A stretch of DNA of 64,000 nt, from positions 806,001-870,000 of the forward strand of contig CP032507.1 of the NCBI GenBank assembly GCA_008375315.1, written 5' to 3'. Below the pieces are notes generated by a model. It was not told where the DNA came from, did no database searches, and saw only the letters and a list, made by a program, of their open reading frames with translations. The stretch is from Ectothiorhodospiraceae bacterium BW-2 (GTDB lineage Bacteria > Pseudomonadota > Gammaproteobacteria > Thiohalomonadales > Thiohalomonadaceae). Shown piece by piece: positions 1 through 64,000 of the stretch; within the stretch, counting starts at the first letter, position 1, and every line of letters begins with the position of its first letter. Made by a program: the position numbers and the translations under genes.

Positions 1-404
1 ACTGAGGAGCCGAGTCGGCGCAGTTGGCGGGTAATGTTGCCCCCCGACTCCCCCTTCCACTGCCACACTCGCTCCATAAAGGCCTCTCGCCCCAAATCGT
101 GGCGACTCTTCCCCTCAGCGGCGAGCTGGCGTTCAACCACCATTTGGGTCGCAATGCCGGCATGATCTGTTCCTGGCTGCCATAGGGTATTATCGCCACA
201 CATACGGTGATAGCGGATGAGGGTATCCATCACGGTATTATTGAAGCCGTGCCCCATGTGGAGGCTACCGGTCACATTCGGCGGCGGAATCATAATGGAG
301 TAAGCGGGCGCACCGCTCTTTTGTGAGGGGGCAAAGTAGTGACGGCTCTCCCACTGCTGGTACCAGCGCTGCTCTATCGATTCGGGGGTATAGGTTTTGT
401 CCAT
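1..404 (-). CDS. valS: Valyl-tRNA synthetase, N-terminal part (cut by window edge)
   Basis: This class I aminoacyl-tRNA synthetase charges tRNA-Val in the cytoplasm. Only the first 134 or so codons are present; the gene runs off the left edge. The ATG at 404 opens with [18 protein letters not shown], and residues 40-52 carry [13 protein letters not shown], the ValRS form of the HIGH ATP-binding signature. [11 protein letters not shown] follows, which is also typical of the ValRS active site. The identification is secure from these motifs. The editing domain and the KMSKS loop lie outside the window. The next gene downstream in the window, ppk2, is on the same strand but upstream in transcription order. 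Confidence 0.93.
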
Positions 405-437
405 AGATACCTTTTCGCAGTTAACTTAATAACGGAG

Positions 438-1361
438 TTAGCCGGTAAATTTACCACTGGAGATCCGCTGCGCCTCCATGAGCTCAATTTCGCGCGAACC
501 GGAGATGACAATACGCGAGTCAGGCACATAGTCGAGCACCGGATCACGGCCATTGTAGTTAATAGAGTTTAGAATCACCTTCATCGCATTAAGTCGGGCG
601 GCGTGTTTATCGTTCGAACGAATAATTGTCCACGGCGTCACGGTGGTATTGGTCCGTTTTAACATCTCATATTTAACTTTGGTAAAGTCATCCCAGCGAT
701 CTTGCGCCTGTAGGTCAACTTCAGAGAGTTTCCACTGCCGTAGCGCATCGGTCTTGCGCCGCTCAAAGCGATTCGCCTGCTCCTCCTTGGTGACGCTAAA
801 ATAGAGTTTAATGAGCGTGATCCCCTGTTTAACAAAGTCCTTCTCAAACCCCGTCACTCCCTGCATAAAATCCTCATACTCGACATCGCTACAGAAGCCG
901 AAGACCCGTTCGACCATGGCGCGGTTATACCAGCTTCTATCGAACATCACGATCTCTCCTGCATGGGGAAATTGGGAGATATACTTCTGATAGTACCATT
1001 GGGTACGCTGCTCCTCGGTCGGTTTACCTAGGGCGACAATACGGTAGTGCTTTTCGTTCATATAGCGCGAGACGCGTCGAATGGTGCCCCCCTTACCGGC
1101 GGCATCACGACCTTCAAAGATGATAATCATCTTGCGCTGCTCATGCTCTAGATGCTGCTGTAGTTTAATGAGTTCGGCCTGATAGGGCTTAAGCTGCTTC
1201 TCCTGCTGACGGCGGATAACCGCCTTTTTCTTCTCATTTTTAAGCCTGCGATTCTCCTCTTTTAACTGTAGAATCTGCGCTTGTAGCTCCTCATAACTCA
1301 ATTCGGGCTCCTCTCTAGCGATATTTTCAGCCCGATTGATCTCAGTTGTGTCACTCATCAT
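438..1361 (-). CDS. ppk2: Polyphosphate kinase 2 family protein
   Basis: PPK2 enzymes transfer phosphate between polyphosphate and nucleotides, in the cytoplasm. The 307-residue protein has an N-terminal charged helical region (about residues 1-75, rich in E/K/Q, probably coiled coil), then the P-loop kinase core. Walker A is GRDAAGKGG at about 84-92 and the Walker B or lid region VMFDRSWYNRA is at about 138-148. The conserved PWTIIRSNDKHAARLN stretch is near the C-terminus. Length and motifs fit a one-domain PPK2. Whether it prefers ADP or GDP cannot be told from this. Two ATGs are adjacent at 1361 and 1358; an AGGAG lies just upstream. It sits between valS and a small lipoprotein on the same strand. 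Confidence 0.9.
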   Translation of the reverse strand: MMSDTTEINRAENIAREEPELSYEELQAQILQLKEENRRLKNEKKKAVIRRQQEKQLKPYQAELIKLQQHLEHEQRKMIIIFEGRDAAGKGGTIRRVSRYMNEKHYRIVALGKPTEEQRTQWYYQKYISQFPHAGEIVMFDRSWYNRAMVERVFGFCSDVEYEDFMQGVTGFEKDFVKQGITLIKLYFSVTKEEQANRFERRKTDALRQWKLSEVDLQAQDRWDDFTKVKYEMLKRTNTTVTPWTIIRSNDKHAARLNAMKVILNSINYNGRDPVLDYVPDSRIVISGSREIELMEAQRISSGKFTG

Positions 1362-1392
1362 CTCTCTCCTGCCCTATCGGCTCTAAATCTAA

Positions 1393-1692
1393 TTACTCGG
1401 TTAACTCTTCGATATAGGTTCGCCCTATCGGGGTCTGGACATAGACCTTTTTACCTCCGTTATCACGCGACCAGAAGTAGTAGTAGCCCTTCTCCGGCTC
1501 ACTGGTTACTTTGCCCGATCTCACTATCCAACTTTTACTATGTTCGCCATCGGCGTAGGTGACCCGATAGTCCCCCTCTAGCCAAGTGACTGCGGCTCGA
1601 CCGATACGATTTTGCTGCTCTTCGGAGCAGCCCGAAAGCCACAGCGCTAACAGAGCGGTTACGATTAACAGCCGTTTCGATAACAGATACAT
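1393..1692 (-). CDS. Small putative lipoprotein
   Basis: This 99-residue protein begins with a lysine/arginine n-region and a leucine-rich h-region ending in the lipobox LSGC, with the cysteine at position 22. It is therefore a predicted outer- or inner-membrane lipoprotein. The mature part is short and rich in Tyr, Lys and Glu, with YYYFWSRDNGGKK near the middle. I recognise no family. It lies 4 bp after the gatB stop and 30 bp before ppk2, all on the minus strand, so it may be co-transcribed with gatCAB. The function is unknown. Confidence 0.7.
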   Translation of the reverse strand: MYLLSKRLLIVTALLALWLSGCSEEQQNRIGRAAVTWLEGDYRVTYADGEHSKSWIVRSGKVTSEPEKGYYYFWSRDNGGKKVYVQTPIGRTYIEELTE

Positions 1693-1696
1693 AACG

Positions 1697-3151
1697 CTAT
1701 CCCTCCAATTTCTGTTTTAACAACTGGTTGACCTGAGCGGGATTGGCTTTCCCCTGAGTCGCCTTCATCACTTGGCCGACAAAGTAGCCGATCATTTTAC
1801 TCCGTTTGGCCTCTTCGGCCTGACGATAGTTTTCAACCTGCTGCGGGCTATTGGCGATAAGGGTGTCGATAACTCCCGCTAAGGCTCCGCTGTCGGTAAT
1901 CTGTTTTAACCCCTTGGCCTCAATTATCGCATCGGCCTCTCCTCCCGCTTGCCACATCGCCTCAAACACCTGTTTGGCAAGGTTGCCAGAGATCGTATGA
2001 TCGGCAACGCGTCGCACTATCCCTGCTAGCTGCGTCGCACTCACCGGGCTTTGATCGATCGTTAACCCCTCTCGGTTGAGCGCCGCCGAGAGCTCACCCA
2101 TCACCCAGTTACCACACAGTTTCGCCTCAGCTGCCGCCGTGGCCACTAGCTGCTCAAAGTAGTCGGCCATCTCGCGCGATTGGGTTAGAAATTCGGCATC
2201 ATACTGAGGCAGTTGATAGTGCGCAATAAAGCGTTGCCGTTTAGCGCTTGGTAACTCAGGCAGTTCGCTACGAATCGCCTCAATCGTCGCCTCATCAATC
2301 ATTACCGGTAGTAGATCGGGGTCGGGGAAGTAGCGGTAATCATTCGCCTCCTCTTTCGAGCGCATTGGGCGAGTCTCGTGCTTATCGGGATCGTAGAGTC
2401 GAGTCTCCTGTACCACCCGCCCCCCCGACTCGATGAGGGTAATTTGGCGTTCGACCTCATACTCAATCGCCCGCTCGACAAAGCGAAAGGAGTTGATATT
2501 TTTTATCTCCGTCCGCGTTCCAAACTCACGCTGCCCCATCGGGCGTACTGAGACATTCGCATCACAACGAAACGATCCCTCCTGCATATTGCCATCACTA
2601 ATCTGTAGATAGCGCACCAGCGAGTGAATTTGACGCATATAGGCGGCGGCCTCTTGCGGCGAACGCAGATCAGGTTCAGAGACGATCTCTAGCAGCGGCG
2701 TCCCGGCACGATTGAGATCGATACCGGTCATGCCGTGAAAGTCTTCGTGCAACGACTTCCCCGCATCCTCCTCCAGATGGGCACGAGTGATACCAATCCG
2801 CTTAGACTCGCCCCCCTCTAGCTCGATATCGATATACCCCGGCCCCACAATCGGCAGCTCAAATTGGCTAATTTGGTACCCTTTAGGTAGATCGGGGTAG
2901 AAGTAGTTTTTGCGGGCAAAGACATTACGACGGCCAATCTCGGCCTCAATGGCTAGCCCAAACTTAACGGCCATCTCTACCGCTCTTTTGTTTAAAACGG
3001 GCAGTACCCCCGGCAGTCCTAAATCGACCGCGCACGCCTGAGTATTAGGCTCCGCCCCATAGGCGGTGGAGGCCCCAGAGAAGATTTTGGAGGCGGTTGC
3101 TAGCTGAACATGAATTTCGCAACCAATGACTATCTCCCATACCGGACTCAT
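1697..3151 (-). CDS. gatB: Asp/Glu-tRNA amidotransferase subunit B
   Basis: GatB is the tRNA-binding kinase subunit of the GatCAB complex, which turns Glu-tRNA(Gln) and Asp-tRNA(Asn) into the amidated forms. The start [13 protein letters not shown] and the block [19 protein letters not shown] are hallmark GatB sequences. The C-terminal YqeY-like tail ends with [15 protein letters not shown]. The length (484 aa) is normal. I prefer the ATG at 3151, whose A is also the last base of the gatA stop codon; a GTG three bases earlier is an alternative. The operon order is gatC-gatA-gatB. Its presence suggests indirect Gln- and/or Asn-tRNA synthesis in this organism. Confidence 0.96.
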
Positions 3152-4608
3152 CACTCACTCTCCTTCGGCAGCTTACGGTGCCAGTCGGTCAACTGTTGAT
3201 AGCGATAGGCCGCATTGAGCACTCTGCCCTCTTCAAAATAGTTGCCCATTAGCTGCAATCCGACCGGGAGATGGCCACTAAAACCGGCCGGAATCGAAAT
3301 CGCCGGAATTCCGGCTAGATTGACCGCGATGGTGTAGATGTCGGCTAGGTACATCGAGACCGGATCGCTCTTTTCGCCCAATTTAAAGGCTACGCTCGGG
3401 GTCGTTGGCCCTAAAATCAGATCCACCTGCTCAAAGGCCGCCCTAAAATCGCGACTAATAAGCTGCCGAACCTGCTGCGCTTTGAGATAGTAGGCGTCGT
3501 AGTAGCCGGCCGAGAGGGCATAGGTACCGATCATAATCCGCCGCTTCACTTCGGTTCCAAACCCCTCCTCGCGAGAGCGTTTGTAGAGATCGTCTAGATC
3601 GTTAGGATTCTCACAACGGTGGCCAAACCGCACCCCATCCATGCGCGATAGATTAGACGAACACTCCGCCGGTGCCACCACATAGTAGGCTGGAATCGCA
3701 AGGGCCGTGTTAGGTAGCGAGATATCGACAATCTCCGCCCCTAAGGCCCGAAACTGCTGAATGGCGCTAGTGATCACCCGCGCCACATCGGCTGAGAGGC
3801 CGCTATCGAAATACTCCTGCGGCAGACCTATTCGCAGCCCTGACAGATCACCCTCTAGGGCGGCGAGATAGTCAGGCACCTCGCGCTTAACGCTAGTCGA
3901 ATCACGCTCATCAAACCCCGCCATCGTCTGTAGCAGCAGGGCACAATCTTCGGCCGTCTGCGCCATCGGCCCCCCTTGATCGAGCGAGGAGGCAAAAGCG
4001 ATCATGCCATAACGGGAGACTCGGCCATAGGTCGGCTTCAGTCCGGTAATACCGCACAGAGCGGCCGGTTGACGAATCGACCCCCCCGTATCGGTGCCGG
4101 TAGCCGCCGCACTCAATCTCGCCGCTACCGCAGCGGCAGAGCCACCGGAGGAGCCGCCAGGAACTCGCGCCCTATCCCACGGATTTTTAACCGGGCCATA
4201 GAAGCTGGTCTCATTGGAGGAGCCCATCGCAAACTCATCCATATTAGTTTTCCCTAACATGACTGCGCCAGCGCGGTTGAATCGCTCTATCACGGTCGCG
4301 TTATAGGGGGCGATAAAGGGATCGAGCATCTTTGAGGCGCAGGAGGTTCGCACCCCCTCGGTACAGAAGATATCTTTGTGCGCTAACGGAATGCCGGTCA
4401 GCGCCTCCCCCTCTCCGGCCGCTAGTCGTCTATCGGCCGCCTCAGCCGCCGCGAGCGCAGCCTCAGGAGTGACGGTAATGAAGGCGTTATAGCGGCTATT
4501 GAACTGCTCGATACGATCAAGATAGTGGCGAGTCAACTCTCGACTGGAGAACTCGCCACGGTGCAGCGCCTGCGACTGCTCCCGTAGGGTCAGATTGTGC
4601 ATATCCAT
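3151..4608 (-). CDS. gatA: Asp/Glu-tRNA amidotransferase subunit A
   Basis: GatA is the amidase subunit of GatCAB and releases ammonia from glutamine for transfer to the misacylated tRNA. The amidase signature is clear: the lysine in [12 protein letters not shown], the glycine/serine-rich [15 protein letters not shown], and the nucleophile region [16 protein letters not shown]. These give the Ser-cisSer-Lys triad. The length of 485 aa is typical. The gene follows gatC by 17 bp and overlaps gatB at its stop codon, so translation of gatA and gatB is probably coupled. Confidence 0.96.
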
Positions 4609-4625
4609 CGTCTAAACGCCTCCTC

Positions 4626-4913
4626 CTACTCGATGACTCTCGGCACTAAAAAGCAGCCCTCTTCAACCCATGGGGCGTGGGCTTGTAACTTATCGCGCTG
4701 ATTCGACTCGGTGATCTCATCGTCACGCAGTCGTTGGGTCATCTCTAGGGGGTGAGCCATCGGCTCAATTCCGCGAGTATCGACCTCAGCGAGCTGCTCC
4801 ACCAGAGTCAAGATGGTTGAGAGATCATCGGCGTACCCCTCTACCGCATCGGGTTCAATCGCTAGTCGCGCCAAATGGGCAATGCGTTCAACATCGGCCT
4901 GTGCTAGTGCCAT
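4626..4913 (-). CDS. gatC: Asp/Glu-tRNA amidotransferase subunit C
   Basis: GatC (95 aa) is the small subunit that wraps around the GatA-GatB interface and stabilises the amidotransferase. The pattern VERIAHLARLAIEPD at the N-terminus, a central helix ending in a GIEPMAHPLEMTQRLRDDE segment and the C-terminal GCFLVPRVIE are all family features. It is the first gene of the gatCAB operon. The 239 bp upstream, up to dapA on the opposite strand, must hold the divergent promoters; I see no convincing sigma-70 pair there. Confidence 0.95.
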   Translation of the reverse strand: MALAQADVERIAHLARLAIEPDAVEGYADDLSTILTLVEQLAEVDTRGIEPMAHPLEMTQRLRDDEITESNQRDKLQAHAPWVEEGCFLVPRVIE

Positions 4914-5152
4914 ACCGCCACTCCCTTGTCCAATTAACTCATGACATTAAATTGCAAAACGGGGCACAAGTTACCATAAACCGACCCTAAAACCCAGTGC
5001 CTCGTCACTCTCTTTCTCAAGCATAACCCGAATCCCTGCTCGCAACCGTAGTTAAGCGACCAAATCTGATCCGGCCTATGGATTTTCCCCGCCTAGCGGT
5101 ATAACATCTCCCCCCTATTTTAGGTATCGACAAGCTGTAGAGAGAGTATTGT

Positions 5153-6031
5153 ATGTTTCAAGGTAGTATGGTTGCACTGGTAACCCCAATGGATGAGCAT
5201 GGTGAGATCGATTACGGTAGTCTAGCCCAGCTAGTTGAGTTCCATATCGACAACCGCTCTGACGCGATAGTCGCTGTCGGTACCACCGGAGAGTCGGCAA
5301 CGCTAGATCACAATGAGCACTGTCAGGTCATTCAGGCCATTATTAACCAAGCGGCCGGACGGGTGAAGATTATCGCCGGTACCGGTGCCAACTGCACCGC
5401 CGAGGCACTACAACTCACCCGCTGCGCCGCTGACATGGGGGCCGATGCCGCTCTGCTCGTGACACCTTACTATAACAAGCCGACCCAAGAGGGGCTCTTT
5501 CGCCACTTTAGGTTACTCGCCGATGCGGTGCCCATCCCGCAAATTCTCTACAATGTCCCTAGCCGTACCGGTTGTGATATGCAGAACAGCACCGTAGAGC
5601 AGCTAGCCGATATTGACAATATCGTCGCCATTAAAGATGCCACCGGTGATATGGCACGAGGTGCCGATCTGATTCAGCGCCTCGGTGATCGGATGGCGGT
5701 CTTTAGTGGCGATGATGCCACTACCCTAGAGCTGATGCGACTCGGCGCAAAAGGGTGCATCTCAGTCACCGCCAATGTCGCCCCACGACAGATGCACAAC
5801 CTCTGCCAGGCGGCACTTAAGGGCGACTTTGAGCAGGCCGAACAGATCAATCAACAGCTATTAGCGTGTCATAAAGAGCTCTTTGCCGAATCTAATCCGA
5901 TCCCTGTCAAGTGGGCACTGCACCGCATGGGGCTGATTTCTACCGGTATCCGGCTACCACTGACTCAACTCAGTCACCGTTTTCATGCCCAGCTAACCGA
6001 CGCACTACAGCAAGCCGGAGTGCTAACATGA
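5153..6031 (+). CDS. dapA: 4-hydroxy-tetrahydrodipicolinate synthase
   Basis: DapA condenses pyruvate with aspartate semialdehyde in the lysine and meso-diaminopimelate pathway. The 292-residue TIM-barrel protein has the Schiff-base lysine K161 in AIKDATGD, the catalytic tyrosine Y133 in ILYNVPSRTG with R138, and the GTTGESATL pyruvate-binding loop near 43-51. The start MFQGSMVALVTPM is the usual DapA N-terminus. The stop overlaps the bamC start by 4 bp (ATGA), the same dapA-bamC order seen in Escherichia coli, where bamC was once called dapX. Confidence 0.97.
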   Translation: MFQGSMVALVTPMDEHGEIDYGSLAQLVEFHIDNRSDAIVAVGTTGESATLDHNEHCQVIQAIINQAAGRVKIIAGTGANCTAEALQLTRCAADMGADAALLVTPYYNKPTQEGLFRHFRLLADAVPIPQILYNVPSRTGCDMQNSTVEQLADIDNIVAIKDATGDMARGADLIQRLGDRMAVFSGDDATTLELMRLGAKGCISVTANVAPRQMHNLCQAALKGDFEQAEQINQQLLACHKELFAESNPIPVKWALHRMGLISTGIRLPLTQLSHRFHAQLTDALQQAGVLT

Positions 6032-6981
6032 GAGTCGTGCTGTGGCGGCTACTCCCGCTCCTATGGGTATCGGCACTGTCCAGCGGCTGCGCCACCGATC
6101 GAGAGTCCATTCAGTTTGAACAGCCGCAAGATTTGGCAATTCCCCCCGATCTGACCCGCCCTGCCCGTAGCGGCTTTTTAGCCCTGCCGAGTGAACAGCC
6201 GCCCAGTACTCGGCGTCAAACACTCCTACCGCCCTTAGAACGGGTCAGCCGCCTCGCCCATAATCAGCAGCAGTGGTTACAGATCGACAATAGCCAAGAG
6301 CGACTCTGGCCACTGTTAGAGCAGTTCTGGCAGCAGAACAATATCGCACTACAGTTTAACCAGATCGAATTAGGGGTCATGGAGACCCTCTGGTTTAATG
6401 GCCGTGAACAGCGTTTTGCCGAAGAGACCCGCGATAAATTTCGGCTAAGAGTTATCGAAACCGCCCCGGCACAGTACGATCTCTACCTAACCCACTACGG
6501 AGTCCGCAAGGTCGATAGTAAGTGGCAGTTTCGCCCCCGCGACTACGATTTAGAGCACGAAATATTGGGACGCCTCGCCCTCTCCATCGCCGAACAGCAG
6601 CAGCAGCAGCAGCGACAGTTAGCGCGTGAGGCCGATTTCACTCTAGCAGCGGGGGAGTTGAGCCTACAGCTCGACTACGCCCGCGCTTGGCGTGAAACTG
6701 GACTGGCGCTCGATCGATTAGCGCTCACTATTAGCGATAAGGATCGCAGTAACGGCCTCTACTTTATCAACCTCTATCGCGATAACTTCAGTGACGACGG
6801 TTTCCGGCTGATCCCCCCCGATGAGCAGAGCGATAAGAGCGATCTGAAGGCGCGGGTTCGTCTTGAAGGCAATCGCCAGCAGAGCCGACTCACCATTGAG
6901 AATCTCAACGCCTCCGAGCAGCAGCAGCTACTACAGGCGATACGGCAGGAGTTAATCCGTCAGGAGATGAATGCGCTTTAA
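6028..6981 (+). CDS. bamC: Outer membrane assembly lipoprotein BamC (NlpB/DapX)
   Basis: BamC is a lipoprotein of the beta-barrel assembly machine at the outer membrane. The 317-residue product from the ATG at 6028 has an n-region MRVVLWR, a hydrophobic stretch and the lipobox SSGC, followed by a mature start with DLAIPPDLTRP, which matches the BamC N-terminal segment that binds BamD. Two helix-grip domains are expected downstream, around KVDSKWQFRPRDYD and the C-terminal half. A run of glutamines (QQQQQQ) sits in the linker. A longer reading from 5911 is possible but would overlap dapA extensively and lose the signal peptide. Confidence 0.88.
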   Translation: MRVVLWRLLPLLWVSALSSGCATDRESIQFEQPQDLAIPPDLTRPARSGFLALPSEQPPSTRRQTLLPPLERVSRLAHNQQQWLQIDNSQERLWPLLEQFWQQNNIALQFNQIELGVMETLWFNGREQRFAEETRDKFRLRVIETAPAQYDLYLTHYGVRKVDSKWQFRPRDYDLEHEILGRLALSIAEQQQQQQRQLAREADFTLAAGELSLQLDYARAWRETGLALDRLALTISDKDRSNGLYFINLYRDNFSDDGFRLIPPDEQSDKSDLKARVRLEGNRQQSRLTIENLNASEQQQLLQAIRQELIRQEMNAL

Positions 6982-7747
6982 TCTGTTAGGCAGTGGCAGT
7001 CGCGGCAACGCTACCTTAGTTGAGTTCAACCAGACCCGAATTCTAATCGACTGCGGCTTTACTCTAAAAGAGATTGAGTCGCGACTAGCCACAGCCGCCA
7101 CCGAACCGGCCTCTTTAAGTGCCATCCTAGTCACCCACGAACATGGCGATCACCTCAACGGAGTCGGCCCGCTAGCACGCAAATATCGGCTGCCGGTCTA
7201 TCTCACCGCCGGTAGCTACCTGCCGCACCGACTAGGGACGCTACCTCAAGTGACCACCATTCATAGCCATAACGCCCCCTTTGCCATCGGCGAGCTAGAG
7301 ATTACCCCCTACACTATCCCCCACGATGCGAAAGAGGCGTGCCACTACACCCTCAGCAACGGTAACCGTCGTTTAGGGCTACTCACCGATGCGGGCCATA
7401 TTACCCCCCACATTGTGGCCCATCTTAATGGCTGCGACGGACTGATATTAGAGTGCAACCACGACCCGCAGCTACTGCGCCAAGGCCCCTACCCCCCCTC
7501 ACTGCAAGCTCGGGTAGGGGGAGAGCTAGGCCACCTGAGCAATCAGCAGGCAGCATCGCTACTACAGCGGCTAGATCAGCGGCCATTACAGCAGCTAGTA
7601 CTGGCCCATTTGAGCGCGAAAAATAACCACCCCGATCGCGTTAGAGAGGCTATACTACCGGTAGTGGCGTGCAGTGCCGAGGCGCTCACCATCGCCAGCC
7701 AAGATCACCCCTCGGGCTGGCGCGAACTGCGGCAGAACTCGATTTAG
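6971..7747 (+). CDS. MBL-fold metal-dependent hydrolase (YycJ/WalJ-like)
   Basis: This is a metallo-beta-lactamase-fold phosphodiesterase-like enzyme in the cytoplasm. The start MRFNLLGSGSRGNATLVE and LIDCGFTLKEIE are the typical first strands, and the metal-binding THEHGDHLNG motif is near residue 55. Later metal ligands are visible in DAGHI and LAHLSAKNNHPD. It resembles the YycJ/WalJ branch, whose substrates are poorly defined. It overlaps the bamC 3' end by 11 bp, so the two are translationally linked, and purC follows after 26 bp. Confidence 0.85.
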   Translation: MRFNLLGSGSRGNATLVEFNQTRILIDCGFTLKEIESRLATAATEPASLSAILVTHEHGDHLNGVGPLARKYRLPVYLTAGSYLPHRLGTLPQVTTIHSHNAPFAIGELEITPYTIPHDAKEACHYTLSNGNRRLGLLTDAGHITPHIVAHLNGCDGLILECNHDPQLLRQGPYPPSLQARVGGELGHLSNQQAASLLQRLDQRPLQQLVLAHLSAKNNHPDRVREAILPVVACSAEALTIASQDHPSGWRELRQNSI

Positions 7748-7773
7748 AGAGCAATTAACAGGAACCGAACCCC

Positions 7774-8487
7774 ATGCAACCAGACATAGAGCTCTACGCC
7801 GGTAAGGCAAAGACGATCTACACCACCGCCGATCCCGAACGGCTGATTATGCGCTTTCGTGACGATACCTCCGCCTTTGATGGCGAGAGGGTTGAACAGT
7901 TAGCTCGTAAGGGCAGAGTTAACAACCTCTTTAACGCCTTTATAATGCAAAAATTGCAACAGGCGGGCATTAAGACCCACTTTATTGAGCGCCTCTCCGA
8001 TACCGATTCGTTGGTGCTTAACCTAAAGATGGTGCCGGTAGAGTGCGTGGTACGCAATATCGCTACCGGTTCACTGGTCAGACGACTTAGAGTTGAGGAG
8101 GGACTCGAACTCGACCCACCTATCTTTGAGTTCTTTCTTAAAAACGACGCCCTGCACGATCCGATGGTTAACGACTCCCATATCGTCACCTTCGGCTGGG
8201 CGAGCGAGAGCGATATCGCCACCATGAGGCAGCAGACCCTAGCCGTTAATCGAGTACTCAAACGACTATTTGACGATGCCGGCATGATTTTGGTCGATTA
8301 CAAACTAGAGTTTGGCCACTTTAACGACCAGCTCTACCTAGGCGATGAGTTCTCTCCCGACGGCTGCCGTCTATGGGATAGCCAGACCCGTAACAAACTC
8401 GACAAAGATCGATTCCGTCAAGGGCTCGGTGGAGTTGTCGAAGCGTATGAGGAGGTAGCCCAACGCCTCGGCATTGCCTTTGACTAA
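7774..8487 (+). CDS. purC: SAICAR synthetase
   Basis: PurC joins CAIR and aspartate with ATP in de novo purine synthesis. The 237-aa length, the start [12 protein letters not shown], the GDDT-like segment [11 protein letters not shown], and [14 protein letters not shown] are all diagnostic. [11 protein letters not shown] and [13 protein letters not shown] near the C-terminus carry the conserved aspartate-binding residues. It is the fourth gene of the plus-strand run from dapA, and mltF starts 18 bp later. Confidence 0.96.
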
Positions 8488-8505
8488 CCGAAGAGCGCCT
8501 CTCAA

Positions 8506-9933
8506 ATGAGCCTCCGCTTTAAGCTCCCACTGCTGCTAACCACAGCGCTGCTGCTCTTTGGCTGTAGCCAATCCCCGCCCCAACTAGCACAAATTATTGC
8601 CCGGGGCGAATTGAACGCCCTCACACTGAATAACCCCACTAGCTACTATCTAACCCACGACAACCTTGCCGCTGGATTTGAGGTCGATCTGCTGCGGCAG
8701 TTTAGTCAACAGCTTGGGGTTAAGTTACACCTCACAGTGGTAGAGAGCCCCGCTGAACTCTATGAAGCGCTACGAGAGTCATCGTTTGATATCGCCGCCG
8801 CTGGACTGACGATTGATCGCGGAGCGCTCTGGCTACGCTACTCCCCCCCTTATACCAAAGTTAAACAGCTACTTATCGGTCACCAAAAAGATAAGCTACC
8901 TAAATCGCTTGCCGAACTACCCGACTATCCGCACCCATTGACAATTATCAGCGGCACTCGCGCCGATACCCTGCTACAGACGCTACTATTTCAATATCGT
9001 GATCTCACCTGGCAGACCCTCTCCCTCACACCCGAAGCGCTATTAGAGGAGATTTGGCAGCAGCGCCAAGGGGTTACCATTGTTGATGATCATACCTTTA
9101 ACCTCTATCGCCGCTTCTACCCCGAGTTAAAGAGCGCCTTTGAACTCACCGAGAGCGAATCGGTCGCGTGGGCGATGCGCGCCATTGAGGGGGATGAGAC
9201 ACTCTACCAGGCCACAGCCGACTTTATCGAGACCATTAGCCACAACGGCCAGCTCGCTATTTTGGCAGATCGCCACTTCGGCCACTTCGATGAGTATAGT
9301 TTTGTCGGTAGTCGTACCTTTCGTAACCATGTAGAGAGCCGTCTATCCCGTTTTAGGGTACTGTTTGAGTATGCCGGCAAGGAGGTCGATCTCGACTGGC
9401 GTATTCTGGCCGCCATGGCCTATCAGGAGTCGCATTGGGATCCCGATGCCGTCTCCCCTACCGGCGTGAAGGGGATAATGATGCTCACTTTAGCGGCCTC
9501 TAAAGATATCGGTGTCGAAGATAGAACCGATCCGGTACAGAGTATTCGCGGCGGTGCCCTCTATCTGCGCCGCCTAATCGATAGAATTCCGGCAGATATC
9601 ACCATGCCAGATCGAATCTGGTTTGCGATGGCGGCCTATAATATCGGTTTAGGCCATCTGGAAGATGCCCGAATCTTAACTCAACGACAAGGGGATAACC
9701 CCGATCTGTGGCAACATGTCCGCAACCACCTACCCAAATTGCGCCAGAAAAAGTGGCACTCTACCGTTAAACACGGCTACGCTCGGGGGGATGAGGCGGC
9801 GAACTATGTCGAACGGATTCGCGGCTACTACGATATCCTCCGCTGGCAGACCGAAAAGGAGGCCAAAGAGCAGCAGCAGCTAGAGTCGCAACCACAACCA
9901 CTCCATCTGATGAGTGATAACCCCGTACTCTAA
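8506..9933 (+). CDS. mltF: Membrane-bound lytic murein transglycosylase F
   Basis: MltF cleaves peptidoglycan glycan strands to form 1,6-anhydro ends. The protein has a lipoprotein signal with lipobox LFGC (Cys20), an N-terminal solute-binding-protein-3-like domain (about 30-265) and a C-terminal SLT lysozyme-like domain. The catalytic glutamate is E308 in AYQESHWDP, followed by SPTGVKGIMMLT and AAYNIGLGHLEDA. The 475-aa length is normal. The C-terminus is glutamine rich. It overlaps gluQ by 20 bp. Confidence 0.95.
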   Translation: MSLRFKLPLLLTTALLLFGCSQSPPQLAQIIARGELNALTLNNPTSYYLTHDNLAAGFEVDLLRQFSQQLGVKLHLTVVESPAELYEALRESSFDIAAAGLTIDRGALWLRYSPPYTKVKQLLIGHQKDKLPKSLAELPDYPHPLTIISGTRADTLLQTLLFQYRDLTWQTLSLTPEALLEEIWQQRQGVTIVDDHTFNLYRRFYPELKSAFELTESESVAWAMRAIEGDETLYQATADFIETISHNGQLAILADRHFGHFDEYSFVGSRTFRNHVESRLSRFRVLFEYAGKEVDLDWRILAAMAYQESHWDPDAVSPTGVKGIMMLTLAASKDIGVEDRTDPVQSIRGGALYLRRLIDRIPADITMPDRIWFAMAAYNIGLGHLEDARILTQRQGDNPDLWQHVRNHLPKLRQKKWHSTVKHGYARGDEAANYVERIRGYYDILRWQTEKEAKEQQQLESQPQPLHLMSDNPVL

Positions 9934-10840
9934 CACTAGGGGATCGATCCCCTACTGCGGCCGCTTTGCCCCCTCCCCGACCGGCCCGCTCCATTTAGGC
10001 TCACTCACCACTGCGGTGGCTAGCTACCTCCAAGCCCATCGCTGTCAGGGTCGATGGCAGCTACGGCTTGAAGATATCGATCCGCCGCGTGAGGCAGCCG
10101 GGGCGGCAAAGAGAATTCTTATTACGCTAGAGCAGTTCGGTTTTGAGTGGGACGCCCTAAGCTACCAGAGTCGCCACACTGAGCGCTATCAGGCCGCACT
10201 CGCCGAACTCAAGGCTCAAGGGCTGCTCTACTACTGCGACTGCTCACGACAGCGAGTTAAGGCACAAGCGGCGGCGCAGCAGATCCCCCCCCACCCCTAC
10301 CCGGGCTTCTGCCGCGAGCGCCACCTCGCCGCAGCCGACCCTGTTGCGATCCGCTTGCGAATGCCGAATCAAGCGGTCACCTTTGATGACCGCCACTGCG
10401 GCCCCCAATACCAACGACCGGCAGAGACGAGCGGCGATCTCATCTTACGCCGCCGCGATGGACTGTTTGCCTATGCGCTCGCCGTGGTCGTCGATGATGG
10501 TGCCGAGGGGGTCACCGAGATAGTTCGCGGTCGCGATCTGTTAGCCCAAACCGGTGCCCATATTGTGCTACAGCAGGCGTTAGGGCTGCCGCAACCCGAC
10601 TATTGCCACCTGCCGTTAGTCACCGCACAAGGAGAGAAGTTAAGTAAACAGAACCACGCCCCCGCCCTCAATCCAAGCAGAGCGGCGGCTGAGTTGGTTC
10701 AGGCACTAACGCTACTCGGACAGAGGCCGCCACCGCCGCTCCACTCTGCCCCCTTGCAGGAGGTGTGGCAGTGGGCGCACCACCACTGGTGCCCAGCACA
10801 GATCCCCACCTCCCCTGCGCTAGCGCTTGTTAATCGTTAA
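9914..10840 (+). CDS. gluQ: Glutamyl-Q tRNA(Asp) synthetase
   Basis: GluQ (YadB) is a GluRS paralogue without an anticodon-binding domain; it attaches glutamate to queuosine in tRNA(Asp). The HIGH-type motif RFAPSPTGPLHLGSL, the short zinc-binding region YYCDCSR...YPGFCR and the KMSKS-like EKLSKQN are all present. The 308-aa length fits the truncated family rather than full GluRS. The apparent start is GTG at 9914, overlapping mltF; no later ATG precedes the HIGH motif. It ends 6 bp from the convergent Fe-S gene. Confidence 0.92.
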   Translation: MITPYSNTRGSIPYCGRFAPSPTGPLHLGSLTTAVASYLQAHRCQGRWQLRLEDIDPPREAAGAAKRILITLEQFGFEWDALSYQSRHTERYQAALAELKAQGLLYYCDCSRQRVKAQAAAQQIPPHPYPGFCRERHLAAADPVAIRLRMPNQAVTFDDRHCGPQYQRPAETSGDLILRRRDGLFAYALAVVVDDGAEGVTEIVRGRDLLAQTGAHIVLQQALGLPQPDYCHLPLVTAQGEKLSKQNHAPALNPSRAAAELVQALTLLGQRPPPPLHSAPLQEVWQWAHHHWCPAQIPTSPALALVNR

Positions 10841-10845
10841 ACGCG

Positions 10846-11631
10846 CTACTCTTGATGCTCCCAGTGGCGCGGCTGATAGCCAAATTCGCGCCCGAAGATG
10901 GCCGCCTGCAGAAACTCCCGATTGAGCCGCGCAATGAGCGACACCGGAATCGACTTAGGGCACGCTTTCGCACACTCATAGTGGTTAGAGCAGTTCCCAA
11001 ACCCCTCGCTATCCATCGCCTCAACCATGCTCACCACCCGGCGACTCCGCTCCGGCTGCCCCTGCGGCAGTAGCGCTAAGTGGGTAACTTTGGCGGCGAC
11101 AAACAGCATCGCCGAGGCATTGGGGCAGGCGGCAACGCACGCCCCACAGCCGATACAGGTCGCGGCGGCAAAGGCGTGATCGGCGACATCTTTGGGGATG
11201 GGGAGGGTATTCGCATCGGCCGCCTCACCGGTATTGACCGAAATGTAGCCTCCTGCCTGCATCACTCTATCTAACGCAGAGCGATCAACGACCAAATCTT
11301 TAATCACCTGAAACGGCCCCGCCCGCCACGGCTCAACGGTAATGGTCGCACCATCCTCAAAGTGGCGCATATAGAGCTGGCAGGTCGTGGTAGCGCCCAT
11401 TAGACCATGCGGCTTACCATCGATCACCATCGAACAGGCACCGCAAATCCCCTCGCGACAATCCATATCGAAAGCCACCGGCTCTATGTCCTGCAGCAGT
11501 AACTGCTCATTGAGGTGATCTAGCATCTCCAGAAATGACATATCGGGGCTAATCGATTCAACCCGATAGCTGGCCATCTCACCCGCCACCGTGGCACTTT
11601 TCTGGCGCCAGATTTTAAGCGTATAGTTCAC
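10846..11631 (-). CDS. sdhB: Succinate dehydrogenase/fumarate reductase iron-sulfur subunit
   Basis: This is the electron-transfer subunit of complex II or fumarate reductase. The N-terminal plant-type ferredoxin domain has [11 protein letters not shown] for the 2Fe-2S cluster. The C-terminal domain has [13 protein letters not shown] and [16 protein letters not shown] for the 4Fe-4S and 3Fe-4S clusters. The sequence style, with [20 protein letters not shown], resembles the shorter non-mitochondrial type of these subunits. No flavoprotein or membrane-anchor gene is adjacent: gluQ is on one side and gshA on the other. The partners must be elsewhere, or the gene has another redox partner. Confidence 0.88.
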
Positions 11632-11673
11632 AATAGAGGTACGGGGGTTGCGGTTATCAAACTGCCCAAAAGA

Positions 11674-13266
11674 TTACTCCATCTCCGCCACAAAGCCATC
11701 GAGCGGCTGGGCGAAGTAGTCGCTCAAATAGTCATCAAACGATCGATTATCCTGCGCCTCTATCTCCGCTCTAGCTCGATCAGAGCGGACAATCTCTGCT
11801 GCCATCTGCTGCTGCCATGCTGGAGAGAGTGCCCCTTGACGCAGCTGCTGCTGATGTTGCTGCGACAAGCGCCGCATTAACTGCCAGTAGCCCTCGTTAC
11901 TACAGTGCATCTGCCGTAACAGCTTCGCCGATAGGGTTTTATCGCTATCATCCACCAAAGTCACCGCCTGTTGCAGCGCGTCGCTATAGGGAGTACTCGC
12001 ATCAGTCTCATCGAGTAGTTGACAGACCGGCACCATCGCCGCGCAAATTTGGTGGCTCCAGTCGCGCAGAGTAATCTCACTACCATTACGAATGAGCTTT
12101 AAGCCCGGTTTACGACCATATTGAGCCACAGTCATCTCGTTCTTATCGATCTCTGCCCGCTCCCACGGCAAGATATTAGGACTCGGTTCTAACAGGCAGT
12201 AGAGGTAGAGCGCCTCCAGAAAGTGCAACTGCCACAGTTCGATACCAACGGGCGAAAAGGGGTTAACATCGACCGAGCGCAATTCGACATAACTAACCCC
12301 GCGACGAATGAGCCCCAACGCTGGGCTCTCATTGCCGTTAAGTAGCGGTTTAGGGCGTACCGTGCTGTAGTATTCGTTCTCAATTTGGAGAATATTGGCA
12401 TTAAGCTGACGATACTCCCCATCAACTTTAACGCCGATGCGGGCGTAACCGGGGTACTCGGTATCGATGGCATAGACCAGCGTCTCTAGGTACTCCTCTA
12501 AATTGTCATAACACGCTTTTACCCCGATTTCGTTCTCTTTATTGTTCTGGTACCCAATATCACCCATGCGTAGCGAAGTCGCCCAAGGGCCAAACCAAGT
12601 AGCGTGATCAAAGCGCTCCAATTTAGTCGGTGTCTGCTCAATAAACGACGCATCGACCGCCGGAGAGGCACCAAATAGATAGGGGATCAGCCAGCCGAGG
12701 CGCTGCAGGTTACGCAGCAGCTCAAAGTAGGCCTCCGAGATAAAAGTCTTTAACGACTGCTCATCCTGCTCCAACTTTTGATAACTACGCCAAAACGGTA
12801 ACGAAAAGGAGTAGTTAAAGTGGATACCGGCGATTACCTGCATAATACGGCCATAACGATAGCCTAGGCCACGCCGATAGATAGTCTTCATCATCGCCGC
12901 ATTAGAGCTACCATACTCTGCTAGACGAATACTCATCTCTCCCTGTAGTCGGCACGGCATACTGCCACTCCAGAGCAGCTCCTCTCCTAACTGCTGCTGC
13001 ACAAAGGTGTGTAGCTGAAACAGGAAGTCGTGGACTTCCGTTAACCGATGCCGAGGCGGAGTGATTAGCTCCAAAAGCGCCTCAGAGTAGTCGGTGGTCA
13101 ACCAGGAGTGGGTCAGGGGAGAGCCGAACGCAGCAGGGTGATCAGTACGGGCGATATGTCCGGCGCGATCGGCCCGTAGCGCCTCCCGCTCAAGGCCGAT
13201 CAACCCCTGCTGTAGTAGCTCCACGCCGTTCTGTTGATGCAGCTTTGCTAAGCGCTGAAGTAACAT
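11674..13266 (-). CDS. gshA: Glutamate-cysteine ligase
   Basis: GshA makes gamma-glutamylcysteine, the first step of glutathione synthesis. The 530-aa length and the sequence GLIGLEREALRADRAG at the N-terminus, TTDYSEALLELITPP, MQVIAGIHFNYSFS, and RSVDVNPFSPVGI are features of the proteobacterial GshA family. The ORF starts immediately after the stop codon of the upstream gene at 13267, with no gap, suggesting a two-gene transcript. No gshB is in this window. Confidence 0.95.
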   Translation of the reverse strand: MLLQRLAKLHQQNGVELLQQGLIGLEREALRADRAGHIARTDHPAAFGSPLTHSWLTTDYSEALLELITPPRHRLTEVHDFLFQLHTFVQQQLGEELLWSGSMPCRLQGEMSIRLAEYGSSNAAMMKTIYRRGLGYRYGRIMQVIAGIHFNYSFSLPFWRSYQKLEQDEQSLKTFISEAYFELLRNLQRLGWLIPYLFGASPAVDASFIEQTPTKLERFDHATWFGPWATSLRMGDIGYQNNKENEIGVKACYDNLEEYLETLVYAIDTEYPGYARIGVKVDGEYRQLNANILQIENEYYSTVRPKPLLNGNESPALGLIRRGVSYVELRSVDVNPFSPVGIELWQLHFLEALYLYCLLEPSPNILPWERAEIDKNEMTVAQYGRKPGLKLIRNGSEITLRDWSHQICAAMVPVCQLLDETDASTPYSDALQQAVTLVDDSDKTLSAKLLRQMHCSNEGYWQLMRRLSQQHQQQLRQGALSPAWQQQMAAEIVRSDRARAEIEAQDNRSFDDYLSDYFAQPLDGFVAEME

Positions 13267-14040
13267 CTACGGAGTACTCTCTAACTCAATATGGCTAGTA
13301 TCGATCTGTAACGGCACAAACTCCTCCGGCTCGACCAGCGGTGCGCCGCTGCTATCAAACTGTAGATGGGAGATATCCAGCTCTAGCGCTACAAACGGCT
13401 CCGGCTCGACCAAGAGCACGCCAACCTCATCCACATCCAGATGCTCGGTGGCAATCTCTGGCAGCGCCACCTCCTCTCGCCTCTCTAGCGTGTCGTTCCA
13501 ATGCGACTCCACACCGAGACTCTCCAGCTCGCCTAAGGTCGCAGGGGGCTCAATCATCACCTGTCCTCGTTCGGCTCTAGGGGGCAGATTCCCCCCCGCT
13601 TTACTCTCGGGTTCAGGCGCAGCTTTCGGTTTCGAAGGGGGCTCAGTGGCAGTCGCTACCATCGGCCCCTGTGGATGAGTCGCCTCGCCGCGAGTGCCCC
13701 GCCCCTCCTCCGGCTCAGGTTCGGGGGCTGACGGTTCGGGTTCGGGTTCGGGTGGGGAGTTTGGTGCCGTTTGAAGCAGCTGTTGACTAATAAAGTCAGC
13801 CACTTCGCTCTCATCCACCACATGAACCACCGCACCGACGCGGCTTAGGGCGGCGTTATAACGCGCCGCAGTATCCTGATCGAGCCCCTTTTTAATGGTC
13901 ACCCACTCGCCACTAAATAGATGTTCAAGCTTCTGCTGCGGTACTTTAAACATGACGGCAAGCTGCTGTTTCACCGCCTCCGGATCTTTACCGGCTACAA
14001 ACGCTCCTGCATAGAGCACCGCAAGTGTGCCTCTGGCCAT
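13267..14040 (-). CDS. Uncharacterised protein with Pro/Glu-rich linker and duplicated C-terminal motif
   Basis: I do not recognise a named family. The first 80 residues look like a compact domain (GAFVAGKDPEAVKQQLA, then LFSGEWVTIKKGLD and TAARYNAALSRVGAVV), a pattern I associate with the N-termini of other uncharacterised gammaproteobacterial proteins. A long proline/glutamate linker follows (about 95-160). The C-terminus carries two related copies of a motif, LLVEPEPFVALELDISHL and PLVEPEEFVPLQIDTSHI, about 29 residues apart. No signal peptide or membrane segment is obvious. It abuts gshA directly. Confidence 0.7.
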   Translation of the reverse strand: MARGTLAVLYAGAFVAGKDPEAVKQQLAVMFKVPQQKLEHLFSGEWVTIKKGLDQDTAARYNAALSRVGAVVHVVDESEVADFISQQLLQTAPNSPPEPEPEPSAPEPEPEEGRGTRGEATHPQGPMVATATEPPSKPKAAPEPESKAGGNLPPRAERGQVMIEPPATLGELESLGVESHWNDTLERREEVALPEIATEHLDVDEVGVLLVEPEPFVALELDISHLQFDSSGAPLVEPEEFVPLQIDTSHIELESTP

Positions 14041-14090
14041 GCTATTCCCCTCTGTCGATATCGTAAACTAAAAGGGCTCCCCCCTCGCCG

Positions 14091-14657
14091 CTAACCGCCA
14101 TTATAGATCACACCGCCGCTTCGCTGATACTGTTGCAGCAATAACACCGCCCGCTGTTGGGCAACGCCGGTTATGACTTCAACACCTCGCTGCTGTAACT
14201 TCTGCTGCCATGTTGTCGGCTTATCCCCCTCATCGAAGCCGATCGCCTCCACATCAGCACCGCTAGCGGCCGTCACTAGCGAAGTAATACCAGCCCAACT
14301 CATCGCCCCCAGACACATCGCACAAGGTTCGCTACTACAAACAATTTGTAGCGAAGGTCGAGGGGAGACGCCCCATAACTGCCGCTCAGCTAGCATAATC
14401 GCGACCACTTCGGCGTGCAGTGGTGAGAGGCGCTCGGTCGGCACCCGATTCACTCCTAAAGAGAGCAGCTCGCCACTGTGCTGATCAAATAGCGCGGCAG
14501 CAAAGGGGCCACCGCTCTGATGAGCAATATTCTCCGCACACGCCTCAAGGACTAGCGCCATCCGCTCCTCTAGCGTGGTTAAATAGGACGGCTGCTGCGC
14601 TAAAAAGGGGCTCAGCCATGGGGGTAGCGAAAATTGAATCTGTTCGGGTTGTTGCAT
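14091..14657 (-). CDS. Nucleoside deaminase, CDA/tRNA-deaminase fold
   Basis: This zinc-dependent deaminase has the two signature motifs: HAE (H81-E83) for one zinc ligand plus the catalytic glutamate, and PCAMCLGAMSW (C112, C115) for the remaining ligands. The order and the 188-aa length fit the guanine/cytosine deaminase or TadA-like group. The substrate is not determined; the extra C-terminal segment argues against a minimal TadA. It is the first gene of a minus-strand group with the gene at 13267 and gshA, 50 bp apart. Confidence 0.85.
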   Translation of the reverse strand: MQQPEQIQFSLPPWLSPFLAQQPSYLTTLEERMALVLEACAENIAHQSGGPFAAALFDQHSGELLSLGVNRVPTERLSPLHAEVVAIMLAERQLWGVSPRPSLQIVCSSEPCAMCLGAMSWAGITSLVTAASGADVEAIGFDEGDKPTTWQQKLQQRGVEVITGVAQQRAVLLLQQYQRSGGVIYNGG

Positions 14658-14796
14658 CAGCAGAAGCTAAAAATTTATCAAATAGCTCAGGCCCAAAAGA
14701 TTTAGGGTTGATACTTCCAATACTGTCATGACAATACGCTAAAATACCCAAAATATAAAAAACAACCCAAGCTGTCACAAGGCCAATGGGGGTAGC

Positions 14797-14955
14797 ATGA
14801 CTGAAAATAGGGCTAAAATCAATTCACCAAGAGCTCTCTTCACCACGTTTACCCTCACCCTCTCGGCTCCACTCGCTCTCTCACCTGAAGTTGCCGGCGA
14901 TGTAGCCACCGCCCCCCACGCTGAAAATGGCCCCCCACAACGACAAACGAACTAG
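14797..14955 (+). CDS. Possible small ORF upstream of manC
   Basis: The 393-bp gap between the deaminase and manC holds no clear gene. One 52-codon reading starts at the ATG at 14797 behind a GGGGG run and ends at the TAG at 14955. Its product has a moderately hydrophobic stretch (ALFTTFTLTLSAPLAL) that could be a poor signal peptide, then a Pro-rich tail. I recognise nothing. It may be chance; I list it only because the gap exceeds 300 bp. Confidence 0.15.
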   Translation: MTENRAKINSPRALFTTFTLTLSAPLALSPEVAGDVATAPHAENGPPQRQTN

Positions 14956-14981
14956 CCACCCCTCGCCCCACTTGCTACAAT
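14953..14981 (+). promoter_or_regulatory. Candidate sigma-70 promoter for manC-manB
   Basis: A TAGCCA element (four of six matches to TTGACA) and a TACAAT element (five of six matches to TATAAT) are separated by 17 bp, about 70 bp before the manC start. This is a sequence match only. Confidence 0.3.
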
Positions 14982-15050
14982 CCCAACCTTAGCAGCTCCA
15001 ACCTATCGAGAACCCCTCAGTTTTAAACGCTTAACGATACAGACAGCAAG

Positions 15051-16475
15051 ATGAACCAACCCCTTATTCCCGTCATTATCGCCGGCGGCTCCGGCACTCG
15101 CCTCTGGCCGCTCTCCCGCACCCACTTTCCTAAGCAGTTTTTGACCCTGCAGGGGGAGCAGACCATGCTACAACAGACCCTTACCCGACTAGAGGGGCTA
15201 AAATTGGGCGAACCGATTCTGCTCTGCAACTACGAACACCGCTTTATTGTCGCTGAGCAGCTACGGCAGCTCGGCATAGAGCGGGCGAAGATTATTCTTG
15301 AACCGGTAGGTCGTAACACCGCACCGGCCATCGCCATTGCCGCGATGGCGGCGTTAAAACAGCACGATAACCCCCAACTACTGGTGCTAGCAGCCGACCA
15401 TCTGATTCAAAATGTCGCCGCGTTTCATCGAGCGATAGGTATCGGAGAGCGGCTCGCCGCTAGCGGTGAGCTAGTCACCTTCGGCATTGTTCCGACCGGC
15501 CCCGAAACCGGTTATGGCTATATTCAACAGGGTCAACCCCTTGGTGAGGGGTATCGCGTAGCCCGCTTTGTCGAAAAACCGGATCATAAGACGGCCAAAA
15601 ACTATCTACAAGAGGGGAACTATCTCTGGAATAGCGGTATGTTTTTAATGCAGGCCGACACTTACCTACAGCAGCTACAGCAATACCGGCCCGATATCCA
15701 CACCATCTGCCAACAGGCCGCTGACCATCTTCACCCTCAGTACGAATTTCTCTACCTCGATAGCGACATCTTCAGCCACTGCCCCGCCGAATCGGTCGAT
15801 TATGCGGTCATGGAGAGGGCCGAGAGTGTCGCCGTAGTGCCACTCAATGCCGGTTGGAACGATATCGGTAGCTGGTCGGCACTATGGGAGGTCGATCACA
15901 AAGATAGCGCCGGAAACTCGACCAAGGGCGATGTGGTTGCCCACGATACCCACAACTGCCTGCTCCATGCTGAAGAGCGGCTCATTGCCACCGTCGGGGT
16001 CGATAATTTAGTGGTCATTGAGACTAAAGATGCGGTACTTATCGCCCAAAAGGATCGAGCACAAGATGTGAAGGCCATTGTCGATACCTTAAAACAGCAA
16101 CAGCGCAGCCAAGCGCACCACCACCGTGTCGTCTATCGTCCCTGGGGCTGTTATGACTCGATTGAGGAGGGAACTCGTTTTAAAGTTAAACGGATATCTG
16201 TCAAGCCGGGGGAGAAATTATCGCTACAGATGCACCACCACCGAGCCGAACACTGGATTGTGGTCTCCGGAACGGCGCGGGTAACCCACAATGATCGCAG
16301 TGAAATTATCACTGAAAATGAGTCGATCTATATTCATGTCGGCGAGACCCACTCGCTAGAAAATCCGGGAAAAATTGCCCTAGAGTTAATCGAAGTTCAA
16401 ACTGGCAGCTATTTAGGCGAAGATGATATCGTTCGCTTTGAAGATCGCTACGGTCGTCAGGAGCAGCAACCATGA
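15051..16475 (+). CDS. manC: Mannose-1-phosphate guanylyltransferase / mannose-6-phosphate isomerase
   Basis: ManC (also CpsB or AlgA) is bifunctional: it isomerises fructose-6-phosphate to mannose-6-phosphate and makes GDP-mannose. The nucleotidyltransferase signature GGSGTRLWPLSR is at residues 12-23. FVEKPDHKTA and GNYLWNSGMF follow. The C-terminal cupin domain starts near residue 358 with RPWGCYDSIEEG and contains the metal-binding LQMHHHRAEHWIVVSG. The 474-aa length is standard. It overlaps the phosphomannomutase gene by 4 bp, giving the full route to GDP-mannose for surface glycans. Confidence 0.95.
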   Translation: MNQPLIPVIIAGGSGTRLWPLSRTHFPKQFLTLQGEQTMLQQTLTRLEGLKLGEPILLCNYEHRFIVAEQLRQLGIERAKIILEPVGRNTAPAIAIAAMAALKQHDNPQLLVLAADHLIQNVAAFHRAIGIGERLAASGELVTFGIVPTGPETGYGYIQQGQPLGEGYRVARFVEKPDHKTAKNYLQEGNYLWNSGMFLMQADTYLQQLQQYRPDIHTICQQAADHLHPQYEFLYLDSDIFSHCPAESVDYAVMERAESVAVVPLNAGWNDIGSWSALWEVDHKDSAGNSTKGDVVAHDTHNCLLHAEERLIATVGVDNLVVIETKDAVLIAQKDRAQDVKAIVDTLKQQQRSQAHHHRVVYRPWGCYDSIEEGTRFKVKRISVKPGEKLSLQMHHHRAEHWIVVSGTARVTHNDRSEIITENESIYIHVGETHSLENPGKIALELIEVQTGSYLGEDDIVRFEDRYGRQEQQP

Positions 16476-17923
16476 GTCCCCCTACCCCCACCACCCTTTC
16501 TGATCTGAGTCAACGGGCTAAGCTCCATTTTGGCACCAGTGGTGCTCGCGGATTAGTGAGCGATATGACGCCGGAGATCTGCTACGCCTTTACCCAAGCC
16601 TTTCTACATACAGTGGCCAGTGAGGCCGACAGCCTCATTATCGGCCACGATCTACGCCCTAGCAGCCCGGCCATTACTGCCGCCTGTATCGCGGCTATCG
16701 AGGCTAGCGGCAAAAAGAGCTGCTACTGTGGTGCCCTCCCCACGCCGGCGCTGGCCTATTACGGCCTAAGACAACAGCAGCCGGTCATCGTTATCACCGG
16801 CAGCCATATTCCGTTTGATCGCAACGGCATTAAGTTCTACCGCCAACAGGGGGAGATTACCAAAGCCGATGAGAGAGCGATGCTCGCAGCTAAGATCACC
16901 CTCCCCGAACAGCTCACTCCCCCGCCACTGCCACCGCTTCAGCCTGATGCGACGACACACTACCTTAACCGCTATCTCGACTGTTTTAGTGACCGACCGC
17001 TGCTAGGAAAGCGCATTGCCCTCTATGAACACTCCTCGGTCGCACGGGAGCTCTTTACCCAGCTACTACAACAGTTAGGCGCTGAAGTTATCTCACTCGG
17101 TCGAACCGATACTTTTGTCCCTATCGATACCGAAGCGGTTAGCACAGAAGATAGGCAACGAGCAAAAGCATGGGCGGCAGAACACCACTTTGACGCGATT
17201 ATCTCTACCGATGGCGATGGTGATCGCCCACTCATTGGCGATGAACAGGGAGAGTGGTTGCGAGGGGATATTGTCGGTATCCTCTGCGCCATAGAGCTCG
17301 GCGCTACCGCCGTAGCAACCCCAATCAGTAGTAATACCGCGCTAGAGCTGTGCGGTCAATTTACCCAAATTCGCCGTACCCGTATCGGCTCGCCCTATGT
17401 CATTGAGGCGATGGAGGCGCTGCAACAGCAGAGCACGGCAGAGGATGTTATCGTCGGCTACGAGGCCAATGGCGGCTTTTTATTAGCCACAGACGCGAGG
17501 CTACAGGGACGACTCCTCTCACCGCTACCGACCCGCGATGCGATCCTACCGGCAATCGCCCTGCTCATCACAGCTAGCCGGCAGAAGCTATCCCTCTCGG
17601 CGCTACCAACACAGCTACCGCCACGCTACACCGCTAGCGACAGGCTGACCAATATCCCCACTAGCGCTAGTCAGCGGCTACTACAACAGCTTCAAACGGC
17701 TCCCAATCCGTTGCAACAGCTTCTGCCCGACCATTTAGCCACGCTCATTGAGCAAGATAGCACCGATGGCCTGCGTCTAACCGATAGCCACCAAGAGATC
17801 ATCCATCTTCGTCCTTCAGGCAACGCCCCCGAACTTCGCTGCTATGTAGAGAGCTCGACCCCTGAGCGGGCTGAGGCGCTCTGTCAGCGAGTATTACAGC
17901 AGGTAGCAGTATCTATACCCTAA
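16472..17923 (+). CDS. manB: Phosphomannomutase
   Basis: This alpha-D-phosphohexomutase converts mannose-6-phosphate to mannose-1-phosphate, feeding manC. The N-terminus has FGTSGARGLVSDMTP. The phosphoserine loop reads ITGSHIPFDRNGIKFY with the serine at 111, so the usual TASHNP is replaced by TGSHIP. The metal loop DGDGDRP is at 247-252, and the C-terminal phosphate-binding RPSGNAPELRCYVE is intact. These argue for an active enzyme of a divergent subgroup. The start overlaps manC (ATGA). The symbol is assigned by context. Confidence 0.85.
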   Translation: MSPPTPTTLSDLSQRAKLHFGTSGARGLVSDMTPEICYAFTQAFLHTVASEADSLIIGHDLRPSSPAITAACIAAIEASGKKSCYCGALPTPALAYYGLRQQQPVIVITGSHIPFDRNGIKFYRQQGEITKADERAMLAAKITLPEQLTPPPLPPLQPDATTHYLNRYLDCFSDRPLLGKRIALYEHSSVARELFTQLLQQLGAEVISLGRTDTFVPIDTEAVSTEDRQRAKAWAAEHHFDAIISTDGDGDRPLIGDEQGEWLRGDIVGILCAIELGATAVATPISSNTALELCGQFTQIRRTRIGSPYVIEAMEALQQQSTAEDVIVGYEANGGFLLATDARLQGRLLSPLPTRDAILPAIALLITASRQKLSLSALPTQLPPRYTASDRLTNIPTSASQRLLQQLQTAPNPLQQLLPDHLATLIEQDSTDGLRLTDSHQEIIHLRPSGNAPELRCYVESSTPERAEALCQRVLQQVAVSIP

Positions 17924-17924
17924 C

Positions 17925-18416
17925 ATGAGTCTATCAACGACATTAATGCAAGCAAGTGAGCTAGGGATTCGACTCGAAATAGTCAATGGCCTGCCATTAT
18001 GGGAAGCACAACCGCTCTATCGTCATCAAAAGCATATTGAGCGTATTATTCACGGGATTAGCAAAAGTAGTGATGGAGCTGCGTGTGGCTGTGTCCATGC
18101 GATGGATGTCTATGTACAATTCCCCAGTGGATTGAAGCGACCGGATATCTCTATATTTTGTCAGGAGCCGAGTGATGAGGAGCAAGATAGCGCACTGACT
18201 CAAATTCCTGAGGCAGTCATTGAAGTCGTCAGCAAAGGGTATGAGGCGAAGGATTTAGAGATCGGGCCGCCATTCTACCTCTCCCAAGGGGTGAAAGATG
18301 TCGTTGTCTTTGATCCATATACTCTACTGGTTTTACATGTGCGTAGAGAAAAAGTTCAACGCATGATGTCACCTGTTACCCTTCAACTTGAGTGTGGTTG
18401 TGTTGTTGAGGTTTAA
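17925..18416 (+). CDS. Uma2 family (DUF820) PD-(D/E)XK-like protein
   Basis: Uma2 proteins have a restriction-endonuclease fold and are often found in many copies per genome, with unknown role. The core is visible here: FPSGLKRPDISIFC, then PEAVIEVVSKGYEAKDLE, which supply the D and the E-x-K-like residues, then GPPFYLSQGVKDVVVFDP. It lies 1 bp after the manB stop, so it may be transcribed with the mannose genes although it is unlikely to share their function. Other Uma2 genes or fragments are at 48832 and 33264. Confidence 0.82.
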   Translation: MSLSTTLMQASELGIRLEIVNGLPLWEAQPLYRHQKHIERIIHGISKSSDGAACGCVHAMDVYVQFPSGLKRPDISIFCQEPSDEEQDSALTQIPEAVIEVVSKGYEAKDLEIGPPFYLSQGVKDVVVFDPYTLLVLHVRREKVQRMMSPVTLQLECGCVVEV

Positions 18417-18509
18417 TCATAATGCATATTATCCTTCTTGCGGCGGCTTCAGGCAGAAGCGACTCTCCAGTAGGCTAAGGCGTTCTGCCAATGTTAATTG
18501 ATACATTAA

Positions 18510-18803
18510 CTGATTGAATATCCGCTTGACCATCTAGTGCAATCGACTCATCAAATTATGGTGACCACTCACAGCCAGATGATGTTGAACTACCTTAATA
18601 ATGACATTGTTAAAAGCAGTGTGATTTATCTCTATAAAACACCCAAGGGGGCTGCTAAACCGATACAGCTATTTGCGATTCCATCACTGGCAGACAAACT
18701 TAACTTTATGGGACAGTGTAAGGTGTTTATTGATGCTAACCTACACCAACTTTACCAAGAGATTATTACCATTAAAGCAGTAGCCATGAGTCAAACAATA
18801 TGA
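18510..18803 (+). pseudogene. C-terminal fragment of an AAA-type ATPase
   Basis: The reading HQIMVTTHSQMMLNYL is the Walker B/switch histidine region found near the C-terminus of AAA_15/AAA_21-type (OLD-like) ATPases, which normally exceed 350 residues. Only about 95 codons remain. An in-frame TAA lies just upstream at about 18505, and no Walker A is present in the preceding 100 bp. I therefore read it as a remnant rather than a gene. It overlaps the next gene by 4 bp. The gap 18417-18509 shows nothing recognisable. Confidence 0.6.
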
Positions 18804-19861
18804 GAATTCTTATTGATATCTGTCATCCGGCCCATGTCCATTTCTTTCGCCATTCAATTACCCTATTACAACAGCAAAATCATCAAATTCTTATTACCAG
18901 CCGTAATAAAGATATTGCGCTTGAACTGCTAGACAAATATTCTCTTCCCCATAGACCTCTATCGTCACAAAACGGTAGTGGTATGATTGCTTTAACCAAA
19001 GAGTTACTCAGTCGCAACTTTAGGTTATATCAACAGGTACGCACCTTTAAACCCGACATTATGGCTGCCATAGGGGGAATCTTTATTGCTCAGGTCGGTT
19101 TTCTGACCAAAGTACCCTCGCTAGTCTTTTATGATACCGAAAACGCTTCGTTACAAAATGCACTCACCTACCCGTTTGCCTCTATGGTCATTGTTCCCCA
19201 CTGTTATAATGCTTGGCTACCTAAACGACGCCATCTGCGTTACGATGGCTATCATGAACTTGCCTATCTACACCCCAACTATTTTACCCCCGATAGAACC
19301 ATCGCTGAGGCCAATGGTCTGGCAACAGAGGGTGACACCTTTTTTATTCGAGTCGTCTCTTGGCAAGCAAATCATGATCTGACTGAAACAGGTTGGAGTC
19401 ATCACCTGCTAAAAAAGTTAGTCGCTAAACTAGCGTCACATGGCAAAGTGTTAATTTCAGCGGAGGGAGAGTTAGCCCCAGAACTGGCTGATTATCGCTA
19501 TTTAGGTCACTCGAATCAGGTGCACCATCTGCTGGCTTTTTGTCGTGGTGTCATTGGTGAAAGTGCCACCATGGCATCCGAAGCCGCTGTATTGGGTACC
19601 CCAGCTATCTATATTGCCAACACCGGCCGAGGTTATACTAACGAACAGGAGAGTCGCTACGGTTTGGTACACAATATTTTTCAACTAGATTGGCAACCAA
19701 TTAATAACGCTATTGAACGACTGCTCGCCAGATCTAAAGCAGATTACGCGGCGGCCAGACAACAGCTATTAAGTGATACAGTTGATGTCACACAACTCAT
19801 TGTTCGCAGCATTACAACATTTCCTAAGATATTGCACGATTATGATGGAGAGCATAACTGA
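18800..19861 (+). CDS. DUF354 family glycosyltransferase-like protein
   Basis: DUF354 proteins have a GT-B-like fold and occur in surface polysaccharide clusters. The start MRILIDICHPAHVHFFRH is diagnostic, and MAAIGGIFIAQVGF, LVFYDTENAS and the C-terminal GESATMASEAAVLGTPAIY (donor-binding half) follow. The 353-aa length is normal. No activity is proven for the family. It is followed by asnB with 2 bp between them; the pair begins a six-gene plus-strand block that looks like a single operon. Confidence 0.87.
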   Translation: MRILIDICHPAHVHFFRHSITLLQQQNHQILITSRNKDIALELLDKYSLPHRPLSSQNGSGMIALTKELLSRNFRLYQQVRTFKPDIMAAIGGIFIAQVGFLTKVPSLVFYDTENASLQNALTYPFASMVIVPHCYNAWLPKRRHLRYDGYHELAYLHPNYFTPDRTIAEANGLATEGDTFFIRVVSWQANHDLTETGWSHHLLKKLVAKLASHGKVLISAEGELAPELADYRYLGHSNQVHHLLAFCRGVIGESATMASEAAVLGTPAIYIANTGRGYTNEQESRYGLVHNIFQLDWQPINNAIERLLARSKADYAAARQQLLSDTVDVTQLIVRSITTFPKILHDYDGEHN

Positions 19862-19863
19862 TT

Positions 19864-21747
19864 ATGTGTGGTATCGCTGGCTGGTTTAGCTCAAAATATA
19901 ATATAACTGTTAACACAACGCATCAATTACGAGCCATGTTACAAACCATTAAACATCGTGGACCGGATGGTGAAGGCCTTTGGTTTGATAATCATGCCGC
20001 TTTGGCACATGCTCGCCTGTCGGTTATTGATATCGAATCTGGGCAACAACCGCTAGCTACTCTGGATAAGAAAATCCAGCTAATCTACAACGGTGAAATC
20101 TATAATTTTAGGCAGTTACGCCAGCGACTAATCCATGCAGGCTACCCATTTCAAACCCAATCTGACACAGAGATCATCTTGGCTGTTTATCGCCACTATG
20201 GTTGGCAAGGATTTGCTAAATTTCGCGGAATGTATGCCTTTGCATTATGGGATAGCGAAATAGAAACAGGTTATTTAGTGCGCGATCCACTGGGTATTAA
20301 ACCGCTTTTCTATCACTACGAAACAGAAGATAACTCTATAATATTTGCTTCAGAGGCCAAAGCTATTTTAGCCAGCGGTTATCACGCTGCCCTTGATAGT
20401 AACTCGCTACACCTATTGATGAACTATCGCTACCTTCCGGGAGAACGAACCCTATTTAGCGGCATTCATCAACTGGCTCCCGGGGCGGTATTAATCTGGA
20501 ACAGAGAGTCCGCCATCACACAAAGAGAGATTCCGCCGCCAAACTCTCCGAGCAGCGCTAACCTGTTAGATTCCCTATCCGAAACAGTGGCACTGCATAC
20601 GGCTGCAGATGTCGAGGTGGGCGCTTATCTCTCTGGCGGGATCGATTCGGCCACAATCGTAGCTCTAGCAGCTAGGCATCAGGCCACCCCTATGAAGACC
20701 TTTACCCTAGCCATTGGTGATGATCCGGACGAGGCCGATAATGCAACCCGAACCGCACAACTGTTAGGCGTCAAAAACTATCGCGGAACCATTCACACTC
20801 GCGTTGCACAGAGCCTACCGCAGTTAATCTATCACTTAGAACAGCCTAAGGTAAACGCATGGCAAGTGTTACAACTGGCACAAGTGGCAGTAAAACAGGT
20901 AAAGGTTGCACTCTCCGGTGTGGGTGGAGATGAGCTATTTTACGGCTATAATCTCCATCGACTACTGGCACAAGGGGAGCAAATTCATCAATGGCTACCA
21001 CAACGATTGACCCAAGGAGTTGGTTTGGGGTTAGCGCCGCTGGCTGCAAAAATGGAACGGTTACCTTGGAGTGAGCCTGAACGGGCGCTACGTATGCTAT
21101 CGCAATTAGGAAATTGGCCACATGTTTATGGTCTATTGCGTAATGTTTGGGATAGTCCCACGCTTCGGCGACAGATCTATGGCCCCAGAGTACTGGATCA
21201 ATCGCTAACCAACGCCTTTGAACTCATTGAACAAAATTGGCCTAATCGGGCTGATCCTGTGATTGCTGCTAACCAATATGAGTGGCAAAACAAAATGGTA
21301 AATGATCTTTTATGGCAGGAAGATCGCTGCAGCATGGCTCATGGTCTGGAAGTGCGAACACCCTTTGTTGATCAGTTACTGGCTTCCAATGTTGCCCAAC
21401 ATGGCCGCGATCAACTGATGCCTCAACGAAAAAACAAGGGATTTATGCGCGAAATGGTTTCACCGCTGCTACCTACGGAGATCCTCCATCGTCCTAAAAG
21501 CGGATTTCAGGTCGATGCGGCGACATTTTTTCACCAAGAGCTAAATAATCTTGCCGACATTTGGTTATCTGAAGAGCAGATAGCGAAATATGGGCTATTT
21601 AATCCCCAATTTGTGAACTCGATTCGCACCGCTAAACCGAAAAAACGGTTACGATGGCACTACTTTATGCTCTATTTGATGTTAGGAACCCATTTATGGC
21701 TGGCAATATTTGAGGAAGGAGTGAGTCCGAGTGAGATACACAACTGA
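19864..21747 (+). CDS. asnB: Asparagine synthase (glutamine-hydrolysing)
   Basis: The N-terminal glutaminase starts MCGIAGWFS, so Cys2 is the nucleophile after methionine removal. The synthetase domain has the ATP-pyrophosphatase loop YLSGGIDSATIVAL and then SGVGGDELFYGY. The 627-aa length is typical. In polysaccharide clusters, AsnB-like enzymes often amidate sugar acids rather than make free asparagine, and its position between a DUF354 protein and an unknown glycan-type protein suggests that here. It overlaps the next gene by 17 bp. Confidence 0.92.
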   Translation: MCGIAGWFSSKYNITVNTTHQLRAMLQTIKHRGPDGEGLWFDNHAALAHARLSVIDIESGQQPLATLDKKIQLIYNGEIYNFRQLRQRLIHAGYPFQTQSDTEIILAVYRHYGWQGFAKFRGMYAFALWDSEIETGYLVRDPLGIKPLFYHYETEDNSIIFASEAKAILASGYHAALDSNSLHLLMNYRYLPGERTLFSGIHQLAPGAVLIWNRESAITQREIPPPNSPSSANLLDSLSETVALHTAADVEVGAYLSGGIDSATIVALAARHQATPMKTFTLAIGDDPDEADNATRTAQLLGVKNYRGTIHTRVAQSLPQLIYHLEQPKVNAWQVLQLAQVAVKQVKVALSGVGGDELFYGYNLHRLLAQGEQIHQWLPQRLTQGVGLGLAPLAAKMERLPWSEPERALRMLSQLGNWPHVYGLLRNVWDSPTLRRQIYGPRVLDQSLTNAFELIEQNWPNRADPVIAANQYEWQNKMVNDLLWQEDRCSMAHGLEVRTPFVDQLLASNVAQHGRDQLMPQRKNKGFMREMVSPLLPTEILHRPKSGFQVDAATFFHQELNNLADIWLSEEQIAKYGLFNPQFVNSIRTAKPKKRLRWHYFMLYLMLGTHLWLAIFEEGVSPSEIHN

Positions 21748-22912
21748 GCAGTTAGCTACTATTCTTGAACAGGTGTACCACTGGAGCCGAAATCAGGGAT
21801 ATCGCGGCTACAATAAACACGATGGATTAAACAGCCCCCTCTTGAGGCTGCTGTTAGGGTGGGGTAAATGGCCACGAATGGTTGCTATTCAGGGGGTGAT
21901 GCGCTTTCCGGTGAATATACGGCCACTACTCTTAACTCCCAAAGTCTATAACCCTAAAGGGCTATCGCTGTTTATCAGAGGCTTGCTGGATCAATATCGC
22001 GTTTTCCAACAACAGCGATTTTTAGACGAAGCGTTCGAGCTATTCACGACTCTTGACTCTATTCGATCACCAGGGAGCTGGTCAGGTGACTGTTGGGGCT
22101 ACCACTACCCTTGGCGTGATCCCGGTTTTTTTGCGCCAACCAACACACCTAATGCCGTTGTTACCGCCTTTGTCTGCGAAGCTTATCTGGATGGCTATCG
22201 ACTCACACAAAAACCGGAACTACTAGCCCGAGTCCGATCGGCACTTGATTTTTTCAGTCACGATCTGACCCGATTGAAAGAGACAGAGCAGGAGTTATGT
22301 CTCGCCTATATGCCATTACCGATGACGATGCGAGTCATGGATGTCAGTATTTTAATCGGCTCGGTGATGGCGCAGTATGGCCAACTGGCCAATGATAATA
22401 ACTTCTCTGAAACGGCTGAGCGACTGGTGTGTTATGTGGTTAACCAACAAACCGACTACGGTGCTTGGTTTTACACTGATCCAGCTTCAGATTCCCATAT
22501 TCGTCATGATAACTATCATACTGGATTTATTTTAGATGCACTCTGGAACTATATGGAAGCAACCAGAGATACACAGTGGCATAAACACTATCATCGTGGA
22601 TTACAGTTTTATGCGGATAAGTTATTTAATCCAAATGGTAGTCCGCGATGGATGAGTGACAAAGACTACCCCCATGATATTCATGGTGCAGCGCAGGGGA
22701 TTATTACTTTCTCCAGACATCGAGGAGAGTACGGACAGCTAGTGAACGATATTTTGACATGGACTCTGTCTAACATGTATCATAATTCTGGTCATTTTTT
22801 TTATCAAAAAACCAGATATTTCACTAAAAAATTTACCTTATTGCGTTGGTGTAACGGATGGATGGTCAGGGCTTTGGGTTCCTATCTGGCAACATCAATA
22901 CTGCAAAAATGA
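21731..22912 (+). CDS. Predicted alpha/alpha-toroid protein of glycan cluster
   Basis: I cannot assign a reaction. The 393-residue protein has a helix-rich pattern with repeated aromatic motifs, including SGDCWGYHYPWRDPGFF, TPNAVVTAFVCEAYL, and HDNYHTGFILDALW, which suggests an (alpha/alpha)n barrel like glycosidases or epimerases. Similar proteins in glycan clusters are sometimes mislabelled delta-aminolevulinic acid dehydratase. No signal peptide is seen. It is embedded between asnB and a methyltransferase, with overlaps at both ends (17 bp and 4 bp), so it is almost surely part of the same pathway. Confidence 0.75.
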   Translation: MRYTTEQLATILEQVYHWSRNQGYRGYNKHDGLNSPLLRLLLGWGKWPRMVAIQGVMRFPVNIRPLLLTPKVYNPKGLSLFIRGLLDQYRVFQQQRFLDEAFELFTTLDSIRSPGSWSGDCWGYHYPWRDPGFFAPTNTPNAVVTAFVCEAYLDGYRLTQKPELLARVRSALDFFSHDLTRLKETEQELCLAYMPLPMTMRVMDVSILIGSVMAQYGQLANDNNFSETAERLVCYVVNQQTDYGAWFYTDPASDSHIRHDNYHTGFILDALWNYMEATRDTQWHKHYHRGLQFYADKLFNPNGSPRWMSDKDYPHDIHGAAQGIITFSRHRGEYGQLVNDILTWTLSNMYHNSGHFFYQKTRYFTKKFTLLRWCNGWMVRALGSYLATSILQK

Positions 22913-23715
22913 AACAAAGGTTAAATTGGATGAAAAAGATAGAAAACATTGACACTACAATTAAACCAGAATTGACCGCTGAAATAAAAAAATTCTGGGA
23001 ACGCAATATCAATGCAGAACGCATTTATGGACGCACAATATCTGATTCTAAACGAGGGGAAGATAAATACTTTACCGATTTAGAAGAACAGCGCTACCGA
23101 ACTCACTACCACTTGTTACCATGGATTCGAGATATGAAGCCAGGAAAGAGGGTTCTGGAGATCGGCTGCGGCATCGGTCTCGATAGTTTTAAAATTGCCA
23201 GCCACGGTATGGATCTTTACGCTATTGACCTAACCCAAGTGGGTATAAAGACCGTAAAGGAACGCTTTCTACGCAAAGAAGTTCCTGCTCACTTTAATGT
23301 CGGAGACGCATGTAATTTACCTTTTCCGAATGCTGTCTTTGATTATGTCTATTCATTCGGGGTACTACACCATGTGGCGGACACTAAAAAAAGTGTTAGT
23401 GAAGTATTTCGCGTGCTTAAACCTAGCGGAGAAGCCCGGATTATGCTCTACCACCGGCGTTCCCTAAATGAGACAATTCATCATTTAACCCGCGTACCCT
23501 TTGAAGAAAAAGATGAGCTATGTCCTGTTGTTAGACGCTACACTAAGACAGAAGTCCGTAAGCTATTTGCCGATTTTTCCAAAGTAGATATTGATGTTCA
23601 ATATGTTTTTGGTGAGGGATATGGCGCTATTTATCGCGCCATGCCAAAATGGCTCTATCGTATGCTATCCAAAACTGTAGGTTGGCACCTGATGATACGC
23701 GCAACGAAGGATTAA
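22909..23715 (+). CDS. SAM-dependent methyltransferase (class I)
   Basis: The Rossmann-fold SAM-binding motif VLEIGCGIGLDSFKIA is clear, followed by LYAIDLTQVGIKTVKER (motif II acidic residue), NVGDACNLPFPNAVFDYVYS and GVLHHVAD. The C-terminal half has VFRVLKPSGEARIMLYHR. I choose the ATG at 22909 because it overlaps the previous stop (ATGA); a longer reading from 22858 is less likely. The substrate is unknown; the neighbourhood implies a sugar or a lipid-linked glycan. Confidence 0.85.
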   Translation: MKQRLNWMKKIENIDTTIKPELTAEIKKFWERNINAERIYGRTISDSKRGEDKYFTDLEEQRYRTHYHLLPWIRDMKPGKRVLEIGCGIGLDSFKIASHGMDLYAIDLTQVGIKTVKERFLRKEVPAHFNVGDACNLPFPNAVFDYVYSFGVLHHVADTKKSVSEVFRVLKPSGEARIMLYHRRSLNETIHHLTRVPFEEKDELCPVVRRYTKTEVRKLFADFSKVDIDVQYVFGEGYGAIYRAMPKWLYRMLSKTVGWHLMIRATKD

Positions 23716-23725
23716 ACTGCAAATA

Positions 23726-24820
23726 ATGACATCTATTCGATTACTCATCAAAGAATCTACACGCGCGATCATCTCCCCTCTAACTGGTGGTCGCGCCGTT
23801 ATTAACTTGAAACCGACCATCGCTAATGTTTACCTCACTGAATACTGCAACTCCAAATGTACGATGTGTGACTTTTGGAAACGAGATCGAAATCCTAACG
23901 AACCCTCTAGTGAAGAGTGGGGAGTTATCTTCTCACGACTTAAAGCCTTCGGGGTAGAGTATGTGGGAGTGAACGCCTCAGGAGAGATATTCACCCGTCC
24001 CGATATCTTTAAAATACTAGGTCACCTAAAAAACATGGGCTTAGGTTTTGGTATCAATACAAACGGAACACTAATCACGCGGCAAAAAGCGGAGCAGTTA
24101 GCGCTGCTTAATCCAAGAGTAGTAACGATTGGGTTAGATGGTGTAGGTAACGACAACTATTTACTAACTCGTGGTTTAGTAAACGGTTTTACCAAAGTAA
24201 CTCGCAGCATTGGATATCTTAAAAATTCCGGCGTCAAAAATATTCGCATTGGTTCGGTTTTAATGCAGGACAATATGGATCAATGGCTAGAGCTCTGTCA
24301 CTTTGTCAGGGAACAAAAACTGGACGGTATTCGATTTACTGCCTATCATGAGGGCTATTTTCATGATGAGATTCAAGTTAGAGAGTCACCCTATCAAGAG
24401 CCTGATTTTTTAGAAAAGTTAAAAATTGAGATTGATAGATTATTGGCATTTAAAAAAGAGACTGGATTGTTAAATAATAGCGCGGCATATTTGAAAAGCA
24501 TTCCAGAATACTATCGAAAGGGGCATAGCTATTTTCCTCATCCGTGCCTACAAGGCTCCAACCGTATTGAGCTAGATGTGTATGGTAATGTGACTCTCTG
24601 TTCTTTCATGACCGAGTCTCTTGGCAATCTCAAAGAACAGGAGATGGAGGAGATATGGAGATCAGCACAACATCGACAGACAAGAATAGATGCTTTTAAA
24701 GGAGATTGTACCCGCTGTTATCTCTCTTGCTATGCAGAGGAAAATTTGAGAATGTCCGCAAAAGGTTTTTTTCCAACAATGGGTGAATCCATTGCAAAAA
24801 CGAAACGAATGCTTAAATAA
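23726..24820 (+). CDS. Radical SAM/SPASM-domain protein
   Basis: The radical SAM cluster motif CNSKCTMC uses C41, C45 and C48. The C-terminal region has further cysteines (HPCLQGSNRIELDVYGNVTLC and CTRCYLSC), which is the SPASM pattern for extra 4Fe-4S clusters. The 364-aa length fits. Related proteins modify peptides or glycan precursors, and the partner here is not known. The block is co-directional from 18800, and this gene ends it, 18 bp from a convergent acyltransferase gene. Confidence 0.86.
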   Translation: MTSIRLLIKESTRAIISPLTGGRAVINLKPTIANVYLTEYCNSKCTMCDFWKRDRNPNEPSSEEWGVIFSRLKAFGVEYVGVNASGEIFTRPDIFKILGHLKNMGLGFGINTNGTLITRQKAEQLALLNPRVVTIGLDGVGNDNYLLTRGLVNGFTKVTRSIGYLKNSGVKNIRIGSVLMQDNMDQWLELCHFVREQKLDGIRFTAYHEGYFHDEIQVRESPYQEPDFLEKLKIEIDRLLAFKKETGLLNNSAAYLKSIPEYYRKGHSYFPHPCLQGSNRIELDVYGNVTLCSFMTESLGNLKEQEMEEIWRSAQHRQTRIDAFKGDCTRCYLSCYAEENLRMSAKGFFPTMGESIAKTKRMLK

Positions 24821-24838
24821 AAATAATCAATCTATATA

Positions 24839-25372
24839 TCATCTTTTTTTGATAAATTTTGCGGGGACTCCTCCAAAAATTGTGTTTGCTGGAACATCTT
24901 TTGTCACAACTGCACCCGCAGCAATTACCGCTCCTTTCCCAATAGTCACACCGGGTAGAATAGTACATCTAGCAGCAAGCCAAGCATCTGCTTCTATGGT
25001 GACCAATCCATAAATAGGTGCAGAAGTACGCATAACACACCCTAGTTCTGTATCATGGTTAGCGCTAAGAATAGTTACCCCCGGACCTAGAAGAACATTA
25101 TTACCCAGATAGACACCTCCACCAGAAAGAATCATGCAGCCATAGTTAAAGAAAACATAGTCTCCAATAATGAGTTTTGAATAATCATCTATCCATAGGT
25201 TACGACCAAATTTAACTCCTCTACCAACTGTCGAACCGCTAGCCGAAAGTAGTTTTCCCTTCCACCAATTGGAAATTGGCTCAGAGGGTAGAACAGAAAA
25301 ATTTATTTCTATAAGGTAATTAATAATATATCTTGGAAACTTCCTAATGCTATAGAGTTTTGGCTCGACCAT
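24839..25372 (-). CDS. Left-handed beta-helix acyltransferase
   Basis: Hexapeptide repeats ([LIV]GXXXX) are visible through the middle: VGRGVKFGRN, IIGDYVFF, LGNNVLLGPG and the typical tail IGKGAVIAAGAVVTKDVPANTIFGG. HD in SANHDTELG is likely the catalytic histidine region. The protein is like the WcaF/CysE-related maltose-type O-acetyltransferases, and probably acetylates a glycan. It is AT-rich compared with the flanking core genes. It is the last gene of a minus-strand group of four. Confidence 0.87.
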   Translation of the reverse strand: MVEPKLYSIRKFPRYIINYLIEINFSVLPSEPISNWWKGKLLSASGSTVGRGVKFGRNLWIDDYSKLIIGDYVFFNYGCMILSGGGVYLGNNVLLGPGVTILSANHDTELGCVMRTSAPIYGLVTIEADAWLAARCTILPGVTIGKGAVIAAGAVVTKDVPANTIFGGVPAKFIKKR

Positions 25373-25384
25373 TGTTTTTGTTTT

Positions 25385-26077
25385 TTATCCTATTTGTTTT
25401 TTACAAACTTCCCAGAAAAACCATCTTTCAAAGATTTTTTCTAATGGGCCTATAGCAATAGGTGATAAAATATATCTTTGAATGAATTCAAATATAGTTA
25501 GTCGTGAATTTCTGAACGAAAAAAGTTTACATGAAAAAGATGAAAACCCACACTGAGTCGCATATCGCTCAATATGTTTTGGATATAGCGGGAGCTCATC
25601 AGGACTAAACATATTTAGCCTAAAAAAACCATCGGACATAAAAAATCTGTTCTGTAAGCAATCAGCACTTGGATCATAAGCAATCACTCGTCCCCCAGGA
25701 CGCAGCACACGATGCATTTCACAAAGTAGTTGAAACTCCCTTCCTGGCAAATGGTGAAAAAAAGCTGCTGCTATAATCATATCAAAACTATCGTTTTTAA
25801 ATGGTAATCGCAAGGCATCAGCCTGAATACTGGTAACAACAGAATGTTGCAGCATAGAAAGTGAAATATCAACACAAAATGCCTCAGTATTGGGCATGTC
25901 AGAAATGATTCGACTAATCATACCAGACCCACCACCAATATCTAAAACCTTACCATTACCACTCCAACCTATCCACTGATAAATCCTCTTTTGATCAAAT
26001 TCAGAGAGGGAACAATAGTCAGTAGTCCCTTTATTATCCCAAAACTTTTTTTCTTTAATATAGTATTTATTTTCCAT
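25385..26077 (-). CDS. SAM-dependent methyltransferase
   Basis: This is a class I methyltransferase: GKVLDIGGGSGMISRII is motif I, AFCVDISLSMLQ is motif II and FKNDSFDMIIAAAFFHHLP is motif IV, followed by MHRVLRPGGRVIAYDPS. The C-terminal part is hydrophobic and may contact membrane lipids. I prefer the ATG at 26077, just after the upstream stop; a GTG at 26089 is the alternative. The base composition is strongly AT-rich, like its neighbours, which suggests transfer. The substrate is unknown. Confidence 0.82.
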   Translation of the reverse strand: MENKYYIKEKKFWDNKGTTDYCSLSEFDQKRIYQWIGWSGNGKVLDIGGGSGMISRIISDMPNTEAFCVDISLSMLQHSVVTSIQADALRLPFKNDSFDMIIAAAFFHHLPGREFQLLCEMHRVLRPGGRVIAYDPSADCLQNRFFMSDGFFRLNMFSPDELPLYPKHIERYATQCGFSSFSCKLFSFRNSRLTIFEFIQRYILSPIAIGPLEKIFERWFFWEVCKKQIG

Positions 26078-26078
26078 A

Positions 26079-27071
26079 TCAATTACCACTATTAAGGATC
26101 GGGGTTAATGATTCAAAAAAAATTAATAATAACGAAGGTAACCAAGCTAAAATCAGAATCATTATACGAAGACAAAGATAAACGGAAAGCACTACATCCG
26201 CCGAAACACCTAGCTGGTCGAATAAAATAATTGCAGCCGCTTCCACTGTACCCAATCCGTTAAAACTAATCGGAAGGTACGCTATCAAACCAGATAGTGT
26301 CGCATATGGAATGGTTTGAAGAATAGTCAATTCACTCTCCCCTAGCGCTCTGAACATTGCCCAATATGCTAACCCAATTAAACCCACCTTATTCACAGTA
26401 AAAAACAGATTTAATTGGATAAGTTTGAATTCATGACGAAATATATGAATAAACTCTTTTCTAGCTCTACCAACATCCCCGCGCCAATCGTCTCTACAGA
26501 CATCAAAAAATTGCAGAATTCTGGGATTTAGAAACCAAAAAATAGCCGCTACAAGCAATATTGACGATAACCAGAACCAACTTGGCGTCATATCAATCAT
26601 CCCATTGCTCTGATTAATCAACAGAAAAATGCCAATCAGGCCAACCAATGTAATCACCAGCAGAGAAATCACTTTGTCCATAGCTGCTCTACCAATCGTA
26701 GTTGAAGCTGAGATGCCATGCTTCCTGAGAGTTATTCCTAAGGTAGCAATATCACCTACCTGTCCTGGAACAACTTGCCCAACTCCCCATGACAACCAAT
26801 AAAAGCGTAAAAACTTAGCGTAATTTAGAGATAGAGAATTTATTCTTGCTAAAAAAAGATATACATTTACTGAACCAATTAATGTTGAAATGAGAATGCA
26901 TAAAGCAGATATTATTGCCCAGTTTAGCTCAAATTCACTAAATATAGTATTGATTATATTCGTAAAACCATAATACCAAATGAGCAGGCCTAACAATAAC
27001 AAACCCACAATAGGCAATACTAATGACCTTCCCCCTCTAAATAGAGTTACAAATATGTTTTTTTTTATCAT
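26079..27071 (-). CDS. UPF0104/lysylphosphatidylglycerol-synthase-type membrane protein
   Basis: A polytopic inner-membrane protein of 330 aa with about eight hydrophobic segments. The family is related to the transmembrane flippase domain of MprF and to YbhN. WLSWGVGQVVPGQVGDIATLG and the later YLPISFNGLGTVEAA are the characteristic conserved segments. Members near glycan clusters are thought to act on lipid-linked intermediates. Its start overlaps the upstream methyltransferase by 4 bp. The low GC content matches the 24.8-27.9 kb block. Confidence 0.82.
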   Translation of the reverse strand: MIKKNIFVTLFRGGRSLVLPIVGLLLLGLLIWYYGFTNIINTIFSEFELNWAIISALCILISTLIGSVNVYLFLARINSLSLNYAKFLRFYWLSWGVGQVVPGQVGDIATLGITLRKHGISASTTIGRAAMDKVISLLVITLVGLIGIFLLINQSNGMIDMTPSWFWLSSILLVAAIFWFLNPRILQFFDVCRDDWRGDVGRARKEFIHIFRHEFKLIQLNLFFTVNKVGLIGLAYWAMFRALGESELTILQTIPYATLSGLIAYLPISFNGLGTVEAAAIILFDQLGVSADVVLSVYLCLRIMILILAWLPSLLLIFFESLTPILNSGN

Positions 27072-27895
27072 AAATGATGTTCGACAGAGGATTCCACGGT
27101 CATAGACATCTGATTTATTTGATTACTTTTTTTTGCAATAACCCAAACACCCGCCCCCATATTTAGTTGTTCATTTCGGCCTAGAAATGCCATTGCATTT
27201 AGCATCGGAAAAATAAGTGCATACAATGTTTTATTTTGTTCTCTAGCCCCCGTAATCCAGTAAGATATATTATTAATAAAATTCTCTAAAAAACCATATG
27301 AGTAGCCACTATCTTCAAGACTGAAACCAGCCCTTTCCAACCGTTCAGTTAATTGCGGCAAGTGATAACCCGGACGAAAATGCCCCGGCACATCAAAATT
27401 TTCCTGCCATTTAAACAGTGGCCAACGGCGATAAAAGTGGGGAACATGAACAACCAATTTACCATTAGGTAGCAGAGCGTTATATAGCTGAGTAATAACA
27501 GCCCGATCATCGTCAACATGTTCCAAATTATCCACAGAGACAATCAGATCATATTTTTCATGATCTGCTAATACAGTAAGATCAGCTATTTTAAATTGGA
27601 TGTTATTCAGCCCTGTCCGATTAGCAATGATTTGGTTATCTTTTTGAGTATCACTATCAAAATCGATAGCTGTTATCTGTCCATTAGGATAGCGCTTTGC
27701 AAGATAACGAGAGATAACACCACGCCCACAACCCGCATCCAAAATATGAGTCGCGCCCTCTGGCAATAACCGTTTTACCGTTCTTAAACGAATCCGTAAA
27801 CCAACAATAGGCACGCCAAAAATACGGCAGTACCACCGCTCCATTTTACCTAATCTTTCACTATAAAAAAGATCACCACCATCTAAATCAAGCAC
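27068..27895 (-). CDS. SAM-dependent methyltransferase
   Basis: Motif I THILDAGCGRGVISRYLAKR, motif II ITAIDFDSDTQK and motif IV KYDLIVSVDNLEHVDDDR define a class I methyltransferase. The last third has VHVPHFYRRWPLF and a mostly hydrophobic helix before the C-terminus. It is the first gene of the minus-strand AT-rich group (methyltransferase, UPF0104 protein, methyltransferase, acyltransferase), consistent with biosynthesis of a decorated lipid-linked sugar. The substrate is unknown. Confidence 0.83.
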   Translation of the reverse strand: MLDLDGGDLFYSERLGKMERWYCRIFGVPIVGLRIRLRTVKRLLPEGATHILDAGCGRGVISRYLAKRYPNGQITAIDFDSDTQKDNQIIANRTGLNNIQFKIADLTVLADHEKYDLIVSVDNLEHVDDDRAVITQLYNALLPNGKLVVHVPHFYRRWPLFKWQENFDVPGHFRPGYHLPQLTERLERAGFSLEDSGYSYGFLENFINNISYWITGAREQNKTLYALIFPMLNAMAFLGRNEQLNMGAGVWVIAKKSNQINQMSMTVESSVEHHL

Positions 27896-27909
27896 TCACT
27901 TAATCCTCA

Positions 27910-28035
27910 TTAAATTGACTCATATTTCTCCAGTCTCACCTGACAGAGGCATTGCCCACCTGCGTGCCTCCAGAGCTCAGACTGATCATCAATCTCAGGA
28001 AAAAGTTCAATATCACCACCTCGCTGACTATCATT
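27910..28035 (-). pseudogene. Remnant of an MNT-type nucleotidyltransferase
   Basis: Reading the minus strand gives a short frame with DSQRGGDIELFPEIDDQSELW and a TAA stop at 27910. This is the GSx9DxD region and following strand of an MNT gene, close to the intact one at 29742. The N-terminal half, including the GS, is missing: the copy of a 22-bp direct repeat at 28042 abuts the break. Confidence 0.4.
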
Positions 28036-28137
28036 CAACTAGCCTTGTTCATCGTTTCGTCAGGGACAGCCACAAACCGGCAGCTTGCCCGATTTCACAA
28101 GAGACATGACACCCACACTTCTGAGGCGTAAAATCTG

Positions 28138-28476
28138 TTGACGAAAACCATTTATCGCCACAAAAGAGGAAGTGTCAGGTCAGAAGCTAGTGTAACTGAA
28201 TCGGTCGCTAATCCCAAGCAGAAACCTCGCCGTAGCCGTATAGACATTGCCCAACTGCTAGAACAATACGAGCAAATGACTCAGGAGCTGAGTGAAGCCG
28301 ACATTGCACAGCACTTGGACATTCCTCGCACCACACTGCATCACTGGCGTCAGCGCAAAGAGTCGCTGCCTTGCTCACCGGTGGCGTATTTGACTTCAAG
28401 CTCAGTGATTGAAGGGGCCTTGTTCATCGTTTCGTCAGACTTGCGGTTTCTATTATGCCCCTCCAACCAAGTGTGA
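28138..28476 (+). pseudogene. Transposase-like helix-turn-helix fragment
   Basis: The first 80 codons contain a plausible helix-turn-helix, SEADIAQHLDIPRTTLHHWRQRK, preceded by a basic segment KPRRSRIDIAQLLEQYEQ. This is what the N-terminus of a DDE-type transposase looks like; no catalytic domain follows. The reading continues into repeat DNA and loses meaning. It is bracketed by 22-bp direct repeats. I regard it as the remnant of an insertion sequence. Confidence 0.45.
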
Positions 28477-28513
28477 TTCAAACCGTGCTTTTTAAATGAC
28501 CATCTCTTCCGGT

Positions 28514-28606
28514 GTAACCGTTCACTCTCCCTCCTTAATCTCCCTCTCCCGGCGGGAGAGGGTTGGGGTGAGGGGTAAAAATTTAGCGGGGAGAGTGAAC
28601 GGTTAC
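28514..28606. mobile_element. MITE-like palindromic element
   Basis: This 93-bp element has terminal inverted repeats GTAACCGTTCAC / GTGAACGGTTAC, and internal GC-rich dyads (CTCTCCC...GGGAGAG). CTTCCGG flanks it on both sides (28506-28512 and 28607-28613), which looks like a target-site duplication. The same element, reverse-complemented, forms the middle part of the 199-bp repeats at 49671, 51004 and 51501. It has no coding capacity, so any movement would need a transposase in trans. Confidence 0.7.
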
Positions 28607-28626
28607 CTTCCGGAAATCCACGGCGT

Positions 28627-28655
28627 GTAGGGGCGGGTTTCAAACCCGCCCCTAC
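28627..28655. repeat. 29-bp perfect hairpin
   Basis: A 14-bp perfect inverted repeat with a one-base centre reads GTAGGGGCGGGTTT c AAACCCGCCCCTAC. The type is common as an interspersed palindromic repeat in bacterial genomes. No T-run follows, so I do not call it a terminator. Confidence 0.75.
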
Positions 28656-28742
28656 GAAACCCAGGTCTTGTTCATCGTCTCGTCACCCTAATAATGACTA
28701 CCGCCCCGCTATCACTACACGAAAATTTTGCGTCTCTCATCT

Positions 28743-29189
28743 CTACGACTGCACAGGATAAAAATCTTGATCCAGCAACTGCTCAACAGAGTATGGACAT
28801 TGTTGCGGAAGTCGGTCTGCACCAACGCCGGTCTCCTTCTCAACCAAAGTGAGAGCATTCGGATACGCTTTCATCACACTCTCTTCCAGATATCGGCTAA
28901 GACTGGGACTATCCTCTAACTGCTGCCCGATTTTAATTCTCTGCTCAACAATGGACCCCCGCCAACCACTACTTTGATGGTTGGGCTGATATTGCCACTT
29001 CAATAAATGGGCAATAAGCACCATAAGACGGCTGATTAACTCTCTTTTATCCCTTTTAGCCATACTCTCCAACTCATCAATAAGATTATCGATATCGAGT
29101 TCAGCAAAATTACGCAGTTTTAATAGCTCAATATTTTTATTAATCCAGTAATAGAAATCTTTTTCATACTCCAACTGCATCGCACTCAT
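28743..29189 (-). CDS. DUF29 family protein
   Basis: DUF29 proteins are small, helical and of unknown role, common in cyanobacteria and proteobacteria, often in multiple copies. This one has YEKDFYYWINKNIELLK, LDIDNLIDELESMAKRDKRELISRL, and the end CPYSVEQLLDQDFYP. I choose the ATG at 29189, preceded by GAGG at a fitting distance; the open frame extends upstream to 29234. It follows a paralogue at 29209 directly. Confidence 0.82.
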   Translation of the reverse strand: MSAMQLEYEKDFYYWINKNIELLKLRNFAELDIDNLIDELESMAKRDKRELISRLMVLIAHLLKWQYQPNHQSSGWRGSIVEQRIKIGQQLEDSPSLSRYLEESVMKAYPNALTLVEKETGVGADRLPQQCPYSVEQLLDQDFYPVQS

Positions 29190-29208
29190 TAGAGATACCT
29201 CTTCCATA

Positions 29209-29685
29209 TCACAACTGCGGAAAAAAATCTTCATCCAATAGCTGATCTAAGGTATAGGGACAGCGCAGAGGAAAAGTAGCTACCGCTATCCCACTCTCTT
29301 TACTGGCTAAAGCGACAGCTTCGGGATAGGCTTCTTCAACCGCATCAGCTATCTTTGCCTTCAGACTCGGGACTTTTTTTAGTAAAAACAGAATCTGTGC
29401 CCGCTGTTCAATAATCGTATTGCGCCAGCTTTTACCCTCAAACGCCTGCCACTGTTCAGCTAATTTGTTAAACTGAAACTGCCATTTAAGCAGATGTGCT
29501 AGTAGTATCATTAAGCGGCTCTCTAACTCACGCAGGGTGCTTTTACCCATATCCTCTAGCTCTTCTATTAGATTTTTAATATCCAGAGACTCAAACTCTC
29601 TTGTTTGTAAATATGCAATTTGGGCTTTAGTCCAGTTATAGATATCTTCATCATACCTATTTTGTGAAGCGGAATCAGGATACAT
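29209..29685 (-). CDS. DUF29 family protein
   Basis: A paralogue of the gene at 28743 (158 aa), sharing YNWTKAQIAYLQTREFESLDI, NLIEELEDMGKSTLRELESRL, LLAHLLKWQ and CPYTLDQLLDEDFFP. The two are co-directional and nearly adjacent, so they may form an operon by tandem duplication. The function of the family is unknown. A C-terminal scrap of a third copy is at 33084. Confidence 0.84.
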   Translation of the reverse strand: MYPDSASQNRYDEDIYNWTKAQIAYLQTREFESLDIKNLIEELEDMGKSTLRELESRLMILLAHLLKWQFQFNKLAEQWQAFEGKSWRNTIIEQRAQILFLLKKVPSLKAKIADAVEEAYPEAVALASKESGIAVATFPLRCPYTLDQLLDEDFFPQL

Positions 29686-29741
29686 CTATCAGACCTTGTT
29701 TCTCATCTGTTTGGTGTCTATAAACTGCTGCCGATAACTCT

Positions 29742-30029
29742 CTAAAGCGCTATGCCCCACTTACGCGCCTCCTGTTCAATAGGCCAGGATGGATCGAGAT
29801 TAAAAACCACATCAATCTTTTGATCACCAATTTGCCGTTTGAGTTTAGCTAAAAATTTGATCTTTTTTTCAAACAGACGCTCATGCTCCTCTAGCTCCAA
29901 AAATAGATCAATATCACCACCACGCTGCTGATCATCGACCCGGCTACCAAAAAGATAGATAGATCCATGCTCAAATACCTGCTCAAAGCAGTGGCGAATC
30001 TGATACTGCTGCTCTGCGGTTAAACGCAT
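29742..30029 (-). CDS. MNT-type nucleotidyltransferase (antitoxin-like)
   Basis: This 95-residue minimal nucleotidyltransferase has the motif GSRVDDQQRGGDIDLFL (GSx9DxD), the metal- and nucleotide-binding signature. In type VII toxin-antitoxin systems such proteins modify and silence a HEPN RNase partner. No HEPN gene adjoins this copy: a DUF29 gene lies downstream, and upstream is a broken AlbA-like gene. It could therefore be an orphan antitoxin. Similarity to the genes at 30819 and 32449 is mainly at the motif. Confidence 0.82.
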   Translation of the reverse strand: MRLTAEQQYQIRHCFEQVFEHGSIYLFGSRVDDQQRGGDIDLFLELEEHERLFEKKIKFLAKLKRQIGDQKIDVVFNLDPSWPIEQEARKWGIAL

Positions 30030-30144
30030 AGTCTGCTCACTCTGACCAAAAACTCAGAGCCATAACCGTCTGAAATGGCCATGGCAAGTCAGATGGAAGC
30101 GGATGGAGCGATAGTGACGACATTTTTCCCCTGTAAACTAAAGC

Positions 30145-30799
30145 TTATTGGTTAGCATTATAGAGTGTAACCCGAAAGAAAGCGATATCCGCCTCAAACA
30201 GCGGTGGTGGCAGTTGGTGTTCGCGGTGAAAATTGACCACCTTTTGCAATCCCCGACCGATCCGATCCGCCAGACCATAATCTTTCAACATTTGTGAAAT
30301 AATCGGATTACGATAGTAAGATATACCAGATAGAGCCCGGGTTAAATTAAGTGTATTAGGTAACTTTCCCGGTGAAAATAGCTCCAGCCGATCGTGAAAC
30401 AGATTAAGACGGATGCGTTGACCAAAGATAGACCAGTCTCGATGCATAAAGGCGTTAACAATTAGCTCACGAATAATCATCGGCTCGTAGCTCGGTTGCT
30501 CAATCCGCTGTGGTGAATTTGAGTCAAATTTAACTGTTGTGCGGTTAGCTTGGCTAACAAAATCGATCGCCTTTTCGATAGCCGGTACCACAGTGCAGTT
30601 TTCGCTGCGGTAATCGAGTAGCCCACTACTGGTATCGGTGCCATCAAAATAGTTGAGCTCGATCCCACTTTGGGGCAACAGCTGCATCCCATTTTGGGCA
30701 AAAAGAGCGCACCTAATACGCTGATTCGGTTCTGCTCATCAATTCGGTCTTTGAATCCTCCCCTGCCTGAATGAGTTGTTGTAGTGAAAATCTCATCAT
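30145..30799 (-). pseudogene. Broken AlbA/Schlafen-type ATP-binding regulator
   Basis: The 180-codon frame at 30145-30687 carries the C-terminal part of the RecG-like/AlbA regulator family: YEPMIIRELIVNAFMHRDW, RIRLNLFHDRLELFSPGKLP, GLADRIGRGLQKVV, with a GHKL-like ATP-binding fold. The family N-terminus appears separately at 30799-30740 as MMRFSLQQLIQAGEDSKTE, ending at a stop. The DNA between has lost most of the AlbA_2 domain and shifted frame. I read the whole as a gene disabled by internal deletion. Confidence 0.65.
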
Positions 30800-30818
30800 G
30801 TACATCTAATCTCAGCCA

Positions 30819-31133
30819 CTACTGGCGGTAGAGTAGCTCCTCGGCTTGGTTAATCGCAACACGAAACTGCGGCGGGATATGGTTCCAGTCAAACACCTGT
30901 ACCAAAATCGGGATAGTTGAGTCGTGCAGCTGCTGTTTAAAGGTCACTAATTCATCAAGGGTTAGCGGAGAGTCAGCCGGCGATTTAATCACTAAATCGA
31001 GATCACTGCTATCGTGCCCCGTCCCCTTAACCCGGCTACCATAGGCCCATATCTCCCTCTGCTCAGACAGGGTCTGTTGTGCTAAGGCGATAATTGCGGC
31101 TCTATCTTTAGGGCGCAGATCAATCATAGTCAC
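30819..31133 (-). CDS. MNT nucleotidyltransferase antitoxin
   Basis: The motif GSRVKGTGHDSSDLDLVI is GSx10DxD, the active-site pattern of MNT antitoxins, which add AMP to the HEPN toxin. The 104-aa length is normal. It overlaps the upstream HEPN-like gene by 14 bp, the classic operon order HEPN then MNT. The pair is the only complete toxin-antitoxin-like unit in the 28-34 kb region. Confidence 0.87.
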   Translation of the reverse strand: MTMIDLRPKDRAAIIALAQQTLSEQREIWAYGSRVKGTGHDSSDLDLVIKSPADSPLTLDELVTFKQQLHDSTIPILVQVFDWNHIPPQFRVAINQAEELLYRQ

Positions 31134-31542
31134 ATCGGCGCAGTGTCTGTTCTAACGCTGAAGCATCTGCGATAAATTGCGGTAGTAATTTAAGTGTTGC
31201 CTCAGCGAAATTAACGCCATAGTCATGGGCGGTATTATTACGGTTATCACGATAGATAAGCCAGCGCTCGGAGCTCTCTAAATCAATTAAGTCGTGCTTA
31301 GCCGCATAGCGAAACACCTCTTTAAAGGTAAGCCGATCAACCGCTTTAGCCGAGGCAAACCAGGGCTTTAAGCAGTGGCGCAGCAGCTTGCCAGACTGTT
31401 CTAAGATAATTTCAAACTCTTTAATCGCTGCAGAACGAAACATCTCATACTCTATTGTATCCGGGGTGTGGATCTCAAGCTGCTGAATGGCGCGCTGCAG
31501 TGCCTGAATGCAACGCTGTAAAAAGGTGGTGTCGATTTTCAT
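31120..31542 (-). CDS. HEPN-like partner (HI0074-type substrate-binding protein)
   Basis: The product belongs to the nucleotidyltransferase-substrate-binding family (HI0074), a four-helix HEPN relative. IKEFEIILEQSGKLLRHCL and RDNRNNTAHDYG (an R-N-x3-H-like HEPN motif) are visible. In characterised HEPN-MNT pairs this member is the RNase toxin. I choose the ATG at 31542 rather than the one at 31572, because the latter overlaps the upstream glycosyltransferase gene and adds ten residues absent from the family. It overlaps the MNT gene downstream. Confidence 0.82.
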   Translation of the reverse strand: MKIDTTFLQRCIQALQRAIQQLEIHTPDTIEYEMFRSAAIKEFEIILEQSGKLLRHCLKPWFASAKAVDRLTFKEVFRYAAKHDLIDLESSERWLIYRDNRNNTAHDYGVNFAEATLKLLPQFIADASALEQTLRRCDYD

Positions 31543-31549
31543 GTTCAGG

Positions 31550-32308
31550 TTAGTCCTTGCGGTCATGCCCACTATCTTTATAGAGCAGGGTGGTAATCGG
31601 CTCAGAGACCAAACCTAGCATAAAGATAATCACGGATGTCATATAGAGGAGCGCACTCATATTGGTAAAGCGGTTAATTGTCATAAAAGTATAGCCGTAG
31701 TAGCTGCTGGCAGTGAGAAATAGCACTAAGCTCACCGGCAGAAACAGCCTCATCGGCGCAAACAGAGTGCCAATTTTAAAGATAATGAGTAGAAAACGGG
31801 CACCATCACGCCATAATCGGATATGGCTCTTGCCAATGCGTGGATTGGTCGTAATCGGCACATAGCCAATGCTATAACCGGCCCGAAAAAAGGCCATCGT
31901 AATGGTTGTGGGGTAGGAGAAGCCGTTAGCGACCAGGCGGACGGTACTGGCCTGCGACTTTTTATCGCCCCGCGCCCCAACGACCATATCGTATCCCCGG
32001 GTTATCGGCTCTAATAACGCAGCGATATCTTCAACCCGGTGCTGGTTATCGGCATCCATACAGAGAATATAGTCGGTATCGGCGGCACGAATTCCCGATT
32101 TAATCGCGGCTCCATTACCTTTGCTGTAGGGGTGGGTAATAGTTTGAACCCCATTTTGCTGACAGCACGCCTCGGTCTCATCATCAGAGCCATCATTCAC
32201 CACTATAACCGGATAGTCAGGATAGCTTTGGCGCAGTCGTGGCAGTAGCTGCTGTAGCGATTGGGCTTCGTTTTTAGCCGGAATAATAAAGGTGAGCGAT
32301 AAGGGCAT
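31550..32308 (-). CDS. GT2 glycosyltransferase copy with internal deletion
   Basis: A dolichyl-phosphate-mannose-synthase-like GT2 enzyme: FIIPAKNEAQSL, VIVVNDGSDDETEA, CMDADNQHRVEDI and a two-helix C-terminal membrane segment. Compared with the close paralogue at 33476, it lacks 39 residues after RLVANGF. The deletion joins two copies of the 10-bp sequence AACGGCTTCT, and the frame is kept. The lost piece includes the conserved TSGFRLMERR region, so activity is doubtful. The start at 32308 (MPLSLTF) matches the paralogue; the frame is open to 32380. Confidence 0.8.
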   Translation of the reverse strand: MPLSLTFIIPAKNEAQSLQQLLPRLRQSYPDYPVIVVNDGSDDETEACCQQNGVQTITHPYSKGNGAAIKSGIRAADTDYILCMDADNQHRVEDIAALLEPITRGYDMVVGARGDKKSQASTVRLVANGFSYPTTITMAFFRAGYSIGYVPITTNPRIGKSHIRLWRDGARFLLIIFKIGTLFAPMRLFLPVSLVLFLTASSYYGYTFMTINRFTNMSALLYMTSVIIFMLGLVSEPITTLLYKDSGHDRKD

Positions 32309-32448
32309 CGGGTTTAAGCCTCTTAAGGTGGCGGCGGTGACAGGGGCGACATAATAAACCAAGCGGCGGCTGTTGGGCAAAACCGTTTGCCGCTAACAGG
32401 GCTGCGGCGGCTTTTTAGTGGCTCGTGATGGACAAACCACGCTCTCGA

Positions 32449-32746
32449 CTATAGCCGAACGCCATGCTGTTGGATCTCGCGCTTTAGCAATTCACCAGCA
32501 TCTTGCTTGTAGCTGTAACAGATCGAGCGGTAGTTCAATATCCTGCTGCAGTAGTGCCGCTAACAGAGCCGCTTTGCGCTGCCGAAACTGACTGCGGTCG
32601 TAGTGGCTACTCAGTGCGATATCGATATCCCCGCCACGGCTGTCAGGATTGACGCTACTGCCAAACAGGATAATCTCTTTAGGAGCGTCAAAGTGGTGTT
32701 GAATCGCGTCACGCAGCTGATTTCTTAGCTTATCAGAGAGATACAT
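32449..32746 (-). pseudogene. MNT nucleotidyltransferase with C-terminal frameshift
   Basis: From the ATG at 32746 the frame encodes MYLSDKLRNQLRDAI and GSSVNPDSRGGDIDIAL (GSx9DxD), then stops at 32492 after LLQLQARCW. Shifting frame by one base after LLQL gives DAGELLKREIQQHGVRL and a TAG at 32449, which is the normal MNT C-terminus. A one-base insertion near 32510 therefore looks likely. The nucleotidyltransferase motif is intact, so a shortened product could still fold. Confidence 0.6.
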
Positions 32747-32909
32747 GGAGCACCTCACACCCAAATCGATTAAAACCGGCAACAGTTATGGCATTTTCGC
32801 CCATTTGGTCAATTAATGCTCTATACTCCGATAACGCCTGATAGTGCTTAGTTAGTTTGGCAACTCGCTGTTGCAGGATAGATACCTTATCTAAATGGCT
32901 GGTCATCAT
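32733..32909 (-). CDS. Small 58-aa protein upstream of MNT gene
   Basis: A short ORF from the double ATG at 32909 to the TGA at 32733 encodes a mostly helical peptide, LDKVSILQQRVAKLTKHYQ, with a probable coiled coil in its first half. It overlaps the MNT gene (ATG at 32746) by 14 bp, the same overlap as in the HEPN-MNT pair at 31120. By position it would be the partner of the MNT protein, but I recognise no HEPN motif. Possible roles are a toxin or a truncated partner. Confidence 0.5.
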   Translation of the reverse strand: MMTSHLDKVSILQQRVAKLTKHYQALSEYRALIDQMGENAITVAGFNRFGCEVLHVSL

Positions 32910-33083
32910 TTTGCTCGCTATTTTTTAACCTAACGACTTTGCTCACCCTTGTGTCACTATTTAAAGCTTAGACAAGGCTGCATAGATTAACTGAATATGA
33001 TTTTAGATAACAGACTCAATATTACCGATCAAATTGAACTCGTTACAAGGGGTATAGTGAATTTAAAACGGTGGAGCTGTAGC

Positions 33084-33209
33084 TTAGTTTATTGACTCAG
33101 GTAACCATGCTTGATCTAGCACCTGTTGAAAACTCCACGGCATATTATCCGGAAAATCGACTAAGCCGGTCTCCTCAATCACTTTCCGCTGGAAATGAGT
33201 TAAACGCAT
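33084..33209 (-). pseudogene. C-terminal scrap of a DUF29 gene
   Basis: A 41-codon frame ends in DNMPWSFQQVLDQAWLP, which matches the C-terminal signature of DUF29 (CPYTLDQLLDEDFFP in the copy at 29209). The N-terminal 100 or so residues are absent. The stretch 32910-33475 otherwise shows only this fragment and the Uma2 fragment at 33264. Confidence 0.4.
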
Positions 33210-33263
33210 AACTCATGACTCAAAGTTGCACACAGTTTTAACTCTTCGAGTCCAACCACTCCA

Positions 33264-33446
33264 TTACTTCCCCCTTGTTGCGCTAAATTTAGTCCGCCCA
33301 TAGCGCCGATAGCTCGACGCCAGTGCATGGCGCGGAGCAGGCCGAGGGTGGCTAATCAGACTATCGTCGATAATTTCACCGACCCAATGCTCCGGTAACT
33401 CAACTAGCTGTTGATAAGTTGCTGACTGACTCTGCGGGGATAACAC
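33264..33446 (-). pseudogene. N-terminal fragment of a Uma2 family gene
   Basis: The frame begins MLSPQSQSATYQQLVELPEHW, then VGEIIDDSLISHPRPAPRHALASS, which is the conserved N-terminal region of Uma2 (DUF820) proteins. After HALASS the reading departs from the family and stops. The catalytic half is missing, so I call it a remnant. Confidence 0.6.
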
Positions 33447-33475
33447 GGCGCTCTCCTTCGATTCGATAGTAGTGG

Positions 33476-34378
33476 TTACGACTGTTGGCGCTGGCTATTA
33501 TCTTTATAGAGCAGCGCTGTAATCTGCTCTGAGACCAGACCTAACATAAAGATAATGACTGAGGTCATATAGAGTAGCGCACTCATATTGGTAAAGCGAC
33601 TTATGGTTAGATAGGTATGGAGGTAGTAGCCGCTAGCGGTCAGAAACAGTGCCAGACTGACCGGCAGAAACAGCTTCATCGGCGAGAAAAGGGTACCGAT
33701 TTTAAAGATAATGAGCAGAAATCTAGCGCCATCGCGCCAGAGACGAATATGGCTCTTGCCGATACGGGGATTGGTGGTAATCGGCACATAACCGACGCTG
33801 TAACCGGCACGAAAGAAGGCCATGGTTATCGTGGTCGGGTAGGAGAAGCCGTTCGGTAACAGATGGATAAACTCCAGCGCCTTGCGCCGCTCCATTAAAC
33901 GAAAACCTGAAGTTAAATCGACAATGGTATGGCCACTCACCCAGCTAGCAAAGCGGTTATAGAAGCCGTTAGCGACCAGCCTTGCGGTGCTAGCCTGCGA
34001 CTTTTTATCGACTCTAGCCCCAACCACCATCTCATACCCCTGCGCCCTCTTCGCGATGAGGGCGGCAATATCTTCGACACGGTGCTGATTATCGGCATCC
34101 ATACAGAGGATATAGTCACTAGTCGCCGCCCGAAGGCCACTCTTTATCGCCGCCCCGTTGCCTTTGCTATAGGGGTGGCTCACCACCTCAATAGCATTGG
34201 CGCGACAGAGAGCCTCGGTCTGATCGGTAGAGCCATCGTTAACCACAATGATAGTGCAGTCGGGATAGTGTTGCCTAAGGCTAGGCAGCAGCGTCGTTAG
34301 TGCCGCCGCCTCATTTTTCGCCGGAATCACAATCGTTAACTGCTCGGCTAGCGTCTGCGCCATCGCTTTAGCACCCAT
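33476..34378 (-). CDS. GT2 glycosyltransferase with C-terminal membrane helices
   Basis: The intact paralogue of the gene at 31550 (300 aa). The GT-A domain shows TIVIPAKNEAAALTTLLP, IVVNDGSTDQTEALC, the metal-binding DADNQHRVED and VVGARVDKK, then DLTSGFRLMERRKALEF. Two hydrophobic segments near the C-terminus (LFLPVSLALFLTASGYYL and MTSVIIFMLGLVSEQI) anchor it in the membrane. Such enzymes usually transfer a sugar to polyprenyl phosphate. It follows the YjbQ gene by 3 bp. Confidence 0.87.
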   Translation of the reverse strand: MGAKAMAQTLAEQLTIVIPAKNEAAALTTLLPSLRQHYPDCTIIVVNDGSTDQTEALCRANAIEVVSHPYSKGNGAAIKSGLRAATSDYILCMDADNQHRVEDIAALIAKRAQGYEMVVGARVDKKSQASTARLVANGFYNRFASWVSGHTIVDLTSGFRLMERRKALEFIHLLPNGFSYPTTITMAFFRAGYSVGYVPITTNPRIGKSHIRLWRDGARFLLIIFKIGTLFSPMKLFLPVSLALFLTASGYYLHTYLTISRFTNMSALLYMTSVIIFMLGLVSEQITALLYKDNSQRQQS

Positions 34379-34381
34379 TTG

Positions 34382-34786
34382 CTAATCACCAATCACCGTA
34401 CAGACCACCCGCCGCTGACTGCGCGGGCCATCAAACTCACAGAGGTAAATTTTCTGCCAACTTAGCAGATCTAGCGCCCCACTCATAATCGGAATCGTCT
34501 CAGAGGAGCCGACTAGACCCGCTTTTAGGTGGGCCGCGCCATTTGCCTCTTGGGTATCGTGCTGCCACACCCCTTGCGGCACTAACTGCCGCAGTAGCGT
34601 AATGACATCGTGCTGCACGCTCTGCTCCCAGCTCTCTTGCACCATAATCGCTGCGGTTGAGCCTTGGGCATAGACCGAAACGATGCCGTGCTCGACTTCG
34701 CTTCGCTCGACTAACGCCTTAACTTCAGCGGTAATATCGATTAATACCTCGCTCTCTTGGGTATCAAACATCATGGTCTGTTGCAT
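34382..34786 (-). CDS. YjbQ/UPF0047 family protein
   Basis: The family is small (about 135 aa) and some members have weak thiamine-phosphate synthase activity, though the physiological role is unsettled. Here VSVYAQGSTAAIMVQESWE, NGAAHLKAGLVGSSETIPI (with the conserved His) and WQKIYLCEFDGPRSQRRV are the diagnostic segments. It sits between the hybrid kinase gene and the GT2 gene on the same strand. Confidence 0.85.
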   Translation of the reverse strand: MQQTMMFDTQESEVLIDITAEVKALVERSEVEHGIVSVYAQGSTAAIMVQESWEQSVQHDVITLLRQLVPQGVWQHDTQEANGAAHLKAGLVGSSETIPIMSGALDLLSWQKIYLCEFDGPRSQRRVVCTVIGD

Positions 34787-34815
34787 AAAAACCTCTCTAC
34801 GCTCTAGTTATCTCT

Positions 34816-37773
34816 CTAATTCGGCTGTAACCGCTGCAATAGTGGCTGCAGTCGCTGCTGCGCCTGTTCAAACTCATAAGTGGCGATCATCTCTCGTAGC
34901 TCTTTGGCTAGTTCCGCCTCACCGAGCCGCGCTAACTGCTCCAACAGCGGCTGCTGCTCTTTCACAGCTCGGGCATCGCCTATCAATAGCGCCTGCTGTA
35001 GCTGCTCTAGCGCCGCTACCACTGTCTCCATCTCCTTAGCTGAGAGTGTCGATGTTACCGCCGGCTCGTGCACCTCCTCCTGTCGAACTCCATACTGGCT
35101 CTCTATCGCACCACAGAGAGTCGTTAGCGCCTGCTGTAATTGCGGTAACTCGGCGGCATCGTGCTTTAATTTGCCAGCGGCAATCGCCGCTTCGATCTCT
35201 GCTACCTGTTGCGACAGTGCATTTGCCCCTATCGTTGCACTCACCCCCTTTAGCGTGTGCGCTAATCGCCTAGCCCGCTCACTATCCTGCTGCTGTAGCG
35301 CCTGCGTTATCTCCTTTGCACTCGCGCCGTAGCGAAGCGGAAAGTTGGTGATGTGCTTTTGTAGTAGCGCCGTTGAGCCGGCTAGGCGCTTTAGCGCCTG
35401 TTGCAGCTCTAGCCCCTCAACCGCCGGTAGCAAAAGAGTGCTCTCTGTCTCGCTCACAGCCTCTAAGCCAATATCGGCGGAGACTATCGGTTTAATCCAT
35501 CGCGCCATCACCGAGAAGAGCTGTTCGACATCAATCGGTTTGGCAATATAGTCGCTCATACCGCTATCGACACAGCGCTGCCGCTCCTCACTCATCACCC
35601 CAGCGGTGAGGGCTAATACCGGTAGATCGGCCAGTTCGGGATTAGCGCGAATCTGCCGTGTGGCTTCAAAACCGTCCATCACCGGCATCTGGCAATCCAT
35701 TAACACCCCATCGTAGCGCTGCTGCTGCAATTTTTGCAGCGCTTCGGCACCATGATGCGCCAAATCGCAACCAATATTGGCCATTTTAAGAAGATCGATA
35801 ATTAGCTCTTGATTGGTGGGGTTATCCTCTACCACTAACAGATAGGCCCCCTGTAGCCGTTTGCGATCACTTAAAGGGTTGCTCTGCTGACGGCGCTGGC
35901 TTCGCACCACTCGCTCATGGCCTAAAGCGGTTAAGATTGCATTTAATAGCAGCGAGGGGCAGATCGGTTTGGTCACGACACCTGCTAACTGTTCCGCATC
36001 GGCCTGCTCTAGCAGCGCATCCCGATCATGAGCCGTCACCATCACCACTGCGGGGGGACGGCTGTCGGCAAACTGTTCTAGCAGTGCAACTAGCGCTAGC
36101 CCATCGAGCTGCGGCATCTGCCAATCGATGAGCGCCAGCTCAAACGCTCTCCCCTCTGCCTCTGCTAGCGTTAGCTGCTGCAGCGCGGCTGCGCCACTAT
36201 CGACCACAACCGGTTGAAAGCGCATCTTTTGCAATAGGTCGGCCAGAATCTCTCGCGCCATAGCGTTATCATCGACCACCAAAATCGGCATCCCCTCTAG
36301 CGCCAGCTCGGGTTCGAGAAGGGGGTTCGGTGGAGCCATCGCCTCAAAAGAGATATCGAAGTAGAAGTTGCTCCCCTGCCCTAGCTGACTCTCCACCCCG
36401 ACACTCCCGCCCATCATCTCAATCAGACGGCGGTTAATAGTTAAGCCAAGGCCGGTACCGCCATATTTGCGGGTAATTGAGCTATCGGCTTGGCTAAAGG
36501 CCTGAAACAGCCGCGATAGCTGTTCAGGAGTCATCCCGACACCGGTATCGATAATCTCAAACCTAAGCTGACTCTGTTGCTCGGCTAGCGTACCGCCATC
36601 GGGCTGTCGCCGTATTCGCAGCAGAATCTCCCCCTGTTCGGTAAATTTAATCGCATTACCGACAAAGTTGAGCAGCACCTGCCCTAAGCGGTAGGGATCT
36701 CCTTTAAACTGCGCCGGTAGATCGAGCTCAAGATCGAACAGCAGCTCTAATCGCTTCTCCTGTACCCGCTGAATGGTCAGATCGACTAGCTGTCGCAGCA
36801 CATCGTCAAGGGAGAACGGAATCTGTTCAAAGTGGAGTTCACCCGCTTCAATTTTAGAAAAGTCGAGAATATCGTTAATAATTCGCAGCAGATGGTTGGC
36901 CGAGTTGTCGATTTTGGTGACATAGTTCCGCTGTTTCGGCGATAGCTCCCCCTGTAGTGCTAGATAGGCCATACCGGTAATCGCGTTAATCGGTGTGCGA
37001 ATTTCGTGGCTCATATTGGCCAAAAACTCCGATTTAGTGCGAGCCGCCTGCTCTGCCGCCTCCCTCGCTTCCACTAGCTGCTGGCGTTGTGCCCGCTCCT
37101 GCGCCATGGTCGTCTCGGTGGTTGTCAAAATCGCATTGATACTCTCAATCAGTACCCCAAGCTCATCGTGTTGGTGCTCTTTAGGACAGAAGAGTCGTCC
37201 AGCGCTGCCGGGCTGAAGCGCCACAATCTGCTGCGCTAGCGCCAAAATCGGTTTGAGTAGCATATAGCGGATCGTCAGCGCCAAAATAGTCGTCGCCACC
37301 ACTAGCTGCAGCAGCAGGATCAAGCTCTGATTGAGACCGGCACGAAACGCTTGGGCATCAATCTCAATACGGTTGATCACCACCCGTAGCTCCCCTACCG
37401 ACTCATCACGGTTAAACGGGGCGGTGAGTTGGTAGCGGTAACTGTCGCTGAAATCGGGCTGCGACTGACGACTCTTCTCACTCAAAATGCCCTCACTATC
37501 GACTAGACGCACCGCCAAAATCATCGGATTGGCCATTAACCCCTCGACCACATCGTTCGCTATTATCTCGTTACGAGCAAAGAGCGCCACTTCGGCTTGT
37601 GCCTTAACGGTGCGAACTAGGTGGTGCTGTAGCTGCTCCGCCTGCTGCTGCTGCTCATTATAGGCGCGAAGGTAGGTGAAGTTGGCCATCCCTAGCGCAA
37701 ATAGCAGCATAGTAGCGACGGCAACAACCACCAACCGAAACTCCAGTCCTCCTCTTAGCCACGGCTGCACCAT
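34816..37773 (-). CDS. BarA-like hybrid sensor histidine kinase
   Basis: A 985-residue inner-membrane sensor kinase. Order: TM1 (about 12-32), periplasmic sensor (about 35-148), TM2 (about 150-172), HAMP, HisKA with His256 in NMSHEIRTP, HATPase with LLNFVGNAIKFTEQG and GGTGLGL, receiver 1 with Asp550, receiver 2 with Asp693 in LMDCQMPVMDG, and an HPt domain with His839 in LAHTLKGVSATIG. A further 140 residues after the HPt domain look helical and are unlike standard BarA. Receiver 1 has IDWQMPQLDG, so it looks functional. The adjacent HD-GYP regulator is its likely partner. Confidence 0.92.
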   Translation of the reverse strand: MVQPWLRGGLEFRLVVVAVATMLLFALGMANFTYLRAYNEQQQQAEQLQHHLVRTVKAQAEVALFARNEIIANDVVEGLMANPMILAVRLVDSEGILSEKSRQSQPDFSDSYRYQLTAPFNRDESVGELRVVINRIEIDAQAFRAGLNQSLILLLQLVVATTILALTIRYMLLKPILALAQQIVALQPGSAGRLFCPKEHQHDELGVLIESINAILTTTETTMAQERAQRQQLVEAREAAEQAARTKSEFLANMSHEIRTPINAITGMAYLALQGELSPKQRNYVTKIDNSANHLLRIINDILDFSKIEAGELHFEQIPFSLDDVLRQLVDLTIQRVQEKRLELLFDLELDLPAQFKGDPYRLGQVLLNFVGNAIKFTEQGEILLRIRRQPDGGTLAEQQSQLRFEIIDTGVGMTPEQLSRLFQAFSQADSSITRKYGGTGLGLTINRRLIEMMGGSVGVESQLGQGSNFYFDISFEAMAPPNPLLEPELALEGMPILVVDDNAMAREILADLLQKMRFQPVVVDSGAAALQQLTLAEAEGRAFELALIDWQMPQLDGLALVALLEQFADSRPPAVVMVTAHDRDALLEQADAEQLAGVVTKPICPSLLLNAILTALGHERVVRSQRRQQSNPLSDRKRLQGAYLLVVEDNPTNQELIIDLLKMANIGCDLAHHGAEALQKLQQQRYDGVLMDCQMPVMDGFEATRQIRANPELADLPVLALTAGVMSEERQRCVDSGMSDYIAKPIDVEQLFSVMARWIKPIVSADIGLEAVSETESTLLLPAVEGLELQQALKRLAGSTALLQKHITNFPLRYGASAKEITQALQQQDSERARRLAHTLKGVSATIGANALSQQVAEIEAAIAAGKLKHDAAELPQLQQALTTLCGAIESQYGVRQEEVHEPAVTSTLSAKEMETVVAALEQLQQALLIGDARAVKEQQPLLEQLARLGEAELAKELREMIATYEFEQAQQRLQPLLQRLQPN

Positions 37774-37816
37774 GCTTAAGTCACCTGATCATTACTCTGT
37801 GACGCAAGATCACAAG

Positions 37817-38905
37817 CTATATCGCTGTCCGACCATCAGCGGTTAAATCGGTATCACTCAAGTGCTCCCGCCCCTCCGCGTAGCGCTCTTTTACCTGTAA
37901 TATCTGTGGTAACACTTGGTGGAAGGGGGCGATAAGCGCCGGATCAAAGTGCTCTCCTGCCTCCGCGTTAATCAACTCAACCGCCCGCTCGACCGGCCAC
38001 GCCGCTTTATAGGGCCGCGCTGAGGTTAGCGCATCGAACACATCGGCTAGGGCAACAATGCGGCCAAAGAGGGGGATCTCCTCCCCCCTTAACCCCTGCG
38101 GATAGCCGCTGCCATTCCACTTTTCGTGGTGGGTTAACGCTACCAGTCGCGCCGCACTTAACAGCTCATCTTGATGGTTACCGATAATCTCTGCCCCTAT
38201 GTCACAGTGGCGCTGCATCTCACGCCACTCCTCAGGGCTCAACTTGCTCGGTTTGAGCAGAATGTGGTCAGAGACGCCAATTTTACCGACATCGTGCATT
38301 GGCGCGACCTGAAATAGCCGTTCGATCTGCCTCTCATCGAGGCCATAAGCGCTAGCAATCAGGCGGGAGTAGTGGCTCATGCGCACCACATGGTTACCGG
38401 TCTCGTTATCACGAAACTCGGCCGCCCGCCCAAGACGACGAATCACCTGTAGCCGTGTCCGCCTAAGTGCGGCTGTCCGTCGGCATACCGTCTCCTCCAG
38501 CACCTTTTGGTGCTGATAGAGCTGTAGATGGGTCGCGATGCGTGATTTGACGATGGCAGGACGAATCGGCTTGGTAATATAGTCCACCGCACCAAGATCG
38601 AGTCCGTGCTGCTCATCCTCCGTCTCACTCATTGCCGTAATAAAGATCACCGGCACAGCGGCTAGACGCGGTAGCTGCTTTAGCTGCTCGCACACCTCAT
38701 AGCCGCTCATACCCGGCATCATCACATCGAGCAAAATGAGATCGGGATAGGGCTCCCTCTGGGCCAGTTGCAGTGCTCGCTCGCCATTGAGCGCCACCCG
38801 AGTGCGATAGTTCGGCGCTAGCAGCTCAACCAAAATATCGATATTCTCCGGCGTATCATCCACAATCAGGATGGTTGCCTGTAGCGGCTCAGTTGACAAC
38901 AGCAC
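37817..38905 (-). CDS. Response regulator with HD-GYP c-di-GMP phosphodiesterase domain
   Basis: Receiver domain at about 10-125 with phospho-acceptor Asp60 in LLDVMMPGMSG and the conserved lysine in ITKPI. A linker helix leads to the HD-GYP domain (about 155-345), with MHDVGKIG (H204, D205) and HHEKWNGSGYPQGLRGEEIP. It should degrade c-di-GMP when phosphorylated. The start is GTG at 38905, sharing its last base with the stop of the previous gene. Located between the PstS-like gene and the hybrid kinase gene. Confidence 0.92.
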   Translation of the reverse strand: MLLSTEPLQATILIVDDTPENIDILVELLAPNYRTRVALNGERALQLAQREPYPDLILLDVMMPGMSGYEVCEQLKQLPRLAAVPVIFITAMSETEDEQHGLDLGAVDYITKPIRPAIVKSRIATHLQLYQHQKVLEETVCRRTAALRRTRLQVIRRLGRAAEFRDNETGNHVVRMSHYSRLIASAYGLDERQIERLFQVAPMHDVGKIGVSDHILLKPSKLSPEEWREMQRHCDIGAEIIGNHQDELLSAARLVALTHHEKWNGSGYPQGLRGEEIPLFGRIVALADVFDALTSARPYKAAWPVERAVELINAEAGEHFDPALIAPFHQVLPQILQVKERYAEGREHLSDTDLTADGRTAI

Positions 38906-39357
38906 TATTGATTTAACCTCAAGACCGGTTTAATCGTTGCTAGCAGCGACTGCGGTAGCGATGTGGCAATATAGCCAACGGCCGCCGGATTATTCGCCAC
39001 CACCTCGACCACCTCCAGACTATCTTCTAATGCCTGAGGCGGTCTAACGCGACCACTAAACTGCAACCTAGCCCAGTAGGCGTTCACATAGGCAAGCGGC
39101 ATATCGTCTAGCGCTAAAAAAAAGGCCTCCCGTACTCGGCTATCGCGCCGCTGTTCGATCACCTCCGCCCGCTGACCATTGGGAAAGAGCTGTGAGCGGC
39201 CCAAAAAGAGATCGGCCACCTGCTGCGCTTCGAGCTGGGTGAGCGGATTTTGGGGGTGAACCACGACCCAAATCTCCTCAGCCTGGAGGGTTACCACCGA
39301 ACAGCTCCCCCACCAAAAGCCTAACCGCAACAGCATTAGTAATTTACTCATACACAT
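38905..39357 (-). CDS. PstS-like periplasmic phosphate-binding domain protein
   Basis: A short (150 aa) secreted protein. After a signal peptide ending near LQAEE, the mature sequence has VHPQNPLTQLEAQQVADLFLGRSQLFPNG and AYVNAYWARLQFSGRVRPP, which are features of stand-alone PstS-like (PBP-type) domains found with porins and c-di-GMP or kinase genes. It may sense an anion and signal through the kinase. The ATG at 39357 overlaps the porin stop (ATGA). Confidence 0.78.
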   Translation of the reverse strand: MCMSKLLMLLRLGFWWGSCSVVTLQAEEIWVVVHPQNPLTQLEAQQVADLFLGRSQLFPNGQRAEVIEQRRDSRVREAFFLALDDMPLAYVNAYWARLQFSGRVRPPQALEDSLEVVEVVANNPAAVGYIATSLPQSLLATIKPVLRLNQ

Positions 39358-40661
39358 CAAAAGATAAAGTCGAGTCCGACACTAAACATATTCACTCGCT
39401 GCGTAGGGAGGTCAAGAGCGTCCCGAAACCAGAGGAGATACCCAAGTGTCTCTACCCGAATATGATCCCACTGCAACTTTAACGCCATCTGCGGCTGAAA
39501 ATCCCAGCGAGTGCCGATTGAGAGCGTCTGCTGTTCGATACGCAAGGCATTAATGGTGGTGACCGCTACCTGCTGCAACGATACCAGATCGGGGTCAACC
39601 ACGGCCCAGTCGTATTGAGCCTCATAGATCGGTTCAGAACGGGCATAACCGAAAATAGCGTATGGCAGCCACAATCCGAAACGGTGACCTGCGGCCACAT
39701 ACCCCATATTGGCGTTAATACCACCACGCGCTGAGGCATCAACCACACCAAGCTCCCCCTGGGCAAACCAACGGCCACTATCGTATAGCACCCCCAATGA
39801 GCCATATCGCTGCTTAATAGCATCGTAGTTAAGTCCGTCGTAGAGCCACTGGCTCTCACCACTTACCCCCGCCACTCCCAGACGAGCCACCTCCTGCAAC
39901 CCGGCCAGTACCGGCTGCATAATGCGCGGTTCGTTATCAACACCATACCGAGAGAGCCCCAGTTTCAGCGTCCAATGACGGTCAATGCGAGAGAGTGTTA
40001 GCGTCTGCAGATCGCGATAGGCGATATCCCAACTCTCATCGCCCCACGGCACCACCATATCCTCACCTCCCCCCTGTAGCCGCAACTCCCAGTGGGTCGT
40101 CCCCTGATAGAGTGACCAAGAGGCATCCACACCCAAGACCGAATAGATAGGTGCCCAACCGTAGTACTCCGGCGGCGGTCGCAACCAGCTATAGCCGTAG
40201 CCCAAATTGCGGTGATCAGACATAAGATAGGCCGCATAACCGACCTTGCCCAGACGAAGTTGAAACCGCGGCGTCATCTGCCAACGCAGGTAGGCCAGTT
40301 CAGTGCTGCTTTTAAGCGTGATTTGGTGCTGCGGCCGCAGCGATAGCTGCCCGACCGCCTCAAAACGGGAGTCAATCCGATAACTTAACTGTACCCCCAA
40401 ACGAGAGTCGAGCTGCCAATAACCATCCCGTGAAGAGGGCATATCACGCTGATTAATATCTCGTAGTGGTGCCAAAGAGGAGTTATCATCGACAGAGTAG
40501 GCCAATGTGCCGTAGCCGTTAAGCTGTAGCGCCGACCCCCAGCCATCGCTAACGGCCAGCAGCAGCAGCCCCGCTAGCGGGAAAGATAGCAGTTTTAAGA
40601 AGATAGACGATCTATTTGTCACGCAGATAGGGGTGTCATTGTTGTGGTCAATAAACTTCAT
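39357..40661 (-). CDS. Predicted outer-membrane beta-barrel protein
   Basis: The 434-aa product has an N-terminal signal region (FLKLLSFPLAGLLLLAV...WGSA), alternating beta-strand patterns through the mature part (LQLNGYGTLAYSVDD, AYLRWQMTPRFQLRLGKVGY) and a C-terminal phenylalanine after VGLDFIF, as expected for a BAM substrate. It is probably a porin-like barrel; no specific substrate is evident. It heads a chain of genes with 1-4 bp overlaps ending in the HD-GYP gene. The upstream divergent gap to 40822 contains a TTGACA at 40715 but no good -10 at 17 bp. Confidence 0.8.
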   Translation of the reverse strand: MKFIDHNNDTPICVTNRSSIFLKLLSFPLAGLLLLAVSDGWGSALQLNGYGTLAYSVDDNSSLAPLRDINQRDMPSSRDGYWQLDSRLGVQLSYRIDSRFEAVGQLSLRPQHQITLKSSTELAYLRWQMTPRFQLRLGKVGYAAYLMSDHRNLGYGYSWLRPPPEYYGWAPIYSVLGVDASWSLYQGTTHWELRLQGGGEDMVVPWGDESWDIAYRDLQTLTLSRIDRHWTLKLGLSRYGVDNEPRIMQPVLAGLQEVARLGVAGVSGESQWLYDGLNYDAIKQRYGSLGVLYDSGRWFAQGELGVVDASARGGINANMGYVAAGHRFGLWLPYAIFGYARSEPIYEAQYDWAVVDPDLVSLQQVAVTTINALRIEQQTLSIGTRWDFQPQMALKLQWDHIRVETLGYLLWFRDALDLPTQRVNMFSVGLDFIF

Positions 40662-40821
40662 CTAGGCAGCAGCGCTCTCAGAGGAGTGTTAGGGCGCACT
40701 ATACCACATCTTGGTTGACAATAAATCGTTTATAGCGCTCAAAATTCCCCCGCTCCCCATTTCGTGCTACGCTAAAATCTAATTGTTAACCCAACCGAAG
40801 AGATAACCAAGCTATTTCACT

Positions 40822-42738
40822 ATGCAACAGATTCTCGAAATTCGTGACGGCTGCGTCACCCCCGAACAGTTACTAAAAAGTTACGCCTTTAGTCGCTATT
40901 TGAAGATCTATAAAGGTGAATTTATCGCCGATCTCGCCGCCCGCTCCGGCCGACAGCAGCAGGAGGCAAAACAGCGCATTACCTTTATTGAGGGTATCTC
41001 TGCCCGCGACTTTCTCCATATTTTGGCTAAAGGGGAGCGCCCTAGCCACGAAGTACAGGAGCACGATCGCGCCTTAGTTCGTTTTCTCGATGGTGCCTTT
41101 CACCACTTTCGAGGCAGCGGCTACACCCGCCTGATTCGATTACAAAATGAGGTAGTCTCCGGCGAGGAGGAGACCCCTGAGACGGTCAAGGATAAGGTAA
41201 CCCACAAAGCGCAGCTCCTCTCCGATCTCATTTTAGAGACGCGGCGCAAGCTACTACAGCTAGTCCACATGGATCACCAAGGGGTGCGCCGCACCCATGG
41301 CCTTGACGCCTCCCCCAATGTCACCGCCGGCGAAATCTCCGGCCACTATATCAACCTACCGGGCGACTACTACGCCCTCGCCTCAGTGCCACTGACCATT
41401 GCCGCCGACATTCAGACCGGTGTGGACTACTCCACCCCCTCGAATAAACGCGCCTACCCCTTCTATGAGCTAACTAACAACCCCTTTCATAATGAGTCGT
41501 TCGAGCCGGAGCAGTGGGTATCAGTACCGCTCCAGGTCGGGGCGTGGCTAATTATCGCCTATCTACACAAATCGCGCGGCTGCATTGAGATGGAGCCGGG
41601 GCTGCTGAACCTCTTCCCCTTCGCCCGTATCGACGAAATTAAAGCAGGACGCAGACCGGACGGTATCTTTATCTTTGGCGATCCTAACGCTAAATTTGAC
41701 GATCTTGGCTACTATATCGACGAAGAGAATCAGCTACTTATCGGTTTAGTCCCCAATTTTGACGAACTAAAATATTTCGGCTACTCCAAAAAACCGATCT
41801 TAACCCTGCACAATGTCCTAGCGATTCGTAACGGCGAGATACCGCTCCACTGCGGCTGTACCCGCTACGTGATGCGATTTGATGAGCATGGTGAACCCTA
41901 CATCGCCGATATGTTTGTCAAAGCGGATGACATGGGGCGGGTGGTACTCAAACAGAGTCTTGATGGGATCACCCAACCGATCTTTTTTGGTACTGAAACC
42001 GGAGCTTTCGCCTGCCTCGATGGCTTTAGCGAACAGGCGAAGATGCAGATGGCCGGGCGCGAGGTCGGCTATAACAAGGAGACCGGCTCTAACGCCCGCC
42101 AGATCGTACCGGTATCGTCCGATGAGGAGGTACTCAGCGGCGATGCGCTCGATATACTGCTCTACATGAACAACTTTAACCTAGTTGAACCGACAGAGTC
42201 GGCAATCAACTTTCAGATGTCGGTTAAAGAGGCGCTAGAGCACTTTCGTCTCGGCGAACGGGTAGCGGCCGGCAGTACCCATACCCACCGAGGCGATAAA
42301 GAGAGCAGCTACTGGGCCAACCCGTTTCCGCTCTTAAAAGGTAACGACGGCACCCTGTTGCACCCCAAACTCTACCACCAGTTTAGCGATAACGAGAGCC
42401 GCTTTATTAACGATATTGAGCAGCTATTTGAGCACGGCGATTTTCTCATCGGCGTCGCCCATAGCCAATTAATGGCAGGGGTCTATAAAGAGAATAGCGA
42501 TGATGATATCCACCGCTGCGGCTTTAGCAGTCGCGAAGCGGTAGAGCAGGAGGGGCCGGTGCGATTAGCTCAAGATCTAATCGATACGATTAAAAAGATC
42601 GCCAAAGAGAAGCGCGATACCCAAACCGAGCCGCTAACTGAGATCAGTATTACCGTCGCTCTCGTCGGTGATAGCCGCACCGGCAAATCGGAGACGGCTG
42701 AGAAGATGGAGGGGATTTTAGGGCTACAGCTGATTTAA
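40822..42738 (+). CDS. Uncharacterised 638-aa protein with C-terminal P-loop
   Basis: I do not recognise the family. Near the C-terminus it has VALVGDSRTGKSETAEKM, a Walker A like that of HPr kinase and PEP carboxykinase (GDSGxGKSE), with the lysine at 622; the protein ends 16 residues later, so the rest of a kinase fold does not follow. The large N-terminal part has long conserved-looking stretches such as TLHNVLAIRNGEIPLHCGCTRY and GSTHTHRGDKESSYW. No signal or membrane segment. Its 3' end overlaps comM by 4 bp, convergently. It may be a circularly permuted or unusual kinase. Confidence 0.7.
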   Translation: MQQILEIRDGCVTPEQLLKSYAFSRYLKIYKGEFIADLAARSGRQQQEAKQRITFIEGISARDFLHILAKGERPSHEVQEHDRALVRFLDGAFHHFRGSGYTRLIRLQNEVVSGEEETPETVKDKVTHKAQLLSDLILETRRKLLQLVHMDHQGVRRTHGLDASPNVTAGEISGHYINLPGDYYALASVPLTIAADIQTGVDYSTPSNKRAYPFYELTNNPFHNESFEPEQWVSVPLQVGAWLIIAYLHKSRGCIEMEPGLLNLFPFARIDEIKAGRRPDGIFIFGDPNAKFDDLGYYIDEENQLLIGLVPNFDELKYFGYSKKPILTLHNVLAIRNGEIPLHCGCTRYVMRFDEHGEPYIADMFVKADDMGRVVLKQSLDGITQPIFFGTETGAFACLDGFSEQAKMQMAGREVGYNKETGSNARQIVPVSSDEEVLSGDALDILLYMNNFNLVEPTESAINFQMSVKEALEHFRLGERVAAGSTHTHRGDKESSYWANPFPLLKGNDGTLLHPKLYHQFSDNESRFINDIEQLFEHGDFLIGVAHSQLMAGVYKENSDDDIHRCGFSSREAVEQEGPVRLAQDLIDTIKKIAKEKRDTQTEPLTEISITVALVGDSRTGKSETAEKMEGILGLQLI

Positions 42739-44267
42739 GTGGTAACCGGTCGATCAAAATGGCGATAGGAGATCGCTTCGGCTAGGTGGGTGGTGGTAAT
42801 CGTCTCCACCTGCTGCAGATCGGCAATCGTGCGGGCCACCTTCTGAATGCGGTGGTGCGCCCGAGCCGAGAGGCCGAAGCGCTCACTCACCCGCTGCAGC
42901 AGGGTACGACACCCCTCATCAAGAGCTGCCACCTGTTTTAACTCCCGCACCATCAACTGGCTATTACACCTCCCCTGTCGCGCTAGCTGCCACTCTCGAC
43001 ACGCCACCACCCGCTGCCGAATCGTCTCGCTCGACTCCATCGGCTCTGGCTGCTCCGCCTCTAGTGCCTCATACTTCACCGGTGGCACCTCAATCTGCAT
43101 ATCGATTCTATCGAGCAGTGGCCCTGAAATACGGCTGCGGTAGCGATCAATCTGTATCGCGGTGCAGTGACACTTACCACTCGGATGGCCCAAATAGCCA
43201 CAGGGGCAGGGGTTCATCGCCGCCACTAACTGCAATCGGGCCGGAAAATCGGCCTGATGGCTCGCTCTAGCGATGGTAATCACCCCCGCCTCTAGCGGCT
43301 CGCGTAGCACCTCTAGCACCTTTCGATCAAACTCTGGTAACTCATCCAGAAATAGCACCCCATTGTGGGCTAGCGAGACCTCGCCCGGACGGGGAGGATT
43401 GCCGCCACCGACCAGCGCGACGCTGGAGGCGGTATGGTGGGGGGAGCGAAACGGTCGCCGCCGCCACTGGGTTAACTGAAAGCCACTTTGACTGATAGAG
43501 CTAACGGCGGCACTTTGCAGCGCCTCGGCCTCACTCATCGGCGGCATAATGGTCGCTAACCGGCTAGCTAACATCGTTTTACCGGTGCCGGGGGGGCCAT
43601 AGAGCAGTAGATTGTGGCTTCCAGCGGCCGCAATCTCCAGCGCCCGCCTAGCGTGGTGCTGCCCTAATACATCGGCCATATCGACCTCATCATTCGCAAC
43701 CGGTGACGAGCCAGCACGGGCGATAGCGCCCCTAGCCGGAAACGACAGCCACGGCTCCTCCCCCCGCAACACCCTAACCACCTGCGCTAAATGGGTGGCT
43801 AGCCCCCCCTCAATCCCGCTCACTAGCGCCGCTTCGGTGCCGTTATCCTGCGGCACCACCACCTTGCGCCCAGCCGCTTTGGCCGCCATCACCAGCGGTA
43901 AAACCCCCTTCACCGGCCGTAACTCACCACTTAACGATAACTCGCCGGCAAACTCATAGCCATTTAGCGAGGCTGTCGGTATCAGATTAGCCGCCGCTAA
44001 AATCCCCAACGCAATGGGTAGATCAAATCGTCCCCCCTCTTTCGGCAGATCGGCCGGGGCCAAATTGATGGTAATTCGCCGTTCGGGAAATTTAAGATGA
44101 CAGTTTTGGATCGCCGCCTTAACCCGCTCTCGGCTCTCTTTAACCGTCGTCTCCGGCAGACCGACAATCGATAGCCCCGGCAGACCGTTAGCGAGATGAA
44201 CCTCTATCGTCACCAAGATCGCATCGACCGTCAATCCGGCACGGCTGTAGAGTGTCGCTAGCGCCAT
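42735..44267 (-). CDS. comM: ComM/YifB family Mg-chelatase-like AAA+ ATPase
   Basis: ComM is a hexameric helicase that drives branch migration in natural transformation. The N-terminal Lon-like domain starts LATLYSRAGLTVDAILVTIEVHLANGLP. The AAA+ core has Walker A LLYGPPGTGKTMLA, Walker B GVLFLDELPEFD, and the C-terminal Mg-chelatase region with CPCGYLGHPSGKCHC. The 510-aa length is normal. It is followed on the same strand by ubiK (upstream), 2 bp away. Confidence 0.94.
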   Translation of the reverse strand: MALATLYSRAGLTVDAILVTIEVHLANGLPGLSIVGLPETTVKESRERVKAAIQNCHLKFPERRITINLAPADLPKEGGRFDLPIALGILAAANLIPTASLNGYEFAGELSLSGELRPVKGVLPLVMAAKAAGRKVVVPQDNGTEAALVSGIEGGLATHLAQVVRVLRGEEPWLSFPARGAIARAGSSPVANDEVDMADVLGQHHARRALEIAAAGSHNLLLYGPPGTGKTMLASRLATIMPPMSEAEALQSAAVSSISQSGFQLTQWRRRPFRSPHHTASSVALVGGGNPPRPGEVSLAHNGVLFLDELPEFDRKVLEVLREPLEAGVITIARASHQADFPARLQLVAAMNPCPCGYLGHPSGKCHCTAIQIDRYRSRISGPLLDRIDMQIEVPPVKYEALEAEQPEPMESSETIRQRVVACREWQLARQGRCNSQLMVRELKQVAALDEGCRTLLQRVSERFGLSARAHHRIQKVARTIADLQQVETITTTHLAEAISYRHFDRPVTT

Positions 44268-44269
44268 CT

Positions 44270-44506
44270 TTAGCGCCCCTGTTCCAGCTCCGCTAGCCGC
44301 CGCTCTAACTGCTCTAGCTTCTGTCGGCTGCGGGCTAACACCTTCTGCTGAATCTCAAACTCCTCTCGGGTGACTAGCTCCATCTCGATAAAGGCCTGCT
44401 GTAGTACCCCCTCAATCTGCTGTTTCAGATCGCGTTTAAGTAGCGCCACATCGGCCGGTAGCAGCTTTAGTAGCTGCGAAGTTAACGCTTCGACTCTCTG
44501 TTCCAC
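44270..44506 (-). CDS. ubiK: Ubiquinone biosynthesis accessory factor UbiK (YqiC)
   Basis: A small coiled-coil protein of 78 aa, with the BMFP pattern: LLPADVALLKRDLKQQIEGVLQQAF and then MELVTREEFEIQQKVLARSRQKLEQLERRL. UbiK forms trimers and helps aerobic ubiquinone synthesis in gammaproteobacteria. It is located directly upstream of comM, a frequent arrangement. Confidence 0.85.
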   Translation of the reverse strand: MEQRVEALTSQLLKLLPADVALLKRDLKQQIEGVLQQAFIEMELVTREEFEIQQKVLARSRQKLEQLERRLAELEQGR

Positions 44507-44550
44507 TCAACTGACTCCTTACTTAACTACTGTTTGCCATTCTCAATTCA

Positions 44551-45072
44551 TTAACGCCAGCGCCGCTGCCGCCGCCCCGCCACACCATGCAGGGCAGCCA
44601 TTTTAGTCGCCACCTGCTGCGTGTGGGCATGACAGATCGCCACCGCCAACGCATCGGCCGCATCGCTTTGGGGAGAGCCGTTAAGCTGCAGTAGCTGCGT
44701 GACCATCTGTTGGACTTGGGCCTTCTCAGCGTGTCCATGCCCTACAACCGACTGTTTGATAGCGTTAGGACTATACTCCACCACCGCGACTTCGTTCACT
44801 ACCGCCGCACAGATAGCGCTACCCCGCGCCTGCCCTAGTTTGAGCGCCGAGTCGGGGTTACGGTACATAAACACCTGCTCAACTGCCACCACGGTCGGAC
44901 GGTAGAGCTGAATCAGCCGCTGCACTTCGGTAAAGATCACCTTAAGCCGCGCCGGCAGCTCCCCTCCACCGGTACGAATACAGCCGCTATCGATATAGCC
45001 TAGTTGCCGGTTATGGTAGCGCAGCAGGCCGAAGCCTGTGGTACGCGAACCGGGGTCTATGCCCAAAATCAA
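44551..45072 (-). CDS. ruvC: Holliday junction resolvase RuvC
   Basis: RuvC cuts Holliday junctions in concert with RuvAB. The acidic active-site residues are visible in ILGIDPGSRTTGFG, VVAVEQVFMYRN, and DAADALAVAICHAH. The 173-aa length is standard. ruvA and ruvB do not follow here; an HPt-domain gene is upstream and ubiK downstream. Confidence 0.95.
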   Translation of the reverse strand: MILGIDPGSRTTGFGLLRYHNRQLGYIDSGCIRTGGGELPARLKVIFTEVQRLIQLYRPTVVAVEQVFMYRNPDSALKLGQARGSAICAAVVNEVAVVEYSPNAIKQSVVGHGHAEKAQVQQMVTQLLQLNGSPQSDAADALAVAICHAHTQQVATKMAALHGVAGRRQRRWR

Positions 45073-45077
45073 TAGGG

Positions 45078-45419
45078 CTATACGACCGCCCTCATCGCGA
45101 CAACCAGATCATCAAACGCCTGCTGCAGTTGAGGCTGGAGCGCCTTAACCTGCTCAAGGTCGTCCTGTTTGGCTAGCCGCTCCATCTCCAACACCAGCGG
45201 GGTCATCACCATGGCACCAACGCTGCTAGTGCTCCCTTTCAGACGGTGACAGGCACGATGGATCTGTTCCCCATCGGCGGCGGCAATGGCCTCATCGACA
45301 GCTCTCATCTGATTCACGCCATCATCAAGAAAGGTGCCGATAATCATCTTCATTAACTCTTCATTACCAAGCACCTGCTGTTTAAGTATCTCTTGATCAA
45401 ATATTGGGGTCTCACTCAT
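45078..45419 (-). CDS. HPt phosphotransfer domain protein
   Basis: A single histidine-phosphotransfer domain of 113 aa. The active-site helix reads RACHRLKGSTSSVGA, with His58. Such free HPt proteins relay phosphate between hybrid kinases and response regulators; the hybrid kinase at 34816 has its own HPt domain, so the partner is not known. It ends 5 bp before the ruvC start. Confidence 0.87.
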   Translation of the reverse strand: MSETPIFDQEILKQQVLGNEELMKMIIGTFLDDGVNQMRAVDEAIAAADGEQIHRACHRLKGSTSSVGAMVMTPLVLEMERLAKQDDLEQVKALQPQLQQAFDDLVVAMRAVV

Positions 45420-45501
45420 CTCGCTCTCTTGTCCCTCCAGCTTCCATCATCGGTTAAGTCACGGCAGTTTAGCGCAAACGGGGGGCTAGTTACCATGTTA
45501 A

Positions 45502-45852
45502 TCAACGGCTGCGCTCTATCTCCACCCCTACCCCTGCGGCAAAAGGGACGGCGCTAGGTTTGGTGAGGGTCACTTTTAACCACTGTAGTGGCAATGTTTC
45601 TAACAGTGTTGTGGCGACGATTTCGGCTAAAGTTTCAACCAGTTGGCAGCGACTCTCAGCGGCCAATTGGCGCACCTGCGCCGCCACTGTAGCGTAGTCG
45701 AGCGTTGCGGCTAAACTGTCGCTCTGTGCCGCGCTCAGGGTCTCAAACCCCATTTCGATATCGAATAGTAGCGGCTGTGGCCCCTGCCGCTCCCACTCGT
45801 GTACCCCAATCACTGCCTCAGCCTGTAGCTGACGGATAAAAATTTTGTCCAT
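45502..45852 (-). CDS. folB: Dihydroneopterin aldolase
   Basis: FolB converts dihydroneopterin to hydroxymethyl-dihydropterin in folate synthesis. The start MDKIFIRQLQAEAVIGVHEWER, with the conserved glutamate, and the later lysine in LKVTLTKPSAVPFA are typical. I choose the ATG at 45852, since the family begins there; the frame is open to 45879. The 116-aa length is normal. Confidence 0.93.
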   Translation of the reverse strand: MDKIFIRQLQAEAVIGVHEWERQGPQPLLFDIEMGFETLSAAQSDSLAATLDYATVAAQVRQLAAESRCQLVETLAEIVATTLLETLPLQWLKVTLTKPSAVPFAAGVGVEIERSR

Positions 45853-45897
45853 ATAACCGTTACCTCGCTCCGATACCAACTCAATACTCTGTGGAGA

Positions 45898-47145
45898 CTA
45901 CTCTATTGCTAGGGAGGCGAGATAGCGTTCAACGATATCGGCCTGCTGTGCGATATATCGCCGCGCCTGCTCGCCCATCTGTGTTAAGCGATTCGTCTCA
46001 GCAAGGAGCTGTGCTAAGAGCGGGGGGAGCGCTGCCACACTCTCTAGTTGGAGTGCGGCACCGTAGGCGACCATGGCGGCCGTTTCGGTCGCAAAATTGG
46101 CCATATCCGGCCCGACCACCACCGCTCGGCCAAGTGCGGCCGGCTCTAATAGATTATGCCCCCCCTTATCACTGAAGGAGCCCCCCATGACCACTAGCGT
46201 CGCTCTCGCCATCGCCGCCGTTAGCTCGCCGAGTGTATCGAGTAGATAGATGGCGGTAGTCGCGCTAATCGGCTCAGCTGCGGTACGCACCGCGAGCTCA
46301 AAGGGGTGGAGCTGGCGCTTAATCGCCTCTCGGCGCTCTGGATGGCGTGGTGCCACCACCCACAGATAGTCGCGCCACTGTGGTAGCTGCGATAGCGCCT
46401 CTATCAGTAACCGCTCCTCCCCCTCGCGGGTCGATGCGAGCAGGATATAGGGTCGGTCGGTTGGCACCACGCTCTCTATCTCCCCCTCGGCAACTGTCAA
46501 GGGGGCGCTATACTTTAAGTTACCGACAACCCGACACCGCTGCGGTGGCGCACCGAGTGCTATAAACTGTTGCCAATCTGATTCAGCACGACACAAAATC
46601 ATCGTACACTGCTGTAGGCTCTGGCCATAGAGCCGCCGCAACCACGACGGCGCTCGCTGACTGGTTTTAGCCGAGAGGCGGCCATTAATCACCCACAGAG
46701 GTAGCTGCGACTCTCGGGCACAAGCTATCAAATTGGGCCATAGTTCGGTCTCCATTAACAGTAGCCGTTGGGGGCGATGGTGGGCGATAAAGCGCCGCAG
46801 CAGTCGTCCATAGTCGAGCGGCAGATAGTAGCAGGCGATATTCGGTAGCCGTTGAGCCGCCCTCTCACGCCCTTGCGGTGTCGTTGTGGTTAACACGATA
46901 GGCTGTTGTGGTTTGCGTTGTTGTAGCCGTTGTAGCAGCGGAATCAGGCCGTTCACCTCTCCTACCGATGCGGCGTGAAACCACCAGCTACCGATACTCG
47001 CCGGCTCTGAGGGCAGCAGAGCTAAGCGTTGTCGAATAAAGCGCCAGCCGCCCCGTCGGCGGTAGGCGTGCCAGAGTGTCACTAGCAGCAATAGCGGTAG
47101 TAACAGCGCCAGCACGCCGTTGTAGTACCTCAGTTCACGACTCAT
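45898..47145 (-). CDS. waaA: 3-deoxy-D-manno-octulosonic acid transferase
   Basis: WaaA (KdtA) adds Kdo to lipid A precursor at the inner membrane. An N-terminal hydrophobic anchor (YYNGVLALLLPLLLLVTLW) is followed by WWFHAASVGEVNGLIPLL, with the catalytic glutamate, and the C-terminal GGSFSDKGGHNLLEPAALG nucleotide-binding stretch. The length of about 415 aa fits. An ATG at 47163 is an alternative start. It overlaps the acyltransferase gene upstream. Confidence 0.93.
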   Translation of the reverse strand: MSRELRYYNGVLALLLPLLLLVTLWHAYRRRGGWRFIRQRLALLPSEPASIGSWWFHAASVGEVNGLIPLLQRLQQRKPQQPIVLTTTTPQGRERAAQRLPNIACYYLPLDYGRLLRRFIAHHRPQRLLLMETELWPNLIACARESQLPLWVINGRLSAKTSQRAPSWLRRLYGQSLQQCTMILCRAESDWQQFIALGAPPQRCRVVGNLKYSAPLTVAEGEIESVVPTDRPYILLASTREGEERLLIEALSQLPQWRDYLWVVAPRHPERREAIKRQLHPFELAVRTAAEPISATTAIYLLDTLGELTAAMARATLVVMGGSFSDKGGHNLLEPAALGRAVVVGPDMANFATETAAMVAYGAALQLESVAALPPLLAQLLAETNRLTQMGEQARRYIAQQADIVERYLASLAIE

Positions 47146-48001
47146 AGGGGGAGTCAGCTCCATTCGGTCGGCTGCGGAAACGGCGATGTAACCACAGATA
47201 GTGCGCCGGCTGTCGGCTCACATAACGGCTCAAAAAGTGGTTAATCTGTGCGGCATTGACCACCTCATCTGCGGTAGGAAAATTGTCCAGTGGTGCATCA
47301 ATGTAGATATCGTACCCGGTCGCACTACGAAGCGGTACATAGGGGAGCACCACCGCGCCACTGAGTCGGGCTAGGCGCGAGAGTGCGGTAACGGTCGCTG
47401 TCGGCACCCCCATAAAGTCGGCAAAGACGCTGTGACGATGGCCAAAATCTTGATCCGGCGCATACCAGCAGTGCTCGCCCCGTTTGAGCACCTTTACCAT
47501 GGTGCGCATGTCGTGGTGTTTAATCGCGCCTAAGTAGTGGCGATGCCGATAGCGCAGCGTCATCTGCTCTAAGTAGGGATTGTTGCGCTGCTCTTTATAG
47601 AGAAAGTGGAACGGTAGGCGGGAGGAGAGTGCGCGGGAGCCTATCTCGTAGCTAGTAAAGTGGCCTGTCAGCAGAATAATGGGCCTGCCGCTCTGCTGCG
47701 CCTGCTGTAGGTGGGTCAGACCGTGCCAGTGTAGCAGCGGTTGTAGGCGCTCATCGGGCCACCACCAGCTAATCGCGCTCTCAATGAGGGCTCTGCCTGC
47801 ATTACGAAAACTCTCCCGTAGTAGCGCCGCTCGTTCAGTCGGGGTGAGCTCTGGCAGTGCCAGTTGCAAATTGACTGCCACAATATGGCGCCGACGCGGG
47901 AGCACTATCCACATAAGATCGCCCAGCAGACCGCCAACGCCAAGCTGCCAGCGCCAAGGCAGATAGCTCAACAGGCGCAACAGTTGTAGCAGTAATCTCA
48001 T
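47135..48001 (-). CDS. lpxL: Lipid A lauroyl/myristoyl-type acyltransferase
   Basis: The HtrB/LpxL family transfers a secondary acyl chain to Kdo-lipid A. It has an N-terminal membrane helix and the HX4E catalytic pattern in ILLTGHFTSYEIGSRAL. WYAPDQDFGHRHSVF and the last third are also typical. 288 aa. It overlaps waaA, so the lipid A steps are coupled. I use lpxL as the broad family name; LpxL versus LpxM is not resolved. The ATG overlaps the stop of a methyltransferase remnant. Confidence 0.85.
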   Translation of the reverse strand: MRLLLQLLRLLSYLPWRWQLGVGGLLGDLMWIVLPRRRHIVAVNLQLALPELTPTERAALLRESFRNAGRALIESAISWWWPDERLQPLLHWHGLTHLQQAQQSGRPIILLTGHFTSYEIGSRALSSRLPFHFLYKEQRNNPYLEQMTLRYRHRHYLGAIKHHDMRTMVKVLKRGEHCWYAPDQDFGHRHSVFADFMGVPTATVTALSRLARLSGAVVLPYVPLRSATGYDIYIDAPLDNFPTADEVVNAAQINHFLSRYVSRQPAHYLWLHRRFRSRPNGADSPYES

Positions 48002-48336
48002 GCTCTTTCCCCGACTTCATTCTTTTTCAACCGTGATTTGCTTCTAAAGCCAACAAAGAACACTCTTTCTCTAATCTGTGGTACCCCATAATCGGCAGCA
48101 TGCATCTTGAATGTCGTTATTGAATAATCTGCCAGCTCATTCAATATATATTCTTTTATAAAATCATTAAACTTTGGATTAAGTATTCCTGGCACATTTT
48201 CTGCTATAAACACACGAGGCTTTATCGCATTAACTGCTCTGCTAAACTCTCCCCACATGTTTCTTTCATCATCGGCACCTTTTTGTGCTCCTGCTATTGA
48301 GAATGGTTGGCATGGTGGCCCACCATTTCTGACGCC
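47998..48336 (-). pseudogene. C5-cytosine DNA methyltransferase remnant
   Basis: Extending upstream of the ATG at 48258 gives NGGPPCQPFSIAGAQKGADD, the catalytic PCQ motif IV of Dcm-type enzymes; motif VI (FIAENVPGI) and motif VIII (PQIRERVFFVGFR) follow. Motif I, the target-recognition domain and motifs IX-X are missing, because the frame hits a stop about 30 bp before the PCQ region and ends at the lpxL start. At its 5' end the sequence joins the disrupted hicB. It is a truncated gene. Confidence 0.75.
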
Positions 48337-48566
48337 GGTTGCCCCGCTGAGTCACATGATGCGAAACACCGGGCACGATGATTCTGGGAAGTCTTGCCAT
48401 GTCGTGATCTTACCGGACGAGATAATGAGTGTAAATGGTAAAGTGTCACCGTAACTTCCAGAGCCGCATCGAAGGTGTCGCCAGACGAGAAGCAGCCAGG
48501 CAAATCGGGCACCGTCACGCCAAAGCGCACACCATCGTCAGAATGCAAAACAACCGGAAAACGCAT
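48294..48566 (-). pseudogene. hicB: HicB-like antitoxin disrupted by a repeat
   Basis: The first 38 codons are a HicB N-terminus: MRFPVVLHSDDGVRFGVTV, PDLPGCFSSGDTFDAALE. A 72-bp repeat (48380-48451) then interrupts the gene, and the reading continues through the repeat and into methyltransferase DNA, giving a meaningless tail. An AGGAGG ribosome site precedes the start. The antitoxin C-terminus (dimerisation and DNA binding) is lost. Confidence 0.72.
48380..48451 (+). repeat. Tail-repeat copy inserted in hicB
   Basis: This is the right-hand 72 bp of the 199-bp repeat (from GATTCTGGGAAGTC to GTGTCACCGTAA) without the palindromic MITE part. It differs from the array copies by one base in GATAATgAGT. 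It interrupts hicB, and the other side joins the methyltransferase remnant. Confidence 0.75.
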
Positions 48567-48575
48567 AGCAACCTC

Positions 48576-48731
48576 CTATTTCCAACCTGCCTGTTTCCGA
48601 ATGCTGTTCAGCGTACCGGCAGGAATGTCGCTGTCAGGATGCTTCACCGTCACCAAGCCTAGCTTGCTCGGGTGCTTGAACTGGTGATGCGAGCCTTTTA
48701 CCCGCGCCAGAAACCAGCCGTCTCCTTCCAC
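48576..48731 (-). CDS. hicA: HicA-like toxin, N-terminally short
   Basis: HicA is a small mRNA interferase with a double-stranded RNA-binding fold. From the GTG at 48731 the frame encodes GDGWFLARVKGSHHQFKHP and IPAGTLNSIRKQAGW, with the catalytic histidine in GSHH. At 51 aa it lacks about ten N-terminal residues of the family, and an in-frame stop lies just upstream. It precedes hicB by 9 bp. It is either a truncated toxin or a decaying gene; since the antitoxin is broken, an active toxin would be hard to maintain. Confidence 0.6.
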   Translation of the reverse strand: MEGDGWFLARVKGSHHQFKHPSKLGLVTVKHPDSDIPAGTLNSIRKQAGWK

Positions 48732-48831
48732 TCACCCACCACACCATCACACTGACTACCATGACTCGGATCATTCGACTCATTGTCCTCTGCTCACCCA
48801 CGGCTTACCCGATACCACTGCTCTGCCCAAC

Positions 48832-49440
48832 CTACACGGATTCACTCGGCGCCTGCGCTGCCTGTTTTGCCAGCCACTCGGCAACATCCCCATTCTCAAC
48901 GCGGTCATAAATCTCCGTGACCGGAATCGCCGTCCCGACCGACTCCAGCGGCACCTCGTCTCCCAAATAGTAGTGGCGCGACACCCAACCCTCGGAGCGG
49001 CGCTGCACCTCAACATCAACCCGATCCTGTTCGATTAACACATACTCCTGTAGCGAGGGAATAGTGCGGTAGATCTCGGCTTTGTGGGTGCGATCATACT
49101 GCTGCGTTGATTTCGACAGCACTTCAACAAGGAGTATCGGGCGCTGGCGATAGTAAGGGTCATCTTTGTCACTCTCATCGCAACTGACCATCACATCGGG
49201 GTAGTAGAAGTTATCCCCGACTCGAAGTTTCAATGACTCGGTAAACGGTTCGCAGGGGGTTCTTTTTAACTGCTGGCGCAGTTCTGCTGCAAAATTACCG
49301 GTAATTCGCGCATGGTTAGCACTGGTACCACTCATCGCATAGACCTCGCCATCAATCAGCTCGTGGCGGGTTTCTGTCAGTTTTTCGTCTTCTAAGTAGT
49401 CGGCAACGCTCAGTTTTTGGTGTGATTTGGGTTTTAACAT
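48832..49440 (-). CDS. Uma2 family endonuclease-fold protein
   Basis: A complete Uma2 (DUF820) protein of 202 aa. The core carries HELIDGEVYAMSGTSANHARI, YYPDVMVSCDESD (catalytic D), ILLVEVLSKSTQQYDRTHKAEIYRTI (E-x-S-like and K) and LQEYVLIEQDRVDVEV. It is unusually well conserved for this region and looks functional. Its role is unknown. No partner gene adjoins it. Confidence 0.88.
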   Translation of the reverse strand: MLKPKSHQKLSVADYLEDEKLTETRHELIDGEVYAMSGTSANHARITGNFAAELRQQLKRTPCEPFTESLKLRVGDNFYYPDVMVSCDESDKDDPYYRQRPILLVEVLSKSTQQYDRTHKAEIYRTIPSLQEYVLIEQDRVDVEVQRRSEGWVSRHYYLGDEVPLESVGTAIPVTEIYDRVENGDVAEWLAKQAAQAPSESV

Positions 49441-49670
49441 ACGATGACTCCTCGTCTATTTCCACTCTGGTTCCCACGGTCATCCGTGGAAATCGACACT
49501 TTAACACCGCTCTGCATTCCCACGCCGGAGCGCGGGAACGAGAAAAACGGCTTTAACCTCTCTCGTTCCTGCTCCCGCTCCAGCTCCGCCAAAAACGCCT
49601 TGAGTAAGAATCGTCCGTCCATTCGTTGCGCTTGAGGGTAGTGAACAGGCGTTTTTGCTCGGCTTCGTCC

Positions 49671-49869
49671 CGGGTGTGACGAAAGACAGATTGGCGAACC
49701 TATAACCGTTCACGCTCCCTGCTAATTTTACCCCTCACCCCAACCCTCTCCCGCTGGGAGAGGGAGATTAAGGAGGGAGAGTGAACGGTTACGATTCTGG
49801 GAAGTCTTGCCATGTCGTGATCTTACCGGACGAGATAATTAGTGTAAATGGTAAAGTGTCACCGTAATT
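49671..49869 (+). repeat. 199-bp composite repeat, full copy
   Basis: It consists of a 31-bp lead (CGGGTGTGACGAAAGACAGA and on), a MITE-like palindrome with GTAACCGTTCAC-type ends (one base changed here), and a tail of about 77 bp ending GTGTCACCGTAATT. Two further full copies are at 51004 and 51501. The DNA from 49441 to 49670 contains only a short match (49560-49605) to the N-terminal coding region of the FGE gene at 52071; 49870-50012 shows nothing. Confidence 0.8.
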
Positions 49870-50012
49870 CCCCAGTGATGCGGTTCAAATGCGGCTTCAA
49901 TTTTAAGGCGATTTTCGGCGTCATCGGCTTTCAGTGCTTTAAGTTTTTGCGCTTTTCGTTGTTCGAGAAACTCAGTAATGGGATCGGGCATAGAGGGGCC
50001 GGGGAGCATCGG

Positions 50013-50882
50013 TTAGTGGTGCTGTTTTTTCTGTTGCAGCCGTAATAGTAGCTGTTGTAGCGCTTCGGGGCTGAGGTGTTCGGCTATTTCATCCGGCGAC
50101 AGATCTTTTAACCGTTCATCCGGCGAGTAGCGCTGTAATACTTCATCCGGCGAGTAGCGCTGTAATACTTCGTCCGCTGATAGCAGGTTAAGGTGGTCAG
50201 CGACAAACTCTTTGGTAAATTGCTCTAAGGTATAGGCCATGTCGGGTTCCTCTTCACTGTATATCTCTAGTAGTTGCTGTACTACGCCATAGATGATCTC
50301 ATTTGAGTATTGCCGGTAGCGTTGGCTCGCCTGGCGTACCCGTTCGATTTGGTGGCTAAACAGGTGCCACAGGTCATTGCGGGGGGCAGTGTCAATTTGG
50401 CTTAAAACGATAAGTTGTATCGTATCACTGCCCCACCGGAGTTGGTAGAGACCGGTTGTGTTATCTGTGGTCAGGTAGTTGGCCAGTTTTTGCGGGTAGT
50501 GGTGGCTAACAGCATAGAGTCCGAAGTCGGTTTGTGGTGGCCGTTTGCCCGCTTCGCTCAGCTGTTTACGATAGCTGACATAGTAACCTATCAGCTCTTT
50601 AATTGACCAGTCGGTGAGTGATTCGTGGTGCGATTTAAAGGTCATCAGGTTGTAACGCTGTAGCTGTGTCAGGCCATCGGGCAGGATGGTTGCTCCCGGC
50701 CAGTCGCTCGCTTCAGTCTGTTCGATCACGACTACATCGAGAAATTGCGGCACTTTAGCCACATCAACTTCTACTTCTACCCGGTACGGGCTGTCGTGAA
50801 ATTGTTGTTGTACCATCAGGCCAAATAGCCGGTGCCATTGGCGGCGGCGTTGTGGGGTGAGTGGGGACGGGGGACGCTTCAT
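50013..50882 (-). CDS. Rpn/PD-(D/E)XK transposase-family-like protein
   Basis: A 289-aa protein similar in style to the Rpn/YhgA-like and DUF4351-type nuclease family. The N-terminal half has FHDSPYRVEVEVDVAKVPQFLDVVVIEQ, suggesting a restriction-like core, then LPDGLTQLQRYNLMTFKSHHE. The C-terminus has four degenerate repeats around YSPDEVLQRYSPDERLKDLSPDE. Such proteins are recombination-promoting nucleases in some cases. The 5' end of the gene (from about codon 16) is duplicated downstream at 51331. Confidence 0.7.
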   Translation of the reverse strand: MKRPPSPLTPQRRRQWHRLFGLMVQQQFHDSPYRVEVEVDVAKVPQFLDVVVIEQTEASDWPGATILPDGLTQLQRYNLMTFKSHHESLTDWSIKELIGYYVSYRKQLSEAGKRPPQTDFGLYAVSHHYPQKLANYLTTDNTTGLYQLRWGSDTIQLIVLSQIDTAPRNDLWHLFSHQIERVRQASQRYRQYSNEIIYGVVQQLLEIYSEEEPDMAYTLEQFTKEFVADHLNLLSADEVLQRYSPDEVLQRYSPDERLKDLSPDEIAEHLSPEALQQLLLRLQQKKQHH

Positions 50883-51003
50883 GGGGAAATTGTAGCGTTA
50901 AGTTTGTGGGGGTGGCAAGGGGGCCGGTTAAGTCAGGGGGATGGTGAGATGGTCACAAAATTTAATTCAGTTACGACCCCTTTTATTCGACCCCTTTTAT
51001 TAC

Positions 51004-51936
51004 CGGGTGTGACGAAAGACAGATTGGCGAACCTGTAACCGTTCACGCTCCCTGCTAATTTTACCCCTCACCCCAACCCTCTCCCGCTGGGAGAGGGAGA
51101 TTAAGGAGGGAGAGTGAACGGTTACGATTCTGGGAAGTCTTGCCATGTCGTGATCTTACCGGACGAGATAATTAGTGTAAATGGTAAAGTGTCACCGTAA
51201 TTGACTCTCCCGCTGGGAGAGGGAGATTAAGGAGGGAGAGTGAACGGTTACGATTCTGGGAAGTCTTGCCATGTCGTGATCTTACCGGACGAGATAATTA
51301 GTGTAAATGGTAAAGTGTCACCGTAATTGTCATTGGCGGCGGCGTTGTGGGGTGAGTGGGGACGGGGGACGCTTCATGGGGAAATTGTAGCGTTAAGTTT
51401 GTGGGGGTGGCAAGGGGGCCGGTTAAGTCAGGGGGATGGTGAGATGGTCACAAAATTTAATTCAGTTACGACCCCTTTTATTACCGACCCCTTTTATTAC
51501 CGGGTGTGACGAAAGACAGATTGGCGAACCTGTAACCGTTCACGCTCCCTGCTAATTTTACCCCTCACCCCAACCCTCTCCCGCTGGGAGAGGGAGATTA
51601 AGGAGGGAGAGTGAACGGTTACGATTCTGGGAAGTCTTGCCATGTCGTGATCTTACCGGACGAGATAATTAGTGTAAATGGTAAAGTGTCACCGTAATTG
51701 GAGAGGGAGATTAAGGAGGGAGAGTGAACGGTTACGATTCTGGGAAGTCTTGCCATGTCGTGATCTTACCGGACGAGATAATTAGTGTAAATGGTAAAGT
51801 GTCACCGTAATTGCGTAATTGTAAAGTGTCACCGTAATTGACCGTAATTGGCGAGATAATTAGTGTAAATGGTAAAGTGTCACCGTAATTGCGGGACGAG
51901 ATAATTAGTGTAAATGATAAAGTGTCACCGTAATTG
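51004..51936 (+). repeat. Nested array of repeats with a common 3' end
   Basis: Nine consecutive segments each end in the same bases, ccgtaattg, but begin at different points of the 199-bp unit: 51004-51203 (full), 51205-51329, 51331-51700 (full unit plus the gene-start DNA), 51701-51813, 51814-51821, 51822-51840, 51841-51850, 51851-51891 and 51892-51936. Junctions carry zero to two extra bases. No gene is present. The array fills the space between the nuclease gene and the FGE gene. Confidence 0.85.
51331..51700 (+). repeat. Duplicated segment including the start of the nuclease gene
   Basis: This segment repeats 50836-51203, with an offset of 495 bp and a two-base insertion in the TTTTATT tract. 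It includes about 46 bp of the nuclease coding sequence (from codon 16 toward the start), its upstream DNA and one full 199-bp repeat. Confidence 0.85.
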
Positions 51937-51972
51937 GAACCTGTGGATAACTCTGTCAAAAAAATCGCGCGA

Positions 51973-51988
51973 GCCCCGCACGCGGGGC
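51973..51988. other. GC-rich hairpin
   Basis: GCCCCGC-AC-GCGGGGC is a seven-base stem with a two-base loop, preceded on the plus strand by a run of A. Read on the minus strand it is a stem followed by T residues, so it could be a terminator for minus-strand transcription leaving the FGE gene. Confidence 0.45.
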
Positions 51989-52070
51989 ACTCTGTAACGG
52001 CTCCATCGGCACTCATCACCTAATCCGTCCCACTGAGTTTAAAGGGTAAAAGGGTAAGGGGGACATAGGG

Positions 52071-52970
52071 TTAGTCCTGGAGAATCAGACGGAAGCCGTA
52101 GCCGTACCCGCGGTAGCCGGTGCTGTCCCTGCCGCGGTCGGCCGAACGGAGGTAGGTCGGTCTGCTGAACCAGGAACCACCGCGCAGAACGCGCCGGCCA
52201 CACTCACCGCTCTCCCAAGCACTGCCATCAGCCGGAGCGCCATGGTAGCTGTTGTTCCAACAATCCTGCACCCACTCCCAGACATTGCCGCTCATGTCAT
52301 ATAACCCAAAGGCGTTGGGTTGAAACGAGCCAACAGGTAGTGTTATCTTGCGATAGGTGCCGGTCTTAGCGCCGCAATCTTTATAGTCATAATTACCATC
52401 ATAGTTTGCTTGCTTTGTAGTGATACAATTTCCTGTCCAGAACGGAGTGGTGGTGCCGCCTCGAGCCGCATACTCCCACTCAGCCTCACTCGGTAAACGG
52501 TAACGCTTGCTCGTCTTTTGGTTCAGTTTTTTGATGTATTGCTGAATATCATCCCAACTGACATTTTCAACCGGACAGTTGCTGCCGCAGTTACTAAAAT
52601 GGCTCGGATTGCTCCCCATCACAGCCTGCCACTGCCCTTGGGTCACTTCGTATTTACCTATTTTGAAGCTGTCAAGACAGACGCGATGCACCGGTTTTTC
52701 GTCACTATCACCACTGTTGCTGCCCATCTGATAGCAGCCGCCTTTAACCAATACCATCTCGCCAACCAACTCCCGCTCCCGCTCCCGCTCCTTTCTCTCC
52801 CGCTCCTGCTCCGCCAAAAACGCCTTGAGCTGGCTGACATTGCGTTGCAACAGCGCATCTGCTGCACCCTCATCTGCCCACGCCACCGCACTAAATAGCC
52901 ACGCAATTCCCACACTCATCCCTATCCATCGTCTCTCTCTCACCACACCGCTCCTCGACTTGCTGATCAT
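52071..52970 (-). CDS. Secreted FGE/SUMF1-domain protein, possible remote DGR target
   Basis: A 299-aa protein with an N-terminal signal peptide (WIGMSVGIAWLFSAVAWA), a short charged coiled coil, and a formylglycine-generating-enzyme-like domain: MVLVKGGCYQMGS, YEVTQGQWQAVMGSNPSHF, YRLPSEAEWEYAARGG, and GNVWEWVQDC. The last 40 residues, RRVLRGGSWFSRP to GYGFRLILQD, align with the variable region of the DGR targets at 61067 and 63128. All but one of the residues at the variable positions are encoded by NNC codons, as would follow from an AAC template. Framework codons differ from the TR here, so the local TR did not write it. Catalytic FGE activity is not implied. Confidence 0.85.
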   Translation of the reverse strand: MISKSRSGVVRERRWIGMSVGIAWLFSAVAWADEGAADALLQRNVSQLKAFLAEQERERKERERERELVGEMVLVKGGCYQMGSNSGDSDEKPVHRVCLDSFKIGKYEVTQGQWQAVMGSNPSHFSNCGSNCPVENVSWDDIQQYIKKLNQKTSKRYRLPSEAEWEYAARGGTTTPFWTGNCITTKQANYDGNYDYKDCGAKTGTYRKITLPVGSFQPNAFGLYDMSGNVWEWVQDCWNNSYHGAPADGSAWESGECGRRVLRGGSWFSRPTYLRSADRGRDSTGYRGYGYGFRLILQD

Positions 52971-53052
52971 CCGTTGATTATACCTACTTTTGCCTGCTTA
53001 TGGCATAATTGAACTTCAATGAACCATCGAAACAGAGATGAGGAGCACTATC

Positions 53053-55308
53053 ATGGGTCAATTCAGAACGCTAGCAGTTGTTGCAGCCGCTATATTGCTT
53101 AGTAGCTGCGGCGGAGGGGGGGTTAAGTCGGTTAAACCGGTCATTCAAAACGACCCCTCGCCAATGGCCGCTAAACAGCCTTCCACCCCACCCGAAGCAA
53201 AAACCCCAACATCGCTGAGTGATGCCCTGCTCAACGGCAGCGACGAGGCGACTCTTGCCCGTCTGCTGCCGCAGTTTCGTGCCGATCTCAACCGCCCCGA
53301 TGCCAGCGGCTTTACCCCGTTGATGCAGCTTGCCGCTACCGCCTCCCCTGCGCTGCTCAAGCAGGCGCTGCAGTTAGGGGGCGATCCGTCACAGAAGGTA
53401 ACCGTAAACGACCGCAGCTTCGATACAGTCGATATGGTGCAGGCGGTATTTGCCCTACAGCGACCAGCCTCAATACAGCAACAGCAGCAGGGGGCGCTCA
53501 CCCTTAGCGGTACGGCAAACGCCGCCCCCTCGACCACGCCGCTCAGCCCCGAACAGGCGCAGCAGCTTGTGGTCAAACTAGCACTGCTGCAGAGCTATCA
53601 GGCCGAGCAGCAGCTACGCGCTGCCGATCCACAGCACACTAAGCTGCAACGCGAGTTTCAGCAGTGGAGCGATACAACCCGCCAGCAACTAGCGGCACTC
53701 AGCCAGCCGATTGCTACCATTGCCGAACCGACACTGCCGCCGGTTGAGACCTTTGCTAAGAGCCCATTTGAGAGTGTCGCGATGTTTCAGCAGCGCATGG
53801 AGCAGGCGCGGCAGCGACGCGAGCAGCAGACCGCCAAACTACTCGCCGACTACCGCCAGCGCGTCGAGCAGCGTAACCGTCAGGTCGAGAAAACGAGCCG
53901 CGAACTCGCGCAACTGCAGCAGCAGATTACCCAACGCAATGACGATTATCAGCAGCGCCTCGCCGCCATTAGCGCCGACATTGAGCAGCGCATCGCCAAA
54001 CAGCAGCCGCACTTTATCGCCAAGGCGGTCGCCACCGTCTATGGCGCACCGTGGCTGCAGGCGTTAGAGGTCGATGGCCAACCCAAATATGATGCCGAAA
54101 AGGGGCTAATGTTCGCCTCGCTCGGTTTTAGCCACCTTGAAGAGCGTCAGGAGGTGATCTTTCCGATCGCCGCCGGTAGGGGTGCCGAGCAGTTCTATCG
54201 CCAACTCCAAGCCGGCAGCCTGATACCACAAGTGGCGTTTGAGCGCGATGCGGCACAGCGCCTAACCCTCGCCGCCGTCACCGTTGCCCAAGCGCAGCAC
54301 ACCCTGAGCGCCCGCCTCGGCAGCAGCGAGCTATTTACCACCGCCAAACCGCTAGAGGTGGTGTTGCAAAACCGCTCCACCCCCGAACAGTTAGCACAGG
54401 CAGAGCAGCCGCTAGTGCGCTTCGATGAGCAGGCGTTAGCGCAGCTACAACTGCAAAACCCCAATATCAAAGATGTACAGTTTGAGGCCTATCTACAGCA
54501 GGAGCAGCAGGCCTTTAACGACGATATTCCACAGCGGTTAGCGCAGATTAGCGCCGCGCCGATCGATAAGCGGCAGTGGCTATTTGTCATCGGCATTGAG
54601 CGGTATCAAAATACCGATAACATCCTCTACTCGCGCCGCTCGGCGGAGCTGTTTGCGCAGGTAGCCGCGAAGAGCCTCGGCATCCACCCATCGCGGCAGG
54701 TGGTGCTGCTCGATGATCGGGCGAGCAGCGGTCAGATTCAAGATCAACTCAAGCTGATGTTAAGCAAAGTCGAAGCGGGCGATCGCATCCTCTTCTACTA
54801 CTCCGGCCACGGCCTGCCGGTCGCTGAGGAGGGCAATACCCCCTATCTGCTCCCCGCCGATAAGATCCCCGACTTTGTCGCCGATGATCCCTTCTATCGT
54901 GCCGATAACCTCTATCAGCGGCTACAAAGCTCCGCCGCCGCACAGGTGGTGGTCTTTATGGACTCCTGTTTTACCGGCACCACCGATGGTAAAAGCATCT
55001 TTGGCGGCACCAGAGCCGCCACCCGTCTGCAACCGCGCCGCCTCACGCTCGGTGAGGGCGCTAAGATGGCGGTGTTAACCGCCGGCACCGATAAACAGTT
55101 CTCCAACGCGCTACCGGAGAGCGGCCACCGCCTCTTTAGCTACTATCTGATGAAGGAGTTGATGAATCGACCCGCCTCGGTCGGCGATCTGGCGCTTCAG
55201 GTCACCGCCGCCGTTGATCGCAAAAGCCGCGATTTAGGCGGCCTAAACCGACAGACCCCGGTGCTAGCCGGTAACCGGCAGCTATCGCTGCAATCATCGA
55301 ATCGCTAA
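53053..55308 (+). CDS. Caspase-domain (C14) lipoprotein
   Basis: A 751-aa exported protein with lipobox SSC near residue 21, a low-complexity Pro region, an ankyrin-like segment (ASGFTPLMQLAA), and a long Gln-rich coiled coil (about 170-330). The C-terminal peptidase C14 domain has the catalytic pair His586 in FYYSGHG and Cys639 in FMDSCFTG, with WLFVIGIERYQNTDNI at its start. Both catalytic residues are present. An AGGAG sits 7 bp before the ATG at 53053; an ATG at 53038 is the alternative. The upstream gap contains an extended -10 (TGGCATAAT). It begins the DGR-associated block. Confidence 0.88.
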   Translation: MGQFRTLAVVAAAILLSSCGGGGVKSVKPVIQNDPSPMAAKQPSTPPEAKTPTSLSDALLNGSDEATLARLLPQFRADLNRPDASGFTPLMQLAATASPALLKQALQLGGDPSQKVTVNDRSFDTVDMVQAVFALQRPASIQQQQQGALTLSGTANAAPSTTPLSPEQAQQLVVKLALLQSYQAEQQLRAADPQHTKLQREFQQWSDTTRQQLAALSQPIATIAEPTLPPVETFAKSPFESVAMFQQRMEQARQRREQQTAKLLADYRQRVEQRNRQVEKTSRELAQLQQQITQRNDDYQQRLAAISADIEQRIAKQQPHFIAKAVATVYGAPWLQALEVDGQPKYDAEKGLMFASLGFSHLEERQEVIFPIAAGRGAEQFYRQLQAGSLIPQVAFERDAAQRLTLAAVTVAQAQHTLSARLGSSELFTTAKPLEVVLQNRSTPEQLAQAEQPLVRFDEQALAQLQLQNPNIKDVQFEAYLQQEQQAFNDDIPQRLAQISAAPIDKRQWLFVIGIERYQNTDNILYSRRSAELFAQVAAKSLGIHPSRQVVLLDDRASSGQIQDQLKLMLSKVEAGDRILFYYSGHGLPVAEEGNTPYLLPADKIPDFVADDPFYRADNLYQRLQSSAAAQVVVFMDSCFTGTTDGKSIFGGTRAATRLQPRRLTLGEGAKMAVLTAGTDKQFSNALPESGHRLFSYYLMKELMNRPASVGDLALQVTAAVDRKSRDLGGLNRQTPVLAGNRQLSLQSSNR

Positions 55309-55324
55309 GCGCTAAACCGCCACC

Positions 55325-56386
55325 ATGAGAGGCTACCCGCGCCCGATTATCGCTCTGCTGCTGCTCGCTGCCTTGATAAGCGGTTGTCAAACCCTGCCCG
55401 AAGCGGTGCGCGATACCGCTCCGCTCTGGTATAGCCGCCAGCAGCTAGTGCAGGCGGGGGCGTGGATCGGTTATGGCGAGGGCGCCACATTGGCCGAGGC
55501 GAAACAGGCGGCGCGAGCCGATCTTAGCCGCACCCTGCAGAGTCAGGTGACCAGCCAGATCACCATCGAGCGCCAGCAGCACCAAGGCGAAGTGGTTGTT
55601 ACTGCCCGCTCAGCGGTTGAAGAGCTCAGTCGCGCCCAATTTAGCGAACTCCAGACGCTGCGTAGCGAGGCGATTAACCCGCGCTTCTATGTCGCTCTTG
55701 CCTACGACAATCGCCCGCTATGGCAGCGATTAGCGCCGCTGCTAACCGCCGCCGCCAACGCCGCCGCCCCACCCGAGCAGAGCGTTCAAGAGCTATTCAG
55801 CGCCTCCCCGCTACAGCAGCAGCTACAGCGCCACTATGGTTATGGTTCATATCGCCCAAACGCCCCCCTCACACTGAGCCACGACGGCAACGGCTACCGC
55901 CTCCACGCAGCCGATCAGCATGTCGGGGTGCGGCAGCGGGAGGTCGCCCTGCTGCTGCCGCCAACACAGCTCTCGCCGCAGCTAGGGTTACGCTTAGAGC
56001 CGCAGTTAACCAACTACCCGCCAGAGCAGCTATTTCAGGTAGTGCTTCAGCCGGCTATTAGCGGCTATCTGAGCCTGATCCAGATCTTCGGCAGCGGTGC
56101 GACGGTGCTTAATCTCGCCAATCAGCCGGTGACCACCGCCGCCCTCTCGCTGCGCTACCCCGATCCAAAACGGTATGAGGGGTTGATGACCGAACTCCCC
56201 GCAGGTCAGAGCGAAACCCGCGTCGTTCACCTAGCGCTGATCTGCCACCAACCGCGTGATTTGAGCCGTTTTAGTGCGCTCTCTAGTGAGGTCGGGCAGC
56301 AGCCGCAGAGCTTTCTGCTCGGCGAACTACCGGCGCTGCTACAGGGGTGCCACTGGAGCGCCCTATCGCAGCGGATCGGCCGTTAA
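55325..56386 (+). CDS. LPP20-type lipoprotein with DUF4384-like region
   Basis: Signal peptide with lipobox ISGC, then APLWYSRQQLVQAGAWIGYGEGATLAEAKQAARADLSRTL, an LPP20-like domain found in lipoproteins of the outer membrane. The C-terminal half (LFQVVLQPAISGYLSLIQIFGSGATVLN, then LPAGQSE) resembles DUF4384, a beta-rich domain found with caspase and FGE genes. The gene starts 16 bp after the caspase gene and is probably co-transcribed. Nothing recognisable lies in 56387-56533 apart from a 35-codon chance ORF at 56401. Confidence 0.75.
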   Translation: MRGYPRPIIALLLLAALISGCQTLPEAVRDTAPLWYSRQQLVQAGAWIGYGEGATLAEAKQAARADLSRTLQSQVTSQITIERQQHQGEVVVTARSAVEELSRAQFSELQTLRSEAINPRFYVALAYDNRPLWQRLAPLLTAAANAAAPPEQSVQELFSASPLQQQLQRHYGYGSYRPNAPLTLSHDGNGYRLHAADQHVGVRQREVALLLPPTQLSPQLGLRLEPQLTNYPPEQLFQVVLQPAISGYLSLIQIFGSGATVLNLANQPVTTAALSLRYPDPKRYEGLMTELPAGQSETRVVHLALICHQPRDLSRFSALSSEVGQQPQSFLLGELPALLQGCHWSALSQRIGR

Positions 56387-56533
56387 CCCTAAATGAGTCG
56401 ATGGGGTTAATCGATTTTAAGCGCCTGCCGACGGCGCTACAGTTAGCCCTGGTGCAGCAGACCCCAGATGTTCGTCTGGATATTCACGCACCGGCAGATG
56501 TGGCGTAGCCATTTCCCTATTGAGATAACTGAC

Positions 56534-57046
56534 CTATTTGTTCATTACCGCCTTTAGCTGCGGGTTATTTTCAATATCCTGCTTTGATGAGGGGTCGATG
56601 TCGATGGCTTTCGATAGGTATTTTTTAACCAAATGGATGCGCTTTTCTGCCAGATGGAGGCTGGCCAGATCGAAATAGCCCTCTTTGTCTTGTGGTTGAT
56701 GGGTGATTGCCTCATGGAACGCATCTTCCGCTGCGGCCATGTCGCCCTTTTCGAGATAGGCATAACCCAATGCGTTATAGCCATTAAATGAGGCCGGGGC
56801 GATTTCGACTGCGCTTAATAGCAAGGCTATTTTGGCATCGATGTCGGTTAACTGATAGCTGGCTATGATGCGCTGCTGTGCCTTTTGCGACAGATGGTTG
56901 TCGCGTCTGATTTGTGCTTTTATCTGCTCAAACTCGGCACGGGTTGAGCGAAGCGACCACCACTCCCAGACCGCCAGCGCAGCAAAGCCGACGCCGATGA
57001 ACGCGATAAGGATATTCAAAACGGTCAGGTAGTCGCTGTTGCTCAT
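56534..57046 (-). CDS. Membrane-anchored TPR protein
   Basis: A 170-aa protein with one N-terminal transmembrane helix (LNILIAFIGVGFAALAVWEWW), then a charged helix and two to three TPR repeats (NALGYAYLEKGDMAAAEDAFHEAI and GYFDLASLHLAEKRIHLVKKYLSKAID). It is probably a small scaffold. It opposes the flanking genes in direction. Confidence 0.8.
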   Translation of the reverse strand: MSNSDYLTVLNILIAFIGVGFAALAVWEWWSLRSTRAEFEQIKAQIRRDNHLSQKAQQRIIASYQLTDIDAKIALLLSAVEIAPASFNGYNALGYAYLEKGDMAAAEDAFHEAITHQPQDKEGYFDLASLHLAEKRIHLVKKYLSKAIDIDPSSKQDIENNPQLKAVMNK

Positions 57047-57167
57047 GTTTCAATCCGCGCCCCCCGTTTTTCCCCTCAACCGCCGCATCAATTGAGTTCT
57101 CTTCATTCGGGTAAAAATTTTCGATAGTGTGACAATAACCGGTCACTTTCTGCTCTAATGTTGTCAT
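56928..57167 (-). CDS. Small doubtful ORF overlapping the TPR gene
   Basis: An ATG at 57167 opens MTTLEQKVTGYCHTIENF and runs 79 codons, the last 40 of which overlap the TPR gene in another frame. Only the first 40 codons lie in free DNA. A G-run near 57065 would allow a frame change. Low confidence. Confidence 0.2.
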   Translation of the reverse strand: MTTLEQKVTGYCHTIENFYPNEENSIDAAVEGKNGGRGLKHEQQRLPDRFEYPYRVHRRRLCCAGGLGVVVASLNPCRV

Positions 57168-57168
57168 C

Positions 57169-57372
57169 TCATTCCACCTCACTTACCGTCCACTTTAACC
57201 GCAAATATCGCTTTGTAACATACTCAATTCCATCCTCTTTCTGGTAAGAAATCACCAACTTTTCACTGTAAGTATAGACCAATACCCACCCTCCTGCATC
57301 GAGCGCGATCATGGGCTCATGCCCGCCCTTAGCCACCCGATAGAGTTTAGGGAAGCTGAGATGAACAAGCAC
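57169..57372 (-). CDS. Small hypothetical protein
   Basis: A 67-aa reading from a GTG at 57372, with KLYRVAKGGHEPMIALDAGGWVLV and a basic C-terminal half. The TGA stop is followed 2 bp later by the ATG of the ORF at 57167, suggesting a small two-gene unit. No family is recognised. An internal ATG at 57312 is an alternative start. Confidence 0.4.
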   Translation of the reverse strand: MLVHLSFPKLYRVAKGGHEPMIALDAGGWVLVYTYSEKLVISYQKEDGIEYVTKRYLRLKWTVSEVE

Positions 57373-57478
57373 TGATTTTTACGCTGCGGTTTACCTCCAG
57401 CTACGGTACAATTCTCGCATCTCACCGCGATTCATCACCGCAGCACTATCACCAACGCCATATTCAATAGAGGACTCC

Positions 57479-59779
57479 ATGCGCCGACTACAACACGCTC
57501 TGCTACCCCTACTACCCGCCCTCTGGGTGGGCATAACACTCGCCTGTGACCTGCCGCAAGGGGTCGCCTTTACACCCGATCAACTCAATCGCACGGCCAT
57601 CACTGCGCAACTGGAAAAGCTAGAAGAGCTACATCTTCCCCAGCAGCTACAACAGGCCGAGCAGCAGGTCGCCACCTGTCGCCAACAGAGCCAACAGCAG
57701 CTCAGCACCACCATTACCCAATATGACACCCTGTTTACAGAGTGGCGCGAGTTTAACCGCCTGCATGAAGGGCTTGCCACGACCCGCCGCCAACAGGAGG
57801 AGTATCGGCAAGCGACCCTCAAACAGCAGCAAGACCTGCCCGAACAGCTAGAGCAGATTGAGCTGCGCGGCCTCTACCTGACGCTGCTGCAACACAACCT
57901 GTCCCCGCTGAAAGTTAAAGTAGATGCGATGAAGCGGCTCGCCGAGAGCCTGCTGGCGGCCACGGCTATCCCTGAACTGAACGGCATCTTTATTCACTCC
58001 ATCACCGAAATCACCACTACCCAGATGGGTAACAAGAGCCAGCAGAGCTTCAAAGATAGCCTCACCCAGCGCATGAGTGGCCAGCTGGCTATCGGCCAAC
58101 GCCCGGTTCCGGGCGAAAAACTCCCCAATAAACAGTTCTACACCCTTACCGAAGTGGTGGTAACGCCACTGAAAGCGCCGCTACCCGCCCAAAGCGGCAT
58201 TCAGCGCCCCGGCAGCGCCGCCGAGTTGGTGCGTTCGGTGGTGATTAACCTCGATAGCGCCGACTGGGCGACCCACTTAGCGGACTTTAGCTTAGATGCC
58301 GCCACCACGGCGACTATCGACGCGGCGCGTAGCCGCTATATCGGCAACATTCGCCAACAGAACCAGAACCAGCAACAGCGCCAACAGGCACTGATTAACA
58401 CCGCCACCGAGGCACTTGCCACCTACCAAACCCGCCTCAGTGAACTCACCACCTTAGAGCAGCAGCAGCGCCAAGCGCTGCAACAGCTCTATGCGACCTG
58501 GCAACGCCCCTGCCGCGAGAAAGACCCACTCGCCTGCCGCCCCCAGGGCAACGCCTATCTGCAACAGCAGTTGGTGCTGAACCTACAGCAGCGGCGCACC
58601 ACCCTCAGTGGCGAACTCTTTGCCAGCGAGTCGTTTCCGGTCTATAGCCAGGGCAGCTTTGCCGACGCGATTGCCAACAACGCCATCGGCTCGATTAGCG
58701 ACTTCATCCGCAGCCACCAACAGAGCACCGCCTGGCAGCAGCAGCTCACCATCGACAACGGTCTGCTGACCCAATTTAACCTGCAACAGCTCACCACCCC
58801 CTATCGCCGTCTCGATCACTTCTGGCTGATGGTCACCGAAGCGCCTGGCAACGGTTACAGTGTGCGCGCCTTTAGCCGCTTCCGCTTTGACGACAACCCC
58901 GACATCGGTTGGCAACTACGCCAGCAGCTCCTCGGTAATCCGGCCATTTTAGTGCTGCCGGCGAGCAGCGAGCAGGGCGATATCACCCCCTTTGGCGAAC
59001 AGCTTCGCCAGCAACTGCAGCAGCAGCTTCGCAACAGCGGTTTAGCCAACCTGCGCCCGCTGCCTACCCCCCTCAAAGAGCTGCTGATGCCAGCAACGGC
59101 CGAGGCCTTCAGCGACCCGACTATGCAAACCGCCCTGCAGCGCAGCGGTGCCGAAGTATTGATAAACGGCAGCTACCAGACCACCCCCGAGGGGAGTCGG
59201 GTCGTCTGGCTGGCATGGCATATCGCTCAACAGCGCCTTTTGACCCAACTAAGCGCAGCGATCCCCACGCCGGTCGAGTCGGGCAGTGCCACCCTTAACA
59301 GCTACCGCACCGCCCTAATTCGCCGCGCCGAGAGTCGCCGCACGCCTACCCAAATCACGCTCAACAAGCTCAGTGGCCACTACTGTCGGGGCGAAGAGGC
59401 GTGGGTCGATATTCGCCTCACCGAACCGCGCTACCTCACCCTGCTCACGCTCGGTGCCGACAACAGTGTCACCCGCTACACCCCCAACCGTCTGCAACCA
59501 TCCCGTCGTGAGCCGGCGGGAGCCCTGCAGTTTCCTCCGGCGGCGTGGCGCAGTCAGCAGAAGATGAATCTGACCCTCTATCCGCTGCCCGGCCAGCTCA
59601 CCCATGAACAGTTTCTGCTCATCAGCAGCCGCGAACTCCTCGATTTAAGCGATATTCCGGTGCCCGAAGCGCAAGTCGGCGCAAGCGGCACCACGCTACG
59701 GCAGCTCTATCAACGCCTGCAACCACAGCCCGATGCCGAACTCTCGCTCATCGCCTATCAGGTTGACCCACACTGCTAA
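57479..59779 (+). CDS. Large secreted protein with DUF4384-like C-terminus
   Basis: The 766-aa product has a signal peptide (MRRLQHALLPLLPALWVGITLACD), a Gln-rich coiled-coil region (about 35-130 and 300-350), a middle domain with LDHFWLMVTEAPGNGYSVRAFSRFRFDDN, and a C-terminal DUF4384-like region: GEEAWVDIRLTEPRYLTLLTLGADNSVTRYTPN and QFLLISSRELLDLSD. Function unknown; the caspase-associated DUF4384 theme recurs from 55325. It lies 15 bp before DGR target 1 on the same strand and is probably in its operon. A TACAAT at 57407 may be the -10. Confidence 0.75.
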   Translation: MRRLQHALLPLLPALWVGITLACDLPQGVAFTPDQLNRTAITAQLEKLEELHLPQQLQQAEQQVATCRQQSQQQLSTTITQYDTLFTEWREFNRLHEGLATTRRQQEEYRQATLKQQQDLPEQLEQIELRGLYLTLLQHNLSPLKVKVDAMKRLAESLLAATAIPELNGIFIHSITEITTTQMGNKSQQSFKDSLTQRMSGQLAIGQRPVPGEKLPNKQFYTLTEVVVTPLKAPLPAQSGIQRPGSAAELVRSVVINLDSADWATHLADFSLDAATTATIDAARSRYIGNIRQQNQNQQQRQQALINTATEALATYQTRLSELTTLEQQQRQALQQLYATWQRPCREKDPLACRPQGNAYLQQQLVLNLQQRRTTLSGELFASESFPVYSQGSFADAIANNAIGSISDFIRSHQQSTAWQQQLTIDNGLLTQFNLQQLTTPYRRLDHFWLMVTEAPGNGYSVRAFSRFRFDDNPDIGWQLRQQLLGNPAILVLPASSEQGDITPFGEQLRQQLQQQLRNSGLANLRPLPTPLKELLMPATAEAFSDPTMQTALQRSGAEVLINGSYQTTPEGSRVVWLAWHIAQQRLLTQLSAAIPTPVESGSATLNSYRTALIRRAESRRTPTQITLNKLSGHYCRGEEAWVDIRLTEPRYLTLLTLGADNSVTRYTPNRLQPSRREPAGALQFPPAAWRSQQKMNLTLYPLPGQLTHEQFLLISSRELLDLSDIPVPEAQVGASGTTLRQLYQRLQPQPDAELSLIAYQVDPHC

Positions 59780-59794
59780 CTCTGGAGCTGACCG

Positions 59795-60874
59795 ATGAAC
59801 CGAACTTCAAGACTCACACTCTTGCCTCTGCTGCTACTCTCATCCTCGCTGCATGCCGGTGCGCGGGTGGACCCGGCCAGCTTGCGCATCGAACCGCAGG
59901 GCGACACCATTGTAATTCACTACCGCCTTGAGGGGGATGCGGGCGAGCGCCACAACCTGCGTCTGAGTGCCAGCCTTAACGGCACACGCCTGACGCCACG
60001 CACCCTGAGCGGCTCCCTGCAGCAGGTTCGGGTGGGTGAAGCGCAACCACTGCGCTGGCAGGCGCTCGCCGACTATCCCAAGGGGCTACAGGGCGACCTG
60101 AGCATCACCCTAGAGACCGAGTGGGAGCAGTCGCCCACCTGGCCCTTCACCATCACGCCGCTACCGGCGCACGCCACGGTCAAAATCATGAACATTGTTC
60201 CCAAATACCAGCCCGGCATGGCGCTGGCCACTGGGGAGTATGATGTGCTGGTACAGGCTGATGGCTACCCAAGCTGGCGAGAGACCATCCACCACAGTGG
60301 CGCAGCAACCCGCCAGAGCGTGAATTTAAGCGACCTACGCGAAGCGGAGCGGCGGCGCACCGAAGAGGAGAAACAGCGCCAAGCAGCCCTAGAGCGCGAC
60401 CGCCAGGCGGAGCGGGAGCAGCAGCGCCAGGCTGAACTGAAACGGCAGCAACAGGCAGAAGCAGAGCGCCAGGCAGCGCTGCAAAAACAGCAGCGAGAGT
60501 CGGCCAACCAAGCCTTCACCGACCTGACCACTGGCATGACATTTGTTTATATCAAAGGTGGCCGCTATCGGATGGGCAGTCCGAGCGATGAATCGGGTCG
60601 CGACGGTGACGAGAGCCAACACTGGGTCACGGTTGGGGACTACTGGATAGGCCAATACGAAGTAACCCAAGGCGAGTGGCAGAAAACAACCCCTCTAGCT
60701 TTAAAAAAGGCGACAACTACCCGGTTGAAGGGGTTAGCTGGCATGATGCGCTTGACTTTATTGACAAACTCAATCGCCAAAGCGGTAAAAATTACCGTCT
60801 GCCGACCGAAGCGGAGTGGGAGTATGCGGCACGAGGGGGGACAACGACCGCCTACTGGTGGGGAGATGGCGTAG
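59795..60874 (+). CDS. DGR target protein 1, upstream frame (PEGA-FGE)
   Basis: This frame encodes the N-terminal part of target 1: signal peptide (about 1-22), a beta-rich domain, a PEGA-like module (about 125-180, VKIMNIVPKYQPGMALATGEYDV), a charged coiled coil (about 182-235), and the start of the FGE domain from about 247 (TGMTFVYIKGGRYRMGSP). The correct frame ends at EWQK, residue 297 (60685). Beyond it the family sequence (NNPSSFKKG) continues in the -1 frame, so the last 60 residues of this reading are spurious. A loss of about 10 bp, equal to VMG plus one base, would explain the shift. Confidence 0.8.
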   Translation: MNRTSRLTLLPLLLLSSSLHAGARVDPASLRIEPQGDTIVIHYRLEGDAGERHNLRLSASLNGTRLTPRTLSGSLQQVRVGEAQPLRWQALADYPKGLQGDLSITLETEWEQSPTWPFTITPLPAHATVKIMNIVPKYQPGMALATGEYDVLVQADGYPSWRETIHHSGAATRQSVNLSDLREAERRRTEEEKQRQAALERDRQAEREQQRQAELKRQQQAEAERQAALQKQQRESANQAFTDLTTGMTFVYIKGGRYRMGSPSDESGRDGDESQHWVTVGDYWIGQYEVTQGEWQKTTPLALKKATTTRLKGLAGMMRLTLLTNSIAKAVKITVCRPKRSGSMRHEGGQRPPTGGEMA

Positions 60875-61200
60875 GTCGCAACAATGCCAATTGCGATGGC
60901 TGTGGCAGCCAATGGGACAACAAATCAACCGCACCCGTAGGTAGTTTCAAACCCAACCCCTACGGCCTCTACGACACGGCTGGTAATGTCTGGGAGTGGA
61001 CCTGTTCAGGTAAAGATGGCGATTACAAAGACAATATGGAAATATCATGCAAGAATCGTGCCGATTCCGGCGACCGCGCTTTCCGTGGCGGTTCGTGGGG
61101 CAACGGGCCTGCCGGGGTGCGCGCCGCCGGTCGTGTCGGGGACGGTCCCGACTTCCGTAACTTCTACCTCGGCTTTCGGCTTGTCCTCCCCCCCAGGTAG
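60676..61200 (+). CDS. DGR target protein 1, downstream frame with variable region VR1
   Basis: The rest of the FGE domain: NNPSSFKKGDNYPVEGVSW, YRLPTEAEWEYAARGG, GLYDTAGNVWEWTCSG, and the variable C-terminus GGSWGNGPAGVRAAGR to GFRLVLPPR. This is the C-type-lectin-like fold used by DGR target proteins. The frame has a GTG at 60676 but no obvious ribosome site of its own. Together with 59795 it forms one target gene. Whether it is expressed depends on frameshifting (see the A AAA AAG site at 60703) or on an assembly error. Confidence 0.85.
   Translation: MAENNPSSFKKGDNYPVEGVSWHDALDFIDKLNRQSGKNYRLPTEAEWEYAARGGTTTAYWWGDGVGRNNANCDGCGSQWDNKSTAPVGSFKPNPYGLYDTAGNVWEWTCSGKDGDYKDNMEISCKNRADSGDRAFRGGSWGNGPAGVRAAGRVGDGPDFRNFYLGFRLVLPPR
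60703..60737 (+). promoter_or_regulatory. Slippery heptamer A AAA AAG with downstream hairpin
   Basis: Bases 60703-60709 are A AAA AAG in the frame of the upstream half of target 1. A -1 slip there continues in the frame of the downstream half. Seven bases later, CTACCC (60717-60722) can pair with GGG-TTAG (60731-60737). The layout is like a dnaX-type frameshift signal, but the conserved NPSSF lies before it in the shifted frame, which favours an indel instead. Confidence 0.3.
61067..61196 (+). repeat. Variable repeat VR1
   Basis: 130 bp at the 3' end of target 1, matching TR with 22 differences. Every one of these lies at an adenine of the TR (changed to G or T). The GC-rich end CTCGGCTTTCGGCTTGTCC and the C-run are unchanged and form the likely IMH. 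The stop TAG follows one base later. Confidence 0.95.
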
Positions 61201-61300
61201 CATTTCCTTTATGCTCTATGCTCTTACCTTTATGGGGGGCCCGCTTGCGGGGGCGCTAGCCCGGGGTTCAGGGGCGGCAGCCCCTGATCGCGATTTTTTT
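61197..61300. repeat. 3' flank of VR1, inverted copy of VR2 flank
   Basis: This 104-bp flank recurs, reverse-complemented, at 63017-63127 (one copy has an extra ATGCTCT unit). It contains three small hairpins: CCCGC-TT-GCGGG (61240-61251), GGGC-GCTA-GCCC (61251-61262) and the terminator stem at 61269. Hairpins just 3' of VR assist target recognition in other DGRs. Confidence 0.85.
61269..61300 (+). terminator. Rho-independent terminator after target 1
   Basis: CAGGGGC-GGCA-GCCCCTG forms a seven-base stem with a four-base loop, and seven T residues (61294-61300) follow after ATCGCGA. It closes the plus-strand operon, before the convergent DGR cassette. Bases 61301-61500 hold no gene that I can see. 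Confidence 0.75.
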
Positions 61301-61500
61301 ATTACCCACCTCTTCTGCAACGGTATGATAAGTCAAAAACACCACAGGGTCTTCGCGCGCGCTACCAACCCTGCGGTTATCATCCCTGATGACGGTCTAT
61401 TTGGCTATAATATCCCTATCGAACCGGGAGGCCGGCTCATGGTAGCCTGAAGTGACGCTCATGCGGTCGTTAAACCACACAACTCTGCATCTCAGGCCGA

Positions 61501-61630
61501 CTGGGGGGGAGGACAAGCCGAAAGCCGAGGTTGTTGTTACGGTTGTCGGGATTGTTCCTGTTACGATTGGCGGCGCGCACCCTGGCAGGTTTGTTGTTCC
61601 ACGAACCGCCACGGTTAGCGCGGTTGCCGG
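61501..61630 (-). other. DGR template repeat (TR)
   Basis: The TR is read on the minus strand. In the frame matching VR it encodes 12 Asn codons (AAC or AAT) at the positions that vary in the targets, e.g. [20 protein letters not shown]. It has 31 adenines in 130 bp by hand count. It begins at CCGGCAACCG inside the last codons of the RT gene (RT stop at 61615-61617) and ends CTTGTCCTCCCCCCCAG. The TR RNA is copied by the RT-Avd complex with adenine-specific errors. Confidence 0.95.
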
Positions 61631-62682
61631 TCAGGCCGACCCCCACGGCGCAGTACCATACCGGCAAAGAGCTCGGTGAGCAACCCCTGCGTGCTGGCGT
61701 GCCGGGCGTGACCGCACCAACTCTGCACGCTTGGGTTGATATCGGCAAAGTCGAGACGGTGGTCGGCATACGCTTGTGCCATACGGCGCAGTTTGCGGGC
61801 AAAGCGGTGGCCATTATCATTACGCAACAGCCGATAATTGGGCAGTACGCGATAACCCAGATAGTCGATGCCGCATCTTACCGGCACAATATGGCACTTG
61901 TTTGGATGCAATGTCAGCCCCTCTTGCTGTAACTGACCGGCACACCAGCGTTGTGCATCGTGCAGCCATGCCTTGTCGTTGTTAAGTATCACCATGTCAT
62001 CAACATAACGCCCATAAGCGGGAGCTTTAAGTTGCTGTTTAACAGCATGATCAAACTCGTTCAGGTAGAGGTTGGCAAAAAACTGACTGGTTAGATTGCC
62101 GATAGGAATACCACATCCGACAGGCGAGCGTGCATCCTCCGGGCTGTTGTCGATGATTAAATCCAGCAGCCATAACAGTTTGGAGTCTTTAATATAGCGG
62201 CGCAGCTTCTCTTTTAGGCACTCACGGGGGATTGAGGGGAAATAGCGTTGAATATCCATCTGTAACACAAACGGGTAGATTTGTGCCCAGCGCTGATACT
62301 GCGCCACACCGACATGAGTGCCTTTACCCTTGCGGCAGGCGTAGCTGTGGTCAATAAAGGTACCATCAATCGCTGGTTCAATCAGACTCATCACAGCATG
62401 ATGAACAACCCGATCACGAAAGGGGGCGGCGGCAATTTGGCGCGGCTTGCGCTCGTAGAGGGTAAAGAGATGGTAGCGACCGGGCTGGTAGCGCTGCTCC
62501 CGCAGTTCGTGGTGTAGTTGCGACAGCTCCCGTTCCAGATTAAGGGTAAAGCGTAACACTGCCGGTTTGCGACGCTTGCCTTTTCGTGCCAGCAGATAGG
62601 CGCGATAGAGGTGCGCCGGGCTCGTCATCTCCTCCCAGAGATTACTTAGCCGTTTTCGCACTGCTTTGGTACCATCCGCCAA
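61615..62682 (-). CDS. DGR reverse transcriptase
   Basis: A 355-aa reverse transcriptase of the group II intron-related class. The N-terminus [19 protein letters not shown] is typical of DGR enzymes; the first catalytic Asp is in [12 protein letters not shown] (D143), the motif [21 protein letters not shown] (194-200 is the DGR-type IGxxxSQ rather than QGxxxSP), and the active-site YVDD is at 226-229. The start overlaps avd by 41 bp and the stop lies in the TR. It synthesises the mutagenised cDNA that replaces VR. No maturase or endonuclease domain is present, which fits a DGR and not a group II intron. Confidence 0.95.
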
Positions 62683-63004
62683 TTTGTCGCCCCAACTGCT
62701 CCATCAGTTCGGCAGCATAGGCATATTGCTGTTGGCCGGTGATGTTTAACTCAACACTTAAACGCCACAGGTGCTTTACCCGTTGCAAACGCAAGTTGGC
62801 TTTGCCCAACGGCGTTGCCGGGCGGTTGCTGTAGGCAGCCTCAACCAGATGCTCCAGCACATCGAGCAGACCCGATTCGATGCGCTCAGCCAAGGTAAAA
62901 CGCTGGTTGCGGGGGAATTTGCCCAAATGTGGAATAATCCACTTTAACAGGTCGTGGCACAGTTCAACCGCTGCAGGGGTGCTGACGGCCATTTTCTGTC
63001 TCAT
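62642..63004 (-). CDS. avd: DGR accessory variability determinant (bAvd)
   Basis: A 120-aa four-helix bundle protein. FPRNQRFTLAERIESGLLDVLEHLVEAAYSN is the Avd signature. Avd forms a pentamer that binds the RT and template RNA and is needed for mutagenic homing. AGGTT upstream of the ATG may be the ribosome site. The gene lies 120 bp after target 2 and overlaps the RT gene, with a terminator-like hairpin between it and target 2. Confidence 0.92.
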   Translation of the reverse strand: MRQKMAVSTPAAVELCHDLLKWIIPHLGKFPRNQRFTLAERIESGLLDVLEHLVEAAYSNRPATPLGKANLRLQRVKHLWRLSVELNITGQQQYAYAAELMEQLGRQIGGWYQSSAKTAK

Positions 63005-63016
63005 GCATTCAACCTG

Positions 63017-63047
63017 AAAAAATCGCGATCAGGGGCTGCCGCCCCTG
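63017..63047 (-). terminator. Terminator-like hairpin between target 2 and avd
   Basis: Read on the minus strand: CAGGGGC-GGCA-GCCCCTG, then ATCGCGA and six T residues. It mirrors the one at 61269. If efficient, it would reduce transcription from target 2 into avd and RT, so the RT genes may have their own promoter or rely on read-through. Confidence 0.65.
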
Positions 63048-63127
63048 AACCCCGGGCTAGCGCCCCCGCAAGCGGGCCCCCCCATAAAGGTAAGAGCATA
63101 GAGCATAGAGCATAAAGGAAACACTAC
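63017..63127. repeat. 3' flank of VR2, inverted copy of VR1 flank
   Basis: Reverse-complement partner of 61197-61300. Homology continues upstream into both target genes' FGE coding regions, for example the identical stretch encoding GMTFVYIKGGRYRMGSP, so the two target genes are inverted duplicates on either side of the cassette. Confidence 0.85.
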
Positions 63128-64000
63128 CTGGGGGGGAGGACAAGCCGAAAGCCGTGGCTGTCGCCACGGAGGCCGGGATCGCTCCAGCCACGACTGGCGG
63201 CGCGCACCCCGGCAGGAACGTAGCCCCACGAACCGCCACGGAAAGCGCGGTTGCCGGAATCGGCACGATTCTTGCATGATGTTTCCGTGTTGTTTTTGTA
63301 GTTGCTATCATAACCTGAACAGGTCCACTCCCAGACATTACCAGCCGTGTCGTAGAGGCCGTAGGGGTTGGGTTTGAAACTAACTACGGGTGCGGTTGAT
63401 TTGTTGTCCCATTGGCTGCCACAGCCATCGCAATTGGCATTGTTGCGACCTACGCCATCTCCCCACCAGTAGGCGGTCGTTGTCCCCCCTCGTGCCGCAT
63501 ACTCCCACTCCGCTTCGGTCGGTAGGCGGTAGCTCTTGCCGCTCTTTTGGCTTAACCATGCCGCATAATCAGTCGCCTCTTCCCAGCTAACATAGACCAC
63601 CGGCTGCTTGTCACCATTGAGGCTATGGCCTTCATACTCTTGGCTATCGTGGTCGCGTTTGAAGAGGCGGTACTGCTGATTGGTCACTTCGGTTGTCGCT
63701 ATCCAGAAATCCCCAACCGTGACCCAGTGTTGGCTCTCGTCACCGTCGCGACCCGTTTCATCGGTCGGACTGCCCATCCGATAGCGGCCACCTTTGATAT
63801 AAACAAATGTCATGCCAGTGGTCGGGTCGGTGAAGGGCTCATTCCCCCCGCTAAGCGCAACCTCCTTTACCGTTGTCTGCCCGCCATGCTTGACCCACTC
63901 CAGCCACTTGTCGCGGCCTTCGGCACTCACCTCAACATAGTAGTCGCCATCGGGTAGCTCCATGCCCGGGCGATAGGGTTCGGTGATATTCATAATGCGT
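63124..64000 (-). CDS. DGR target protein 2 (PEGA-FGE), cut by window edge
   Basis: The frame is open to the right edge; the ATG at 63993 is internal, since the reading continues upstream as RIMNIT and matches the PEGA-like module of target 1 (KIMNIV). The visible part holds the end of that module, then an intact FGE domain: GMTFVYIKGGRYRMGSP, EVTNQQYRLFKRDHDSQ, YRLPTEAEWEYAARGG, GLYDTAGNVWEWTCSG and the variable C-terminus GGSWGYVPAGVRAASR. Unlike target 1 it shows no frameshift. It is the first gene of the minus-strand DGR group (target-avd-RT-TR). Confidence 0.92.
   Translation of the reverse strand, partial: RIMNITEPYRPGMELPDGDYYVEVSAEGRDKWLEWVKHGGQTTVKEVALSGGNEPFTDPTTGMTFVYIKGGRYRMGSPTDETGRDGDESQHWVTVGDFWIATTEVTNQQYRLFKRDHDSQEYEGHSLNGDKQPVVYVSWEEATDYAAWLSQKSGKSYRLPTEAEWEYAARGGTTTAYWWGDGVGRNNANCDGCGSQWDNKSTAPVVSFKPNPYGLYDTAGNVWEWTCSGYDSNYKNNTETSCKNRADSGNRAFRGGSWGYVPAGVRAASRGWSDPGLRGDSHGFRLVLPPR
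63128..63257 (-). repeat. Variable repeat VR2
   Basis: 130 bp at the 3' end of target 2 matching TR, with 22 differences at TR adenines (A to G, T or C) and one T-to-A difference in the codon before [10 protein letters not shown]1 and VR2 differ from each other at most varied sites, so they were diversified independently. Confidence 0.95.

Follow-up and report, generated by a model that had tools for sequence, protein, structure and literature searches.

Nested one-side-truncated units at a TIRYT-kind transposon end in Ectothiorhodospiraceae bacterium BW-2 as a transposon-end scar

The array and its surroundings

The window analyzed here is a 64,000-nucleotide stretch of the genome of Ectothiorhodospiraceae bacterium BW-2 (contig CP032507.1, positions 806,001 to 870,000), the assembly of which is one 4.07-Mb contig. 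A diversity-generating retroelement with a reverse transcriptase (PF00078) and Avd (NF033474, 84.4 bits, cut-off 80) lies at 61615–63004 on the minus strand, and near it are open reading frames with FGE-sulfatase domains at 52071–52970 (minus), 59795–60874 (plus) and 63124–63993 (minus), presumably of the kind that such retroelements diversify as their targets. A caspase-like (Peptidase_C14) reading frame at 53038–55308 (plus) adjoins an FGE-sulfatase-domain gene. A 91-bp MITE with GTAACCGTTCAC ends has many copies in the genome, including those at 51035–51125 and 28514–28606 of the window, and also occurs alone; the copy at 51035–51125 sits between a 32-bp leader, which is repeated elsewhere together with the MITE, and the left end of the TIRYT-kind transposon considered below.

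The array sits on this left-end fragment, which adjoins the MITE, and is made up of nine segments, one ancestral and eight extra. Read on the minus strand, the host flank (...CACAGGTTC) leads into the nine segments, the innermost of which runs on into ancestral sequence. As the first-pass annotation had described, the nine share one end, and all of them open with CAATTACG on the minus strand, while their stops differ (8 to 371 nt) and follow no common motif; the joins carry 0–2 filler bases, also as described. The related features of the window are given below; for each array segment, the second coordinate is its plus-strand end. Because the automatic unit parser halts at the 371-nt unit, the window's units were taken from a separate parse.

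48380–48454, minus: solo left-end fragment; no nested unit parsed at its end (genome position 854456)
49670–49869, minus: solo copy of the 200-bp unit, 99.5% identical; no nested unit parsed at its end (genome position 855869)
50951–51001, minus: end of a second family (GGGGTCAG type) with its own nested unit at 50974–51001
51003–51203, minus: ancestral innermost segment, the 200-bp unit plus one outer base (unit copies in the window 100%/99.5%)
51003–51034, minus: leader within the ancestral segment
51035–51125, minus: MITE within the ancestral segment, with MITE arms; found apart elsewhere
51126–51203, minus: TIRYT transposon left-end fragment, with the transposase start codon at 51144–51146; left end found apart elsewhere
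51204–51329, minus: extra unit, 125 nt copied plus filler T
51330–51700, minus: extra unit, 370 nt copied plus filler A; source reaches back to about 50836
51701–51813, minus: extra unit, 113 nt, without filler
51814–51821, minus: extra unit, 8 nt, only CGTAATTG
51822–51840, minus: extra unit, 19 nt
51841–51850, minus: extra unit, 10 nt
51851–51891, minus: extra unit, 40 nt copied plus filler C
51892–51936, minus: outermost extra unit, 43 nt with one mismatch, plus filler CG; the outer host flank begins at 51937

It had been stated that every segment ends at ccgtaattg, but the 8-nt unit contains no more than CGTAATTG, and CCGTAATTG is present eight times in the window and not nine. Similarly, the description of the segments as truncations of a 199-bp unit fails for the 371-nt unit, the source of which runs about 167 nt past the 199/200-bp unit into host DNA and includes the first bases of the reading frame at 50013–50882, so that copying ignores the other end of the 200-bp unit. 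The 371-nt unit matches the ancestral copy for its first 216 nt and then shows a 2-nt length difference at the second-family end; this end is recopied at 51469–51502 with a 16-nt versus a 14-nt period, and the two second-family copies of the window thus differ by 2 nt although the surrounding DNA is a recent duplicate. The order of the units was dropped as a clue to the site of addition, since any order can be explained. The outer flank at 51938–52742 is 95% identical to genome 997779–998583, and copies of this flank at genome 997779, 987754 and 1993272/1994074 have no array upstream.

The constant end and its parent transposon

The constant end of the array combines the element end ...CCGTAATT with a single base peculiar to the locus, which is G on the plus strand; at 15 other ends of this element examined in the same genome, the base at this place on the same strand is C (11) or T (4) and never G, which on the element strand corresponds to C in the window and to G (11) or A (4) at the others. 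A genome search with the terminus ...GTGTCACCGTAATT, allowing up to 3 mismatches, gave 32 matches, compared with 5 for the reversed control pattern, and the terminus recurs as the inverted ends of elements in the BW-2 genome. An intact copy of 767 bp (genome 984659–985425) encodes a 225-aa Y1 transposase and has inverted ends AATTACGGTGACAC on both sides, not GTAG REP hairpins. The element end carries CGGTGACA and not GGGG, so that the TIR motif GGGGWSAS is absent from it, while GGGG ends are present in the second BW-2 family and in several relatives; this motif does not define TIRYT, because Di Nocera et al. give it for some TIRs only. An early idea of a GGTGA/TTACC hairpin at the ends was dropped, as the folding test found no stable hairpin at the element ends on either strand.

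The transposase scores 41.2 bits against PF01797 (Y1_Tnp; cut-off 23) and 64.4 bits against the classical REP-associated family NF047646, below the cut-off of 80. In an alignment of 25 relatives, H60, Y119, N123 and P124 are invariant and H62 is present in at least 90%; the middle residue of the HUH motif is T in the BW-2 enzyme (NHTH) and V in the consensus, the family being mostly NHVH. The tyrosine motif is Y...NP, invariant in the relatives, and not the Y---Q motif of IS200/IS605 class 1.1. An AlphaFold2 model (mean pLDDT 89) has a C-terminal helical region, and its best structure match is E. coli TnpA_REP (4er8), followed by ISDra2 and IS608 chains, while a PDB sequence search with the transposase returned one weak, irrelevant match. 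With its Y1 domain, HUH and Y---NP motifs and inverted repeats without GTAG REP hairpins, the element fits the TIRYT kind, named TIRYT/TIRtron by Di Nocera et al. in 2013 (PMC3733652), and its transposase probably belongs to TnpA_Y1 subclass 2.1 of Quentin et al. 2018, as far as the available parts of that article describe it (PMC6006769). The fixed point of the array is the left end of such a Y1/HUH transposon, its transposase being related to TnpA_REP.

Nested units at other ends and their common breakpoint

Among the 16 ends of this element examined in the BW-2 genome, 5 carry nested units, namely (outer base on the element strand in brackets) the window (C), 976887 (G), 985425 (G), 1912030 (A) and 1638019 (G), with two units each at 985425 and 1912030; within a locus, the outer base is the same in every unit. 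The remaining 11 have no nested unit by the parser criteria, and none was found at 22 ends of local MITEs. The annotation had asked whether copies elsewhere also keep the constant end, and this is borne out by the nested ones among the 15 other ends, isolated copies ending alike. In the second TIRYT-type family, which has a gene at genome 510361–511038, nested units were judged by eye to be present at 6 of 8 ends, two of these six being copies of each other; its locus L044 has sites at genome 503907, 504097, 506786 and 512034. A search for the window locus in a sister genome covered 39 genomes including BW-2, 22 of which had some match, and among the matches listed only BW-2 had the same locus.

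The annotation had also been reminded of target-primed reverse transcription, for which the reverse transcriptase of the retroelement in the window would be a candidate. This enzyme and its Avd partner are indeed at hand about 10 kb away, the genome has eight RVT_1 matches, and the stop of an FGE-domain reading frame is followed, about 135 nt on, by the array; however, nothing links the reverse transcriptase to the array, and a DNA transposon that codes for an HUH tyrosine transposase terminates at the constant end. Membership of the array in a retroelement was rejected because of this terminus; in addition, nested units affect both element ends as well as the second family, they carry the local outer base, and one of them enters host DNA. 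This explanation is considered very improbable. The other suggestion made there, that copying was started and aborted again and again, each time on the end of the copy before, agrees well with the findings.

Relatives were collected as 39 loci and a further 30 (one of them the BW-2 genome), and 68 loci were taken into the end analysis. A strict detector, which accepted exact matches of 7 nt or more with no more than 4 filler bases and a start 2–12 nt outside the core, covered 98 ends, 37 of 135 candidate ends being left out with no core in range. Nested units were found at 27 of the 98 ends (15/54 left, 12/44 right), spread over 23 of 59 loci, and 71 ends had none by this detector; the same procedure at random positions of the same loci gave 665/56,175 (1.2%), and nested arrays thus exceed chance. 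Other GG[TG]GAC sites gave 12/185, which is above random, although some of them may be solo ends. When near-tandem runs lying up to 200 nt from gene ends were counted in a motif-free manner, they were present in 37/121 regions for TIRYT, 3/58 for classical REP transposases and 0/53 for IS200, where the gene borders of the IS200 and REP controls are longest-ORF estimates. The strict-detector, motif-free, parser, position-identity and join-homology analyses overlap widely in the relatives they use and do not count as independent evidence. The loci include a contig not labelled as a MAG, from Sphingopyxis sp. HIX (L074). A plasmid search for strain polymorphism returned eight records with distant relatives; in the three inspected by eye at their left ends, L210 had a nested unit and two had none, and no insertion common to several strains was found among these records. 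An assembly artefact is scarcely credible for a pattern seen in a single-contig genome and at 23 of 59 loci from other assemblies.

The point at which units begin was examined by comparing each unit with the innermost end, position by position outside the GGTGAC core (61 recurrences at 38 of the 98 ends), positions 1–4 being uninformative because a 5-mer core match was required. Identity fell from 0.84 at position 5 through 0.79 (position 6) and 0.65 (position 7) to 0.35, 0.28 and 0.26 at positions 8, 9 and 10, random anchors giving 0.33–0.50; the copies thus agree as far as position 7 and part at position 8. Between loci, identity in the same subset was 0.71 at position 5, 0.34 at position 6 and 0.25 at position 7 (0.70, 0.43 and 0.29 for all 98 ends). 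Position 7 is therefore locus-specific and yet common to the units of a locus, which shows local copying from a fixed breakpoint, and by the comparison of within-locus and between-locus identity units hold one to two non-element bases and have a single breakpoint as their start. When this breakpoint is estimated locus by locus with the strict detector, the values range over 5–12 with a mode of 7 (9/27) and are spread upward by chance matches outward; in some element groups the start seems to be at position 5.

The stops vary. Most parsed units are short (43/60 are 6–11 nt, 17 of these 43 coming from the right end of locus L070, and the parser finds none below 6 nt), while those of the window reach 371 nt, and many units stop inside the core. 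With the L070 right end left out, a 2-nt homology was present at 1 of 31 filler-free joins outside the window and at 0 of 4 within it. Joins nearly without homology argue against replication slippage or unequal crossing-over without a transposase, an account which needs no special enzyme and draws on the fact that short tandem duplications are common in bacteria. It also has to accommodate one fixed start despite different stops, together with an enrichment at TIRYT ends that is not seen at IS200, REP-transposase or MITE ends, and it holds little likelihood. A fixed start, a variable stop, the copying of a locus-specific base and an association with TIRYT ends are what the sequences show.

Proposed mechanism and comparison with known systems

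Cleavage by HUH transposases produces a 5'-phosphotyrosine together with a free 3'-OH, which can prime synthesis or be rejoined (PMC8266576). It is proposed, with a probability of roughly 0.57, that in the array the left end of the TIRYT transposon has been re-copied locally in short pieces, stacked one on another, by transposase nicking, extension and rejoining. The transposase (TnpA) would cut a single strand one to two bases beyond the conserved terminus, at a distance of 7 nt from the GGTGAC core on its outer side, and its tyrosine would hold the element-side 5' end; a polymerase would then extend the flank-side 3'-OH into the element, often by 7–11 nt (to or into the core) and sometimes by tens to hundreds, whereupon TnpA would rejoin the held 5' end to the extended 3' end, occasionally after 1–3 untemplated bases, and replication would fix the extra unit. 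If a nick at position 7/8 were followed by extension of the flank 3'-OH and rejoining, copying would run inward from exactly that point, and the products, as observed, would vary in a single respect, how far the extension went; units that retain the core would carry a new cut site, so that the process could repeat. TnpA cutting, nick-primed synthesis and TnpA rejoining are what we infer. Several points count against this mechanism: the ends have no hairpin, unlike those of well-studied relatives, the enzyme has NHTH where the family mostly has NHVH, the start is not always at position 7, most ends have no units, and GG[TG]GAC sites in general score above random. In known relatives, the ends to be joined are picked by guide-sequence pairing (PMC8266576), and by comparison it would be unusual for the enzyme to rejoin a strand to arbitrary 3' ends.

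The strongest rival keeps the same transposase cut and leaves the rest to the host: template switching or unequal end joining during repair would recopy the nicked or broken end, with the sister molecule as source, the enzyme not rejoining anything. Host repair likewise yields a fixed start and a variable stop, and the 370-nt unit reaching into host DNA suits long repair synthesis; it would, however, mostly need a second random join within a few nucleotides, given that 43/60 units are 6–11 nt, and without microhomology, so it is regarded as unlikely. It could also be imagined that the transposase moves short excised end fragments into existing ends, as a one-ended transposition beside itself, since HUH transposases join strands in trans and the many unit ends inside the core might reflect a second cut. 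Yet the units at a locus carry its own position-7 base, which is random between loci, and the window stops share no motif, which makes such transfer improbable. Nicking, limited copying and rejoining by the transposase itself is thus preferred. It is suggested more tentatively, and on balance with some doubt, that an undescribed "stutter" of this kind by TIRYT transposases on their own ends wrote nested arrays in many proteobacteria, recording the cut site and nick-primed synthesis, and that it may have seeded REP/BIME arrays.

The first-pass annotation knew of no named bacterial element that behaves in this way. The kind of element does have a name, TIRYT, but no description of nested one-side-truncated arrays at TIRYT ends was found in the open-licence literature searched, as far as the available parts of the articles go, and one could exist outside it. 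The available parts of PMC3733652 (TIRYT/TIRtron) and PMC6006769 (subclass 2.1) contain no mention of arrays with a fixed outer start such as those described here. TIRYT/TIRtron elements also have a Y1/HUH gene flanked by terminal inverted repeats and not by GTAG REPs (PMC3733652), and their TIRs are likewise found away from the gene, in some cases as dimers or clusters (PMC3733652, PMC6006769). The scars bear on the spread and clustering of REP- and TIR-type ends, the dissemination mechanisms having been called poorly understood (PMC8266576). From them a cut coordinate can be predicted for a class of enzymes on which the open-licence literature searched, to the extent that its articles were available, yielded no biochemistry, and the same interpretation could be applied to other genomes with short nested arrays.

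Arrays of transposase-end sequences are also known as REP/REPIN clusters and BIMEs (PMC3116915, PMC2817692, PMC3733652), and large REP clusters have been reported to be repeated often, together with adjoining DNA that varies in length (PMC3733652). In view of these large clusters and of the ordered REPIN/REP arrays (PMC3116915), transposase-end arrays as such are already known, as the available parts of these articles attest. REPIN and GI–GIII arrays consist of ordered, nearly identical or evenly spaced units in the available account (PMC3116915), whereas in the BW-2 array each unit has a different length and one side is fixed. IS200/IS605 elements (IS608, ISDra2) have the HUH fold and tyrosine chemistry in common with the BW-2 transposase but differ in that 53 IS200 gene-end regions had no nested copies and in that the tyrosine motif here is Y...NP. 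In the available parts of Nunvar et al. 2010 (PMC2817692), it was proposed that replication into the gene may start from the 3'-OH left when RAYT cleaves, and also that BIMEs may arise by a rolling-circle route. Transposase cutting, 3'-OH-primed synthesis and rejoining by the enzyme are alike in both schemes, but the rolling-circle model circularizes the module, while here short synthesis of variable length would lead to local duplication. As far as that partly available source goes, the arrays look like the footprint of the RAYT-cut priming proposed in it. The array in BW-2 is a transposon-end scar, of a sort common among the ends of one transposase kind and informative on the cut site.
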